From Myrmaecium sp. VS I D KN 1 (lineage: Eukaryota; Ascomycota; Dothideomycetes; Valsariales; Valsariaceae), in assembly GCA_019775845.1 (NCBI GenBank), contig JADQAV010000015.1, positions 1,302,001 to 1,366,000 on the forward strand: a stretch of DNA of 64,000 bases. The letters are read 5' to 3'. Numbering within the stretch: position 1 is the first letter of the stretch; every line of letters begins with the position of its first letter. The translations under genes and the position numbers were made by a program. This document shows, piece after piece, positions 1 to 64,000 of this stretch. The notes under the pieces are model-generated. The model did no database searches and was not told where the DNA came from. It saw nothing but the letters and a program-made list of their open reading frames with translations.

Positions 1-194
1 TCATCATTCCGAGATGCTACACGGGATCCGCCGTCAGGCGCCTGTGTAACGTTCGGGTCTCCTGAACGAGTCGGCGCACTCACGAATACGATCGGAAGGA
101 TCAGCGCTTGCAGCGAGGTTGCGTACCAGCGCCGCACGCAGACGATGAGCAGGTTTTTGCGCGTGAGCGTCCATGTTTGGCGGAGGAAGGCCAT
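1..194 (-). CDS. ABC-A type transporter, N-terminal part (runs off left edge)
   Basis: Reading leftwards from the ATG at 194-192, the first 37 codons give a basic start followed by a hydrophobic stretch (MAFLRQTWTLTRKN, then an LQALILPIVF segment). From memory this resembles the conserved N-terminus of fungal full-length ABC-A transporters, whose first membrane helix follows an RQTWTLTxKN-like motif. A donor (GTGAGT) sits right after codon 37, at 83-78. The frame also stays open without splicing to the window edge, but that translation (many Ser, Arg and Asp) does not look like a membrane helix. An acceptor at about 41-42 would give another short exon that I also do not recognise. The 5' exon is likely; what follows is undecided, and decay just after it is possible. 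Family known, substrate unknown. Confidence 0.5.
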   Translation of the reverse strand, partial: MAFLRQTWTLTRKNLLIVCVRRWYATSLQALILPIVFVSAPTRSGDPNVTQAPDGGSRVASRND

Positions 195-1470
195 GGGGGA
201 AGGCGGCGGAGAAGAGAGAGATGGGGCGGCTTTGGAGAGTGAGAGGAGGGATACGGAGGGCGGAGCTGGAGCGATTGCCCAGCGCTCAGTGGGTAAGATG
301 TGGTATCGTCGTCAAAATGGGCGGAATCGGTGTGAGGAGGCTATACAGTCGGTTCGAGATAGATCATGGTTATCGCGAAAGCCCAGGTGCGGAACGAGGG
401 AGAAGAAGAACAATGAGTGTGAACAAGACGGACAAGCCAACGGTATGATTACTGATGTATGAAGAAGAACAAGAAGAACAACGAAGCGTGGTACGTAGAA
501 CCCGTATCAACGAGAGCAAGAAAGGGGAGGTCGACAAGCACAGGAAGAAGAAGAAGAAGAAGAAGAAGAAGAAGCGTGGAGATGCTGCTGAACAAACAAA
601 CGGTGTGGAGCCGCAGCCCCAGGGAGGATGTGAATACGAAGAGGTCATCATCGATCGGCTCGCCGGGTCCGCGGAGAGAGGGGGGGCTGAGCGCCTCGCG
701 CCTCGCCGGCTTTCCCGTCCACACCTTAAACTTAAGCGGGCGGACGACGGACCCCGTTTTTTTAATCTCCGTCTCCGCGGAAATAGGTGTGAGACATATG
801 AACATCTCTGAGCTAGTCAGCCAGTCCTAGAAAATATTTATTTCCTCCCACATTCTTCAAGCGAGATATATTTAGTTAACATGATTTATCTTGCTTCGTT
901 AATAGCGGGAGGTATTTATAGCAAGCCATACATACTTAGACTCCTAAAGTAGAGGGGGAATCACCAGATGCTCTGTGTAATAGAACAATGAGGAAGTAAA
1001 AGAAAGAGAGGAGTGATAGTGTTATAGCCGTCGTGGTACTGGAGTAGTAGTATATACATCTCCACCAACTCATACTCCTACGTCGTCACGGGAGAGACGA
1101 GGACAAAGTCCTTCTCGCTCCTAGTGCTCCTGTTTTATTTAGGATTCAAATATATCAGAGAAGCAAGAGAGGAGTAAAATCACGCCTCCCCCTACCCTTC
1201 TTAAAACCATAGGAGATCTCCCTTATATGATACCATTCATAAATGCCTCACGATCAAGTACAGAAGAAAAGAAGAAAAGGAGCGTGAAGACACATTTCCA
1301 TACTCATCCATGCATATATACAAAACATCATCACTAACAAGACCACCTCACCCTCTCCCCAAAGAAGTCACAAAGGAAAAGAAAAGAGAAAACCCTACGC
1401 CAACCCTTATGCAGAAAGAAAACACCACCACCAATGCCACCCATCCCATCCCATTCACAAACCTACAAAC
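195..1470. other. Intergenic region with microsatellite and AT-rich stretch
   Basis: I see no convincing gene here. It holds the presumed promoter of the transporter at the left edge, an (AAG)n run at about 544-574, a GC-rich patch at 650-740 and an AT-richer patch at 830-1300. The right end is the probable 3' untranslated region of the large minus-strand gene that stops at 1471. Confidence 0.5.
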
Positions 1471-4400
1471 CTACACCCTCCCAACAAAAACCGGCACATC
1501 CCCCAAATCCACCCCCGCCCTCCACGCCGGTCCCGCCGGCCTCCCACCTCCATCCCTCCCATCCCCACGCCTCCCATACCTCAAAAACCCCAACCCCCCA
1601 CCTTCATACCGATCCCCCACACCAACAGGAAACCCCCCCTCCCTATCCCCCTCAGCCCCTCGTCCAGGAGGCACCGGCAACGGCACCCTAGGCGGTGGCC
1701 CCACCCCCTCCGCCTCAGGCAGGACACTCGTCTGCCGGGTCCTACCTCCATACCCACTCGACATCGGCCTAGCCATCGACTTCCCCGTCGACTTCCCCGT
1801 CGGCAGCGTGGGCGTCGGCCTCGCCTCCGCCGCCTCCGCCGCAGCAGCCTCCTCAAACCGTCGCACCCGCTCGGCGACGAGGCTGGAGCAGCTGCTGCGG
1901 TGGCTGAGCGTGGGCGAGGGGCTGGAGGGGAGGAGTAGGGCGCCGAGGGAGCTGGTGCTGGGACTCGAAGCACCGGCTCTTGCTCCGCCTGCTGCGGCTC
2001 CGCCTTCGGCTGCGCCTCCTCCACCTTCGGCGTCAGAGGCATCCAGAATCACCGGCCGCCCCGGCGCAGCGAGGAGGTCATGCAGCGCCTGCCTTGCGGG
2101 CGGGAGAGCGGCGTGCGGGAGCTGGGTGGTGTGGCGGGGTGGGTTGGGGATGTAGCGTTCGTAGGAGGATGTGGAGGTGCGTGGGGTCGCTGTCGTTGTT
2201 GTTGTTGGGGAGGAGGAGGAGGTGCCTGTTGAGTGCGTGAAGGAGGAGCTTAGCGGGGAGGGTTTGGGGGGGGAGTGTGGTCGTGTTGGTGGTGAGGGGC
2301 CCGCGTTGCTGAAGTCGAGGCCGAGATGGGGTGCGCTGCCGAAGCTGCGGGTGGTGGGTGGTCGGAGACGTGGGGAGGGCGGCTGTGCTCGCGGGCCTCT
2401 TATGTTGCTGCTGCTGGTGCCCGTTGCTGCCGCAAGATCCGGTGCGCTGTTGGCGGCGCGGTGGTGGCTAGGACGGTAGCCGGACCAGGCGGGCTGCAGC
2501 GCCGACGGGGGCGGAGAGGGCAGCTCCCGCCGCTGCGGATGCTCCGGGGATGGCGGAGCTCGTGTGGCGCCGTAGCCGTAGGCGAAGCCTTCCGCGTAGC
2601 TCTCCAGTCCCGATCGTGCCGGTTGCAGCTTCGGGGTGTGAACTGGGATATCCGGCAGCGGTCTGGCTTTTGTCTTCTTCTCCTCCTTCATCTCTTCCTC
2701 AAACGGACCCTGCATGTGTCCGGCCCTCTCATTCACATCCTCATCCCCATCCTGATATCCCCTCCGCAACAGACCCTCCGCCAAACTCTTCCGCCTCGCC
2801 TTCCACCTGCGTGCCGTATCCTCCCATCCCCCATCCCTCCCATCCTCCCCATCCCACCCTACAACCGCCACATCACTCCCCTCCTCCCCATCCCCCTCCC
2901 ACTCCTCCACCCTCGGACTCTCCATCGCCGGCATACTCTTCCTCCTCACCGTCCCCATCCCCCTCTCCGGGCCCGCCCGCCGCACCTTCAAACTCTCCTT
3001 CCATCTTCGCTCCCGCGCCCGCGCCGCCTCGCTCTCATACCCACTCTCCTCATCCGAGTCCGGGAAATCGTAAATCCCCCTCGTCTGCACCCGGGGGTCG
3101 AACGCGCGCTCCCGACCCACCATACCACCGCCCTCACCATCATCCTCCCCCCCATCCTCCTCCACCAACTCCGCCAGCAACTCCCCCGTCACCCCCGTCC
3201 CACTCCCACCCACCGCGCTAGCCGGGGACGCCGTACGCGACAACTGCATCGCGCTGCGCGCCCGACGCAGACTCGCTTCGCGGAGCAGTCCTCCACTCGC
3301 ACCACTACCCGGGCGCTTCGAACCCGCCGACGGCCCGCGCCGAAGCGCCGGGTGCTGCAACTCATCGAAGCGTCGAATCGTACTCGCGACGCTGCCCGGG
3401 CGACTGCCCTCGTCGACATCCTGATCATACGGGCTGAGCGAATGGTAATCCGAGCCGGTATCCACCCACTCCGGCACCACCGCCGGCTGAAGCGTCTCCA
3501 CCGCATCGCTGTACACGCTGACACTCACCTCCCTTTCCCCCCCCTTCTCCCCCGGATCCTCACGATCCCCATCACCAACCCCCCACGTCTTCCTCCTCGC
3601 CCAGCCCCTGCGCCGCTCCACCGCCTCCGTCACCCGCCGATCCAGCATACCCACCATCACACCCTCAACCCCCTGGCTCCGCCCGCTCCGCACGCTCCGC
3701 AAATCCTCCCGCGAATCCGTCTGCACGACGCTCCGATAGGTCCGCCGCAGGGCCTCCGCCTCCGGCATCCGACTCACCCGCCAGCTGAAGTGCTGCAGCA
3801 GCGGGGAGGGGATGCTGGGCACGCGCGTCTCGCCGGGGGATTTGTTCGGGGTCGCGCACCGTTGGACGATGAGCGGGGAGCGTGGGGGCTGTAGGAAGGA
3901 GGGGAGGGATTTTTTGTGCAGTTTGTTGGGGGTTGGGCGAGAGTTGGATGGGGTTGTTGGAGTGGTGGAGGAAGGAAGTGTGGCGGTGGGGGTTGAGTAG
4001 CTTTTTTGGTGGAGAGGCTTCTTTGGCGGTTGAGGGGATGGCGTGCTGTTGCTGTCCGTCTTGTGCTTCTGCTTCTTCGTCGCGCTCTCCTTGCCGCCTT
4101 TACCCGCAGACGCAGGTGATTCCTTCGCCGACGGAGGCGGCGTAGCCATCGCCATCCCCATCGCCGTCGTCGCAGACATACTCTTCGACTTCCCATGCCC
4201 GGGTCTCACCGGCGTACTCGTCCCCTCCGCCGTCGTCTTCCGCCAACTCTTCCCCCGTAAACTCGCCATCAACGCGCTCTTCGGCGCAGCGGCCTCCTTG
4301 ACCTCCTTCACCTCCTCCTTCCGCCCCTCCTCCCTCCCCATCCCCACCATCTCATCCCACACCGCCAACGTCTCCGCATTGCTCCCCGGCGTCCCCGCCA

Positions 4401-6688
4401 CCGTCACCGTCCCGCTCCTCGCCGCCGACGAGTACCCCGAATCCGACTGCTCCCGCGGCGGCACCGCAGGCCGGCCGGGCCGCAGCCCACACTCATCCAC
4501 CGCACCATGCGCGGCGCTAAAATACGTCCCATCCAGCATGCGGTACGCCTCGTCACGGTAGCGCTCCGGCGGGGTGCCGCCCTCACCTAGCACGCCTCGA
4601 TCAAACGGCCGCAGCGCGGGATGCACATCCCGTTCCTTCTCCTTCCCCCGCGTCGGCGGCCGATTCTCCTTATCGCGCTCCCACCGCTCCGGCGCCGGGG
4701 GCAGCACGGGGGAGGAGTCGCCAAACGGCGAAGCCGCCAGGTCCAGCGAGGCGATGTACTCCGCCGCGAACGCTTTGGCGGCCTCCTTCCCCCCCTTCTC
4801 CCCCTTCATCTCCTCCTCCTCCTTCTTCTTCTCGGTGCCCGCCGCCGCCGGCCCCAAATCCACCGACCCCCACTTCTGCACCCGCCGCTTCGTCCGGCTC
4901 ACCTGCCGGAGCGACTCGACCACCGGCGGCGGCGAGGGGGATGTTTCCTTCATCAGCCGCAGCTGCGTCCGACTGATCTCCTTCACGGGACTCATCTTCG
5001 TGACTCCCACCACCGCTGGGGGTGGCGGAGGCGGCGTGGGAGGTTCGGCCGAGGGCCACACCGTCACGGTGGACGTCTGCGTCGAGCGATCGCCCGCTCG
5101 GCCGTGGCCAAAGGCCCGCGGTGGTAGCTCCGCAGTCAGCCGACCCGATCCCTGCGATCTCCGCGCGCCCGGGACCTCCAGCCGCTCGGTACCCCACGTC
5201 GTCCGCGGGGCCGGCGTCTCCGAAGCATCCGGCGTGCTACTGCTACTATGACCCCAGGGCGACTTCCGCCCCTCGCTCGCCGTGAAATAATCATCATCCA
5301 CCCGCGCCGCCAGGTCCGGCGAGCTCTGCGAGCGCCCGTGGTGATGGCGGTGCTGCTGCTGCTGCCGGTGGCGATCCACGTCGACCTCGACCTCGGCCTC
5401 CTCGGCCTCCACATCGGACCCCCGGCTCCGACTCCCCCCCGGACTTCCCCCGTTCGCCACGTACAGGCTGCCCAGCTGGAGCGCGCCCAGGTGCGAGTAC
5501 TCCATGTCGCCGGGCGTGCGGGCGCGCTGTTGCTCCTCGGGCGTGACGCAGCGGCCGCTCGTCCACTCGGCCGCGTTCTCGCCCGCCAGTCGGCCGAGTG
5601 GGGATGTGAGGGACCAGCATGCGCCCTGTGGTGGGGGGGAATCGGGCGTGATGGTCACGGCGGGCTGCTGCTGCTCGGCCTCCGCAGCCTCAGCGCGCAG
5701 AACGTCCTCCGGTTTGCGCAGGACATCCGGGTGTCCGCCTCGAGTCGCGAGGCCGGGCGTGGCGAGCGAGCGCCGGCGGATGAGGCTGGTCGCGGGAATC
5801 GCCGCGGGGTTCGCGAGATCGTGGATCGGGGCGCCGGGTTGGAGGGTGTCGATTGTTGTTGTAGGCGGTGGCGGCGGTGGGGGGGTGGGGAGGAGGGCTT
5901 TGTCTGTGAATGGATCAGCGTGGGGTTCTCTGCGAACATCTGATAGTCGGTCGTGTGATTCAAAACTTACGCAACGCGACCAAATCCTCCGGCCGCGCCG
6001 TCTTGCGCAGCTCCTGCAGGATCGTAATCGCGGTCTCGAGATCGATCTGGCCGGGCATGAGTCCAGCTCCTCCTCCTCCCGCCTCCGGACTCCCCACCAG
6101 CGGCGGACTCGCCAGGCCATCACTCGCCCCATTCGACCGACTACCCCGCCGACTCCGACTCCGACTCCTGCTACCTCGCCGCACACTCGCCGCCGCCCGC
6201 CGCACACTCACGGACCGCGACACCGACAGCCGATGTCGAATCTGCACCGCCAGCTCGCCCACGAGCCCGTCGTCCTCCCCGACCCCGCTCCCGCTCGCCG
6301 ACTCCGGCTCCTTGGCTCGCGACAGCGAGAGCCTTCGTCGTCGGCGACTTTGCTGCTGTTGTAGCTGTCCCCCATCCCCACCCGCCGCCGCCTTGTCGGC
6401 TTCGGCCTCCGGCTCCGGCGTCGGCTGCGCCTCCGCCTCCGCCTCCGTCTCGTAGCTCGCAGCGTGCAAGCTCGCGTGCGCGGCCCAGAGCTTCGTGCGC
6501 AGGGCGTGCTGCGCGGCGTCGCGGCCGCGGCGCGCCTTGCCGTTGCCGCCGCCGTCGCCGTCGCCGGAGCTGGAGAAGTGCGCGCTGGAGGCGAGGGGGA
6601 TGTGGTTGTGGCTGTGGATGAGGGGCCGGGAAGGGGCGGGCCCGGGCGGAAGCGCGTCGTAGGATTGGGCGCGGAAGTGCGTTGCGGA

Positions 6689-6728
<40 letters not shown>

Positions 6729-6868
6729 GTTTTGGGTTTGGAGAGCCGGTGGTGTGGTGAGTCGGTTGCTTTTGTGGTTGTTGTTGTTGGAGGGAGAGGA
6801 GGAGGGCTTGTGAGGCCGTCGCTGATGGTGGTGGAGGTGTTGATTGGGTTTGAAGGGACGTTTCCCAT
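1471..6868 (-). CDS. Large disordered protein, candidate N-myristoylated, function unknown
   Basis: Two exons fit: 6868-5971 and 5903-1471, joined across a 67-nt intron with a GTAAGT donor and TTCACAG acceptor, giving 1776 residues. I chose the ATG at 6868 because it starts MGNVPSNP, a plausible N-myristoylation signal, while the upstream ATG at 6958 only adds Pro/Ser-rich residues. The N-terminal part has an LSKPKTN-like motif, an (Asn-Ser)n run encoded by a TTGCTG-type repeat at about 6684-6727, and a short helical piece ending ELRKTARPEDLVAL before the intron. Exon 2 is almost all low complexity: Pro, Ser, Arg/Glu, with an EYSHLGALQLGSLYV patch. I recall similar MGN...LSKP proteins in other filamentous fungi annotated as hypothetical, but no function. 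The frame continuity over 5.3 kb makes it a real gene; role unknown, possibly a membrane-associated scaffold. Confidence 0.8.
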
Positions 6869-8801
6869 GATCGAGGGTGGTGGTGGTGTTGAGGAGGGCG
6901 GTATTAATGGTGTCGATGTGTTCCCGGATGGAAAGCGAGGGTGAGGCAGTTGGACCACTGCTGGGGTATGTTGCTGTGCTGTGCTGTGCGGTAACGACTG
7001 CTCTGTATGCCTTTCTTTCTTTCCGTCTCTTCTTCCTCCCAGATAGCTGTGCTGTGTTCACTGATTCTCTGCGTTGTCCCTCCTACAGCCCCCCAGGTAA
7101 ACAACACAAAGCCCGAGGGTATATAGCGATAGCGAATGCGACAGCGAAGGTAGTAATAACAACAATCTGGCAGCCGCGCAAAATCCAGAAGACCGTCCTC
7201 TCTCTCTCTCTCTCTCTCTCTCACGGTATGTATGTAACAAGCAAAAACGATCGAAGAAGTCTCAAGTCCGGATCAGGGTCAGGCTCGTTCAAAGCAGACA
7301 CAGTAACGACGGCGACACAGACAACGACGAGGGCAACGACAGGGTCTCAGCCATAGTACGGAGTACGGTGGTAAAAAGTAAACAAACGGGCGGGGGGCGT
7401 CGTCGTCAGTCGCGGGTTACTACTTAGCAAGGGCGGAAATAAGGTCGGAGCTACATGCCACCATCGTTGGTTGTTAGATGAGGAATCTTCGTAGTTACCC
7501 GGGAGTTTTGGGGGTTGCTAGGGAAGGGAGATGGGGGTTATACACACCTGTCGGGCCTTTTTTTTCTGTGGTTTTTGTGAGTTTTTATTCTTCTTCCTCC
7601 GCCGCCGCCTTTGCGGGTTGAAGTGCTGAGTGAGGTAGGAGGTGAGGGTGAGAGGTGAGCACACTGATGATGCGCTGCGCTCCGCTCCGCTGTGATGCGC
7701 TTCGGTCCGCTGTGATGCGATCCAATGCGCTCGGACGCCGAAAGAAGGCTCGAGGACTCGGGCGGGACTCGAGGACGGAGAAGTAAATATCGAGGATGCG
7801 CTCGATATAAGATCAGAGATCTTCAATCCCCTCGCTTCCTGCTTTGCGAGCAGTGAAGTGCAGGTGGTAGAGGGGGCGCGAGTTTCACGCCCTGTTGATG
7901 TTGATATCCGAGGAAAGACACAAACAACGGAATACCAGCCAGCCAGCCAGTATAGCAGTATAGCACAGCGCTGATATAGCTACAGCTATAGCTATACCGC
8001 ACCACCTATAACCAGGAGAGATGCGAGAAGGTATGTATGTACAAAAGACGAAAACCGAAGCAGAAGAAAGAAGATCTCAAAAGACGAGCATCGACACCTC
8101 CATCGTCATCGTCATCGACCATCGACCATCGAACATCAATCACATATCTTGATCTCCGCCGCTCATCATTCATCCTGCTCGCTACCTGGCTGAGCGGGTT
8201 GGTTGGTTAGCACTGGTTGGCTCGCATCCCATCCCCGATCGCAGCAGGCATGCACAGCCGCAGGGTGGCACCCACCGCAGCACACCGCACCGCTCGCCGG
8301 CGCGCCCTAGCAACCGCGAGACTTGGAAGAAACCGGATTCCAAGTTTGATCGGCAGGCAAGCACACAAGAAAGGCAAAGTTGGCAAGCAAGCTTCTTTTC
8401 TGATCTTCTTTGAGGAGCTGCTGCTCATCCTTGCGTTCATCCCTCTATCCACCATCCATCCTTCAAGTGATGAAACGAACGAGAAAAGAAAGAAGGAAAT
8501 GAATCTGGAATTGCTCCGTAGTTCCTATATTATTCCCGTTCTCCCTAGACCGTGCGCTGTCTTCCATTCTCCCCCAATTTCCCCTTTGATTTCTGTTTGA
8601 GCTGCTGGAAATAAACAATCAAAGATTGTAATGGACCGCTAGTGTGCACACGAGTCACGTATCCCATCCCATCCCATTCCATTCCATTCGTCCTGTCTAG
8701 CCATCCGATCTGATCCCATCCATCTCCCGCCCAGACGAAACGCCTCGATCCCCTAAAGAGGAAATCTGTTCCTTCCTTTCTCTCTCTCTCTCTCTCTTGA
8801 C
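6869..8801. other. Long intergenic region, promoter side of the large gene
   Basis: No gene recognised. It contains a (TC)n tract at 7199-7221, repeated CCAGC units near 7940, and ends in another (TC)n tract at about 8779-8798 just past the stop of the glycerol-3-phosphate dehydrogenase gene. Open frames here are short and of simple composition. Confidence 0.4.
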
Positions 8802-10224
8802 TTACTCCAAATCATCCTTCGGCTCGATAAGCGCAGGGATATTCTCCGGCTTCTCCTTGCCTTGAAGGATGTCTGAATAAAGACGAACACATTAGCAACC
8901 GCTCTCTCCCATGACCGAAGAAATCGAAGGATGAAAAAGAAAAGGAAAGGAGAGGGACAGAAAACTCACTATAAACCGCCGTAAAAAGCGGAAACTCCCC
9001 CTCCATCCCCTTACTCCTCAAGAAAGCATTCACCTCCACCGCCGTGCTAGTCCCCTGCAACTTCTGCCCATTCAGCTCCCGCGCCTCGACCTCCTCAACG
9101 CTGACCCCACGCTGCACGCTCAGGCGCGCGCACCGAAAGTTGCGCCCGCCCATGCACGACGTGACCACGTCCGCAACGCCGCAGCTCTCCTCCGTGAACG
9201 TCGACGCGCGGGCCGCGCCGGCGAAGAACGTCCGGCCGAAGCGGACCATCTCCAGGATGCCGACGCGCATGATGGCCGCCTTGGCGTTGTCCCCCCAGCC
9301 CAGCCCGTCGATCCACCCGGCCGCGAGCGCGATCACGTTCTTCAGCGCCCCGCCCAGCGACACCCCGGCCACGTCGCTCACCATGTGCACGTGGAAGTAG
9401 GGCCGGTGGAAGAGCCGCTTGACGTTGCTGTGCGAGAGCGGCGGGTAGTCCGCCGGCAGCGGCTCCAGCACCGTGCTCCGCTCGCCCGGCTCCGCCGCCT
9501 GCGGGTTGACGAGGTCGACCTGGGAGGCGCTCGGCGAGCCCTCCGGGCTGGGCCGCCGCGAGTCGACCGGGGGCGGATCGTACGCGATCGTCGTCTCCGA
9601 GTACTTCTCCTGCGCGATCTCGCTGGCGATGTTGGCGCCCGACAGCGCGCCGCAGTAGATGTTCAGCTTGCTGCCGATCAGCTCGGACAGCAGCCGGATG
9701 CCCTTCTCGGACACGTCGACGCCCTTGGTGCAGCTGATGGCGCGGGCGTAGGGCACGATGTGGCCGCGCAGCTGGTCGCACGTGTGCGCGATGAACTGGT
9801 GCGGCAGCACGAAGACCAGGATCGTCGACCCCTTGACCGAGTCGATCAGGGACGGGTTCGCGACGACGTTGTCCGGCAGCGTGATGTTCGGCAGGTATTT
9901 CACGTTCTCGTGCAGGGTGTTGATGAGCGTGGACAGCTTCTGCGGCTGCTTGCATTCCTCCTTGTTCGCGTCGTAGTGCTTCGAGCTCTCCGGGATCGTG
10001 ACGTCCTCTTCGTACACCCACATCTGCACCTCCGACTCGAAGAGCGAGGCGTTCGCCTTGACGTTTTCGGCCACCAGCTTGGACATGGTGGTGCCCCTAT
10101 ATCAAACAACCATCAGCCGGTGATGTCCATCTGCAATGGCAAACAAACCAGAATGTGCATACCAATTACCGGAGCCCACCACGGTCACCTTGTGCTTCTT
10201 CGAGTGCGCGGACAAGCTCGCCAT
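8802..10224 (-). CDS. gfdA: Glycerol-3-phosphate dehydrogenase (NAD+)
   Basis: Three exons fit: 10224-10163, 10096-8970 and 8872-8802, giving 419 residues. The enzyme reduces dihydroxyacetone phosphate to glycerol 3-phosphate with NADH in the cytosol, feeding glycerol (osmolyte) and phospholipid synthesis. The dinucleotide-binding GSGNWG motif (residues 17-22) is split by intron 1 and restored exactly by splicing. Further on come the FVLPHQF and SCTKGVD motifs, the GALSGANIA segment and the catalytic-domain stretch [21 protein letters not shown] Pro/Ser-rich insert (about [15 protein letters not shown] to EPLPADYPP) extends it over the roughly 390-residue yeast Gpd1. The last exon encodes only a short tail ending PKDDLE. 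The symbol follows Aspergillus usage; which paralogue it is cannot be settled here. Confidence 0.95.
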
Positions 10225-10780
10225 GGTCCTTGCTGTGCACCGGGGGAATGCGGGGGAACGCGGGGAGAAGACGTTGAACCGTGAGCGTGCAAGAGCGGCA
10301 GGGGTGTGCAGGCAATTGTTCTTGAGGATGAACGAGCACAGCAAGCGCATAAAGGAGGAAAGCAAGGAGGAGGACGAGAAGCCGTGGGGAATTGGAGAGA
10401 GAGAGGGAAAGTAAGGAGGAAGAAGGAGAGGAGAGGTCAAGAGGGAGAGCGAGTTACGGCCACGAGGACACAATTGGGCGTCCGTCCGCCTGGCGAAAAT
10501 TGTTGGCAGGAACCCTAGGGCACGCCGCGGTTGAGGTCATCGGTCATCGGTCGGCCGGGGGGGAAGGGGGGGGTGGGAAAGAAGGGGGGTGCCCAGAGCA
10601 CCAAAGCTCGTCTGCACGTGACCCCTCTGCATCCTGCACTCCGCACGCCGCTCCCCGCGCTCCTTGCACCCAGCACATCCAGCCGAGCAAGCCAATCACA
10701 TTTCTCGCAGCCCAGGGACGGATCTCTCTTCGAGATCGGGCTGGGGGTTCGGCAGCGGCATGTGAAGGGGGGTGCTGGGT
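10225..10780 (-). promoter_or_regulatory. Upstream region of glycerol-3-phosphate dehydrogenase with STRE-like sites
   Basis: This is the region upstream of the ATG at 10224. It has AGGGG or CCCCT cores at 10300-10304, 10565-10569, 10583-10587, 10622-10626 and 10766-10770. In yeast this pentamer binds Msn2/4 and GPD1 is stress-induced. The region is G-rich, so several of these could be chance; no binding is shown. Confidence 0.3.
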
Positions 10781-11583
10781 GGAAAAACTGGGGGGGAAGG
10801 GTGTGTACAATACGGAACCCGCTGAACGTTGATGCTGATGTCTGATGCTGATCGACGGACGGGGAATTTTTTGGTGGATCCCCCCCCCCGTCTGTCATCG
10901 GGGATTTGGCGAACCAATCTTTTTGTCGGTCGCTTTATGGTGGGTATTGGAGGTACAGCCTTGCATACCTAACGAAAGCTTTCATGGGATATAGATATTG
11001 CGAGAAATGGCAAAGATACAGCAGCGTGGACCATGCATATATGTGCTGGATGGCTGGGTATCTGGGTGATGCCAAATGCACACCACCCAAATTTCCTCAT
11101 GATTTGACTTCTTCAGTAGTAGTTACCTAGTAGTGGTAGTAGTAGTAGTGACCGGGGTTGGGGGGGGGGGGGTATGGCAGTATTACTATCCTCCACGTCA
11201 TGCCTCTGAAAACCGTAATCGTCGTACAAAAAAACAAAAAACAAAAGCCCCATGCAAGAAACGCCCCCGTGGAAGAAAGAGAAGACTGGAAACTCCATCG
11301 CTCCAAAACAAAGGACGGGGGTAGTAGGAAGGGGGGGAAAGGAAAGGAAGGAGAAAAAAAGAAAAGAAGCAGCTGAGCCGCCCTTTTTTTGTGGTCTCTG
11401 TCGCTCGCTCGCTCGCTCGCTCGCTCGCTCTTTCAAGGTATGAGATGACTGAGTGGCGATTCGATGGCGATGCCATCATCGTCTCTTCGGCACAACGCGC
11501 CTTTCCTGCGCTGATCCAACATAGAATAGAGGAAGGACCCGGCGCTCGTCGCCATCCAAAAGAACGGACGGACAGTCTCACGG
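10781..11583. other. Intergenic region with homopolymers and (GCTC)n
   Basis: No gene seen. It holds a C-run near 10880, a G-run near 11160 and a (GCTC)n microsatellite at about 11401-11430. Confidence 0.4.
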
Positions 11584-12296
11584 CTAGAGAGCAAAGCCAA
11601 AGATGGCGAACAAACCCGCCGCAAGCGCAGGCGTCCCGTAATTCTTCGCCATCGCAAGCGCCGTCGCCGCGCCAGTCGACGAAGTCGTGGAGGCCGACGC
11701 GGTCGTCGACGTCACCGCCGCCTCAGCCGTGGTGCTGACGCCAGACGAGGCGCTGGAAGACGCAGAGCCGCCGGTGGCGGAGGCGGAGGCGACGCCGGCG
11801 TTGGAGGTGACGGCGGCCGAGTCGTCGTCGGTGGTCAGGTTGCCGCAGACGAAGGAGCGGCAGAAGGCCTGGCCGGTCGCGTCGTCCGGGGCGTTGTCCA
11901 CGCACCGCTCCACCCAGACCAGGCACTCCTGCGCCGCCAGGCTCTGCTGGTAGGCCGTGATGTTGGGCGTCTTGCCGTCCTCGCACGTGCAGTTCCAGCT
12001 CAGCGTGCTCTGATGAGACGGGGCGCGATGCGTTAGCAGTCCTTTCAGAAGTCGCACTGGGCAAGGAAAGGCCCACAAGAAAAGCTTACCTCGATGCAGG
12101 TGTTGTTCTCAGCGCTGCCGAAACCGCCGCAGACGGAGTTGCAGGTGTTGGTTTGAGCCAGACACCAGGTCGACCGGGTCTCGGAGTCGACGGTGCTGGG
12201 ATCGACCGTGCAGCAGGCGGTGGTGTTGGGGTAGGTGAAGGCACTGGCGAAGCCGGTGAACAGCGCGGCCACGGCGACGAAGGCGGAGGAGCGCAT
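11584..12296 (-). CDS. GPI-anchored secreted cysteine-rich protein
   Basis: Two exons fit: 12296-12090 and 12009-11584 (GTAAGC donor, CATCAG acceptor, phase 0), giving 210 residues. A signal peptide is clear (MRSSAFVAVAALFTGFASA). The mature part has a Cys-rich domain spanning both exons, with TTACCTVDP, TCNSVCGG, WNCTCEDGKTPNI and a later AFCRSFVCG, spaced like a disulphide domain found in fungal GPI proteins (the DUF7707-like family, from memory). A Ser/Thr/Ala-rich stalk of about 80 residues follows, then a hydrophobic C-terminus (ALAAGLFAIFGFAL) typical of a GPI attachment signal. It probably sits at the plasma membrane or wall. No enzyme motif is seen. Confidence 0.85.
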
Positions 12297-14610
12297 GGTG
12301 GTGATGGTGGTGGTGAGAGAGACGGTGGCTGCGGTACGAATACTTGGTTGTACTGTATGTCTGATGACGGGTTGCAGGTAGGTTAGCTTCACTGTGTCTG
12401 CGATGGATCACCCGATCGTTGAAACTGCTGCTTGGAAGGTGCGGTAGGCATGGGAGGGAGGGAGAGCGCTCTCACCTTGTGATGGAGAAACGACGAAGGA
12501 AGACTTCACCGGGAGAAGCAGGCGCGCAGGAATGCAGAAGGCCGGGGCGAGGAATGAGGCTGAAGCAAAGCAAGAAGCAGGGAAAAGAGGAGGGGAAGAG
12601 GAGGCGATGAGGCGCGGGCGGGAGCTTCGTTGGTTATAAAGTACCTCTCTGTACAAGGTACCGACGGGTAAGTAGTGCTAGTAGTGCTAGCAGTGAAAGG
12701 GAAGAGGGAAGAAGCGGTAGGTCGGTCGTTGTTAGCGGTGGGCAGTCGGCCGGGTGGGCAACCACGAGAGGCGGGCAAGCAAGCAGGAACCGTCGGATGG
12801 GGAGGGGAGGGCAGAGAAAAGCTCGAGCCAACGGTCAGTGTCCACGTCCGGCCGGGCTGGATCAGGCTTGGATCAGGCTGGGAACCCGCCGCCGGCCTCG
12901 GGCATCTCCCGAGCTCTTCAAGGATGGATGGATAGACTCCTCTTTCACTCTCTCTCTTATCGCTCCGGCATGCATTAGCCGGTCAATGCCAGGCGAGTTC
13001 ATACAAACATACGAACAGCGTTTGTATACAATTAGGTACAGAGCACAAGATGCGGTATCACGACAAGTTTCGTTTCATCGCCCTCCCTTCTCTCCTTTGT
13101 CAGACCCGACCACACACTCCTTCAAACGACCTGGTGTTCATACACAAACCTCCCCATCACACGCCGCGTGGCCCGGCAGACGATAGAAGAACGCAAAAGA
13201 AGAATGAAAATCAATCAATCAATCAATGGAATGGAACGGGGCCTGTCAGCCGTGTAGTACTAGCAGCAGTAAATACTCGATGGTCCCTTATCAAAACCCG
13301 CCCGCCTAACGAACGGACTACGCTGGCCGAGGCTCTCGTCCGGCTCGCCGTAGCGTATTGGACGCGCCTTGCCCGGTCCGGGCCTAGCCTCGAAACGTGC
13401 CAGCCGAGCTGCGAATAATGGATTTCTGTGGTCAGGGCTGCCCGCCTGGTACCCGACCGTTCCGTCTTGCCGGGCGTGGTGCGGTATGCGATGTGAATGC
13501 GATGGGATTGCGATTACAATGCGATCGATGCATCTTTGAATTGATTCACAACTATCAACCTCGAAGGTAACAAACCTCATAAAATCACTATTCCGTACTC
13601 ACATCCCAACTCCCTCATCATAAAAAGCCGCCAGGACTGTTCTTCGGGCAATCAAACAACTTGGAAACCCCCGCCCGACCACCACCACCTCCCACCACCG
13701 CCAGAAAGAAGGAAACTCACGATGCCCGCTGCTTTTCCCGATGAAGGAGCCCTGCCTTGGGGGGGGGGGGGGGGGGGGGGACGTCCAAGCTCCAAGCTCT
13801 AAGCTCCAAGCTCCAAGCTCCCAAACGCCCGCCGTCCTTCTCTCTTCCTTTCCGATCACATCTCTCATCCTCTTCTCTTCTTCTGCGGCGGGCCGAATAA
13901 TAAATAATCGCATGGCATCGCATAGCATAACATACCGTAGTTTTTTCGGTCAGATCTCGAAGGTCACGCTGGCCTTCCAATTATCGGCATGTAGGAAGGT
14001 ATAAAAACGTTAGCGCCAGTCGAGCTGGGTCGGTTCATCTCGGGCGCCCCGCCCCGCTCGCTCGTCTCGTCTCGTCTCGCCTCGGTCGCCTCGGCTCGGA
14101 GCAAACCGAGTACGAGGTTCTTTTTTGTCCTGTTTCCATGGAGAGCAGCAGTGGCAGTGGCAGTGGCAGTGGCAGTGGCAGTGGCAGGGGACGATGATGA
14201 GGCACGGAGTGCTTCACGTTGTCTCTACTAGTACAATGCTGTACCTGATCCTGATCCTGAGCGTCTTAATAAGGCGGGAGGTGTTTGAGATACGATATCA
14301 GACTTATATATACTTATATATCCCCTCTCATCCCGTTTCGCACGTTGGTAGTCAGCCCCCTTCATTTTCGTGCCATGCCATGCCATGACAAGGTGAGGTT
14401 GGGTTGGTAGGTTGGCTGGTTGGTCAAGCTTTTCTTCTTTTCTCTTTTCGTTTCGTCCACCAACCACTGCCATTCCACGCACCACGCACCACGCACCACG
14501 CACTATGCGGCTCGGCTCAAGAGTGCATCTTTTACCTTCCCATCCACTAGGAGGGGGGCAATAGGGGCTGACGTATTCCAGTCTTTCGCTCACTCACGCG
14601 CTCACTAGGG
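12297..14610. other. Gene-poor region with several simple repeats
   Basis: No supported gene. It contains a 22-G run at 13759-13780, a CAAGCTC-type repeat at 13788-13815 and a (GGCAGT)n array at about 14149-14187. Open frames are short and unlike known families. Confidence 0.4.
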
Positions 14611-15130
14611 TACTAAAATATATATATAAGATCTCTCCTCATCTGCTTGCTCGCATGATAGTAATCTATAAAATAAATATTTCCTACTTTAAAAATAATA
14701 TCTTACCTCAGCGAGCTTGGACGAATTTTTTTAGATAATCTACTAATTTATATATTAATATAGAGTATACTTAAGCTTATATAAGAATAGGAAATAATAT
14801 AATATACGCTTTCTTCTTTAGCTTTATTATCTTTAATATCTGCTTATTTAATAATAAAAGAATAAAATATATTATAAGTAATAATCGGTCTTCCAGTTCA
14901 GGTGAGGTACAGTCTGTTAGCGTAGCCGGTAGTTAGCTTTATATAATATACGTCTTATTATAAGAAAAAGCAGCCTCGGGACGGCCTCTAATTCGTATAA
15001 ACAAAGACCTCAAGCCATATACATGGCGTAAGCTAACCACCGGAGACGCCAATAGAGAGTAAGGGCAGTAGATGGATTACTGGCCCGAAAAGTTGGTCTG
15101 CGCTCGATGAGGTAAGGCGAGGTTTACCCC
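14611..15130. repeat. AT-rich relic, RIP-like
   Basis: From about 14,610 the base composition drops sharply to very high A+T with many TA dinucleotides, recovering by about 15,000. This is the look of repeat-induced point mutation on an old repeat. I cannot find ends or a coding family, so the parent element is not named. It lies directly left of the decayed esterase. Confidence 0.45.
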
Positions 15131-15139
15131 TCCACCAGA

Positions 15140-16979
15140 ATGAATACAAACAATACCTTTCAATTCTACGTCACCATCATCATGTCACCCAAGTTGCGGT
15201 TAGAACAGTTCCCCATTGTGCGATTGCCCACATCCTCGGCCCCCAGCTGCACACAAACCGTTGTCGGCAGGCGATCGGCCATCTCAGATGATATCGAAGA
15301 GTTTCGTGGCATACCATTTGCCCATGTGCCGGGAAGATGGGAGCACTCGCGCCTGAGAGATCGTCTACCGCGTGTGATATTTGACGCTACGGAGCATGGG
15401 TACATAATGATTCATCCTGCAAGCAACTGATCCCTGGGAGATAGGGTTCGCTGAAGACTCAAGAGGCTCTGACCACTCCACAGTCCACGATGTCCTGCGC
15501 CCGATAAACCCGATACGCGAGGGTTTCAATCATAGTACTTGCCCTACCCGGACGTCCGTCAGGATGAATTCGACTGCTTGGAACTTTTCGTCGTGCGTCC
15601 AAGCATCGAAGCACTCGCGAAACACGATATCGATGCCCACACAAGTCAACTGCCTGTGCTTGTTTGGATCCATGGTGGTGGCTTCACTGATGGCTCAGGC
15701 ACGGATCCAGTGTCCGGTACGTGTGTGTCTCAGTATTGTGAGCTACTCCTGATGAGATATTTGCTAATCTGAAATCCGCAAACAGATCCTTCCCGGCTTG
15801 TTCTCCGTTCCCTCTCCAACAAAACCCCTCTTATTGCCGTAACTATAAACTACCGTCTGGGTATTTTTTGGCTTTGGCGCTTCCTCCGACTTAATCAAGG
15901 CCCAACGCAGCGACTCCCCACTCAAGGGCGTGAACTTTGGTCTCTACGATCAGAAACTTGCTCTCATTTGGGTAAAGCGCAATATTGCTGCGTTCGGAGG
16001 AGATAACAATCATGGGTCATTCCGCCGGTGGAATTTCATGTCACCTCTTAAGAGCGTTTCAGACCTTCACTGGGTGCTTTTCACACTCGCTATCGACGAA
16101 TTGACCATTCGGACAAGTAGTTTGGGCTGTGGCGTTTCCGTACATCTTGGTCACGACGGATTGAATGATGAAACCAAGACCTCTGACGAAAAGGTCCAAG
16201 TTCTGATGAGCGCAACAGCCGACGAGTTTAGAGGCTTTGCCTTGATGGCCAATTGGGATTACACCACATTCCGCAATCTTTTGACCTCGAGTTATCCCTC
16301 GGAGGCGGCGGCCGAGGAGGTTCTCCAAGCGTACGGTATCTCATCCACGTCTTCTGATGGAGAACTCTTCGAGGCATTCTCTCAGTTCATCTCTGATGCC
16401 ACGATGATACATAAGATCCATCGTGCAAACGAATTCCTCAAGGCTCACCGTGGGAAACAAGCTCTCCTCCGTGGTCGGGACGCCAAGCGTGTGGGAGTAC
16501 AGTATCACCACTTCGAATTTGGCGATCCCTTCGCGGGTCCCATGCAAGGAATTGCACACCACGGTGTTGACTTGATCTATGCTTTCGGCAACTTTCACGA
16601 CGCGCTGGAAAAGGCTGATCAAGGAATTTCGGAAGGCTATACTGAGCCCGACGAAGCTCATGCAGAAGCCAACGTTGGTGAACCCTCAAAGAAAACCGAA
16701 GACACCGGCTACCGGAAGTCCAACGTCGACCTCAGCTATGAGCTACAGGATAGGTTGATCCAATTCGTGGTTAAGGATTGCGAAGAGACTGACAAGCGCG
16801 CATATGCCGATGATATCGTGACGTTTTGTAACGACCGTTCGGTGCGCGCAGAAAGTTGGGTGAGTAGTGAGAAATGGGTATCGAAGAGGAAGAAACTTGA
16901 AGTTTTAGATAGGGATTATGGCTCTCTAATCACTGCAACGCAGAGACTGGTTGGGAGCGTTATCGGTATGGATCTGTAG
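15140..16979 (+). pseudogene. Type B carboxylesterase, decayed
   Basis: Pieces of a carboxylesterase lie in order on the + strand. The N-terminal part has EEFRGIPFAHVPGRWEHS (from 15140), then PYPDVRQDEFDCLELFVVRPS and the oxyanion-hole stretch LPVLVWIHGGGF (from 15539). After a plausible intron (donor about 15719, acceptor about 15785) comes a NYRLGIF stretch, then NFGLYDQKLALIWVKRNIAAFGGD (from 15930) and a C-terminal part ending at 16979. The pieces are not in one frame. The tract of six T at 15863-15868 shifts the frame inside the GIFGFGAS region, and the nucleophile motif GHSAGG at about 16015 is read in a different frame from both flanks. The segment between the first two pieces has no open equivalent, and the stretch after the nucleophile is much shorter than in intact relatives. 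It was probably a secreted or cytosolic esterase and is now inactive. Confidence 0.75.
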
Positions 16980-18043
16980 TGAGGTTAAAGGCATCCTCAG
17001 ACTCCCAGGAAGGAGCTAGGAAGGAGCCGGGGAACGATCGGAGGTAGGAAGAAGTAGTAGGAAAAATATAAAAAGAACAGAACTATATAAGAATAGTATA
17101 TATATATATATATATACAAGAAATAGTATTTGATTGAATACTTTATTTATTTTTTAAAGCCTAAGAATCTCTCTAGGGATCCTAAACTTTTTAATTAGAA
17201 TATATCCCCTCAACGTTATAGCCTTGGGAGGCGAAGGCCCCTCCTGATATTCCTAGGAACTAGCATGTAGTAATCGTTCATTCCTAGGAACTTCTCGACT
17301 AGATATAGAAGACTTCCTAATCGACCCTACTTTAGAACCGTCGCTTCTATGCTCCCTCGTTCCACGCGCATACATACTAACATACCTTACGCACCCACCT
17401 CCCCTCCCGCCCATGGCCTGAGGCACCCAGGTTTCGAAGCTTGGTCTCTACCACCACAACCCCCACCGTCGACGACGAAGCGAGGACTTCAACATATAGA
17501 AAGAATCGATCGAGCCGTTCTTCCCTGTCATCAACCCCATCTTCCGCCTGAAACCGTACGTACGTACGTACGTACTGTACACGCTTGCTTGAGATCAAAC
17601 CTCGACGAGGTCCGAAGGCATGCTTCGTGTTTCCCATGCCCCTCTCCGCGATGATTTACCGATCACCTGAGGTAGATCACGATGAAGAAAGAATCTTCAT
17701 TGGGCGCGAAAGCCGAGTTTTCCTATCTATTTATTGCTCAGCATCGCGAGGTGAAAAGGGATTCGCGAGATGAGGATGGTGAATCTGGTAGGCTTGTTGG
17801 GAAGGAGAAGAGACGGGTTAATGTGAATGAGATGCATGCGGTTTCACGACGTCATGCCGAATAGCCGTTTTTGATTTCATCCCGTGGCCCTATCTATGAG
17901 CACGATGCTACAATTCCCTCTTGCCGCGCCCCATCTCATCCATCATCGCGGTGGCCATGATCCCTCAGTTCGACAAAGCCCCCCTTCCCATGCCGATAAC
18001 AGCTCGAGTGCCAGAAACAAGAAGACCGGTCAACCTGTCTCCC
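16980..18043. other. AT-rich relic and intergenic DNA with a (GTAC)5 tract
   Basis: 16,980-17,340 is AT-rich with a (TA)n tract at about 17097-17115, resembling the block left of the esterase. A perfect (GTAC)5 tract lies at 17556-17575. The rest shows no gene; the right end is the 3' flank of the proteasome gene. Confidence 0.4.
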
Positions 18044-18992
18044 TCAGTTGACCTGCGTACCATACCCTCGGATCCGCTCAGCAAACTCCCAGCTCTGATT
18101 CTCCAGCCGCTCATCCTCAGTCAGACGGACGCCCTCCTTCGTCACCACCGCAATGCTGTACCGATCCATGCTCCTCGCATCACGGTAAAACAGCACCTTC
18201 ATGCAGTCCCGCACGGTCTGGACAGCCGACTCCTGATCCAGCTGATCCGCCGTCGCGTCGTCGGGGACGGCACGACGCAAAATGGGCACGGCGAGATGGG
18301 CGCCGAAGCCAGTGGCGAGGGTGGGCGAGGAGAAGGTCGTGCCGAGGAGGTCGACGCTGGCGAGGTAAGGCTTGTCGTCCTGGCCCAGCCCGGCGACGAG
18401 GACGTGGTTCCACAGCGGGTTGAAGTCGGACCGGCGCTTGTACATGACCTTGGAGAGGTAGGTGTGCAGGTTCTTCGCGTTCAGCTCGTCTTTGTCGGCG
18501 TCGTCGGCGTCGTCTGAGCTCGAGAGCCGGGCGCTGTAGTTCTCCCGGATGCTGAGCGAGTTGAGCAGCCGGTCGAGGTACTGCATGTCCGAGACGTCGC
18601 CGCCGAAGCCGAGCACGGCTTTGTCGTTGAACTTGCGCAGACGCTTGACGTCCGTGAACCGGGCCAGCGAGCCGTAGGATGCTGTGGGTTGGGTGTCAGT
18701 AACGCTTGGTCTGTACCTGCATATGCGGCGCCGGAGGCGAGAGGGTGAGGCGCACCTAGGTTGTCGGCTGCGATGACGACGCCGTCCTTGAACCGCAACG
18801 CGACTACTGATGTGCCTGTGACGATCGGCTGTTGTGTGTGCTGGGTGGGCATGGTGGTCTGGAAGAAGGAATGGTCGTAGGCGCCATAGACGTCGTCTCT
18901 GGGCTGTAGGTACAGTTAGACATGTTGGAGCTTGGGAGCGAGCTGTGCTGGAAGCGACGTACACGTCCCCAGGCCTGCGGAAGGTGGTTCAT
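18044..18992 (-). CDS. PRE4: 20S proteasome subunit beta type 7 (Pre4)
   Basis: Three exons fit: 18992-18963, 18903-18756 and 18681-18044, giving 271 residues. It starts MNHLPQAWGRPRDDVYGAYD, typical of this subunit, and then has TQQPIVTGTSVVALRFKDG, GVVIAADNLASYGSLARF, and KAVLGFGGDVSDMQYLDRLL. Beta7 is one of the non-catalytic beta subunits of the 20S core; its C-terminal tail clamps the other half-proteasome. The joins restore family motifs exactly: WGR|PRDD at intron 1 and ADNL|ASYG at intron 2. A short acidic insert (SSDDADDADKDE) lies after RENYSARL. Exon 1 is only 30 nt. The next gene, an HCNGP-like protein, lies upstream on the same strand, and another proteasome subunit lies 1.6 kb beyond. 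Confidence 0.95.
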
Positions 18993-19381
18993 GATTTGGC
19001 GGGGAGAGTTGAGCTGGAGAAGGAGGAAAGGGGTATATGAAAGAGCTGATGGAGAGAGGGTGCGGGTGGTCGAGTGAGTTCAGGTGTGATGGTGGTGGTG
19101 ATGGATCCAGACAGGCAGCTGTTGGTGTTGCGTCGTTGAAAGGGTGGTCCAAGCTTCTCGATGCCAAGGCAGGACCTCGCCCGGCCCAGAACTGACGAGG
19201 ATGGAGAAGATATGTAAATGGCAAGGTACATATACAGTAGTTAAGGGCACCGCGATGGAGACGGACAGATCCAAAACTTGGAATGAGGAAACCAACCTCT
19301 GACGGTAATCAGAGGCGGAAGTGGTATCATGACCTAAACCAATATCATACAGTACGCCAGCAATCATATCCCCCCAGGCCA
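18993..19381. promoter_or_regulatory. Intergenic region upstream of PRE4
   Basis: This 389-bp gap separates the PRE4 start from the stop of the next minus-strand gene and must hold the PRE4 promoter. I searched by eye for the yeast proteasome element GGTGGCAAA and did not find it. Confidence 0.4.
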
Positions 19382-20361
19382 TCACCTTCGCGGACTCCTC
19401 GACCGCTCTCCTCTCGCGGGCAGCTCTCTTCGATCCCACCGTGATCCTCCCGCCCTAGTTCCTGCCTCGCCTCCCGCTTCAGAGCCTGCTGTCGGTGTTC
19501 CCGCAGAAGCAGAAGCAGCGGGCACAAAATCAACCTGCGTTCTCCCCTTGCGCTTCTGTTCCTCCTCCCTTTTCTTCAACACCTGCTTCTGCGTCCTGTT
19601 CAGCTCCTCCCAATACGCCCACTCCGGCCACTGTGTCGGAACCGCCACTGCCTCCGGCAAGGTCGACGCATACTGATCCTCGTCGCTGATGCCTGCGAAC
19701 CCCCGTAGCTTCGTGAGCAGCGCCGGATTGCGGAGGGCAGAGGAGTTCCCAAGCTTCGCGTTGAAGTGCACGCCTTGTTTCTTGAGTGCCAGAAAGCGAC
19801 TCACTTTCGCGGATGGGCCTGGCGGGGGAGAGCCCGGGGGTGAATCGGGTATGGAGAAGTTGGGGACTGGAGGCATGGTGAGGTTGCGAAGAGCGGCGCG
19901 CGTGCTGGTATAGGGTGAGGCGGGCGGCGACGCGGAGGCGGAGGGGAGTTCGGAGGCGTCGATGGCTGACGGAGGAGCTGCAGGGCCAGCTGCAGGTCCC
20001 AAAGCAGGTCCTATCGTCGATGTCGACTGAGGAGGTGTTTCTGGAGGAGGTGGTGCAGCCGCGGGCTCATCTGGCGGCGGTCGGGTTGGTCGGGGTAAAG
20101 GCGAGGAGGGGAGGTCGCCTGTCGCTGGAAGGCTTTCAGAAAAGAACTCCACGAGCGGGCGATTCACTTCTTACGAGTGTCTTGCGGGATTGTAGGTATT
20201 GTCGGAGGTTCAGGCGGATCCGTCTACAGTCTTCGTCATTAGTAGCTATCCGACCTTCGTGGCGCTTTGTTCTCGAGGCGCGGCTTGACCGTCCTCACCT
20301 TTGGCTGAGCAGCGGGCGCGGCGTCTTCCTCGTCGCTGCTAGCGTAATTGATTTCCAGCAT
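19382..20361 (-). CDS. HCNGP-like (SAP30-binding-protein) family protein
   Basis: Three exons fit: 20361-20299, 20223-20175 and 20124-19382, giving 284 residues. Intron 1 has a textbook branch site (TACTAATGAC) before its CTGTAG acceptor, and intron 2 is about 50 nt (GTAAGA...CTTCCAG). The start MLEINYASSDEED is typical of the family. The hallmark core is in the middle: VHFNAKLGNSSALRNPALL followed by KLRGFAGISDEDQYASTLP. A basic coiled segment (KQVLKKREEEQKRKGR) and an Arg/Ser tail (RGERSRSPRR) follow. Human SAP30BP binds the Sin3 corepressor subunit SAP30 and also acts in splicing, so a nuclear role in gene expression is likely. The middle third is Pro/Ala-rich and poorly conserved. Confidence 0.85.
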
Positions 20362-20640
20362 GGTCCAGGCTATGCGCGACGGTGTTCTGTTCTGTTGTGC
20401 TTTGCGACACGGACGGCGGCGTGGAGCTCTTGAAGTGCGGCCGCACCGTCTTGGCGGCTGGGCCAGGCAGCTGGCTGGAGCTTCCGTCAACGCAACCCCA
20501 GAGCTTCAACATCACACATCCACTCACCCATCACCACCATCCTCGTCTTCCACCCCCGCACCTCGCAGCCGACATATCTACCTGCTTGATACTTACTGCC
20601 TCAGTACCGCCGTCTCGTTCGCACACATCCTGATCCTATC
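20362..20640. promoter_or_regulatory. Divergent promoter between HCNGP-like gene and PRE7
   Basis: The two start codons are 279 bp apart and the genes face away from each other, so this stretch must serve both. It has a C-rich half on the PRE7 side (20510-20570) and no clear TATA box. Confidence 0.6.
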
Positions 20641-21612
20641 ATGGCCGCCATGTACACCGGCGCACCGCCTGCGGGAGCCCCAGGCTACTCTTTCACCTCC
20701 ACACCACGTACCGCCTCCGCGGCCGCACAAGAAGCCACCGGCATCCAACAACGCGGCTTCTACCCGTACGAGACCACCCTCCCCTCAGACCTTTCGATCT
20801 ACACCTCATCCCGTCCTTCGCTAACCACCACCTAACCACGCCACAGCTACACCGACAACGGCGGCAGCACGCTGGGCATCACAGGCTCCGACTTCACCAT
20901 CCTCGCCGGCGACACCCGCTCCACCTCCGGCTACAACATCAACACTCGGTACGCGCCCAAGCTCTTCCGGATCGGCGGCGGCAGCGACACCGACGACACC
21001 ACGGACGCGCGGATCGTGCTCTCGGTCGTGGGCTTCGCGGCCGACGGCCACGCCCTGGCCGAGCGGCTCGACACCATCGTCAAGCTGTACCGGTACCAGC
21101 ACGGCAAGCCGATGAGCGTGGCCGCGTGCGCGCAGCGCCTCTCCCACCTGCTCTACGGCAAGCGCTTCTTCCCCTACTACGTCCACGCCATCCTCGGCGG
21201 CCTCGACGAGCACGGCCGCGGCGCCCTCTACTCGTACGACCCCGTCGGCAGCTACGAGCGCGAGCAGTGCCGCGCTGCCGGCGCCGCTGCCAGCCTCATC
21301 ATGCCTTTCCTCGATAACCAGGTCAACTTTAAGAATCAGTACCTCCCGGGCTCTGGCGTGGGGCATGCTCTGGACCCGAAGCCGCAGACTCCGCTGCCGC
21401 GTAAGGATGTGGAGGAGTTGGTTAAGGATGCGTTCACCAGTGCGGTGGAGAGGTGAGTGATGGGCTCCGGTGGTCCCCTTGGCTTGCTGAGAAACGTGAT
21501 GTGCTGATCTTGATTTGAATGCAGACATATTGAGGTTGGTGATGGGCTGCAGATGATGATCATCACGAAGGATGGTATCGAGGAGCGTTTGTTGCCGCTG
21601 AAGAAGGATTAG
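20641..21612 (+). CDS. PRE7: 20S proteasome subunit beta type 6 (Pre7)
   Basis: Three exons fit: 20641-20765, 20847-21452 and 21525-21612, giving 272 residues. Splicing at intron 1 restores GFYPYTDNGGSTLGITG, the family signature. ILAGDTRSTSGYNINTRY follows, then the LSVVGFAADGHAL, AQRLSHLLYGKRFFPYY and VHAILGGLDEHGRGALYSYD stretches. The last exon gives HIEVGDGLQMMIITKDGIEE. This is a non-catalytic beta subunit of the 20S core, processed at its N-terminal propeptide. The propeptide here is Ala/Gly/Thr-rich. It is the second beta subunit within 3.6 kb, on the opposite strand from PRE4. Confidence 0.95.
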
Positions 21613-22047
21613 ACGGGAAACGAGGGACGGGAAAGATGATGGCTGGTCAGTGAAGAGGGGAGTAGATGGTTTTCTTGCTCCGATACGACGAATACGTGAT
21701 TTTGAACCATACGGCTGTGAGACTTTTCATCATAGCATTATTGAGATATACGGAAGAGGGTACATGCACTCGGAATGTCAATCGTGTTCGTATTTTCTAT
21801 CTTTTCCCCTCACATCCTTCGTGCGTGAGAAATCGAAAAGCAGCCCTTGTTCATCCAGCAAACACAAGACAGGCTGAACGCCAACCCCATATCCATCACG
21901 TACAAGCGAAATACCGAGAAGATGACAAGAAGATTGCAAAAGGATATAACGCACTCCACACCACCTCCCCCCCTCCCCCCCTCCCCCATTTCCCCCTCCC
22001 AAACCCACTTTCCCCCCTCCCCCAGGGGCCCCCACCAAAAACACCCT
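21613..22047. other. Convergent 3' region between PRE7 and PEX10
   Basis: This is the shared 3' flank of two converging genes. It has a C-rich, pyrimidine tract at about 21960-22030. No gene is seen. Confidence 0.5.
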
Positions 22048-23211
22048 TCACCCCCTCAACGGCAGCACATCCCGCGCCCGACACCGCTGCCGACACAGCG
22101 GGCACTCGGGCTTCTCCCGACACCAGTCCGCGACGCAGGCCCAGCAGAAGACGTGGCCGCACGCCGTGACGGCCGGGTCGCGCATGGGTTCCAGGCAGAG
22201 CGTGCACGCGCGCTGCTGGCTGCCCGGCGGGATCCAACTCAGCGTGCTGGGGTTGGTGAGGTCGTAGCGTGCGTTGGAGCCGGGGCTGGAGGAGGAGGGG
22301 GGAAGGGGGGTGTGGGTTGTTTGGGCGATGCGCTGGGTGGTGTTGTGGAATGTTGAGGAGGGGGAGGGGGTGATGAAGAGGAGGGCGGGTTCGGTGGTGG
22401 AGGAAGGATTGGGGTGGTGGGACAGCGGCACCTCAACGCCGTGGTCCAGCGTGGCGGCGGTGCCGGCGGTGGTGCCGGCGGTGGTGGTGCCAGCGAAGGC
22501 GCGCAGGGTCTGCTGCACGTGCAGGTAGGCTTGCACGCCCATCTGGAGCAGGAGCAGCACGCCGAGGACCTCGTAGCCGACGCGCTGATCGGAGGGCGCG
22601 ACGCGCCGGGTGAAGAGGTAGCGCAGCCCGACGAGTCGCTTGGAGAGGTGGTAGTAGGAGCCGGCGAAGTAGAAGATGGTGAGGGAGAGGGCGTGGATGG
22701 GGGAGGGCGAGGTGATGGTGTCCAGGTGCCGGAGGAGGTAGGCTTGGAGGGTTGTTGTTTTGGAGGAGGAGGGTGTCTTGCTGTCGCGGTTGCGTAAAGA
22801 GGCGCGGCGCAGGTTGGCTTCTAGCTTTGCCCGGATGCGCCGGCGGAAGGCGGGTAGGAACCGGTTGAGCCCGTAGGGAGCGAGGACGGCGGTGAGGATG
22901 TAGGCCGCTCGCCGGGCGATGTGCGGCAGCTGCAGCGTGTCGTCTTCCACCTGCACGATGTCGCAGTATTCTTCCCCCAGCGTCCGGTTGCCGATCAGCG
23001 TGGTGAGGCCGAAGTAGAGCAGCTCGGATACCGTCCGCGTCTCGGCGGTGTAGGCGTGGGCGACTCGAGCGCCTTTGAGTCGCCGGAGGATGGAGCTGAG
23101 CTGCTCGAGTAGGACGCCTTGGAAGTAGGCGTCCTTTTGGTGGGATCGGATGATGTCTGGCGAGGTTGCGAAGGGGTATTGGAAGGTTGGGGGGGCTGTC
23201 GGGTCCGCCAT
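22048..23211 (-). CDS. PEX10: Peroxisome biogenesis factor 10 (Pex10), RING E3 ligase
   Basis: A single exon gives 387 residues. The N-terminal half is the Pex2/Pex10/Pex12 membrane domain: YPFATSPDIIRSHQKDAYFQ, the LYFGLTTLIGNRTLGEEYCDI segment and a later SLTIFYFAGSYYHLSKRLVGLRYLFTRR-type helix. The C-terminal C3HC4 RING (about residues 336-373) has CTLC, CGHVFC, WAC and CPLCRQ in the right spacing, so all eight zinc ligands are present. With Pex2 and Pex12 it forms the retrotranslocation channel that ubiquitinates the import receptor Pex5 in the peroxisomal membrane. Between the two domains is a Ser/Thr/His-rich loop longer than usual. The start begins MADPTAPPTFQYPF and no upstream in-frame ATG fits better. 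Confidence 0.95.
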   Translation of the reverse strand: MADPTAPPTFQYPFATSPDIIRSHQKDAYFQGVLLEQLSSILRRLKGARVAHAYTAETRTVSELLYFGLTTLIGNRTLGEEYCDIVQVEDDTLQLPHIARRAAYILTAVLAPYGLNRFLPAFRRRIRAKLEANLRRASLRNRDSKTPSSSKTTTLQAYLLRHLDTITSPSPIHALSLTIFYFAGSYYHLSKRLVGLRYLFTRRVAPSDQRVGYEVLGVLLLLQMGVQAYLHVQQTLRAFAGTTTAGTTAGTAATLDHGVEVPLSHHPNPSSTTEPALLFITPSPSSTFHNTTQRIAQTTHTPLPPSSSSPGSNARYDLTNPSTLSWIPPGSQQRACTLCLEPMRDPAVTACGHVFCWACVADWCREKPECPLCRQRCRARDVLPLRG

Positions 23212-23825
23212 GGCGGGCGATGGCGATGGCGATGGAGATGTGAGGAGGAGGGGCGGAGGAGGAGGAGAAAGAGGAGGAGGAGGAGGAGGAGGAGGAGGAG
23301 GAGGAGGTGGTGGCGGTGGGGTGATGGTGATAGTGGGAGTTGTACTAGTACTCCTACTTCTGGTGGTGGAAGTGGTGGTGATAGCGGTGAAGGCGGTGAT
23401 GTTGGTGGAATCCGGGGTAAATGGTGAAGTGGTCCCTCGCCAAGAAGACCAACGGACCTCGGCATCTGCTGCTACCCCCGAAGCTTTCTCCTACTGTACA
23501 TCGCAATTGACATTATACAAGGCATTGAATGTTTTTGAGAGTAATACGCAATCTTATGATTCCAGAGTATTTGCAGATTCTTCCATGTGAAAGGCCCGTT
23601 CGGTCAGCCTGAAGACGACTCAACTTGAACGATACGTTGATGAAATGCATATTACATATATAAATATTCATGAGTTATGTCCAGCCTTTAAGAACCACAA
23701 CCATACAAATTATCCACAACCACCATCTTCCAAAGCGCAAACAAAAGGCAGGCCAACATCCTCTGCTCCTCAAAATTCACAACCCCAAAGCTCCATCCCG
23801 TCAACCCTCCCCTCCCTCCCCTCAC
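23212..23825. other. Intergenic region with (AGG)n tract
   Basis: This lies upstream of PEX10 and downstream of the Ppo gene. It holds an (AGG)n run at about 23271-23308. No gene is seen. Confidence 0.5.
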
Positions 23826-26800
23826 TCACTTCCCCACCCCCCCAAGCGGCGGCAACTCCCCATCCCAATTCACCTGCCACGTCAACGGAAACGGAAAATA
23901 CGCCCCATGATCGGGACGCATATACACATAAAACCCCCCCTCACGGGGGACCTTCTTCAACACACCCGGCGCGCCCGGCGCACGACGAAGATTCCGCAGC
24001 CGACCCACGGTCTTCAGCATCGCCGTGAGCGCAACCCGACTCGCCTCGGCCCCGAGACAGGCGTGCGGACCCGCGCCGTAGTGGATGTACCGCTCCATCG
24101 GCCGGTCGAGCCGCACGACGTCGGGATCCGGAAAGGCGGTGGGATCCCGGTTGGCGCTGACGAAGGAGACGAAGACTTTATCCCCCGGCTTGATGGGGAT
24201 GGGGGTGCGGGAGCTGGAGGAGGAGTCCGGGATGCTGGTGGCGGAGGCGGCTTCGCGGTAGGAGCCGAAGGTCCCGTTGAGCCGGATGGCCTCCATGCAA
24301 TACCGCATCAGCGTGTCGAAGGCCGCGTCGTCGTCCCGGAGCGCCAGCCGATGGATCTCCGGCAGATGCGCCTGCCCGGCCGGCGAGAGGTAGTAGTCCA
24401 TCACCTGCGTGAAGACCTGCGCTTGATTCGGCACGGAGGCGATGGCGGTCGGCAGCACCTGGCTCCAGGCGACCTCGTCGGGGGCCAGGCCGGCATCGAG
24501 CAGCCGCCGCACCATGTGCACGCCGTACTCGCTCAGCCCCGTCGCCCCGTCGTTCTCCCGCAGCCGGTCCGCGAGCCCGGAGACCCACCCCGTGGCGCTG
24601 ACGGAGCGCACGTTGGCTTCGACGAGCCGTCCCAGAGAGGAGGCGAGGGCGTGCGCGGCCCGGTGCAGCGGGAAGGATTTGCCGGCGTCGAAGTCGAAGA
24701 AGATGCACACGAAGATCACGGCCATGGCCATGTAGAGCTCGTGCTCGGTGAAGACGCCCCGTGGCGTCTCGGCGGTTTTGAGGGGCAGGGAGAAGACTTG
24801 CGCGGCGAAGTGGACGTGGGCGAGGTTGCCGACGCTGTGGAGGAGAAGAGGGTGTATTAGTTTATATCAAGATATGGGGTAGAAGGAGGTAGACACGTAC
24901 TCCCGCGTGAGATCGACGTGGTTGATGCCCGCGATCTGGTAGGACTTCTCGTGCAGCAGCTTGAGCGTGATGTGCTCGTAGAACGTCCGGATGTTCCGGT
25001 GCCAATTCTGATGGTACAGCGATTTGGCCATGATCTGCCGCTGCTTTGCGTGGAGGGCGGTGTCACCGGAGCTGAGGGAGAGAGTTGAGTATCAGCTCTC
25101 GTTTCCGACGCACACACGACCGGCTGGGATTGACTTACAGCATAAAATGCGCACCCCCCTTCCCCATCAGCTCCTCCAGCGTCCTCCCCCACGTCACCCT
25201 GAACGTCCGCTGGTCTTCAAGCACGGTTTTGGCGGCGAGGTAGCTGGTCAGGTTCACCCGGGGCGGGATGAAGGCCGGGCGGTCGTACGAGTAGTGCCCC
25301 TCCCGGCCGAGGTCCCGCATGATCTTCCGGTTCTCGGAGGGGATGGTCATGGGGTAGTGGGCGTAGATGGAATCGGGCTTGAAGTGCGCGGGGAAGGCGC
25401 GCAGGAAGAGCTTGTAGAAGACGCAGCCTTGCTCGATGTTCAGGTCGTATTGGGCTTCGGAGTAGCCCCAGCTGGGAAGTCGGGTGTGGTTAGCATTGGT
25501 TAATGTTGTGATGTGTTTCTGAAGGGGGGAGAGCGCTTACTTGGTCAAATTCTTCGCATGATAATCCACCGTATAAAACCGATCACCACGCACAAGCACG
25601 ACAGCATCCGACAAGATCGCCTTCGAAATAGTAAACGTCGGCGCGATACCCACCCCCGGCACCATCGGCGTCTTCGCCTCCTCCGCCACGATGCCGGGGT
25701 ACAGCTCAACGTAATCCGGATGCCCGTACAGGTGACGGAGCTGCTCGGCCACGCCTGGGTCGGAGTTGATGCTCTCGAACGTCCGGTGCGGCGCCAGCTG
25801 GAAGAACTGTCGGAACTCGTTGAGCGTGGCGAGCCCCCACTTGCGCGCCTGGTTCATGCCGAGGATTTCGACGGCCCGGAGGGCTTTGGGGACGTGGTTG
25901 GCGCCGAATGCTCCTGCGATGGTTGTGGAGTTAGCTTTTGTGGTAGGAGGGAGGGGTGAGAGGGATTGGTATGGTTGGGCATGCCACTCACCGGCACAGT
26001 CCTCAATGCTAGACGTGATGATCTCAACCAGCTCATCATCGCTAAACTTCCCATCCGCGCCTCTATTCAGATGCGCAAACGGACGCTTCTGCGGATCCTT
26101 ATCCAACGCTTGATCCCACTTGGAGAGCCCTTGGAGTAGCTCATGCATCGGCACCTCCGCGGCCGACTTGCCAAACATCTCCTTGTACAGATTCTCAGTC
26201 CACTCCTCGTCCCGCTTGCTCGTCGCCGAATGCCACCGGTACACCAGGTTGAATTCAGCCGAGACCTGGTTGCCGATGCCGCGGGGCGTCCCGTCCTGCC
26301 CGAACACCTTGCCCATGTCCACCCGCGGGTCCAGCGTCCAGGTCGTGTTGCTCCGGTTCAGATTGACGATCGTGCGCAGGTAGTCCAGCAGCGTGATGTT
26401 GATGTACAGCCCGCAGGTGATCAGCCGCCCGGTTTGGAACAGGTCGTTGTCGTATTTGGCCCACGCCTTCTCGGCCTGTTCCGGGGAGAGCCGGGCGCTG
26501 GGCTTGCTGAATCGCCCGTTCTCGTTGATGGCGGCGAGTTGCTCGACCACGTAGTTGTGGAATCGGTTGAACATGATGAGCAGCACGCCGCAGCCGGGAG
26601 GGAAGCCGAGCATACGTTGCTCGGCGAAACAGTCCGCTTTTAGCTTGCCGTCTTTGAAGGTCCGCATCGTGTTCTGGTCGGCCTGGGTGTCGCCGTATAA
26701 GGGCGACAGATCCAGGTATGAGGATGTCTGCGATATGCTGAAGTCTTCTCGGTCGGTTTGGAACAGGTCGTGGATGATTAACGATGCCCAGTAGAACAAG

Positions 26801-27759
26801 ATGCTGGAGACCTTGTTCGGATGCTCGCGGAAGCTGTGGCGGGCGAACACGCTGTCGAAGATGAGGCCGGGATCGGGGAGCTCGGCGGGTTGGATGGTCT
26901 TGGGAAGCACGCTTCGGGCGTATGGGGTGTTTGCTGCGCTGATCAGTATAAGAGGAGGGTGAGCCCAGCATGTTCATACTCACCAGCTCCGATATGGGGT
27001 TGCAATATATTCTATGTGTTGTCAGGAAATGCTTTGTTTTAGACGCGGAGCCTTACATTGTACGAGCCATCCGCTTGTCGGTAGGCAAATTTATCGCCCA
27101 TGTACCTTGTAAGACGGTCAGCGTGGAATGCACACCGGTCCGGGAACGACTTACGAAAGCGGAGGATGCTGGAGGCAATCCCACAGCTCATCAATAAACG
27201 CATTGGTGAGATCCGCCCTCGTCTTCGAATTGCTCGGCAGTCCGCTAACCAACTATCAAGGCATCCCCGTCAGTCACAACGCTCACAACGCCCCGCCAAA
27301 AAGCGAGTCCACGCCTACCTGAATCACCCGTTCCATGATATACGTCTTGTCATCGACCAAGCCGCCCGCGGCCTTATTCTGAATAACATCCTTCAGCGTC
27401 TTCAAGTCCTTAAAGCCAAGCGCCGTCAGATCCCCCAGCAGCCCACCCTCATGCTGCTCCTCCACGTACGAGCCGTCCCCGGTTTGCGTGGGCAGCGGCC
27501 GCTGCGCGGCGTGGATCAGCTGCGCGAAGTCCTCGAAGGTTTTGCTGATGCCCTCTCGTTCCGCGGAGGCATCCGGGCGTGGTTCGGTCTTGTGCTGCTT
27601 TTGCTGCTGCTGCTGCTGCTGCTGCTCATCGTGCTGTGGAAGGGGCGGGGGTTTCTCGGATCGATGCCCGTTGATGTTGTTGCTTCCGAGTGGCTGCTTC
27701 TCTTTCTTTTTGTCGCTCTTTCGCAGTTGCGAGGAGATTCTCTTGAGCACGCCTGACAT
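23826..27759 (-). CDS. Ppo-family fatty-acid oxygenase (heme dioxygenase fused to P450)
   Basis: Nine exons fit: 27759-27319, 27252-27155, 27105-27057, 27011-26984, 26933-25992, 25913-25541, 25471-25139, 25071-24901 and 24834-23826. They give one 1147-residue frame with every join phase-consistent. The N-terminal animal-peroxidase-like domain has the distal His in WASLIIHDLFQT (about H260) and the YRWH motif with the catalytic Tyr and proximal His (about Y437, H440). The C-terminal P450-like domain has the heme-thiolate Cys in GAGPHACLG (about C1071). These enzymes oxidise linoleic and oleic acid to 8-hydroperoxides, and in some members isomerise them to diols (psi factors), which balance sexual and asexual sporulation. 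The N-terminus is Lys/Gln-rich with a poly-Gln run (CTG repeat on the + strand at 27603-27626). Which Ppo subtype it is cannot be decided by eye; the intact Cys suggests an active P450 half. Confidence 0.93.
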
Positions 27760-29623
27760 GATGCTCTGTGGAACTTGTTGGGATCAGCGGATATGGCGTG
27801 GGTTGTGGATGGATGGTGAGGAGTTGGACTGGAGGGGATATCTAGAGGGACATTGGGCTCCGGTATTTGCGTGCCCGGTCTCATCCAATCCGATGTATTC
27901 GATTACGGTTGTTGTAGCAATGACCATCGTGGATATGCAGCCGAGACTTTGTGAGCGGTAGTACCTCTGGTCGCCCGGCAATCAGTCATGGCCATGCATG
28001 TATTTGAGAAGATCTGCGTGTTATCCTAGGCTGTCCATGCAATGCCTGCTGCTGTGCGATTGAAACATAATAAATCCGTTTGTCGTGGCTGGCTGACGAG
28101 CTGAAACAAGCTCGCATTATTACACATCGATACTTTTTGCTTTTTTGCGCCTGGTGGAGCGTCTCCATTACGATATGGGTGGCATTGATGAAGAGGCGAT
28201 ACCTCTTGTGCCATACTCCACGACATCTGGCTACGAGGTATACCGAATATAATGCGTTGCACCAAACGCAATTCATCTCCTCGTCTGGTTGCCCAAGCAG
28301 AACGTGGTTTCGCTCTTGTGCGAGCAAGGCTGTGGAACTGTGCAACGATCGTCGTTGAAGTCAAGCCGGCATAGCGGAGACCAATCGGATGCCGGGGATT
28401 GACACCGTTCGTGTGACCGTTCATCATCGGTGTGGAGACTCGATAGTCAATCATGCATGCTTCAGCTGCAGGCGCGGAAAATGGAGTTTGAACTTTGCCA
28501 AAGGTTTTGGCGCGAGCTGGAGGTGACTTCAGCTTCGCTGTCATTGGCGGCATCCGGTCGGGGATCTATTGTGCTTGATATCATCGAGCTTTCCATTGGC
28601 GAGCTTCTCCATCCGATCTAGCCAGTCGTGGAGTCACGATTCGGAATCGAGGATGTTTCACGACCCCGCTTGTCTGTAGCCGCTGCTCGTCGATTTAGCT
28701 GTCCGCCGTTGCTGGAACTCATACACGATGCCATTGGCTTCGCTACCCATCCCAACCGCAAGATTTGGCTGGCTGGACCGGCGGTTTGCGAGGCTGGAGG
28801 TGGAGCCTTGAACCGACTGGCCAATTGAGACAAAGCTGACAGGCTGATCTTGGATCTACCGCAACAGCCGACCGTGTATGCTAGGTGCACATCGGATTCA
28901 TGAGAACGTTCTTGAAGCGGAGGCAAGCACCGGGCAGCCGTGTAGCTTGTGGTGCTCGAGGCAAATGAACACCATGGTACATCCCATCTCATCGCCAATC
29001 GTCGACCATTGAGAATGATCTTCAGCGCAAATTGATACCACATGTGTACCGCATGATACTTCTGCAACGCCAGCGCATCGGCCAATGAAGCAGCGCATCT
29101 TGAAAGGTCTGAAGAAAGCGGAGAACGCAATATAAGGCCCTCCAGATTGCCAGGCCCGATAGATATCCAACCAGCGAATTGCAGCTGCTTAAGTCACACC
29201 GGGCTGCGAGTAGGGATCCACTGACATCACAGACGGTGAACACATCCGATCTGCTCGTCGGTGGCGCCCCCAGGATCCGACTGGGGGCTTTGCTCAGGAA
29301 CTCTCCGTGTGGGGAAATGTGCTACACCACCCTCAGTGAGCCCGACGCATGACAACGTCGATCATTTCTTTCGCCGCCCTCTAGTTTCACCACTTCCCAA
29401 TGCTTCCAAATCATCTCCGCACATGTATTGACTGTGGCATATACTACGCGCAGATCGTGAGGGGCACCGGGAGCATGCCAGATTCGGTGTCCGTAGACGC
29501 GCATAAGGAGATAGAGCACAACGTGAGGGGCATGGTGATCCACTAATATCCACGCTATACCAGCCTCGCGTCTCCGTGCTTTGAATCAGGTCGTTCTTCA
29601 GTTGATCGAGAAGTGATCTCGCC
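27760..29623. other. Long intergenic region, nothing recognised
   Basis: There are 1.9 kb between the starts of two divergent genes. Moderate-length open frames exist on both strands (for example 28026-28553 minus, 28618-29130 minus), but their translations have no domain, no signal and no codon bias like the neighbours. The Ppo promoter lies at the left and the DUF2235 gene promoter at the right. Confidence 0.4.
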
Positions 29624-31757
29624 ATGGACTCAGTGAATTCTACAGGTTCAGCAAACCTGAAAGCACCAGAGAGCAGTCCATACAGAAGAAGTACAGCCCA
29701 ACTCCGCAATCCCCCTGATCATGTCCAACAGAGCACGCGAATGCCGCGCAAGAAGTTCGTCCTGTGCTTCGATGGAACCGGCAACAAGTTCTCCGGCTCT
29801 GACTCCGACTCGAACATCCTGAAGATCTATCGCATGCTGGATAGGAATGGAGAAGACCAGTTTCATTATTACCAGCCGGGCATCGGGACTTATGTCAAAA
29901 CCGGTTCTTTAACCCACACGTCCCGGGTCGCTCGAATCAAATCATGGTATGCGAAATCCAAGGATTCGGCCATTGGCATTTCCTTCGACCAGCATGTCAT
30001 GGGCGGATACAAGGTGAGTACTGCTGCCAAAGGCGCTTTCTCCACCGCGATAGATTAACCCCAAACGACCAGTTCCTCATGAGGTACTACACACCCGGCG
30101 ACGACATCTACTTCTTCGGCTTCTCCCGGGGGGCCTACACCGCACGCTTCCTGGCCGAGATGCTCGACCACGTCGGCCTGCTCTCCGCCGGCAACGAAGA
30201 AATGGCCATCTTCGCCTGGAAAACCTTCCAGAAATGGCAGACGCGCCAGGAGCGCACGGACAAGGAGCGCGCGGAGAAGCGCGAGCTGCTACGCTTCATG
30301 TACGCGTTCCGCGAGACCTTCAGCCGGCCGGTGCGCCGCATCCGCTTCCTGGGCCTCTTCGATACGGTGAATAGTGTCCCGCGCTTTGAGAATGCCTGGA
30401 TGCAGCGGAGTAAGTTCCCGTATACGGCGCGGAGCTCGGCGAAGGTGATTCGTCATGCGGTGGCGATTGATGAGCGCCGGGCGAAGTTTCGTCAGCATTT
30501 GATCTCGCAGTCGAGGCAGGCGTCGGGGGACGGACAACGGCGGCGGCGGCGGCATAGTCGGCTGCATCAACTGAATCCGGCGAGACAGCTGGATACTGAT
30601 AGCTCGGGGTCGATGAAAGATGCGTCATCGAGCGCTCACCAAATGAATGGAAGATCAGAATCAGCCACGCGTTACCAGCCCAGGCGTGGCAGCTCGGCGG
30701 TGCCAGGGAACTATCGCGACCGTTCAGAAACCTCGCGCAACCGTTCTGCTAGGGCTCGATCCTCTTTGCGTCCCGAGATGGCGGAAGACAGGTCCGCGCG
30801 GTCGCCGTCCCAAACTTCTGAACTGGTCGCGCAGCAAGCCCGTGCCAATGCCGAGGATTCGGACGAAGAGGACGAGCAGGATATCCGGGAGGTTTGGTTC
30901 GCTGGGTGCCATGCTGTAAGTCATCTTTGACTCCCGAATCCCTCATGGTTGAGAAAAGTGTGTTAGGATTGACCGCGGACGGACAGGACATCGGCGGCGG
31001 CTGGCCGCTCCACGACGACGAGGATAAATCCCTGAGCCACATCCCGCTCGTCTGGATGATCCGAGAGGCGCAACGCACCGGCCTGCGCTTCGACCCACTC
31101 AAACTGAACGCGCTGGACTGCTGCATCGAAGAGCTAAACGAGCTCGAAGGGAGCGGCCGCTCCCCTCACACCGCTTCCGCGACCGATCTCCCAGGCATCG
31201 AAATCCAATCCGCCGACCCCAACGACCACACGCCCAATCCCCCAAACACCGAGAAAGCCACCTCCCCCGATTGCCGCACCCGCATCCACCACCTCCTGCA
31301 CGACGCCGCGACCAAGGGCAAGATCCACGACGTCCTCCAATTCCACAACGGCGCCCCGCGCCTGTCCGTCATCAGCTGGAACCTGATGGAGTACCTGCCC
31401 TTCCGGCGCATGGACCTGCGCGCCGACGGCCGCTGGACCAGCATCGCCTGGCCCCTGCCCAAGGGCGAGGTCCGCGACATCCCGCTCGACGCCCTCGTCC
31501 ACCACTCCGTCATCCGTCGCATGGAGCACGACCCCGAGTACCGGCCGGGCAACTTGATCTGTGGGGGTGGGGGACGTGGGGTCCGCCGCGCGCCGCCGGA
31601 GATGGGGATTGGGGCGTGGCGCGTGGTGGGTGAGCGGGGGGATCCGGTGGGGGAGGTGCTGGTGAGGGAGGAGTTGAATAAGGTGACGAAGGAGGAGTTG
31701 AATAAGGTGACGAAGGAGGAGTTGAAGATGGATCGCCCGATGCTGGGGCGTGGTTAG
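29624..31757 (+). CDS. DUF2235 alpha/beta-hydrolase family protein
   Basis: Three exons fit, all joined in phase 0: 29624-30013, 30073-30915 and 30987-31757, giving 667 residues. The DUF2235 hallmarks are in order: FVLCFDGTGNKF, YYQPGIGTY, the nucleophile elbow FFGFSRGAYTARFLA (Ser148), RFLGLFDTVNSVP (about 222-233) and, across intron 2, GCHA|DIGGGW (408-417). The Ser, Asp and His of a lipase-like triad can thus be placed. The family includes bacterial Tle1 phospholipase effectors; the fungal members are uncharacterised intracellular hydrolases. A basic, Ser-rich insert of about 170 residues (roughly 245-405) lies between the Asp and His motifs. The C-terminus ends with a short tandem repeat (EELNKVTK twice). 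The 29624 ATG is first; the second Met, at MPRKKFVLCF, is an alternative. Confidence 0.88.
31668..31727 (+). repeat. 24-bp in-frame tandem repeat
   Basis: Two perfect 24-bp units (31668-31691, 31692-31715) and a half unit encode EELNKVTK twice plus EELK near the C-terminus of the DUF2235 protein. The repeat keeps frame, so copy number could vary between strains without breaking the gene. Confidence 0.9.
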
Positions 31758-32257
31758 TGAGGTGGTGGGGAGATGTGGAGTGGATGGCTGGGGAGTGGTT
31801 GCTTACTGTATTTCTTTTTCTTTTTTTTCTCCTTGGGTATACTGTTAGCCAGCTATGCGTACGATTCCCCTAGATTAGTCCCGGGGTGTCATGTGGAAGG
31901 GCGGGGAGAAAGGATGGACTGGACGGTCCTTTTTTCGGAAACCGGCTCTTTGATATTGCCAAGCTCTCTCTGTCCTATAGTACATTCCATGCCCTCTGCA
32001 TTTTTCGCTGTGCAACTGTACAGTCGCATGTTCTCCAGTAAAAGTCCGTGCTGCTCCATGCTCGTTCGACTTTCGAGGCTAGCTCCCCGGGCTCGCGGGT
32101 AGCTCCACCCTTCTTCATTTGTGCCAAGTTCGACGCTGCTCTTCCCGTGGGTATCAAATTCGCTTTTTCTTCGTCTCGTCCCGATGCTCTGGATAACATC
32201 ATGGTCGCATCACGACGGGATGTCCCTTCATCTTGCCATATCTTCCAACCACCCTCA
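31758..32257. other. Convergent 3' region
   Basis: This is the shared 3' flank of the DUF2235 gene and the RRM gene. It has T-rich tracts at about 31810-31835. No gene is seen. Confidence 0.5.
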
Positions 32258-32940
32258 TCACTCCGAATCCGACACATCCATCGCCGCCTCGCCCTCGCTA
32301 TCCTGCTCGCTCTCCTCCTCCTCCTCGCGCGCGCGCTTGGTGCCACGGGCCTCACTGGCCTCGGAAGCTTGCCGCGAGGTCGCTGCGGCCGGCACGGCGG
32401 CGGTGGGACCCCCGGGCGCGTCAAAGATGGACTTTTGCACCGCGCTGGTCTCGGGCTCAACGGCCTTTTTGGGCGCGATCGATTGGCCGAGGTGCACCTT
32501 GATCGCGTTGCTGTCTTGGCGGGCCCATTGGATTCTCTGCGGTGTGGTTGGGGGATGGTTAGCATGGTGGTGTCTTGGGGGATATGTGGGATGGGGGAAG
32601 GTGACGAGGACGCACCATGGGCATCCCGGCGATCTCGTAGCCGTGTAGCATCTCCAGAGCCCGAGCGGCCTCGTCGGTCTCCTCGAAGGTGATGTGAGCG
32701 GTGCCTGCCATGCGTTTGTCGCGCCGCAGGTGCAGGTCGATCGGCGTGCCGTACTGCTGGAAGACGTACAGCAGCTCCCGCTCGAGGAGATGCTTGGGGA
32801 GTCGTAGGCTCAGGTTGCCGATGAACAGTCTGATGGGGGTGTCAGTCGCCATGTGTGTTTGCTTGCGAGGAGCAGGATGGGATTGCGTACGTGTGCTTCT
32901 TCTCGGCGGCATTCTTGACGGCATTGGGGATTGGTGCCAT
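32258..32940 (-). CDS. U1A/U2B''-type snRNP RRM protein
   Basis: Three exons fit: 32940-32891, 32829-32616 and 32536-32258, giving 180 residues. A single RRM is present: RNP2 TLFIGNLSL spans the first join, the RNP1-like stretch RMAGTAHITFEE follows, and then the AARALEMLHGYEIAGMP helix-strand. The piece after intron 2 (RIQWARQDSNA) matches the conserved end of the U1A/U2B'' RRM. The C-terminal tail is acidic and Ser-rich (EEEEESEQDSEGEAAMD), with KR-type nuclear signals before it. The protein would bind the stem-loop of U2 (or U1) snRNA in the spliceosome. Only one RRM is present, as in yeast Msl1, so U2B'' is the more likely role. It is divergently transcribed from the ARPC1 gene. Confidence 0.85.
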
Positions 32941-33285
32941 GGTCACAGAGACAGATTGGTGGGAAGGCAATAGTGGCTCGGTGTATAGGACTGCGGGATG
33001 TGAAGGGCGGTGGTATTGCGGTGTTGCGGTGGTGAGCAGTGAGGTTCGGCTGGCTGGACGTCGAGAAGATCCGCCGGCGGAGGAGCCTGGAAGTTCAGGT
33101 TCTCGGTCCAGCAGCGGTGGGCCCGAGCTTCTGGCATGCCGACATGACGACGCCCGAGCGGCATCTCTCAACCATCAACCACTCACCACCACCATCCGTC
33201 GCCAACCGTTCACTTCTACAACACATTCCTACCTTTGCCTGCAATAGTAGAGAGCTCCTCCTATTGCACATCCTCCCACTTCGTC
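32941..33285. promoter_or_regulatory. Divergent promoter between the snRNP gene and ARPC1
   Basis: 345 bp separate the two start codons, which face away from each other. A pyrimidine-rich stretch leads into the ARPC1 start. No canonical TATA box is seen. Confidence 0.5.
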
Positions 33286-34441
33286 ATGTCCCCTCCCGAA
33301 GTTCACCATCTCTTCCACCAGCCCATCGAGGACCACTCCTTCTCCGCCGACCGCCAGACCCTCGCCGTGACCCGCGAGAACACCGTCGAGATCTACCAGC
33401 GCGCCGGCAACAAGTTCCAATTGAAGGATGAACTTCGCGGCCATGACAAGACCATCACCGGTGTGGACATTGCGCCTAACAGCGGCAAGATTGTGACTTG
33501 CTCTCAAGGTCCGCTTCGTCCCGAACCATTCCATCCCCTGAACACCTGCTTACACCTCTCCAGATCGCAACGCCTACGTATGGGAGCCTTCTCCGACCGG
33601 CTGGAAGCCAACCCTTGTGCTACTCCGCATTAACCGCGCCGCCACCTGTGTCCGCTGGGCGCCCTCCGAGACCAAGTTCGCCGTTGGCTCCGGTGCTCGC
33701 CTCATACCCGTCTGCTACTTCGAAGAAGAGGACAACTGGTGGGTGTCCAAGCACCTGAAGAAGCCCATCCGCAGCACCATCACCTCGGTGGCCTGGCACC
33801 CCAACAGCGTGCTCCTCGCTGCTGGTTCCACCGACGGCCACGCCCGTGTCCTCTCGTCCTTCATCAAGGGCGTGGACACGCGTCCGGAGCCCACCGCCTG
33901 GGGCGAGCGTCTCCCCTTCAACACCGTCTGCGGCGAGTTCCTGAACAACACCGCCGGCTGGGTCCACTCCGTCGCCTTCTCCCCCTCCGGCAACGCGCTC
34001 GCGTTCGCGGCGCACGACTCCTCCGTCACCGTCGTGTACCCCTCGGCTCCCGAGCAGCCCCCTCGCGCCGTCATCAGCATCACCACCCAGCTGCTGCCCT
34101 TCATGAGCCTCATCTGGACGAACGAGGATGAGATCCTGGCTGCGGGCTACGACTGCGCGGCGTACCGTTTCCAGGGCAACGAACAGGGCTGGCAGCTGGC
34201 GGGCTGTCTCGAGACGGCCAAGGGACGGCCCGGTCTGGAGGAGCATCGGGAGGAGAGCGCGCTAAACATGTTCAAGCAGATGGATTTGAAGGGCACGACG
34301 AAGGGTAACGAGGATACCCAGTTGCATACGATTCACCAGAACACGATCAATACGGTTCGCGCGTATGCGGAGGATGGGAGCGGTGTGAAGCAGATTAGCA
34401 CCAGTGGGGTTGATGGCAGGGTGGTGGTGTGGACCTTGTAG
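33286..34441 (+). CDS. ARC40: Arp2/3 complex subunit 1 (ARPC1/Arc40)
   Basis: Two exons fit: 33286-33508 and 33564-34441, giving 366 residues. Intron 1 uses an unusual GTCCGC donor, and its CTCCAG acceptor restores the WD motif VTCSQ|DRNAYVWEP. It is a WD40 beta-propeller: repeats can be followed at GHDKTITGVDIAPNSGKIVTC, INRAATCVRWAPSETKFAVG, ITSVAWHPNSVLLAAGSTDG, WVHSVAFSPSGNALAFAAHD, LIWTNEDEILAAGYD and a final QISTSGVDGRVVVWTL. ARPC1 bridges Arp2/3 to activators and is needed for actin-patch endocytosis. I chose the ATG at 33286 (MSPPEVHHLF) over the in-frame one at 33235 because family members start close to HHLF. Confidence 0.94.
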
Positions 34442-34718
34442 GCTGCTGGATGGCTGGTGGGAGATGGGGATTCAGTGGGATGATAGGGTGCGGAACCTGA
34501 GGACTCTGTAGAGCATAGCAAGGACTAAGAAATCATTACGTACCAATATCGGGTTTCTGTCATTGATTTCAAGGGTATCATTCAAGCCAATAAGAACTGA
34601 GATGGCCTCGAACAGCCTCGTTCTTCTGTCAGCTTTCCTCCTATAGGGACTCTCTCTGCGCCACGTAGTCTGAAATGCCAACTCCGGACCGACCACCCAG
34701 CCAAGTCGCGTCAAACCG

Positions 34719-35717
34719 CTACTTCTTCTCATCCCGCCTAACCTTCTTAACCCCATCCACCCCTTCCCCCCCCTCCTCCGCCTTCCTCTTTACCCCCACC
34801 TCCCCCCCCACCTCCCTATCCCCACCCCCCACATCCCTCCCCAAAATCTCATATCCGCCCTCCCACTCCCCCTCCCCATCCTCATCCCCAGCCCCTTCCC
34901 CATCCCCCCTCGCCCTGCCTCCCCTCCCTCTCCTCCCCCTCCTAACCCCCACCGGCACCCCCGGCGACGCCCCCTCATCCCTCACATACCCCTGCCGCGC
35001 ATAAAACCTCCTCGCCCCCCGGTTCGCCAGAAACACCGTCAGCATCGTGCGCCGCAGCCCGCGGATCCGCGCCGCGAGTCGGTGCGCGATGCGCAGCAGA
35101 TGTGCGCCTAGCCCCTGCCCTCGGTGCGGGGAATGGAGGTGGAGTTCGTAGATGTAGAGAACTGGGAGGGGGGGATGGGAGTCGGTGGTTGGGAGGAGGG
35201 AGAGGAAGGCTGAGATGGTGGGGTCTGGGGGGGAGGGGGGGTTTTGGCGGGAGGGATGGGGGGTTATTGGGGATGGAGGGTGGGCGCGCGCGAGGAGGTA
35301 GTACATATTGGGATCTTGCATTTCCTTTAGTTTGGCCCGGGGTTTCCAGCCTAGAGGTGAGGCGCGGTAGGTGGGGGCGGAGGTTTGCTCGATCAGGGAG
35401 AAGCAGGCGGAAAGCTCGGCGGGGGTGAGGGTGCTGGAGCGTTTGAGGGTGATGGTGTAGGTTGTTGGGGTTGGTGTTGGTGTGGTATCGCTGGTGGTGA
35501 GGCCGTTGCTGTTGCTTTTGCTTGAGTTTGAGGGAGTTGGAACGGTGTATGTTAGGAGAGGATCGTCCGCGGGCAGGTATTTGGCCGCGAAGTCGCAGGC
35601 GGAGAGCGCGTTGATGCGGTCGATCACGGTTTGTGGATCGGGGCTCTGGCGGAGTTGGTCCGGGTTGGGTGAGCCGCTTTGGTCGCTGGGTTTGGAGGCT
35701 TTACGGCGAGGAGCCAT
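34719..35717 (-). CDS. N-alpha-acetyltransferase 40-like (Nat4, histone H4/H2A)
   Basis: A single exon gives 332 residues. A GNAT fold can be followed: YRASPLGWKPRAKLKEMQDPNMYYLLAR, then PVLYIYELHLHSPHRGQGLG with the acetyl-CoA-binding R-G-Q-G-L-G motif, then the LTVFLANRGARRFYARQGY stretch. The EMQDP and VLYIYELH pieces are typical of Naa40, which acetylates the N-terminal Ser of histones H4 and H2A. The N-terminus (MAPRRKASKPSDQ) and a Pro/Ser-rich loop before the core are longer than in the roughly 240-residue human protein. The C-terminal 70 residues are Gly/Glu/Arg low complexity with a final KKVRRDEKK. It converges with ARPC1 and diverges from the LYR-motif gene. Confidence 0.85.
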   Translation of the reverse strand: MAPRRKASKPSDQSGSPNPDQLRQSPDPQTVIDRINALSACDFAAKYLPADDPLLTYTVPTPSNSSKSNSNGLTTSDTTPTPTPTTYTITLKRSSTLTPAELSACFSLIEQTSAPTYRASPLGWKPRAKLKEMQDPNMYYLLARAHPPSPITPHPSRQNPPSPPDPTISAFLSLLPTTDSHPPLPVLYIYELHLHSPHRGQGLGAHLLRIAHRLAARIRGLRRTMLTVFLANRGARRFYARQGYVRDEGASPGVPVGVRRGRRGRGGRARGDGEGAGDEDGEGEWEGGYEILGRDVGGGDREVGGEVGVKRKAEEGGEGVDGVKKVRRDEKK

Positions 35718-35996
35718 GGTATTTTGAGTGGAGGGAAGTTGTCGGCGTTGAGCTGGATGATGAGGGCGGGAGGTTCATATGAATTTGTGAATATAAACTC
35801 GTGCCTGAGGCTAAGCTTGACGCGTCGCGAACATGGATCCATCCCGCCCGTTGATCCGGAGATTCCCCGGTGGGGCGGGACGACCCGATGGAGGCCTGAG
35901 GAACGTTGGGGGTGGGGGATGAACTCATCGGTCCGTTCCCTCGCCTCGGCGGATGAACGACGTCGGTCCATGTCCCCTCGGCGTTGATGGATCGTC
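35718..35996. promoter_or_regulatory. Divergent promoter between Naa40-like and LYR genes
   Basis: 279 bp separate the two divergent start codons. The stretch is of mixed composition without a clear TATA box. Confidence 0.5.
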
Positions 35997-36557
35997 ATGT
36001 ATGGGAGACGCTTCGTGTCTGTGAACTGCTGCAGGCGTGGATATGCCTCTGCCGTCTCTAGCCGGCCAACGCGCTTTGGCGTCCCGCGGATGGGACTCGA
36101 TCATGTAAGTCGCAGCTCATCGCTTTCTGGGAGCTGTGGGTAGCGGTTGCTAATGGTGTGGACAGTTCATCCAGCGAGGCAGGGCGCTGGCGTTGTATCG
36201 AGATATCGTCCGGTCGCTGAATAGTGAGTATATTACTGCTCCAGATCGGTACTTCCCTGTGATGGCTGCTCACGATTCATGCCTCAGAGATACCCCCTTC
36301 CCCTCATCGGGAGGAACTGCGCCAGTACGCGCGGACGGAGTTTGAGAGGAATCGAGGCGTGACAGATATTGTACTCTTCCTAACCTCCGCGACGACTCGT
36401 AGTTGAAGCTGACCAAGCATGCAGACGCACATCCGCTACCTTATCTCGGTCAGCTGTCAGAACTCACCTTTTGCCCCGTCAATACTGATAGCTCTGGCAG
36501 ACTGGAAAGACTGAATTCGACACCATGAATCGTTACATCGAGGAGATGACCGGTTGA
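35997..36557 (+). CDS. LYR-motif mitochondrial protein (LYRM2-like)
   Basis: This gene has five short exons and no long open frame: 35997-36104, 36166-36223, 36288-36370, 36425-36448 and 36501-36557, giving 109 residues. All joins have GT/AG ends and keep frame. The LYR signature is in exon 2 (RGRALALYRDIVRSLN). Exon 3 gives KIPPSPHREELRQYARTEFE, exon 4 (24 nt) encodes THIRYLIS, and exon 5 TGKTEFDTMNRYIEEMTG. The N-terminus (MYGRRFVSVNCCRRGYASA) is Arg-rich without acids, fitting a mitochondrial targeting signal. LYR proteins bind the mitochondrial acyl carrier protein and act in complex assembly or Fe-S delivery; LYRM2-type members are linked to complex I. The donors GTACTC (intron 3) and GTCAGC (intron 4) are weak, so some intron retention is possible. 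Confidence 0.85.
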
Positions 36558-37583
36558 GCGATGTGTCCTTTGGATGCCAGTAACTACGCATGCAGCTTCA
36601 TATCGATGGTGCCGAACATCCTCTTCCCGCTTATCTGGAACTGGACCTGGCAGTCAAGTGTCTACTCCTCTACTGCGGCTACTCTTTCGATGCTCTGCCG
36701 AGGAGCAGTGGAAGAACGATTAAAGCGACGGCTCTTGTCTGATTCAGACGACGTTCGATGTTAAACATTCAAGGAACAGTAGCGCCGTGACTGACGAGGC
36801 AGGCGTATAGACCCAAAGCGCTCATCGAGTGCGAGAAATATCTCCTTGCTGTCGATTCTTTGCTGCTAGTAGTGCTTTCCTTTCGTCCTCTCTAGCTCAT
36901 TTTCTGCAATCATGCTCTTTACTATCGATACCCCAGCTCTCTACTGTCGTTTCTGTTCGTTCTTAGAATCGATTTCTTCATCAGAAAGTCACATGGTCCT
37001 TTTCATACGTATCTTCAGTTAGGTCGTTCCAGTCTCGTTCTCTAAGCCTGAATGCTGGCGACCGGCCACAACAGTAAAAGCCCTCAACAATCAAGTCTTG
37101 ATTCCTTCGAGTCTCAAAGCAGTTGTTATGCTCTTATTGCGCTTAGCAGGGCTGCAGCATGCCGTGCGAGTTTCAACTGAAGCTACAGTTCGGTTGGGAA
37201 ATTGAGCTTCGATATGACCATCTTTAATGTTTAACCGTTCAGTGTTATGCGTAGGCTTCTGGAGATCCTGTCCTTGCACCTGTCAACTTGATCGTCTCTG
37301 TATTGTGCGAAGTGCTCGTATTGTTTCGCCTTTTCCTCTGTTGCAACAATAGACGCTTTCTACTCAGTTGTTACTCGCAGTTTATTTCACGGCTCTATTG
37401 AGGTGAGGTTGACTGGGACAGAGGGTCATTTAAGGCAACTTCCTTGCCCTGCGCTCTAGACCGCCTCTTCAGTCAGACGACGCAGCCCTGCACTACTACT
37501 TCGTCTCGCCTACTTCCTGCACTTCTAACCTCTCCCACAACACAACCAAAGCAGACACCGTCAGCACCATCAAAGTCACCAAC
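36558..37583. other. Intergenic region, lower GC
   Basis: No gene recognised. The base composition falls towards 47-50 % GC. The right end is the promoter of the unrecognised gene at 37584, with a TTTAAGG box at about 37430. Confidence 0.4.
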
Positions 37584-38756
37584 ATGGCTACCACCACGTC
37601 TGCGAACGCTACTGGCACTCAGCAGTGCATCGTCTTCCATATGTGCGGCCATAGGACCCGCGAATGTCTCCATTACACTCAGGTCGTTGCAAGTCTGGCA
37701 GAGACGACCGACGTACTGGCGAAAGAAGCGTCTGCCTCTGACGCTCGGTTCCTTCGATCATGCTATAACATCGACGACAGAATCCCAATCTTCAATCGGA
37801 CTGTCAAATGCCCTCGCTGCGTTGCCTCTGGCGATGATGCTGCCGCATCTTCGTCCTCATCCTCGACTGAATCGCAAGACGACGTTGAACCCCCCCAGTC
37901 TGCGACGACTTCTGCAGAGGAGACAGCACCAGCTGAAGCTGCATCAAGCGACGCTTCACGCTCAAGCACACATGAACAACAGGCGCAATCGGCGCAAGGA
38001 CATACCGACGACACCGAGCAAGCCGGCTTGGGCGTTGAACTAGCCCGTCAAGACTTACGCCATATCATGCAGCAGCAATCCCAAGGCACCAACAACGGCA
38101 CTCATCTGGCCAGCGAGCCTTCACTTGCCTCAGGCACGCCAATCCTGTCCTCAGGCAACGCCTACGAGCATAGACGTGAGCAGCTGCCCGCTCTCAACAC
38201 TGCCTACAACCCGGATACCGCGGCTAGCTCTCATCGCCACCAACCCGTCAGCCAGCACCGCAGCGTCCTGAGCACGATCTTTCACCGCCGCCGCAACCAG
38301 GGCGAAGAAGGCAGCAGCGTCACCAACCGCCCTCTCTCCGTCTACACCAGCGGCCGTATCGACATTACTCACGTCACCCTGCCCCTGCCTAACGGCCACC
38401 TCATGGCGCCCCTTCACCAGGACCTCGCCCCCATCCTCCGTCAAGCACAGGACTACCTCGCCGCCCACGCGGCCATGGCCCAGGCGCCCTCCACACCGTC
38501 GGCGGACCTCCTGCGCACGCGCCTCGCGCCTTGGCTGGATAACATGCGCGACGCCCTCACGGTGGCGATTCGTAGCTATGCGGATCTGAACCGCGCGATT
38601 GGCGCCGCGAATGTGTATGGTGGCGTCGGTGATTTGCCATGGTATGGGGATGCGGGTTGGGCGGTGGCGATTGAGAGGTTGGAGGGTCGGGTTGCGGAGG
38701 CGGGGGCGACGGTTGAGATGGTGGGTCGCATCGTGGGAGGCACTGGTCGTGCGTAA
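37584..38756 (+). CDS. Unrecognised protein with GGVGDLP motif (family member 1)
   Basis: A single exon gives 390 residues; I do not recognise the family. The N-terminal 75 residues have paired Cys and His (CIVFHMCGHRTRECLHY and, later, VKCPRC), which could form a degenerate zinc site. A Ser/Glu/Ala-rich acidic linker follows (about 80-160). A basic patch (FHRRRNQGEEG) precedes the C-terminal domain of about 130 residues. That domain is helical in pattern and ends with GGVGDLPWYGDAGW (codons 38619-38660) and an ERLEGRVAEAGATVEMV helix. The same motif occurs in the gene at 42747, so the two are paralogues or share a domain. There is no signal peptide or membrane helix. Codon use is GC3-rich like the housekeeping genes, arguing for a functional gene. 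Confidence 0.7.
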   Translation: MATTTSANATGTQQCIVFHMCGHRTRECLHYTQVVASLAETTDVLAKEASASDARFLRSCYNIDDRIPIFNRTVKCPRCVASGDDAAASSSSSSTESQDDVEPPQSATTSAEETAPAEAASSDASRSSTHEQQAQSAQGHTDDTEQAGLGVELARQDLRHIMQQQSQGTNNGTHLASEPSLASGTPILSSGNAYEHRREQLPALNTAYNPDTAASSHRHQPVSQHRSVLSTIFHRRRNQGEEGSSVTNRPLSVYTSGRIDITHVTLPLPNGHLMAPLHQDLAPILRQAQDYLAAHAAMAQAPSTPSADLLRTRLAPWLDNMRDALTVAIRSYADLNRAIGAANVYGGVGDLPWYGDAGWAVAIERLEGRVAEAGATVEMVGRIVGGTGRA

Positions 38757-39577
38757 GTTTGGTTCCTCGAGGTGCTCTTTGGGACTTGAGAGGCTTCAGT
38801 GGATAGTGAAGCCTTGTGTGAGATGCTCTGGCTTCTTTGAGTGTGGTTTCTCAGCTGCGCTTGACTCGGTATGGGTCTGATTGGCGTGGCTCTTGATTTG
38901 CTTTTCAACTGGGTATAAGGCTCGACTGCATGCCTTTTGAATTTGCTTTCTTCACCGAGTATGAGGGTTGATCTGGATAGCTTTCCACATGTACACTAGT
39001 AAAATGAATCACCCCCCGAAGATTTCCGTGATACTGATTGTTCTTGATTTCCGTGGAGCTCACTTGATTTCTTCCCATATGTCGCCTTTGTGCCAACTCT
39101 ATCCTCGACAGCCTGTGGTGTGATACTGAAGATGTTGCTTCAGGAGGGATAGGTTGGTGGATGTAGAGATTGATGGTCATGATCCTGTATAGATTGAGAT
39201 TCTAGTATGAATTAACCCTTCGTGCAGGAACCGTGTGGACTCCAAGGGATCTGAGCGATTATGAGGGTAAGGATGTTAACTGCAGTAGTTACAATATGTG
39301 AAGACATGATGTGAATGGTCCTCGACAGCTGTTACTCTGCCCCGTGCAGAACAGATACTGATCTGTCACGGAAAAGCTCAGAAGGGAATAGTGAACTCAG
39401 CTCGAGGTAACGAGCACATTTATTCACGGGGAGTTTGTTTACGCGCCACGCGTAAGGATGCTTCATAAATACCATCCTCCCACCTCTTCTCGCTCGAGAA
39501 ATCCTATCCCTACCAACCTCTGCTGCTTCATTCTCGAACTGGTCGTCACTAGCAGACTGCCCTGCCACGCTGGAAAC
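38757..39577. other. Intergenic region between orphan genes
   Basis: Low-GC intergenic DNA. A TAAATAC box at 39466-39472, followed by a C/T-rich stretch, lies 106 bp before the next start codon and may be its core promoter. Confidence 0.4.
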
Positions 39578-40465
39578 ATGCAGGTGTCCGGCTCCCTTCT
39601 ACCAGGAGCTTCGCAGGTGACCACAGTCCTTCCCAGCCTCAATGGTGTTCTGCTTCTACCCGAGCGGGCGCGCCCAGCTATGACCGACTTTCTAGCGCCG
39701 GATCCCAATGACACTGAATACCACCTGTATACGGACGAGGCCTCTGATACGTCATCAGTCACCACCGACACTCCCCTCGAAGAAACAAACGACACCAACC
39801 AAGCCAACGAAAACACTCCAGAGAATCCCACCCAACGCCCCCGCCGCAACCTCATCGGCCGTATCTTCCGCGCCCTCCGCCCGCGCCAGCACCCCTCCGC
39901 CCTCCCGCACTACTCCACCCCGGCTCCCACCCGGGGCGCCGACCCTCTCCTCCCGGCCCCCGCCGGCAGCGACGACAACATGCACCGTTACTTCGCCCTG
40001 CTGCGGGGGGACCACGTGCGCCTGCACCCAGCCCTCTGGACCGCCGGCGACCTCATCTACCGCGCGCACCGGCGCCGCCAGGCCCTCACCGCCACCTTCC
40101 GCAGCTACTGGGTCGCGGCGATGGAGAACCCGCCCAGCTACGGCGCCTCCGTCCGCACCAACGGGCCCGTGCTGTGGCCCGTCTTGCCCCCCCGCTTGGC
40201 GCTGAGGGTCCGCGATGAGCTCGCGTGTATTGTCCATGCGCTGGGTAATGTGGAGGAGTTGTTTGGCGTGTGTGAGACTGAGCTGAAGGAGTTGGGCCGC
40301 GAGGGCTATTTGCAGCGTGATGCGGGCCCGTCGCATCGCTTGCATGTGTGGATGAAGTTCCGTGGCGCGGTGGAACAGATGGCGAGTGCGCTCCCGGTGA
40401 GGTTGGATAATTTGGAGCTGATGGTCGATGAGGTGAAGGAGATTTGGAGGAGGGAGACGCTGTGA
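39578..40465 (+). CDS. Unrecognised protein (tandem neighbour of the GGVGDLP family)
   Basis: A single exon gives 295 residues from the ATG at 39578. An in-frame ATG at 39458 exists but lies upstream of a TATA-like box, so it is probably not used. The N-terminal part is acidic and Thr-rich (TDEASDTSSVTTDTPLEETN), followed by a basic patch (RRNLIGRIFRALRPRQHP). The C-terminal 170 residues look helical, with DELACIVHALGNVEELF, WMKFRGAVEQMASALP and a final VDEVKEIWRRETL. It lacks the GGVGDLP motif but has the same plan as its neighbours: acidic Ser/Thr-rich N-terminus, basic patch, helical C-terminus. Homology to them is only a suggestion. Function unknown. Confidence 0.6.
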   Translation: MQVSGSLLPGASQVTTVLPSLNGVLLLPERARPAMTDFLAPDPNDTEYHLYTDEASDTSSVTTDTPLEETNDTNQANENTPENPTQRPRRNLIGRIFRALRPRQHPSALPHYSTPAPTRGADPLLPAPAGSDDNMHRYFALLRGDHVRLHPALWTAGDLIYRAHRRRQALTATFRSYWVAAMENPPSYGASVRTNGPVLWPVLPPRLALRVRDELACIVHALGNVEELFGVCETELKELGREGYLQRDAGPSHRLHVWMKFRGAVEQMASALPVRLDNLELMVDEVKEIWRRETL

Positions 40466-42746
40466 GAGGGTGCTTCTTGAGCGAAGTCCCTTCGAAGGCT
40501 GCGGGTCGGGATGACTTGCATCTGATTGGAATGAGAGATCGAGGCTCGTGATGGACTGGCTTGTGTTAACCCCCCTGCTGTTTACACGGCGGGTTGGACT
40601 GCCTTTCCTCAGTATGGAGAGCTCTCGCCATATATGGAGATTGACTGGGCGACGACGAGGATCCGTCTGTAGCAACAGCTGATGGTTGAAGCTCTAGACA
40701 TATCCTCCTATAAAGTATTCTTCACTTATCACTAGGTCCCCACCAGAATACACTCTTAATTAATACCAAAGCCTCTGGATCTCATAGTTACTTTACTGCT
40801 ATCCCAAAATTTTGAATCTACCCTGACTCAGTCCTCTTTTGATACCCTGGTTGCTAATATAACAGGCTTGCCTTTCAGCCTATCACCATCCATAGATCCT
40901 AGGTATGACTTAACTGCTCGAGCGATTACACCGGCGTCGAATATCGTTCCTTGAACGACTGCTTTTCTTGGACAGCCCTTCACCATAAAGCTGATGGGGT
41001 AGATGGAGGCCATTGAGAGGATGGCGAACCGAGGGGTCGAGGGGGATTGGGTGGATGCGTGCGTGGTATTTTTCATTTCTTTTTTCTCGGACCTTGGCTT
41101 TCTTGGATGGCTGAGCTGCCTGACCGGTTTTCTATTGTGGATGGACGGATGTACTGTCCAGATTTACAGCTGGTATCCCGGAGGCTCTGGACGATACAAA
41201 CCTTGCCGCTATGAGCGTCGTCTTTTCCTTGTATAAGGAAGATTGGCTACCTACTCTCTACGATGGTAGCTCTTCTACACCGGACTACTTCACCGTTCAG
41301 ATTGCAGATAAATATTATATTTTACTTTCAATCGCTTTTTTATTACTACATTTATATTGTCTTCTTACTGGTGTCTTTGGAACGGGGAAGATGGAGAGCC
41401 TGGTTGAGAGACCCTGAGATTCATACTCCGATGGCCTGAAGCAGGCCGATAGAGCTTTTTATGGCATGCCGACTATCTACCCATGTTATCTGTGCCTGGG
41501 TATTTTCGTTATGTAAAGATGATAACTTTGATACTCCCGATGATCATAGCGGTGCATATTTAAGAAAGATATCATTGTAACGGGGAAATCTACATGCAGC
41601 TGTAGCGGATTAGCTGTAAGATAGCCTTCGGTTAAGCGAAAGATGAGTATTGGTCTTCCGCTCTCACTCCTGCGTTTTTGTAACTTACTCTAAGAGAGGA
41701 TTATTAGTAAATGCGTTCTGAAGGTACTAGATTGCTCTGCCTTGAAGGGGGTAAAGTGCGCTCTTTCGCGCAAATCGATCTCTATTATAGCGGATTGGGT
41801 CCCTATAGTAATTTTCCCCCATACTCTCGAGTTTGAATTGATTCGTTATTATGCCAGCGCACGGCGGTAGTAGAGAAATTCCGTGCCTGCCGTGTTGTAC
41901 GGGAGCTACGCATGGCGAACTCTCCTATACCCTCTCATCATTTAAATATACGGGCGGATCTCATAACCCCAAGCTGGCTGTACTTCAATCAAAGTATAGT
42001 TATGCCAGGGATGGGAATCACGCTCATCTTTGAGAGGAGTGTTCTGAATGTGATTCCACTCGCCCTGAAAGAAAGCGTGGGGATATATAAATAGGCTGAC
42101 CGCCAGGGAAATATACGGAACGTTCGATTTACAGTTATTTAGGTTTATTTTCTTATAATAAATCAGTCATCAGGAACATAAAATATTTAGGCAAAGTAAC
42201 TTTCTGATGCTTGAATCGTGTGTCCGCGTACCTGTCATCCGTCCTCGGTGGTGGCGTCGCACCCTCGTCCGGTGGCACGGGAGCAAGGCTGAAGGATTGG
42301 CAGCCTTGGATATCCGGCAGCAACACACGTATCCATCAGTTAGATGCGACGGCTGTGAAACGACAACGCCACGTTAATTACATAGAAACGTGTAGGAATC
42401 GTGATGCTGGTGCTCGTTGCAAATGGCCACGGAGACATCCCTTCTTATCTCTGTTGCAAATTGAAAGACTGTTGCGGCTCAGACTTCCACACGTCACGGT
42501 ATACGGGTTTCACATCTGTTGATTTTTTTCGCGTTCTTATAAGAAGAGCGTATGGACCTGTGAACTCTCCAGGTGACAGCCGCCACTTATTGTAGCGTGC
42601 GGTTTGGATTTCAGTGTGACGGCCAGCAATAGGCTGACGGGGTGCTTAAATACGCGCGCCTGTCCGACTTTCTCCACAAACAACCTCTCTTGTCCACGGC
42701 TGGAACCAGGCAGTGTCGGACCAGGCAAAAGTGGATATTCGCAAAG
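40466..42746. other. AT-rich intergenic region, probable relics
   Basis: 2.3 kb with lower GC and only short open frames. It may contain decayed repeats, but I could not find ends or a coding family. A TAAATAC box at 42647-42653, 94 bp before the next start codon, may be the core promoter of that gene. Confidence 0.4.
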
Positions 42747-43628
42747 ATGCTTTCCCAAGACGACCTTCCACCGGGACCAACAGTTCCTCCGCGCGTCTCC
42801 TCTCTCCGTCCGCACACCATGTTCACGCCGAGCAACGCAGAAGAGCCACCATCATCGTCTCATCAGTCGTCGTCTGAAGCTGCAGCAGACCATCCACACG
42901 GTCTGCAACCACACCCAAACACCATGTCAAGCACCAACACCCCACCCGCAGCTCCCACCACCGCAAACACGTCAGAGCCATCCATCCGCAGCGCGCGCAG
43001 CATTCAGCAGAGCCTCACCCGCTCCCTCCGCAACCACCTCCCTTCGCTCCCCAGCCTGCGCCTTTCGCGCAACAGCGGCGGATCATCCTCCACTTCGCTC
43101 CGCAGCAACCAAGAACCCAGCACACGGTTTTCCGTCGCGCAGATGCAAGAGAACTACCATCTTGAACCTTACACTCCCTTCACAGGCGCCCAGTACAACG
43201 TCTGCACCGACGATGAAAACGAGAACAACAACACCGTGGACAACGAGCCCAACGACCACACCATCCACCCCACCCTCCTCCCCCTCCTCAAGCCCCTCAA
43301 CGCCCAGCTCGCCCAGCTCCGCCATCTTCTCACCGCGCTGGGCTTGCGCCTCTCCTCCCTGCCCTCCTCCAGGGCCTCGCGTGAATATTCTCGCGCCTAC
43401 GATACCCTCGCCGGTGAAGTGGCGGCGCTGGAGCAAGCGGCGCGTGGCTTGAGACGTGGGCTTGCGGATGCGAATCGTTGGGGTGGTGTGGGGGATTTGC
43501 CTGGCTGGGGCACGGCGGGGTGGCAGATGAGGGTTGATGGGTTGGTGGAGAGGGTTAGGGCGGTGGAGGAGAGGGTGGGGGAGTTGGGGAGGGCGGTGGA
43601 GGGGAGGGTGGGAGGGGGCATGTTCTAG
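42747..43628 (+). CDS. Unrecognised protein with GGVGDLP motif (family member 2)
   Basis: A single exon gives 293 residues from the ATG at 42747. The N-terminal 150 residues are Ser/Pro/His/Asn-rich with a basic segment (LTRSLRNHLPSLPSLRLSR). An acidic Asn-rich stretch (CTDDENENNNTVDNE) follows. The C-terminal domain has long Leu/Arg/Ala helices (LNAQLAQLRHLLTALGLRL, AYDTLAGEVAALEQAARGL), then GGVGDLPGWGTAGW and a final coiled stretch rich in Arg, Val and Glu. Eleven of the 14 motif residues match the protein at 37584, and both are followed by a helix with RV spacing. Function unknown; no signal or membrane segment. Confidence 0.65.
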   Translation: MLSQDDLPPGPTVPPRVSSLRPHTMFTPSNAEEPPSSSHQSSSEAAADHPHGLQPHPNTMSSTNTPPAAPTTANTSEPSIRSARSIQQSLTRSLRNHLPSLPSLRLSRNSGGSSSTSLRSNQEPSTRFSVAQMQENYHLEPYTPFTGAQYNVCTDDENENNNTVDNEPNDHTIHPTLLPLLKPLNAQLAQLRHLLTALGLRLSSLPSSRASREYSRAYDTLAGEVAALEQAARGLRRGLADANRWGGVGDLPGWGTAGWQMRVDGLVERVRAVEERVGELGRAVEGRVGGGMF

Positions 43629-46600
43629 TGGGACTTAGGTTGGTGTTTGTGAAAGTCGAGAGATCGGTTTGGAGGATGGGTTGGCTGCGGGGTTTTCTGG
43701 CTGGCTGACTCCATTACGATCGGATTAATGGAGGGAGATGATGTGGTTGGATGGCTTGTGCTGCTATTCTCTTTAAGTTCCCATCGCTCGAGTTCAGAGA
43801 GCAACTAATAATAATGAGAGGAACGGAACGGGAGGAGATGACGATGCTACATACTGTTGGCACGATGTAATAAACTCTCTTTTTCTGAAAACTTCGTAGC
43901 AGCAGCAAGCGTGGCAAGGCATAATATGTTTCTTGTTCAACCATGGTCTACATGCTCACTCCCAAATTCCCCATTCAATCAAGCAGATGGATGGAGGATA
44001 TATATACTGTACATAAGTAAGCGCCGTGTAGCTCTCTCACCATCTCTACTTCCCTATCCCCATAACGAAAGTCTTGCCCGATTCTTTACCAAGACGCCCG
44101 CGCTGAATTAAGAAATACCATGCAAAACAACCAGGACAGACCCATCTCCAAAGACTCCTAGAAAATACTATGTAGAACCCAATCAACCGCATGCCCCTCG
44201 ACCGGATTTTTTGCACATTCTATACCAACGCCTAATATATTCCAACCGTCCAATCGCCCTAGACCCGTCCTCCGCGGGCAGGCAAATGGAAAAATATCCG
44301 TCCCGGTATGTCTCGCGCCCATTTTCTCAGGGCTCCCGTCCGCGTCGCTTCGCCAAGGCTAGGCACAGCCAAACGCAGCCAACGACACACTCGCCTGTCA
44401 CGGCCACTGCTCTTCTTCTACACCACACACAACATCGTCCTTTTCTCTTCTTCACCGTCACTACGTCCACCACCACCAACCATCCGCCTGTTGAAGCATC
44501 TGACGCTGCGTTGTATGCATCTTCCCCGTTTCAACGCACGCTATGAGGATCTTTCGCATCAACACCTTGCGTCGCTCACAGTCGCTTTTGACCAAGGACG
44601 ACTCCGTCGATCGCCGTGCCGCCAACGACACAACCGCGACAAATCCTCAAGAACCCGCTTCAAACCATGTCAAGCTCATTATCATTCGGCATTCGCAACC
44701 GACAACCGCTCAGTCGTCACTTCGCCGTTGTGTTTCGTCTTCGGTCAGTGGTGACGGACCGTATCCGTCCCAGCAACTCCAGAACGCGAAAGGGCTTCGA
44801 TACCATGTCGTTCTACGAGGTATGTCCATTTTTAGCTACTTACTGTCTGAAGCAAAGCGAAGAGCGGAAGAAAATGAATGATGTGGATTTTCGCTGCGAC
44901 GTTTGGAAATGTCGACATGTCGCGACTGACGGCATCCGATTTCGACAACACAACGCAATGACGTGACTGCAACGACGGTTTGAAAACGCGAAGGACGAAA
45001 GGAAAGAGAGTGCAAAGACTCAAAGTCATCAACGTGCAACGAGCAACGCAATACACTTCGCCACTGCCTGAATCACCGGGTAAGTTTCCACCATCCCTCT
45101 CTTCATCGTTGCCATCACTCCCACTAATCAGCTCCAACCTCCCCACAGCGGCCACCGGGCCATCCACCGTTTTGCGTCCACCGCGGACTGCATCGGGTAG
45201 GTGTGAAAACCGATGATCCCGCCGTAACAGTGCGTGCGCCTGGGCGGGGCCGTGTTCTGTTCCCTGCCTGCAGCACAGCCTGACGCCCAGCACCGCACCA
45301 CGGTCCAGACTCTCGCTCGAAGGGCAAGGCCGCGACCACCCAACATCAGGATCGCTGTAGCCACCACGACCGACTCCTCCCAACCTCCCCCAGCCGTCAC
45401 GGCCACAAGCGCAGTCCTTCCTATCAGGACCCTTGGGGAGGCGTGGGCGGCGGTCACGTCGACGTGGTGACGGCGGTCCCGGTCGTCGGAGTCGCCGTTC
45501 GTCCTTTCCAGCCACGCTGGACTCCGTACCCGGGTAAGGTCGCCGACACTGCACGTGGCGTCGGCGACAAAGGCGGCAGCGGCTCCCCCGCATGGGGGAA
45601 CCGCTGAGGTCCCATGACAACTGTGGTCCCACCCTCCCAGGAAAAACGTGTGGTCGCGCAGGAGGGGGGATGGAAATTGTCAATTGACCGCGCCTTCGGG
45701 CCTTTCGCTGACTTCTATTCCCCTTTTGCGCGGCTGGACTCCTTTCCGTTGAATGGGAGGCTGGTGGCTGAGGACGGGTGGGGAATGCCTCTGGGCTTCG
45801 CGGTCCTTTGGGCTTTTCAGTGCTTGCTGTTTGGGTGTCGTACAGATTCGCTGGCGTTGCTGTTGGTGGTAAATACTTGCGCTGGAGCCTGAAGCTGGAG
45901 TGGAGGGGAAGAGGGACTCTTGACGCGGATCGCTTCGGCGAGTATGCTGTTGAGGTCCTTCTGACCCTTCGTTCCTCCAGCGGGAAAGAAGAGCGCGGGT
46001 CTCGCCACCACGCAGCGTATGGTGGAAGAGATGTATGCTTCACCGGCAGGGAATGGGTGTGGGTTGTCCGGGTTTTTGCTGGAGTGGAACCCATCGTTGG
46101 TGGTTTGAGCTACGGCCCTTCGGGTGGCCACGCCTTACCTTACGTTGGTTGTTTTCCCAGCAAGGCTCGGATGCACCTCTTCGTTTCGATGGCTTGCCTC
46201 CGCTTGATCTGCAATGTGGGGTTTTTTTTTCCTGGAGGATTTTGTTCGGCAGACTTACCTGGGGGAGTGAATTGAACCACCAGAGATCCTGGGTAGTCTG
46301 GTTGGATGAACATGTTATTGTGTGGGGGGGGCATCGGGGGACGTGTGTGTGCTTTGATGATGGATGGTGAGCGTCTCGTTGATTTCAGAGTGTGTGGATA
46401 TCGAGGAGGATCCACTCGGGGAGTATTACATAGAAATTTGCGTGAAGGGGACCAGTGCAATAGATAGAAACAAAGACAATAGAAAATACCACAAATAACA
46501 AGTAACCACATACACAACATGCATGAGGAAAACAATGTGAATAAGAATCACAATCACCATCCCCACCTCCACCACCTTCCCAATCTGCCCCGCCCTCATA

Positions 46601-48138
46601 TTCGCCATAAATGTCACCACATTCACCGGCACATGGCCACTTACCTTACCTTCTCTCCCCATCCGAGGTTGCGCACAAGCTCGTTACACTGGGGTGCTGG
46701 AGTAAGCGGGGGAGGAAGACGGTGGGCTATCTTCCTCCTTCTTCTGTTCTTTTTGGAGGGGAATGTGGGAGAGTGTTGTGGTTTGGTAGGGTTATCTGGG
46801 GAGGGGAACCGGTGATCGGGAAGGGTAGTAGGGTACAGGGAAGGGAGACTACGACTCTGTGGGATGGATATGTTTAAGGGTGTTACCTCTTCGATTCTCA
46901 TTTCGTAGAGTTCTCATATGCAGTGCTGCGTAGAAATATGATCAACGTTAGCTATTGGGCGTTGAACAAAGCTCTGGCTGGACACGTAGATATAAGGAGC
47001 CACGCCCACGTGCCCCTAGGGTACCTGTCAAGACGACAGTCTCGATGAGGCGATGCGGAGGTCAGGGTACGGAGTTCGAAGGGCCGTAGAAACCTCCTGT
47101 ACCTAACTTCGTGAAAGACGTACCTACAGGATGGATCAGTCCGCATACATATCTTTATTAGTCTATAAGATATTAGACACGGTCAGAGTAGAGAGGATAG
47201 GCAAGGGAAGAATCGTCAAAATCCCCATAGGTAGGTAAATACGTTGGAGGTTTTTTTGATATCCTCCTCTGTCTCCATCGGACTTCCTCGGCACAGTGCC
47301 AGGCGGAAGTAGAGATAAGGATCGATTCCTACCTCTGCTAAGTCTCGCCGTGCCTCCATCCATCAACGGCGCGACACGTAGGAGCCGAGGCCCTGGCAAA
47401 CGAAAGGAGTTTTATGCCTGAGCCCCCGTCCACCCCATGTTCTCTCCCGCCCAGGCACCGATCAACGCCTTCACCTTTTCGGACGAGGATATCGAGGTCC
47501 TTCCAATCCTGTCTCAGGCCCCCGACCTCGATAGCCTCGCACAACCCCATCCGGTCATCAGCTGTTAGACACGTAGTTGGATAGGTATTACTTACGTTGC
47601 TCAATGACTTCTGCCCATCTACTCCGTATAAGGCCATGTCTTCTTCTTTCAATGTTACCAAGCTTTCCCATATCCAGATGCATTACTTCCATCCCCAAAA
47701 TCAGTCTGCAGGGTTCTGGCACCGCATTTTCGAACAATACACCAAACTCACACATCAAAGTCAAGAGGTGATCCACGCGTCGATTTGGACGGAATGGAAT
47801 GTATGGGGACTTTATGATTGATCTTGATTCGTAGAGTGGAGGACCGTGGTCCGCCATATCGGTGTCGCAACGGAGCTATACTCCCACCGTCTATGGGTTT
47901 TTCGCGTATGCTCTTCTCTCCTCTCATCGTCAGACACTCCTCCCCTCCCTGCCGCCTATTCCCACAGACACCTCCGCAACACGAGGAACTCGAGAAAAGA
48001 GAAGCAGAAGAGGACCGCAAACACGGACGGTGTTAAAGAAACAGCCGGAAAACCGCGCTCTTCTCCCCTCCCGTCTTTTCCTCCAGTCTCCCACTCTCCT
48101 CTCTCCTTCTCTCCTCTCCTCCCGTCTCCTGCTCCACC

Positions 48139-48175
<37 letters not shown>

Positions 48176-48212
48176 GAAGACTTCTCTCCCTCCCCCCCAC
48201 CCCAGCACATCC
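43629..48212. other. Gene-poor region with simple repeats
   Basis: 4.6 kb without a gene I can support. Open frames up to 420 codons exist (44832-46094 minus), but their translations are Arg/Pro/Gly-rich and overlap equally open frames on the other strand. A possible short exon at about 46310-46254 minus (MFIQPDYPGSLVVQFTPP, with a GTAAGT donor) hints at a spliced minus-strand gene that I could not complete. A (CAG)n tract lies at 48140-48174. Confidence 0.4.
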
Positions 48213-48368
48213 TCACGCCCTCCCCCCCATCCTCCTCCTCCTCCTCGCCGCAAGAATAAGCCCGGCATCGCGCCTTGCGAGCACGGCGACGGCGACGGCA
48301 GCCATGACGACGAATGTCAATGGCAGGAGGAGCAGCGAGAGGAAAACGGTTGTGAGGGTGTTTGGCAT
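48213..48368 (-). CDS. Possible small single-span membrane protein
   Basis: A 51-codon frame starts at 48368 (MPNTLTTVFLSLLLLPLTF) and carries one clear hydrophobic segment (about residues 8-30), followed by ARRDAGLILA and a run of Arg before the stop at 48213. Just upstream is a well-formed 5'-leader intron: donor GTAAGC at 48460, acceptor TGCAG at 48383, 14 nt before the ATG. The leader intron and clean hydrophobic helix argue for a real small gene; the simple-sequence 3' end argues against. Unrecognised. Confidence 0.3.
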   Translation of the reverse strand: MPNTLTTVFLSLLLLPLTFVVMAAVAVAVLARRDAGLILAARRRRRMGGRA

Positions 48369-48460
48369 TGTGTGGAAGACTTCTGCATTGAATGTGGTGG
48401 TTAGTTTGGGGCTGGTTGTGTGTGTGTGTGACGTGGGGAGTTTGGGGGAGGGGGGCTTAC

Positions 48461-49866
48461 GGTGCGTTTCCTTTTTCTTTCTTTTTGTGCTTTGAGCTTT
48501 GAGATTTTGATGGGTGGGTGGGTGGGAGCTGCTTTGTTCGTGCGTTGCTTTGTCTTCCTCTGTTCCTTTGTTCTGACTCGTTGCGTGGTGCAGGGTGTAG
48601 GTAGCTGTGTGGTGTTGCGTTGCGTTGCGTTACGGAGCGTTGCGCCCAGCCTCGCTAGTTCACGTCGGTCAGTCGTTCAGACGGTCAGTTTGTGTGCACA
48701 TATGCAAGTGCATAGCCAGCCAGCCACATACAGGCTCCGTTTATCTCAGCACATGCCCTGCGCAGCACATACCCCTGCTTCAACCCGTGGATCAATCGGT
48801 TGAAAGAGCAGAATAGATCCAGCGCACAAATTACCAGCGCAAGGAGGATGTCTTAAGACAGCGAGGGGAGGAAGAGGGGGAGCCCCCAGGTGTCCCGAAA
48901 GGCCGGGGCGGCGGGTAGGACGAGAAGATGACAGAAGAGAGAAAGCAGAAGCATAGAAGGGTTTTGCTGGGGGCTTATGGGCTGTTGAATGGATGATGGA
49001 CGGAGAGAAGGGATCTGCTGTGACTGCCAGGTTCGACAGGATGGCCCTGAGATAAATGGAGGTAGAAGGAAGAGACCATAGAAGAGAGATGTGGGGTATA
49101 CCATCCTAACCCATGCCACACACAGGACGCGAAAGAAAGCCGATGAGGAAGGCAGAAAGAAGAAAATCAATGTCGTCTGAAAATCGACGAGGAAAAAAAC
49201 ATCATGTACCCCTCCTTAGATAGTAATCAGTACAACTACAATGGCAAGAATATGAAAAGATAAAGAGGGCACTCAAGAATATGAGAAGATGAAAAGGGGC
49301 TGCCTCATCTACATCCAACAGATCTCTGAGGAGATATCGAAGATGGAAAAGACAGAGAAAGGAAGGGAGAAGAAAAGGAACCTTTGCATCTGAACAGGCC
49401 GAAAAAGGAGAGGAAATGAAAGGAGGAAAAATATGTAAAAGAGGCGATGTGGTATATACGTCCAAGATCCCGAGATAAAAGGTTGGGGAAAGAAAAGAGA
49501 TAGGAGAAAGTGGAGAGTGAAAATCAAGAAATGTACGCCGCGCCGCCACGATGCCACGATACAGAAGGGACTGGGTACCTTAGCTAGCCATCGTCCTTGG
49601 TTTTCAACCCAACCCAACCCGTCCAGTTCATCAGAGGAAAAGAACAAGAAAGGCGGCAAGACAAGGAAAAGAAAAAGAGGTCAGAGAAAAAAGACAGAGA
49701 ATGCGAAAAACAAAAACGCCCGGTGTTCTTTTCCGCCATGAACAAAAGACAAAAAGATCGTAAAGAAAAAGAAAAGCGAAGATAAGATCTCACACCGTCC
49801 CACACCCACGCCAAAGAAAGAGCGCAAAACAAAACAAAAGTCCACCTCAGTCCCTCCACACCTAGA
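48461..49866. other. Intergenic region, purine-rich on the + strand
   Basis: There is no supported gene. 48840-49800 is strongly purine-rich (AG) on the + strand, so the long open frames on the minus strand here are Phe/Ser/Leu-rich shadows of simple composition. Confidence 0.4.
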
Positions 49867-51859
49867 CTACGCATGCAAAACCCCCCTCACACACCGCACC
49901 CCACAGCCCCTCCTCAAAAACGGCAAAAACAACTCCTCCGGCTCACACGCCCACACGCCCGGTTCATAATGCCAGTACTCCAGCCACTCGGTGCGAGGGA
50001 GGACAAACTCCTTCAACCCCAGCTCAGACTTCGTCGTCGCCTTCGCCGGCGTCGCCGCCTTAGCCCAAGAAGGGGAGCCAGAGGCGTCCCCAGAGCACAC
50101 AGCGCACCACCGCCCCCCCTCCCTCCGCACGGCGCGTACCTGGTCGAGCAGCCGCAGAACGGGCGGGGGAAGGGCGCGGGAAAGATCGACGAGGGGCAGG
50201 CGGGTGAGCTGGGTGTAGGTGCTTGGTTGCGCGCAGGTGCGCAGGGCGAGCTCGAGGAGGGTGGGGATGGGGGCTGCGTCTTGGTGGGGGTGGGAGGGGT
50301 TGGGGGTGGAGGAGCTGTGAGGGGGGTTAGTGGGGTGTTTCTTTTTTTTTGGGTGAGGGGGGAGAGGGCATGGAGGGGGGCTTACGTGGAGGTGAAGGGA
50401 TCGCAGTTGATGTCCCCGGCACAGCGTGGCGCAGGGGCCGGGAGCAAGCTGGTCGAGCAGCGTATCACGTCCGTCCCCGCGGGGGCCTGCGAGGGCGGCA
50501 CGGGACTGGACGGGTCCCAGCTCCCGTCGAAGCGAAAACGAGAGATCGCCGAGGCGGCGACGAAGACGGGCAGCCGCTTCTGCTCCGTCCACGGATCGTA
50601 CTCGGCGGGTTCGGGTTCGGGCGAGGAGGCGGAGTACAGGGCGGCGCGGCTGGCGGGCCTGCGGCGCGCGGCGGCTTCGCTCGATTGCGCGAGCGCGCGG
50701 TGCAGGTACAGCAGTAGTCGGTAGAGTTCTTGGTAGTCGGACCCGTCGCCGCGTCGGACGACCTCTTCGAGCGCGGCGATGGTGCGCTCGTTGCTCGCGG
50801 GATCCTGGGGGAACTCCCAGCGGTTTGAGGTTTCGGGGTCGGCGCGCTCTTCGAGCCGGAAGCCTTGGAAGAAGGGGTTGGGGTGGGCGCGGAGTTTCTT
50901 GAGCTTCCCCCGCGGCCCCAGCAGCGAGAGTAGCTCGCCGGGTAGGTACCGCAGCTGGTTGCCGGCGACGTTGAGCTCTTGCAGGTTGCGTAGGTGGCCG
51001 ATCCCGGCGGGCAGCTCGCGTAGCCGGTTGTTCCGCAGGCTGAGCACGGTTAGATTGTCTAGGCTCCAGAGTCGGGTGGGCAGGGATTGCAGGAGGTTTT
51101 GTGAGAGGTAGATTTGTAGGTTTGGCGTGAAGGCGGAGTAGTGTTGCGGGTCGGGGGCTTTGCTGCTGATCTTGGGGGGTTTGATGAGGGATCCGAGCGG
51201 TTTGAGGGTGTCATCGGAAAGCCTACGGAGGCCCAATGCACTAGAAGCCAGATCAGCGACCAGGGAGCGTGAAGGGAGATCGGTGCTACTCACGTCAGAT
51301 CCACCCCCTCCTTATTATCCTCCACGCATTTCGAGATGATCTCCTCCGCCACGAGATCGTGCATCGTCTCATCATCCACATCCTGAGTAAGCTGGGAGGA
51401 AGCAAAGCTGGTATCCAGCGAAAAACTCAGGTCCCGGCTGGTGGTGGCAGGGGCATCGACGTGTTCGAACAGGTTGGCGGACTGGTTCAGGCTGGCCGAC
51501 AACTCCAGCAGCCCGTCGGACGACAGCTCCGTCCGGTCACTCCCCATGAACACACCGCTGTCGAAGTTGCGGGCCAATTCCTGCTTTTGCCGGCGGGTGC
51601 GGGCCTGGCTGTGACTGTGCCCGTGATCCCACCAGGTGCCCTGGTGCTTCCGCTTGCGACGAGGACGCTCGTAGTTCTCCAGTCCTTCGTCCGGAGGATC
51701 GCTGGAGAAGAGCGGCGGGTCACTGGAGGTGTGGGAGTCATCCACGGTGGCCGAGCGAGTGCGTTTCTTGCGGAGGGTGAGGTGGTGATGGTGCGGTTGG
51801 GGGAGCAGCGGCGGGCTGCTGGGCAGCAGCGGCGGCGAGCTGCAGTCGGTCTCCTGCAT
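49867..51859 (-). CDS. Leucine-rich-repeat protein, function unknown
   Basis: Three exons fit: 51859-51294, 51240-50386 and 50314-49867, giving 622 residues with both joins in phase 2. The N-terminal third is Ser/His/Arg-rich with KKRTRS and RPRRKRKHQG basic motifs (nuclear-signal-like). The LRR block follows in exon 2: LQIYLSQNLLQSLPTRLWSL, NLTVLSLRNNRLRELPAGI and NLQELNVAGNQLRYLPGEL, about four repeats. The C-terminal part, conserved in look, has WLEYWHYEPGVWACEPEELF and a few Cys near the end. Similar LRR proteins occur in other filamentous fungi without assigned function (recollection). The start at 51859 (MQETDCSS) is favoured; the frame is open to an ATG at 52204. Confidence 0.85.
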
Positions 51860-52429
51860 GTCGTGGTGGAGAGACGTCAATCCAGGGGGGTTATGGTGGT
51901 TGTGGAGGTGAATGCAGTGGTGGAGGTGGTGAAATTGGATCGGAAGGTTGGTGAGTGAGGGAGCTGCGGGAGATCGGAGGAGAGGCGGGACGGGACACGC
52001 GACGGACGACGCGTTGAGGAGGAGCCGCGGCTTTCTTTCTTGCGTCGGCCAAGATGGAACGCTGGGGGGCTGGGGCGGTGACAGGCGAACCGGCAGAAAA
52101 TCTTGCCGCGACGCGCCCGGTGGACTTTTCATCATATCATATCGTATCACGCCGCATCTCCGATCTCCGATCATCGGTCGTCTTCGTTCATCTTGTGTAT
52201 CCACTTGCTCCGAGATCTCTCAGAGCAGGTGCTCAACTCCTCTCCATCAGTTTAGAATAGCAGGCTGAATGGCAATTCTCTTGCTCGCAGCTATACGAGA
52301 ATGAAAGCAAGCACGGCACAGCGAATAGAGGCCAAAAGGAAGGAAAATCCCAGAAGCCGGGTATCCGGATGAAACCTGATCCTTGCAGGCACAAGCAGCA
52401 AGGTTGATAGATAATAGATGATGGATGAG
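51860..52429. promoter_or_regulatory. Promoter side of the LRR gene
   Basis: 570 bp upstream of the LRR start codon, ending at the target duplication of the neighbouring element. The frame upstream of 51859 stays open to 52204, so part of this could be coding. Confidence 0.4.
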
Positions 52430-52434
52430 GCACG

Positions 52435-53871
52435 CACGTGGGTAGTAAAAAAACGCAACCACTAAAAAAATCACTATATTACTAGAAGAGCATTTAATTA
52501 TTAACACTATAGAAAAGTATTAATATATATATTAAGATAGGTAATAATTTACTATCCTATTATCTTCCTATTATTATTCTAATACTTAAAGAGCCTATTA
52601 GGTATACTTTTAATCTATTAATTAATAGTCTATTACGGTAGTTCTCTCTAAGCTTATTTAACTAATTTAATAATCTTTTTATCGCTCTAATAAGGCTCTC
52701 TATATATATACTCTTTTAGCTTCTACTAATAGTTCTTAATTATTATAAGATTAGGCGATTTAGGGTAGTTAATATAGTATTTAGAGCTATATTAATACTT
52801 AAATTACGTAGTTCTTTTATATATATATAAAATATTATTATCTTCCTTAAAGATATAGTAAGAGCTTATAATTTAATCGTCTTTAGTATTTAGTATTAAT
52901 TTAAGCTACTTCTAATTATATAAAAACTCCTCTATTATAAATAGTAGTAATTAATTAATATAGACGTTAATAGTTATCTTACTATTAATATTAAAAAGAA
53001 TTATATAAAAGAGGAGCTTACTTTTATAATTCTAACCTATTATTACTTAAATATAAAGCCGTCGCTCCTCTCTATCCTTACTTACCTAAGTAGGATATTA
53101 GTATTATATATATTAATTATAATATTATTAACTAGGCTTTCTAATAATCTAAAGCTTCCTCTAAGAGCTTCTACTAAAATAAACTTTATTTAAAAACTAT
53201 ATATTCTTTTAATTATACTATTACCGGCGCTTATAATATATATACTATATAAATTTAACCCTCTTCCTACGTAAATTAATAGGGAGGAAGGGTTTTAAAT
53301 ATATAATAAACTTATAATAGTTTAGCTTCTATATATAGCGGCGAATTATCTATTTTAATACTCCCTAAATATTAGTAGTAATAGTAAGTTACTACTATAT
53401 AATAAAGCGGCCCTCTATATATTATTAATTTAGATACTCTTTTATATATACTAGTTAATTATAAGTAAGTATTCGAGAGCGTCCGTAAGGATTAGAGTTA
53501 TTATTAAGATAGTTATAGCGGCGGCGAACGCTTCTAATATTATTAATATTATTTTTATTAGCGTATCTAAGTATATACTACTTATTAGTAGTTAGGCCTA
53601 CGTTAAAGAAGCTATAAATATCTTATCTAGATATATAGCTACTAAGGAGCCTCTTATACTTAAGGAATATAATTATACCGTATATAGCGGCTTTACGTAG
53701 TATTATAATATATTTAAAGCCTTTATAAGGCTTAAGAATAGCTTAAGAAATCTTAATAAGCTCTAAATTACGTAATATAGACGGTATTATTATATAGTAT
53801 TTTAGTATTAAGCTTTCAGGGGGGGGCTCGGTGTTTTAGTGATTATTTTAGTAGTCGTTGCTACCTACGTG
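52435..53871. mobile_element. AT-rich DNA-transposon-like element with TIRs and 5-bp TSD, RIP-like decay
   Basis: The left end begins CACGTGGGTAGTAAAAA and the right end, read inwards on the other strand, begins CACGTAGGTAGCAACG. Both continue to an ACTAAAAwAATCACTA block, giving imperfect inverted repeats of about 35-45 bp. The same 5 bp, GCACG, flanks both sides (52430-52434 and 53872-53876). The 1437-bp interior is extremely AT-rich with a great excess of TA, as expected from repeat-induced point mutation, and no coding frame survives. The 5-bp duplication does not fit Tc1/mariner (TA), hAT (8 bp) or Mutator (9 bp). The superfamily is open; a non-autonomous element is possible. Confidence 0.7.
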
Positions 53872-54724
53872 GCACGGTGTCGAGGATCTTATCAGCCGGC
53901 TGTCCGGGTTCACTGCGGCTGTTGATCTGACCACGTTGGTGTATCGATCGGTACTCCATAGGGGACTCTTCCTACTCGATGTTGCTTTTGCTCGTCTTGG
54001 CTCGAAGATCTAGAACAGGCTTGAATCGGGCCGTTCAATCGTTGTGACCCGCTCTTTCTTTCTCGCTCTTTTGAGATACTGGAAAACCTCATATACTCCT
54101 CCATTCACATATCCAGCAAAATAGGAGGAGAACAACAGAAAAGAAAGGGCTTAAAGAGAAGGTTTAGAATTCGCGGGCTCAAAAAGCTACGAGTACATAT
54201 CTGCAGTACTACATATGCCATCGCAACGACTGAGCATCAGCCTCAATCAGCAGCCTCGCTTGCCCATTATTCTTGTCTTCGATCGATCTCCTCGAACACC
54301 AGTCGGTAACAGAGAAAGTTCGGATGGATATACCGTACACTTCTTCAACATCTAATAAAATATTAAATAAGGCAACAACACAAATCATGAGGATTATCAG
54401 AATCACTGAGTCAGAAGAACGGACGAACGGCGGGGGTGCTCACCCCTTCCTCAGGCAACAAGGCGTCGACTTCCCCAGGAAAAAGCACCGACCGCCCCCC
54501 CTCCGCACCTCAACGCCCCTTGGCCCCCGCGCCTCTTGTTCCTCTCGCTCCTCCTCCTCCTCCTCCTTCCCATCCTCCTTCTCTCCCCACATCTCACTCA
54601 CATCTTTACTTCTTCACTTCCTTCCATCCGCTGCCATCCCTCTCTCCACTGATCACATAAGACGCTATCATACCTGCAAAACCAAGCGCAATCACAGGAG
54701 AGCTTTCGCGGTGCGGCCGCCACC
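53872..54724. other. Intergenic region, promoter of the next gene
   Basis: No gene is seen. The right half is C/T-rich (54510-54620) as in many fungal promoters. Confidence 0.4.
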
Positions 54725-56882
54725 ATGAGCCAGCTCGCCTTCATCGTCCAGACGGACGCCAAGGAGCTCAATTATGAAACACAGAGCTACGTCCGCTCGC
54801 ATGTCATGGTCGACTACATGCGCCGGAAGCATCTGCAGCAGCAACAGCAGCAGGAAAGGCAGCGGCGGAAGCAGAGCGGTGCCACCGATGACCCTGCCGC
54901 CGGGGAAGGGGGTGCGTTTCTCTCCCCCAATCCATCCCATCTCCCCTCTATTCACACCATCCTACAGACGACAATGCTGCCTCAGTCGACACCTGGAAAC
55001 CATCCAACGGCGGCTCATTCGCCGTCCTCAAGATCTGCCAGAAGAAGCGCAAGACCACCGCTCGTCGCCGACAGGCCGCATCATCCCCCAGCCCCAGCGA
55101 CGGCACCACCCTCCATCCGACTTCCCCCAACGGCAGGAAACGACCTTCTCCTTTCCGCTCACCCGCCAAACCTCTTCGTCCCAAGCCAGCCGTCCCCGCA
55201 GCATGTCAGCAGGACGAAGAGAGTGGCGTCGTCGACCTCCCTCCTGTTAAAGGCAGCGTGGCCGACATGACCCGCTTCACCGGCAACCTCAAGATCGATG
55301 CCCTCAGTCGGAGCACGTTTACGAAGATCATGGAGGGTTTAAGCTTCTGTACGTTTCCGTCCTTTCCATCCTTTGCCCCCTGAACGGTCTCGTCCATTTC
55401 CCGTGCGATAAGACGTCATCACGTGACAACCTTGCCCGAAGCGGACGGTGATCGTCGTCGCCGGCGGACCCATCTCGGCGTGCTCTGCCAATGAGAGCGA
55501 CACGAACTAATCCCACCCATACCAGACATTCACTCCCACGCCATCACCTCCTCCAGCCTGACGCTCGGCGCGCCCGCCATCATCAGCTCGTACTTCTACC
55601 GCCACGTCCTCTCCTCCGAGGCGGCCTTCTTCGCCGCCGCGCCCAAAATGCTCTTCTTCAACGCCATCGAGCGCGGTTTCACCGGTGACCTCTGGATTCC
55701 CCGCAAGGACCTGTACTACCTCAAGTCCAAAGCCCTCCGGCTGATCAACGAGGAGATCAAGCTGAGCAAGGGTCGACTGATGGACAGCACCTTTTGCGCG
55801 ACCATCTGCCTAGAAATGTTCGAGGTACGCGACCTCCCCCCTCCAACCAGAAAACCCCCCAAGCAAGCTAACCTCCCCCTCCCCCCACACAGTCCGCCTC
55901 CGGCTCCTCCTCCGCGCGCATCCACCTCCAAGGCCTCCACCGGATGGTAACCTCCTCCGACCCCAACGCCATGAGCGAACACGCCCACTACACCCACGCC
56001 CTCATCATCGAAGACCTCCTCAACGCCATCGCCCGCGACCGTCCCCCCTGCCTCCTCGCCCTCCCCCGACCCCGTCCCCGCGCCCCCCGCCCCACCCGCC
56101 CCTCCCACACCGACCCCGACCCCCCGCCCTTCTGGCGCGCCAGCCCCCTCCGCTGGGTCGACGACGACAACCTGCCCCCCGACATTCCCCCCCGCCTTAC
56201 CCGCCTCATCGCCGACGTCTTCCGCCTCTTCGAGCTCCGCGTCTCCGGCGCCGCGCATCCTCCCCAGGCGCAAGCGCACGCCGAAATCGCCACCATCCTC
56301 GACCGTCTCCGCACCTACCCCCTAGCGCATCCCTCGGCGCACGCCTCGCCCGATGCAGCAGTATCCGACCCCATCGCAACCACCATCCACCTCGCCGCCA
56401 CGCTGCACGTCCGCGCCCTCGCCCACGGCGTGCGCTGGGAGCACGCCTCTAACGCGCCCGTCTTCGCCGCGCTCTGCGCCGCCGTCCGCCGCACGAGCTT
56501 CTCGGCCTGGATGGGCCGGCGTCTGGGCATGGTGTACGTGTGGGTTTTGCTGACGGGGTTGGCGGCGGCTGCTGCTGGGGGGTCTGGGGAGTCTGGGGGG
56601 GAAGGGGGGGAAGTGGGGGAAGCGGCGGCGGCGGAGGTCGCTAGATCTCCGTATCTCACGGCCGAGCAGGGGGTGATGCGGGATGTGGGAGGAGAGGATT
56701 CGTTGCCGGCGGCGATAAGGGGTTTGTGGTACCGGAAGGTGTGTCAGTTTTGGCTGGCTGTTGGTTTGCGCTGGTGGGATGCGGCGGGGGTTGGGGAGAC
56801 GTTGGGGAATTTTTGTTGGGTGCAGGGGTTGCTTAGGGGGGAGGGGGTGGTAGAGGGGTTGGGTGGTGGATTGGGGCTGTGA
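54725..56882 (+). CDS. Fungal transcription-factor-like protein without zinc cluster
   Basis: Four exons fit: 54725-54911, 54968-55348, 55526-55824 and 55893-56882, giving 618 residues. The start MSQLAFIVQTDAKELNYETQ, followed by SYVRSHVMVDYMRRK, is typical of a large Pezizomycotina family (PF11951-like, fungal transcription factor main domain; some members are labelled tachykinin family, from memory). A basic stretch (ICQKKRKTTARRRQ) and Pro/Ser linker precede the helical main domain: SSSLTLGAPAIISSYFYRHVLS, LFFNAIERGFTGDLWIPRKDLYYLK and HLQGLHRMV. No Zn2Cys6 cluster is present at the N-terminus, so DNA binding is not shown. The C-terminal half is Ala/Pro/Gly-rich. Intron 2 is long (177 nt). 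Confidence 0.85.
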
Positions 56883-57495
56883 TGGGTGTTTTTTTTTTTT
56901 TTTTTTCTTCTTGCTTTGGTGTTTGGGATGGCGTGGGTTGGCTGGCTGGGTTGCGTGGATACCCCCTTCTTTCTTTTGCTTCGTATTTGATTCCGCGTAA
57001 TCGTGAGGAGTACTCTTTCTTGTGGGTTGATTCGTGGTGATAGTGCTGGTTGATGCTCTTCTGTTTTTCTGTTCGTTCACAAGGTAGAAAGTACATGTGG
57101 CTTGTATAGATGGGATAAATGTCTTTTTAGAGCCTTTTCCTTTTTGTACTCGGAGTGTTTGGATGGTGGTAGGATTCGTGGGTCGTTTCCTATCTGTAAT
57201 TCTCCTATTTCTTTTCATTTTTTCATTATATTCAAGAATAAGGATATACATAGATATTAATCCTTATAGTACCTACTCGCACCGCCCCATCTTACAGTGC
57301 ACTAATAAGTATCTTCCTCTTCAACCCTCTCCCCTTTACGCTCCCTGTACCCCTTCACCCTTCCACCCTTACACCCAGCGCCGATCAAGAAGCGAGAAAA
57401 ATCGCATAAAATCGACGCCAGTGGGAAAAAAACGAACTCGAGCAAGAGTAGCCGGCTCCGCCCCAAGGTGGCGGCCAAAAGTAAGGGAAAAATGC
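56883..57495. other. Intergenic region
   Basis: A T-run at about 56889-56906 follows the stop of the preceding gene. No further gene is seen before the tRNA terminator. Confidence 0.4.
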
Positions 57496-57500
57496 AAAAA
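57496..57500 (-). terminator. RNA polymerase III terminator (T5)
   Basis: Five T on the minus strand, four bases past the tRNA discriminator base, fit a pol III stop. Confidence 0.6.
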
Positions 57501-57504
57501 GAAT

Positions 57505-57564
57505 CGACATCGGCCTGATTCGAACAGACGCTCCCGNNCGCGATAACCACTCCGCCACGATGCC
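57505..57564 (-). tRNA. tRNA with its anticodon arm lost in an N gap
   Basis: On the minus strand, GGCATCG (57564-57558) pairs with CGATGTC (57512-57506) as a 7-bp acceptor stem with one G-T pair, followed by a G discriminator base at 57505. The D arm is GCG-GAGTGGTTAT-CGC. The T arm is a 5-bp stem around TTCGAAT. Between D and T arms only about 10 nt remain, including NN at 57537-57538, where about 22 nt are needed. The anticodon stem-loop (and any intron) is therefore missing from the assembly and the isotype cannot be read. Confidence 0.75.
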
Positions 57565-60500
57565 TGGTGGAACCCGCTTTCCTGGTTGGTAAGGTTGATG
57601 GAAGATTTGGCAATGCTGGGGTTCATAAGGGGCGGAAAGGGGGGCTTGGCACCCTGAGTGGGACGCTGTGTGGGGTACGGGGTGCTAAGGGGGTTTTTGG
57701 TTGGCCGCATCGTTTACTTGATGCGTTCTTCCTCTTAAGTTGTCTTTCTTTGATTTGTTTATTTCTGCTGTATTCTGTTGAGATTATTCAAGAGTGCGCT
57801 GATAGCGGTGGAGGCGAAAGATGGTAGGAGCTGCCGGGGTTAATGGTTTGGACAGAAATGGACAGATCAGGTTCGGAGCCGCGCAGTCTTTACTTTTGTA
57901 CGATCTTTCTTTTCTATATACCTCTTTCATTCTCTTTTCTATATGAACCCGATCGCTTGCTAAGCCGTAGCCTATTGAAGCTCTCCTCATGTTTTCTCTT
58001 TCGTGTCAATTATCTTTTGCTATGCTGCTACGCCGCACTTCTCGGACGCGTACTCCAGAAAGACCATGACGGGAGTATATGGCGCTCCGCGATTTGACAG
58101 GCTTCAGCGGAATATATTCGAAGGTGTGATAGATGTGCTTCGGCATTGGAGGACCCCTTTGGCGATTGGACGGGTATCTTCAGCCCTTTCTTCCTTTCTT
58201 TCGCCCTTCCGGTGTCGAGCGCCATTACTTCACCCTATTAACCACGCGCAAACCGTAGGCAAGGCATTACAACAATCCCCATATGCCGGGACAAAAACTG
58301 AAGCCATTCCATCCGATAAATCCTGTGTATCCGATCTGAGTAGCCCATGAGTTGTTCGCCGCAAGTTGCAAAGGAATCCTCTTTCCCCTGCCCAGCACTT
58401 GGTGTTTGTTGCGCTGCCCCTCACCAGCCGAGGTTGTCGCAATGACCACCTAGCTGAAAACGGCAATGCAAAACTTGCTCTGTGATTGGCTCCTTGCGAC
58501 TAGGCCCCTCGGCGCCGAAGGACAAAGCGTGCGAAGTCGTGATGTTGTATGAACCTAGCCGGTGAAGGTATATGTATTACAAAGACATCAAATTTTTGTG
58601 GTAGCAGTATTAGTAGACATGAATACGGTTTTCTTAGAGAGCGATCGTTTCGGTGGTCTGATGCTGTTCCTTGGATCGTGGTAAGAGCAGGACGAGCAGC
58701 ATGTGGAAGTGAAATTATCATAGCCAGGCCACGGCTGTTCTGCACATGCTGCGATGTATGTTCTGTTAGGGGTAGCAGTGTAAACTGTTCCATGCCATCC
58801 TTATCTGCGATAGCCGGTGACCAAGTATAAAAAAGGAAGTATTTCGAAGCGATCGCACTAACTGTATAGCAGGAATATATCATGCCCTCATCCACCCGTC
58901 AGTGCAGATGATATGTGAGGAGCAGTAACAGCTCTTCCTTACGGGTTACGAACATGGTGCCCGTAAGGATAATCAGCAGCTGTTCCGGGAAGAGATGACC
59001 GTAACGGCCGACAGGACTCCCTCGATGACTAGCGGAGAGCTGATACCGTAGTATCTGTCCATGTTATTTTGTCCCATCGGTCTGATATGTCGGCTGTTGA
59101 GTCCTTATGCTCTTGCTCATTGTCATGCTTCTGTGCATCTCGGATCGGATCCGGAGCCAGGATGAAGACGGCGCGTTCCTCTGAAGCCGGGCTTCAGCGC
59201 CCAATTATGAACCGGGGAATATGGAGTTGGCGCATACGTCCTTGCCGTGTTGATCAAGGATCCGTTGTAATATGCCGTGGGGACGTGGTTCTTCGGGCGG
59301 TCGATTTGAGGGATGTTAAGTAGCACAGTGTGAAAATTGCCAGCCCGCAGGTTCTGGACGGGCTCCCTTATGGCGGTTGTGACGACGCGTATACGAGTTA
59401 GGTTAGTGATCCGTCTATTCGTTGGTATGGACAGATGCCTACCATAAGCAAGATGGAGGTAGGCTGCTTCCCTGAGTTTCTGTTCCAGGCTACTGATTTG
59501 CAGGCGCTGTTAAGGGCGGTGTGGTATCTGCAAACTACGGTTGCTTTATTATGGTGAAGTAAGGAGGTATGCCTGGGGTCAGTACGTGTTGTCGCATTGT
59601 TGTTCCCAAGAACCATTGGCGACGAGACGGTTACGAGGCAAAGCTGAGGAGCACCTCGATCGCTCGATCGGTTTACGTTCCGTAACTGCAGCCTATCTAT
59701 AAAAGAGACGCGCAGAGTTTGGTAGGAGGTATGACTTTCCTGTGTTATTCTGTGGATGTTGCTCGTTCGCCTCCACGATTGGCTCGTTTCCAACGTGTCT
59801 AGCTGCTTCGGTTGCTTCGAGGATAGTGGCTGGCTCGCTGGTGCTGCAGAGTCGATACCGGCAATGAAGTGACCGTAAAGACGGTTCCGTTCGTGCAGAA
59901 GGCATGTATGAAAGACATTATTTGGAGGAGATTTGAGCTGGTGGAATCGGCTATGGGTGTAGTTGGATATGACGCAAGGCATGTCAACACCAGCAAAATT
60001 AGGTAGAGATGTTTCGGTCGTATGCCGGCGCAATGCAACAGTGTCACTACTTATCGGTGCTGGAGGTCTGAATTGAACGATGAGAGAGAGCTCTTTAGTA
60101 CAATATACGATGTAGGAGAAATCAGACCTATTGCACAGTATTCTACTGCCAGCCTGTGACCATCTACAGCAAGTACAGCATAACAATTGACTCCTCAACG
60201 TCCAATAGGCCAACTACCAGTAAGTGACATACAGTGTCTTACCAACTACAACACGAAGCAGGGCTTCAACATCACAAGCAACATCAAGTTCTACAAGAGT
60301 TATCAAGAGACCATCACAAGCAAGGAAAAGACTTCTTCCTCAAACTCTCATTCAGCAATGAGAAGATCAATGAAAAAGGGTTTGTTTGGTTTTCAAAAAT
60401 TCCCAGCCGATCCGAAGACCAACTGNNNNNNNNNNNNNNNNNNNNNNNNNNNNNNNNNNNNNNNNNNNNNNNNNNNNNNNNNNNNNNNNNNNNNNNNNNN

Positions 60501-61428
60501 NNNNNNNNGAGGAGCGAGGAGCGAGGAGCGAGGAGCGAGGCGATGGACGCCGGGGAGGTGAGGGAAAGGCGGTGTGCCTGAGCACGAAATTGACGGGTTG
60601 AGGGTGTTATTGTTGCCGTTGCCAGGTCATGGATGGCAGCTTATGTCCTTACGTCATTGGGCCTGTTGCCCGGCACGGCTGAGGTTGCTTTTGTTTGGAA
60701 CTGACTGGAAAGCAGGCTGAACAACTCGTGCTGGAGATATTGTCGAGTAATGAAACGATACACGGCATAAAAGTAGTGAGTCGTGCAGGCGTAGCAGTCT
60801 GGTACGCTTCATGGGTACGGCTTCGTGGATACAGCCTTCGAACCAGATTGTTGTGTAATATGGTAATGAGACGTCGATGAAGCAGCCTGGTCTTTGATGC
60901 ATGGAAGCCTTTCTGCCATGAGCTTGGCCATATGCTAAATATATACTTGGATGTGAGGTAATAGCACCCGACAATGATTCCAATTCCTCTCAGTAGCCCA
61001 TGTCTATAATCTGTTCCCGTCGCGTCAAATGTTGATGTTTTTGACTGTTCTCTGCTTGGCTTTCCAGGCGTCTGATCGCTGCTGTTGACCTCAAACAGGA
61101 CTCAAACAAGCATTCAACTCGTTATATATGACTGAAGCTTCCTATAATGCTCTATAAGCGGGGATAATATAACGAGCGATCTCCGACCGAGCGAAGTAGC
61201 TAGGACGATTAATAGTAGAGAGGGTAAGTAGAGATAATACGAGTAGCGCTTTTTAAACATCAGTAGTACTTTGTCGCCTCCTTGAGCGTTAATTCATTCT
61301 GGTCTTTGAAGCGACCCTATTCCTCCTGTAACTCCCGTGGCGCTCTTCAAAATTCGAGCTGCAGAGCAATTCATCCGTGCCATCTTCTCCAGTGAAGAAG
61401 TGCACCTTCCCTGAGGCTGCCGTGGCAG
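57565..61428. other. Gene-poor region with assembly gap
   Basis: 3.9 kb with no supported gene. A frame of 271 codons (59398-60213 minus) has no recognisable domain. An assembly gap lies at 60426-60508. A purine-rich GAGCGAG repeat borders its right side. Confidence 0.4.
60426..60540. repeat. N gap at a GAGCGAG tandem repeat
   Basis: 83 N (60426-60508) are followed at once by four to five copies of a 7-bp GAGGAGC-type unit (60509-60540). The assembly probably failed in the tandem array, so its true length is unknown. Confidence 0.8.
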
Positions 61429-61776
61429 TCAACAGTGCCGGGGCTTCCTCCGCACACCGAGGCCTCGGTCAATTCGCCCTGCCTCGTCATAATCCCAGTC
61501 GAAGTGCCTTGGTTTCACCCTTCCTCCACCATAAGCCTTACAACGCTTAATTGTAGTCCCTATATCATAGCACGTCGTATCCGCTTCCTGGCGAAGTAGT
61601 GCCGCGCGTCGAAGATAGTCCGGGTGCGTTTTATTGAGGTTATATAAGGCAGCTAAGATCTTATTATGGTGTGCGACTTGCTCCAGATAGTACCTCCATT
61701 TGGCCTGGTGCTTTTCTTCGAGCGTGAGAGTGGTGGATTGGTGCGCTTGTGAGGCTTGATTTTCTTGAGACGGCAT
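61429..61776 (-). CDS. Unrecognised small protein, tandem paralogue A
   Basis: A single exon gives 115 residues from the ATG at 61776; a TATATAT box lies about 30 bp upstream. The core (residues 27-83) is WRYYLEQVAHHNK, then NLNKTHPDYLRRAALLRQEA, then DIGTTIKRCKAYG. It looks like two or three amphipathic helices. Hand alignment with the protein at 63362-63706 gives 26 identities in 57 positions without a gap, so they are paralogues. The N-terminus is Gln/Ser/Thr-rich and the C-terminus is basic (VKPRHF, VRRKPRHC). There is no signal peptide or membrane helix. Function unknown. Confidence 0.75.
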   Translation of the reverse strand: MPSQENQASQAHQSTTLTLEEKHQAKWRYYLEQVAHHNKILAALYNLNKTHPDYLRRAALLRQEADTTCYDIGTTIKRCKAYGGGRVKPRHFDWDYDEAGRIDRGLGVRRKPRHC

Positions 61777-62388
61777 TTGTGGATGTGGTAGATGCTATAT
61801 ATGGAGGGATGCTGTGCTGCTGAGGGTGGCTGGAATATCCTCAGATCTGCCTGAGGCTAGTGGTGTGGATATGAATCTCGGACGAGGTGAGTGACTGGAA
61901 GATCTGGAGGTATAGGCGGTATGAGAAGGCTAGACGTTGTGGAAGCGGCGTTAACGGGGAATTCGTGGGTTTCAAATATATATGCCGTACAATAGACTTA
62001 AGGCCTTGTTGAGAGAGCACATTGTAGCATCCAGTGGCAATGATTCAGAACTGCACTATACGAATTACTTGAACATTGCTGATTTAACTGACCAAGGCAT
62101 GAGTAATGGGCCTTTGCTCCATTTCCTGTTCTAAAACCTGCGTTTTTTTTTTTGCCCACGTTCTAGCTATAATTGCGTTCTGCCTTGACTATATCCAAGC
62201 ATGTAATGGAAGAGGAACTGGATGTAGGTTGGTTGGATGCCTACAGAAGGCGGTATCGGAGGTCCATTGATAAAAGGAAAGAAATGAAAAGAAGAGAGCG
62301 ATAATACGTCCGGAAAATTCCCCTGCTACGAGAAAGGACAGTAAGTTAGCAACATGTCCATCCTGCAACTATTCGGGAACGTTGCCTT
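61777..62388. other. Intergenic region between paralogues A and C
   Basis: Moderate-GC DNA with the promoter of paralogue A on the left. No gene is seen. Confidence 0.4.
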
Positions 62389-62862
62389 TCAAGGGAGTTC
62401 GTTCTCCTTATCCTCATCATTGTCTTCGTCGCTATCCAACTCTTCGGAGGACTTGCTCTTCTTCGCCTCGGGTTCTGCATTATCTTCATCAGCATCCATC
62501 GAGGAAGCCTTGCGTTTGACCGATTCCGTCAAAAGCCCATCAGGGGGAGAAGAATCCATACCGTCTACGGATGTGGACGCCTCAGAAGATGACCCAAGCA
62601 AGTCCGCATCCATCTTCTCTACGAGAGCCTCCATGCACTCCCGGGTCTCGTTCATTCCGCGGCGAGCGAACATCAGCTCTCGGCTGAGGACAGTAAGTCG
62701 GAGAAGGTATCGAGGGGTCGACTCGTTGATACCGGTGAGGTTGTCTGCCAGCTCGCTCCAGTACTCGTTCAGAGTATGGTAGTGCTCTCGTAGAACGTAG
62801 TGTTTTGCCGCGTCGGAGATCTGCGCCTGCATGATGTGGTAGGGAGAGATATAGAGATACAT
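62389..62862 (-). CDS. Unrecognised small protein, tandem paralogue C with acidic tail
   Basis: From the ATG at 62862 the frame gives 157 residues (MYLYISPYHIMQAQIS...). It stays open to an ATG at 63285, but the extra residues include a Ser/Asn repeat encoded by CCAACTC-type repeats and lie upstream of where the paralogues start, so I prefer the short form. The core (HYHTLNEYW, PRYLLRLTVLSRELM, GMNETRECMEAL) aligns without gaps to paralogue B with 13 identities in 54. Unlike A and B it has an acidic tail with a nuclear-signal-like patch (EPEAKKSKSSEELDSDEDN). Function unknown. Confidence 0.65.
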   Translation of the reverse strand: MYLYISPYHIMQAQISDAAKHYVLREHYHTLNEYWSELADNLTGINESTPRYLLRLTVLSRELMFARRGMNETRECMEALVEKMDADLLGSSSEASTSVDGMDSSPPDGLLTESVKRKASSMDADEDNAEPEAKKSKSSEELDSDEDNDEDKENELP

Positions 62863-63361
62863 TGTAATTGTTTTCGAAGGGGATCGTTGGATGTGGGTGT
62901 TTCGAGATGGGTTGGTTTGGGAATAATTGTTTCGGGAAGAGTTGGATCGGGACGAGTTGGATTGGGAGGAGTTGGATCGGGGAGGATTGAGTCCAGGTCG
63001 TCCTTTTATGAAGATGGAATGCGGTTGAGCTATGTTAAGGTCACATCGAACGTCCTCCGTGACCGGTTCTCTTAACGTCTGGGTATTAGTAACTGTCCGC
63101 ATAGTTACGTACTGTGACTTATGAGTGTTCAAGCACGCCCCGCAATGGATGGACTTTGTAACGTACTGTATATAAAAACCTGGAACGTCGAACGGTAACC
63201 GGGCGAAATTTTGTTCATTAATTCTCCGGTGACACATGTTACCTATCTGCTTGCTCCGGACACAAACCTCCGGCCGTCTGTTCATGCTCCTATAGCATTA
63301 AGGACTTGGAGTTTCCTCTCATCATTGTCACGGCTCCTTTAACAGATAACGCTTTCTCAAT
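62863..63361. repeat. Upstream region of paralogue C with short tandem repeat
   Basis: It contains imperfect repeats of a GAGTTGGATCGGGAC-like unit (about 62937-62985, + strand). It could be 5' leader or, if the 63285 start is used, code for an Asn/Ser-rich N-terminus. Confidence 0.4.
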
Positions 63362-63706
63362 CTAGATGGTATAGCTCGATAGTGTCGCCCCACCGCATCC
63401 GCGAGGAGCCAGAATCCCCACCACCGCCTGCGGCGTCGTCAGAAACCGCCAGCCTTCATCAGTGCCTAAGGCTTTCAAGCAGTTGATCGTCGTCGCCATG
63501 TCCTCGCTCGTCGCCCTCAACTCTTCTTCTAGAAGTGCCGCTCGCCGGTAGTAGTTTGAAGTGGTCGGATCGAGGTTACGGCACATCTTCAAAATGGGTT
63601 GGAAGTGGTCGGCTTGGTAAAGGTAGTGCTTCCATAAGAGGTTTAGCTTTTCATCAATGGTAAATGTTGCCCTCGCGATCGTGAAGGCGAGGGTGGAACG
63701 CGGCAT
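63362..63706 (-). CDS. Unrecognised small protein, tandem paralogue B
   Basis: A single exon gives 114 residues from the ATG at 63706, with an ATATATA box about 35 bp upstream. The core (residues 25-81) is WKHYLYQADHFQ, NLDPTTSNYYRRAALLEEEL and DMATTINCLKALG, matching paralogue A position by position. The C-terminal 30 residues (GWRFLTTPQAVVGILAPRGCG) differ from A. There is no signal peptide. Function unknown; frame integrity and conserved core suggest a working gene. Confidence 0.75.
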   Translation of the reverse strand: MPRSTLAFTIARATFTIDEKLNLLWKHYLYQADHFQPILKMCRNLDPTTSNYYRRAALLEEELRATSEDMATTINCLKALGTDEGWRFLTTPQAVVGILAPRGCGGATLSSYTI

Positions 63707-64000
63707 GTTAGGCGGGGGTGTATTGGAGTGTGGGTATATATGTTGCTTTCTCTTGCTTTGCTACAATTATTGATGTTCTGTGGAAGACGGAGCACGTCAA
63801 GCTATCGCGTGATAGTTGACCTTCCTAGGAGGCGTACCGCAGTTTTAACAAGATCTTGAAATCGAGAAAATGTGTTATGACGGAACTGCTCGAGCGGGAG
63901 CAATGAAGTGAACGGTTGCAGAACAATGTCGACACAATGTTGTATCTGCACGCCCGGAGTGTAGTTCCGTAAACGTCGGAGTTCCAGAAGCGGGCCTCTT
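63707..64000. other. Right edge, upstream of paralogue B
   Basis: It holds the promoter of paralogue B and nothing else that I recognise. Confidence 0.4.

Follow-up and report, generated by a model that had tools for sequence, protein, structure and literature searches.

Three small open reading frames, here A, B and C, lie close together on one strand of the DNA of Myrmaecium sp. VS I D KN 1 (Ascomycota; Dothideomycetes) and pose the question whether they constitute one gene family and, if so, of what age and of what kind. The stretch of DNA that was analysed (the window) comprises 64,000 nucleotides. Its initial annotation described the three frames as a tandem array of unrecognised paralogues, the young and fast-evolving family of an accessory region. 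The frames are found on the minus strand where that annotation had placed them, and those of A and B run intact from ATG to stop (Table 1).

Table 1. Positions in the window of the three genes and of the sequence elements next to them
Feature	Position	Strand	Description
Gene A	61429..61776	minus	115 aa; conserved core, residues 16-83
Gene B	63362..63706	minus	114 aa; conserved core, residues 14-81
Gene C	62389..62832	minus	147 aa with the preferred ATG, 157 aa with a start at 62862
15-base tandem repeat, 3.3 copies	62932..62981		upstream of C
CTACCACATC	61782..61791	minus	5 bases upstream of the ATG of A; exact copy
CTACCACATC	62833..62842	minus	directly upstream of the preferred ATG of C; second exact copy

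A and B are related by common descent and have been held under constraint. They align without a gap over 68 residues, 30 of which are identical (BLASTP, E 4e-16), and the Smith-Waterman score of the pair, 136, is attained by none of 5000 shuffles. The best ungapped window of 57 residues contains 26 identities, as against a maximum of 15 among 300 shuffles. (This count, and that of 13 identities in 54 residues for B and C, reproduce those of the initial annotation exactly.) Identity between the two genes is 60, 69 and 32% at codon positions 1, 2 and 3, respectively (positions 1 and 2 against position 3: Fisher p 1.4e-5). The proportions of nonsynonymous and synonymous differences (pN 0.39, pS 0.73) correspond to dN of about 0.54, dS of about 2.7 and a dN/dS of about 0.2, which is only a rough value because dS is near saturation. 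Saturated synonymous divergence and third positions that are close to random, combined with conservation at positions 1 and 2, imply that A and B are old as well as constrained. Thus, "young, fast-evolving" is not supported for these two genes.

Codon usage speaks less clearly. Scores were derived from six coding stretches of the window (1877 codons; one stretch was taken from the start of its ORF and another to the end of its ORF), which themselves score between 0.257 and 0.725; A, B and C fall below all six. The proper frame of each core is nevertheless the best of its six, narrowly so for A (-0.131 vs -0.155), and over the full length of A an antisense frame is marginally higher (-0.177 vs -0.187). 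Low scores of this kind would be natural if the three were chance open frames rather than genes. That is very improbable, however: conservation of protein sequence between A and B, with third positions nearly randomised, would hardly arise if coding constraint were lacking, and constitutes stronger evidence of coding than the codon scores.

The three genes probably form one family, to judge from sequence comparison, with C a far more diverged member. Identity counting alone does not prove that C belongs, since 7 of 300 shuffles also reach the 13 identities of the best 54-residue window of B and C. Smith-Waterman scores are 60 for B and C (reached by 1 of 5000 shuffles) and 43 for A and C (reached by 53 of 5000). 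Single-sequence phmmer searches inside the window yield an E value of 0.13 for C with B as query, 0.08 for the converse, and 6.6 for A with C as query (for query A itself the listing covers part of the matches). Against B, the core of C attains a Smith-Waterman score of 57, which 1 of 10,000 composition-preserving shuffles and 13 of 10,000 shuffles preserving residue class (the succession of hydrophobic, polar and G/P residues) also attain; the reversed core of C, a contrary control, scores 55, nearly as much as the forward core. Identities of B and C by codon position (19, 28 and 19 of 54) are likewise weak. Each of these results other than the B-C score of 60, the composition shuffles of the C core and the phmmer values linking B and C would suit an arrangement in which A and B are a genuine old pair and C is an unrelated neighbour, the helical composition of which mimics the core.

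We consider that arrangement unlikely in view of the profile comparison, which places C beyond chance where the pairwise tests are weaker. The core of C scores 15.4 bits against a profile of A and B, and its reversal only 2.6 bits; none of 10,000 composition shuffles (best 12.3) and none of 10,000 residue-class shuffles (best 13.1) attain that score. Among 1673 stop-to-stop segments of at least 20 aa in the window, the A-B profile ranks the frame of C third, after A and B themselves (E 0.012). With A and B set aside, the C frame is the best of the 374 window segments of at least 80 aa (score 60; next 50). The common helix-loop-helix layout of the models of B and C (below) and an exact 10-mer in the leaders of A and C also argue against an unrelated C. 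Profile searches of the same 1673 segments bring up no fourth copy in the window, the next best segments having E values of 4.2 (A-B profile) and 0.87 (A-B-C profile). The family asserted at the outset thus stands, firmly for A and B and by way of the profile for C.

The true start of C is uncertain. A start at 62832 was preferred to a longer, 298-aa frame on two grounds: the motif that C has in common with A abuts this ATG, and the codon score upstream of 62862 is poor (-0.200, although the other five frames there score lower still, the next at -0.237). This motif, CTACCACATC, has just two exact copies in the window, those before the ATGs of A and C. Allowing one mismatch, there are 11 matches where 2.64 are expected, so that near-copies are common in the window. 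Of 99,853 random pairs of 40-base pieces taken from upstream of ATGs, 166 have a 10-mer in common, a figure that is generous because the motif had already been seen when the start of C was selected. The TA-rich boxes of the initial annotation are present (TATAT at -25, -34 and -21 of A, B and C, respectively) but are not special to the family, since TATATA followed by ATG 15-40 bases on is found 15 times in the window (several matches overlapping) against 2.55 expected. Between 57 and 64 kb no two of the genes are linked by a direct repeat (threshold 16 bases). The segment has a single direct-repeat family, whose three copies lie upstream of C, and three inverted pairs. One of these pairs, 20 bases long and 90% complementary, links 62426-62445, in the tail-coding part of C, with 62936-62955, in its upstream repeat.

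The structure of the shared core was predicted with AlphaFold2, for B with A and C as the alignment, and for C with B and A. In the model of C, helices span residues 7-33 and 42-80, with block pLDDT values of 92-96 over residues 11-70; a two-helix hairpin is thus supported as the predicted form of C. The model of B is weak (mean pLDDT 55.9), with helices at 17-43 and 52-80 and a third, of low confidence, at 83-90. A loop of 8 residues joins the long helices in both models. (The two are not independent, however, since their alignments were built from the same three sequences.) MAFFT introduces a gap of 7 residues into helix 1 of C, unlike the local alignments, which are ungapped; the equal lengths of helices and loop favour the ungapped register. 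Of the helical bundle that had been put forward as support for a family, the helices are borne out and the bundle is not, a two-helix hairpin being what is predicted for B and C.

C differs in carrying a tail of 67 residues, acidic as originally described (22 D/E, 7 K/R), for which AlphaFold2 predicts no structure. The tail contains KRK-x15-KKSK, which we take to resemble a bipartite nuclear signal. Inspection by eye reveals no obvious signal peptide in these proteins.

Comparison with known folds and families identifies no relative. In Foldseek searches of the PDB and of a viral library, no match reaches E 0.001 (in two of the runs, among the best 50 of 389 and the best 50 of 724 matches). 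The fold matches, among them FadA (2gl2), seryl-tRNA synthetases and LSD1 in the PDB, share with the hairpin a helix pair of similar length, but at E 0.5 or worse and with 8-22% identity (best 50 of 389 matches). They were dismissed as generic helix pairs, and there is no evidence of common descent with them. No Pfam-A model matches A, B or C at its curated cut-off in scans the filters of which drop most weak matches; the near-misses are ExbD for A (17.3; cut-off 25.4), HSA for the core of A (13.1; cut-off 23), Apo-CIII for the 298-aa frame of C and for its core (17.3 and 19.7; cut-off 34.1) and CoV_nucleocap for the C frame (16.1; cut-off 30). Sequence searches of the PDB give nothing below E 0.26. 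"Unrecognised" thus holds within Pfam-A and the PDB, with no model at cut-off and no significant structure match.

Searches of non-fungal collections, in which a miss says little, gave 48 pattern matches to B in viral contigs and 67 to the A+B alignment in bacterial and archaeal genomes, none of them confirmed, and no match to B in plasmids. None of the literature titles listed names such a family (a text search cannot find a family that has no name).

One short resemblance recurs below threshold, spanning the loop and the first part of helix 2. KAT2A/KAT2B-type histone acetyltransferases make up 6 of the 8 sub-threshold rows of one PDB search, and BPTF chains 12 of the 14 rows of another, which might suggest that the family descends, in degenerate form, from a bromodomain-like helix pair or from some other chromatin module. 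(The matched parts are bromodomains, named as such in some of the rows; a bromodomain is a four-helix domain with two long loops.) The matches are not significant, however (E about 0.5-1, over roughly 40 residues), and at the top of each search stands a different protein, 3-hydroxybenzoate hydroxylase in the first and glucoamylase in the second and in a further PDB search. No bromodomain appears among the best 50 of 389 Foldseek matches, nor in any row of the Pfam scans, the filters of which drop most weak matches. Only two long helices are predicted here, and a bromodomain was accordingly rejected. Derivation from a chromatin module is thus a most improbable origin, and the sequence resemblance to KAT2A/KAT2B and BPTF is a lead only.

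Around the three genes, ORFs of the window match glycerol-3-phosphate dehydrogenase, a proteasome subunit, animal haem peroxidase, WD40 and leucine-rich repeats in Pfam; ARAGORN (bacterial code) finds no tRNA in the window. The segment from 57 to 64 kb has lower G+C than most of the window, and the four frames scanned in it (A, B, C and 59401-60213) have no Pfam match at cut-off. An AT-rich block occupies 52001-54000 (G+C 0.354 and 0.305 in its successive kb; dinucleotide composite index 0.37 and 1.28, such an index being a sign of repeat-induced mutation). The low G+C of the segment and the proximity of this block, about 7 kb away or less, are only suggestive of an accessory region. An 83-base run of N at 60426-60508, which abuts a GAGGAGC tandem repeat at 60509-60540, is probably an assembly gap in that repeat. 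Elsewhere, 31667-31726 is a perfect 24-base tandem repeat of 2.5 copies, and a second unrecognised pair of related frames lies at 37434-38753 (+) and 42633-43625 (+), about 4 kb apart: 27 of 59 alignment columns are identical (E 2e-11) in a C-terminal stretch around GGVGDLP-x-x-G-x-AGW, without a Pfam match at E 0.01.

That A, B and C might be a young, fast-evolving accessory family, perhaps of host-interaction proteins, is a reading to which the great divergence of C, weak codon adaptation and the AT-rich, mutation-like block about 7 kb away lend themselves. One sub-threshold PDB match (E 0.36) is the fungal effector AvrPiz-t, but this match is not significant, and the fold of AvrPiz-t is not all-helical. 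The nearest known counterparts are the orphan (species-specific) genes of filamentous ascomycetes. In Zymoseptoria tritici, accessory chromosomes are reported to be enriched in orphan genes, 95.5% of the orphan genes described have no assignable function and, in Zymoseptoria, some species-specific genes form paralogous families (PMC4502367). A, B and C resemble these orphans in lacking an assignable function and in forming a paralogous family; they differ in that synonymous divergence marks A and B as old and that neither of these two is evidently secreted. A saturated dS with a dN/dS of about 0.2, and the lack of a signal peptide by eye, make recent accessory origin unlikely.

The best explanation, to which we incline tentatively, is an old tandem family of small two-helix-hairpin interaction proteins, of which C has an acidic tail with a motif that resembles a nuclear signal. 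The proteins would be small and probably non-enzymatic, built on one hairpin consisting of a helix of ~27 residues, an 8-residue loop and a helix of ~29-39 residues. Purifying selection has preserved W-x-x-Y-L in helix 1 of A and B, and Y-x-R-R-A-A-L-L and D-x-x-T-T in helix 2; C would retain little more than the hairpin itself, with its acidic tail disordered. Dimerisation, location and role of these proteins we infer from their general character: being small and predicted helical, with no enzyme family and no signal peptide by eye, they are most likely to use the hairpin for dimerisation or docking within the cell. The acidic tail and nuclear-signal-like motif suggest that C probably acts in the nucleus.

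A more specific proposal, which we regard as improbable, is that this is a new hairpin family of one lineage whose members pair with one another, and that C, by means of its tail, takes A or B, or a partner that they share, into the nucleus. If that is true, tandem duplication would have divided a single adaptor into partners for the cytosol and for the nucleus. The finding is interesting, yet of an ordinary kind, and would carry more weight if orthologues had a defined role throughout a clade. An unnamed family of small proteins that has been kept in tandem, and for long under selection, makes a case against calling all such families young or noise.
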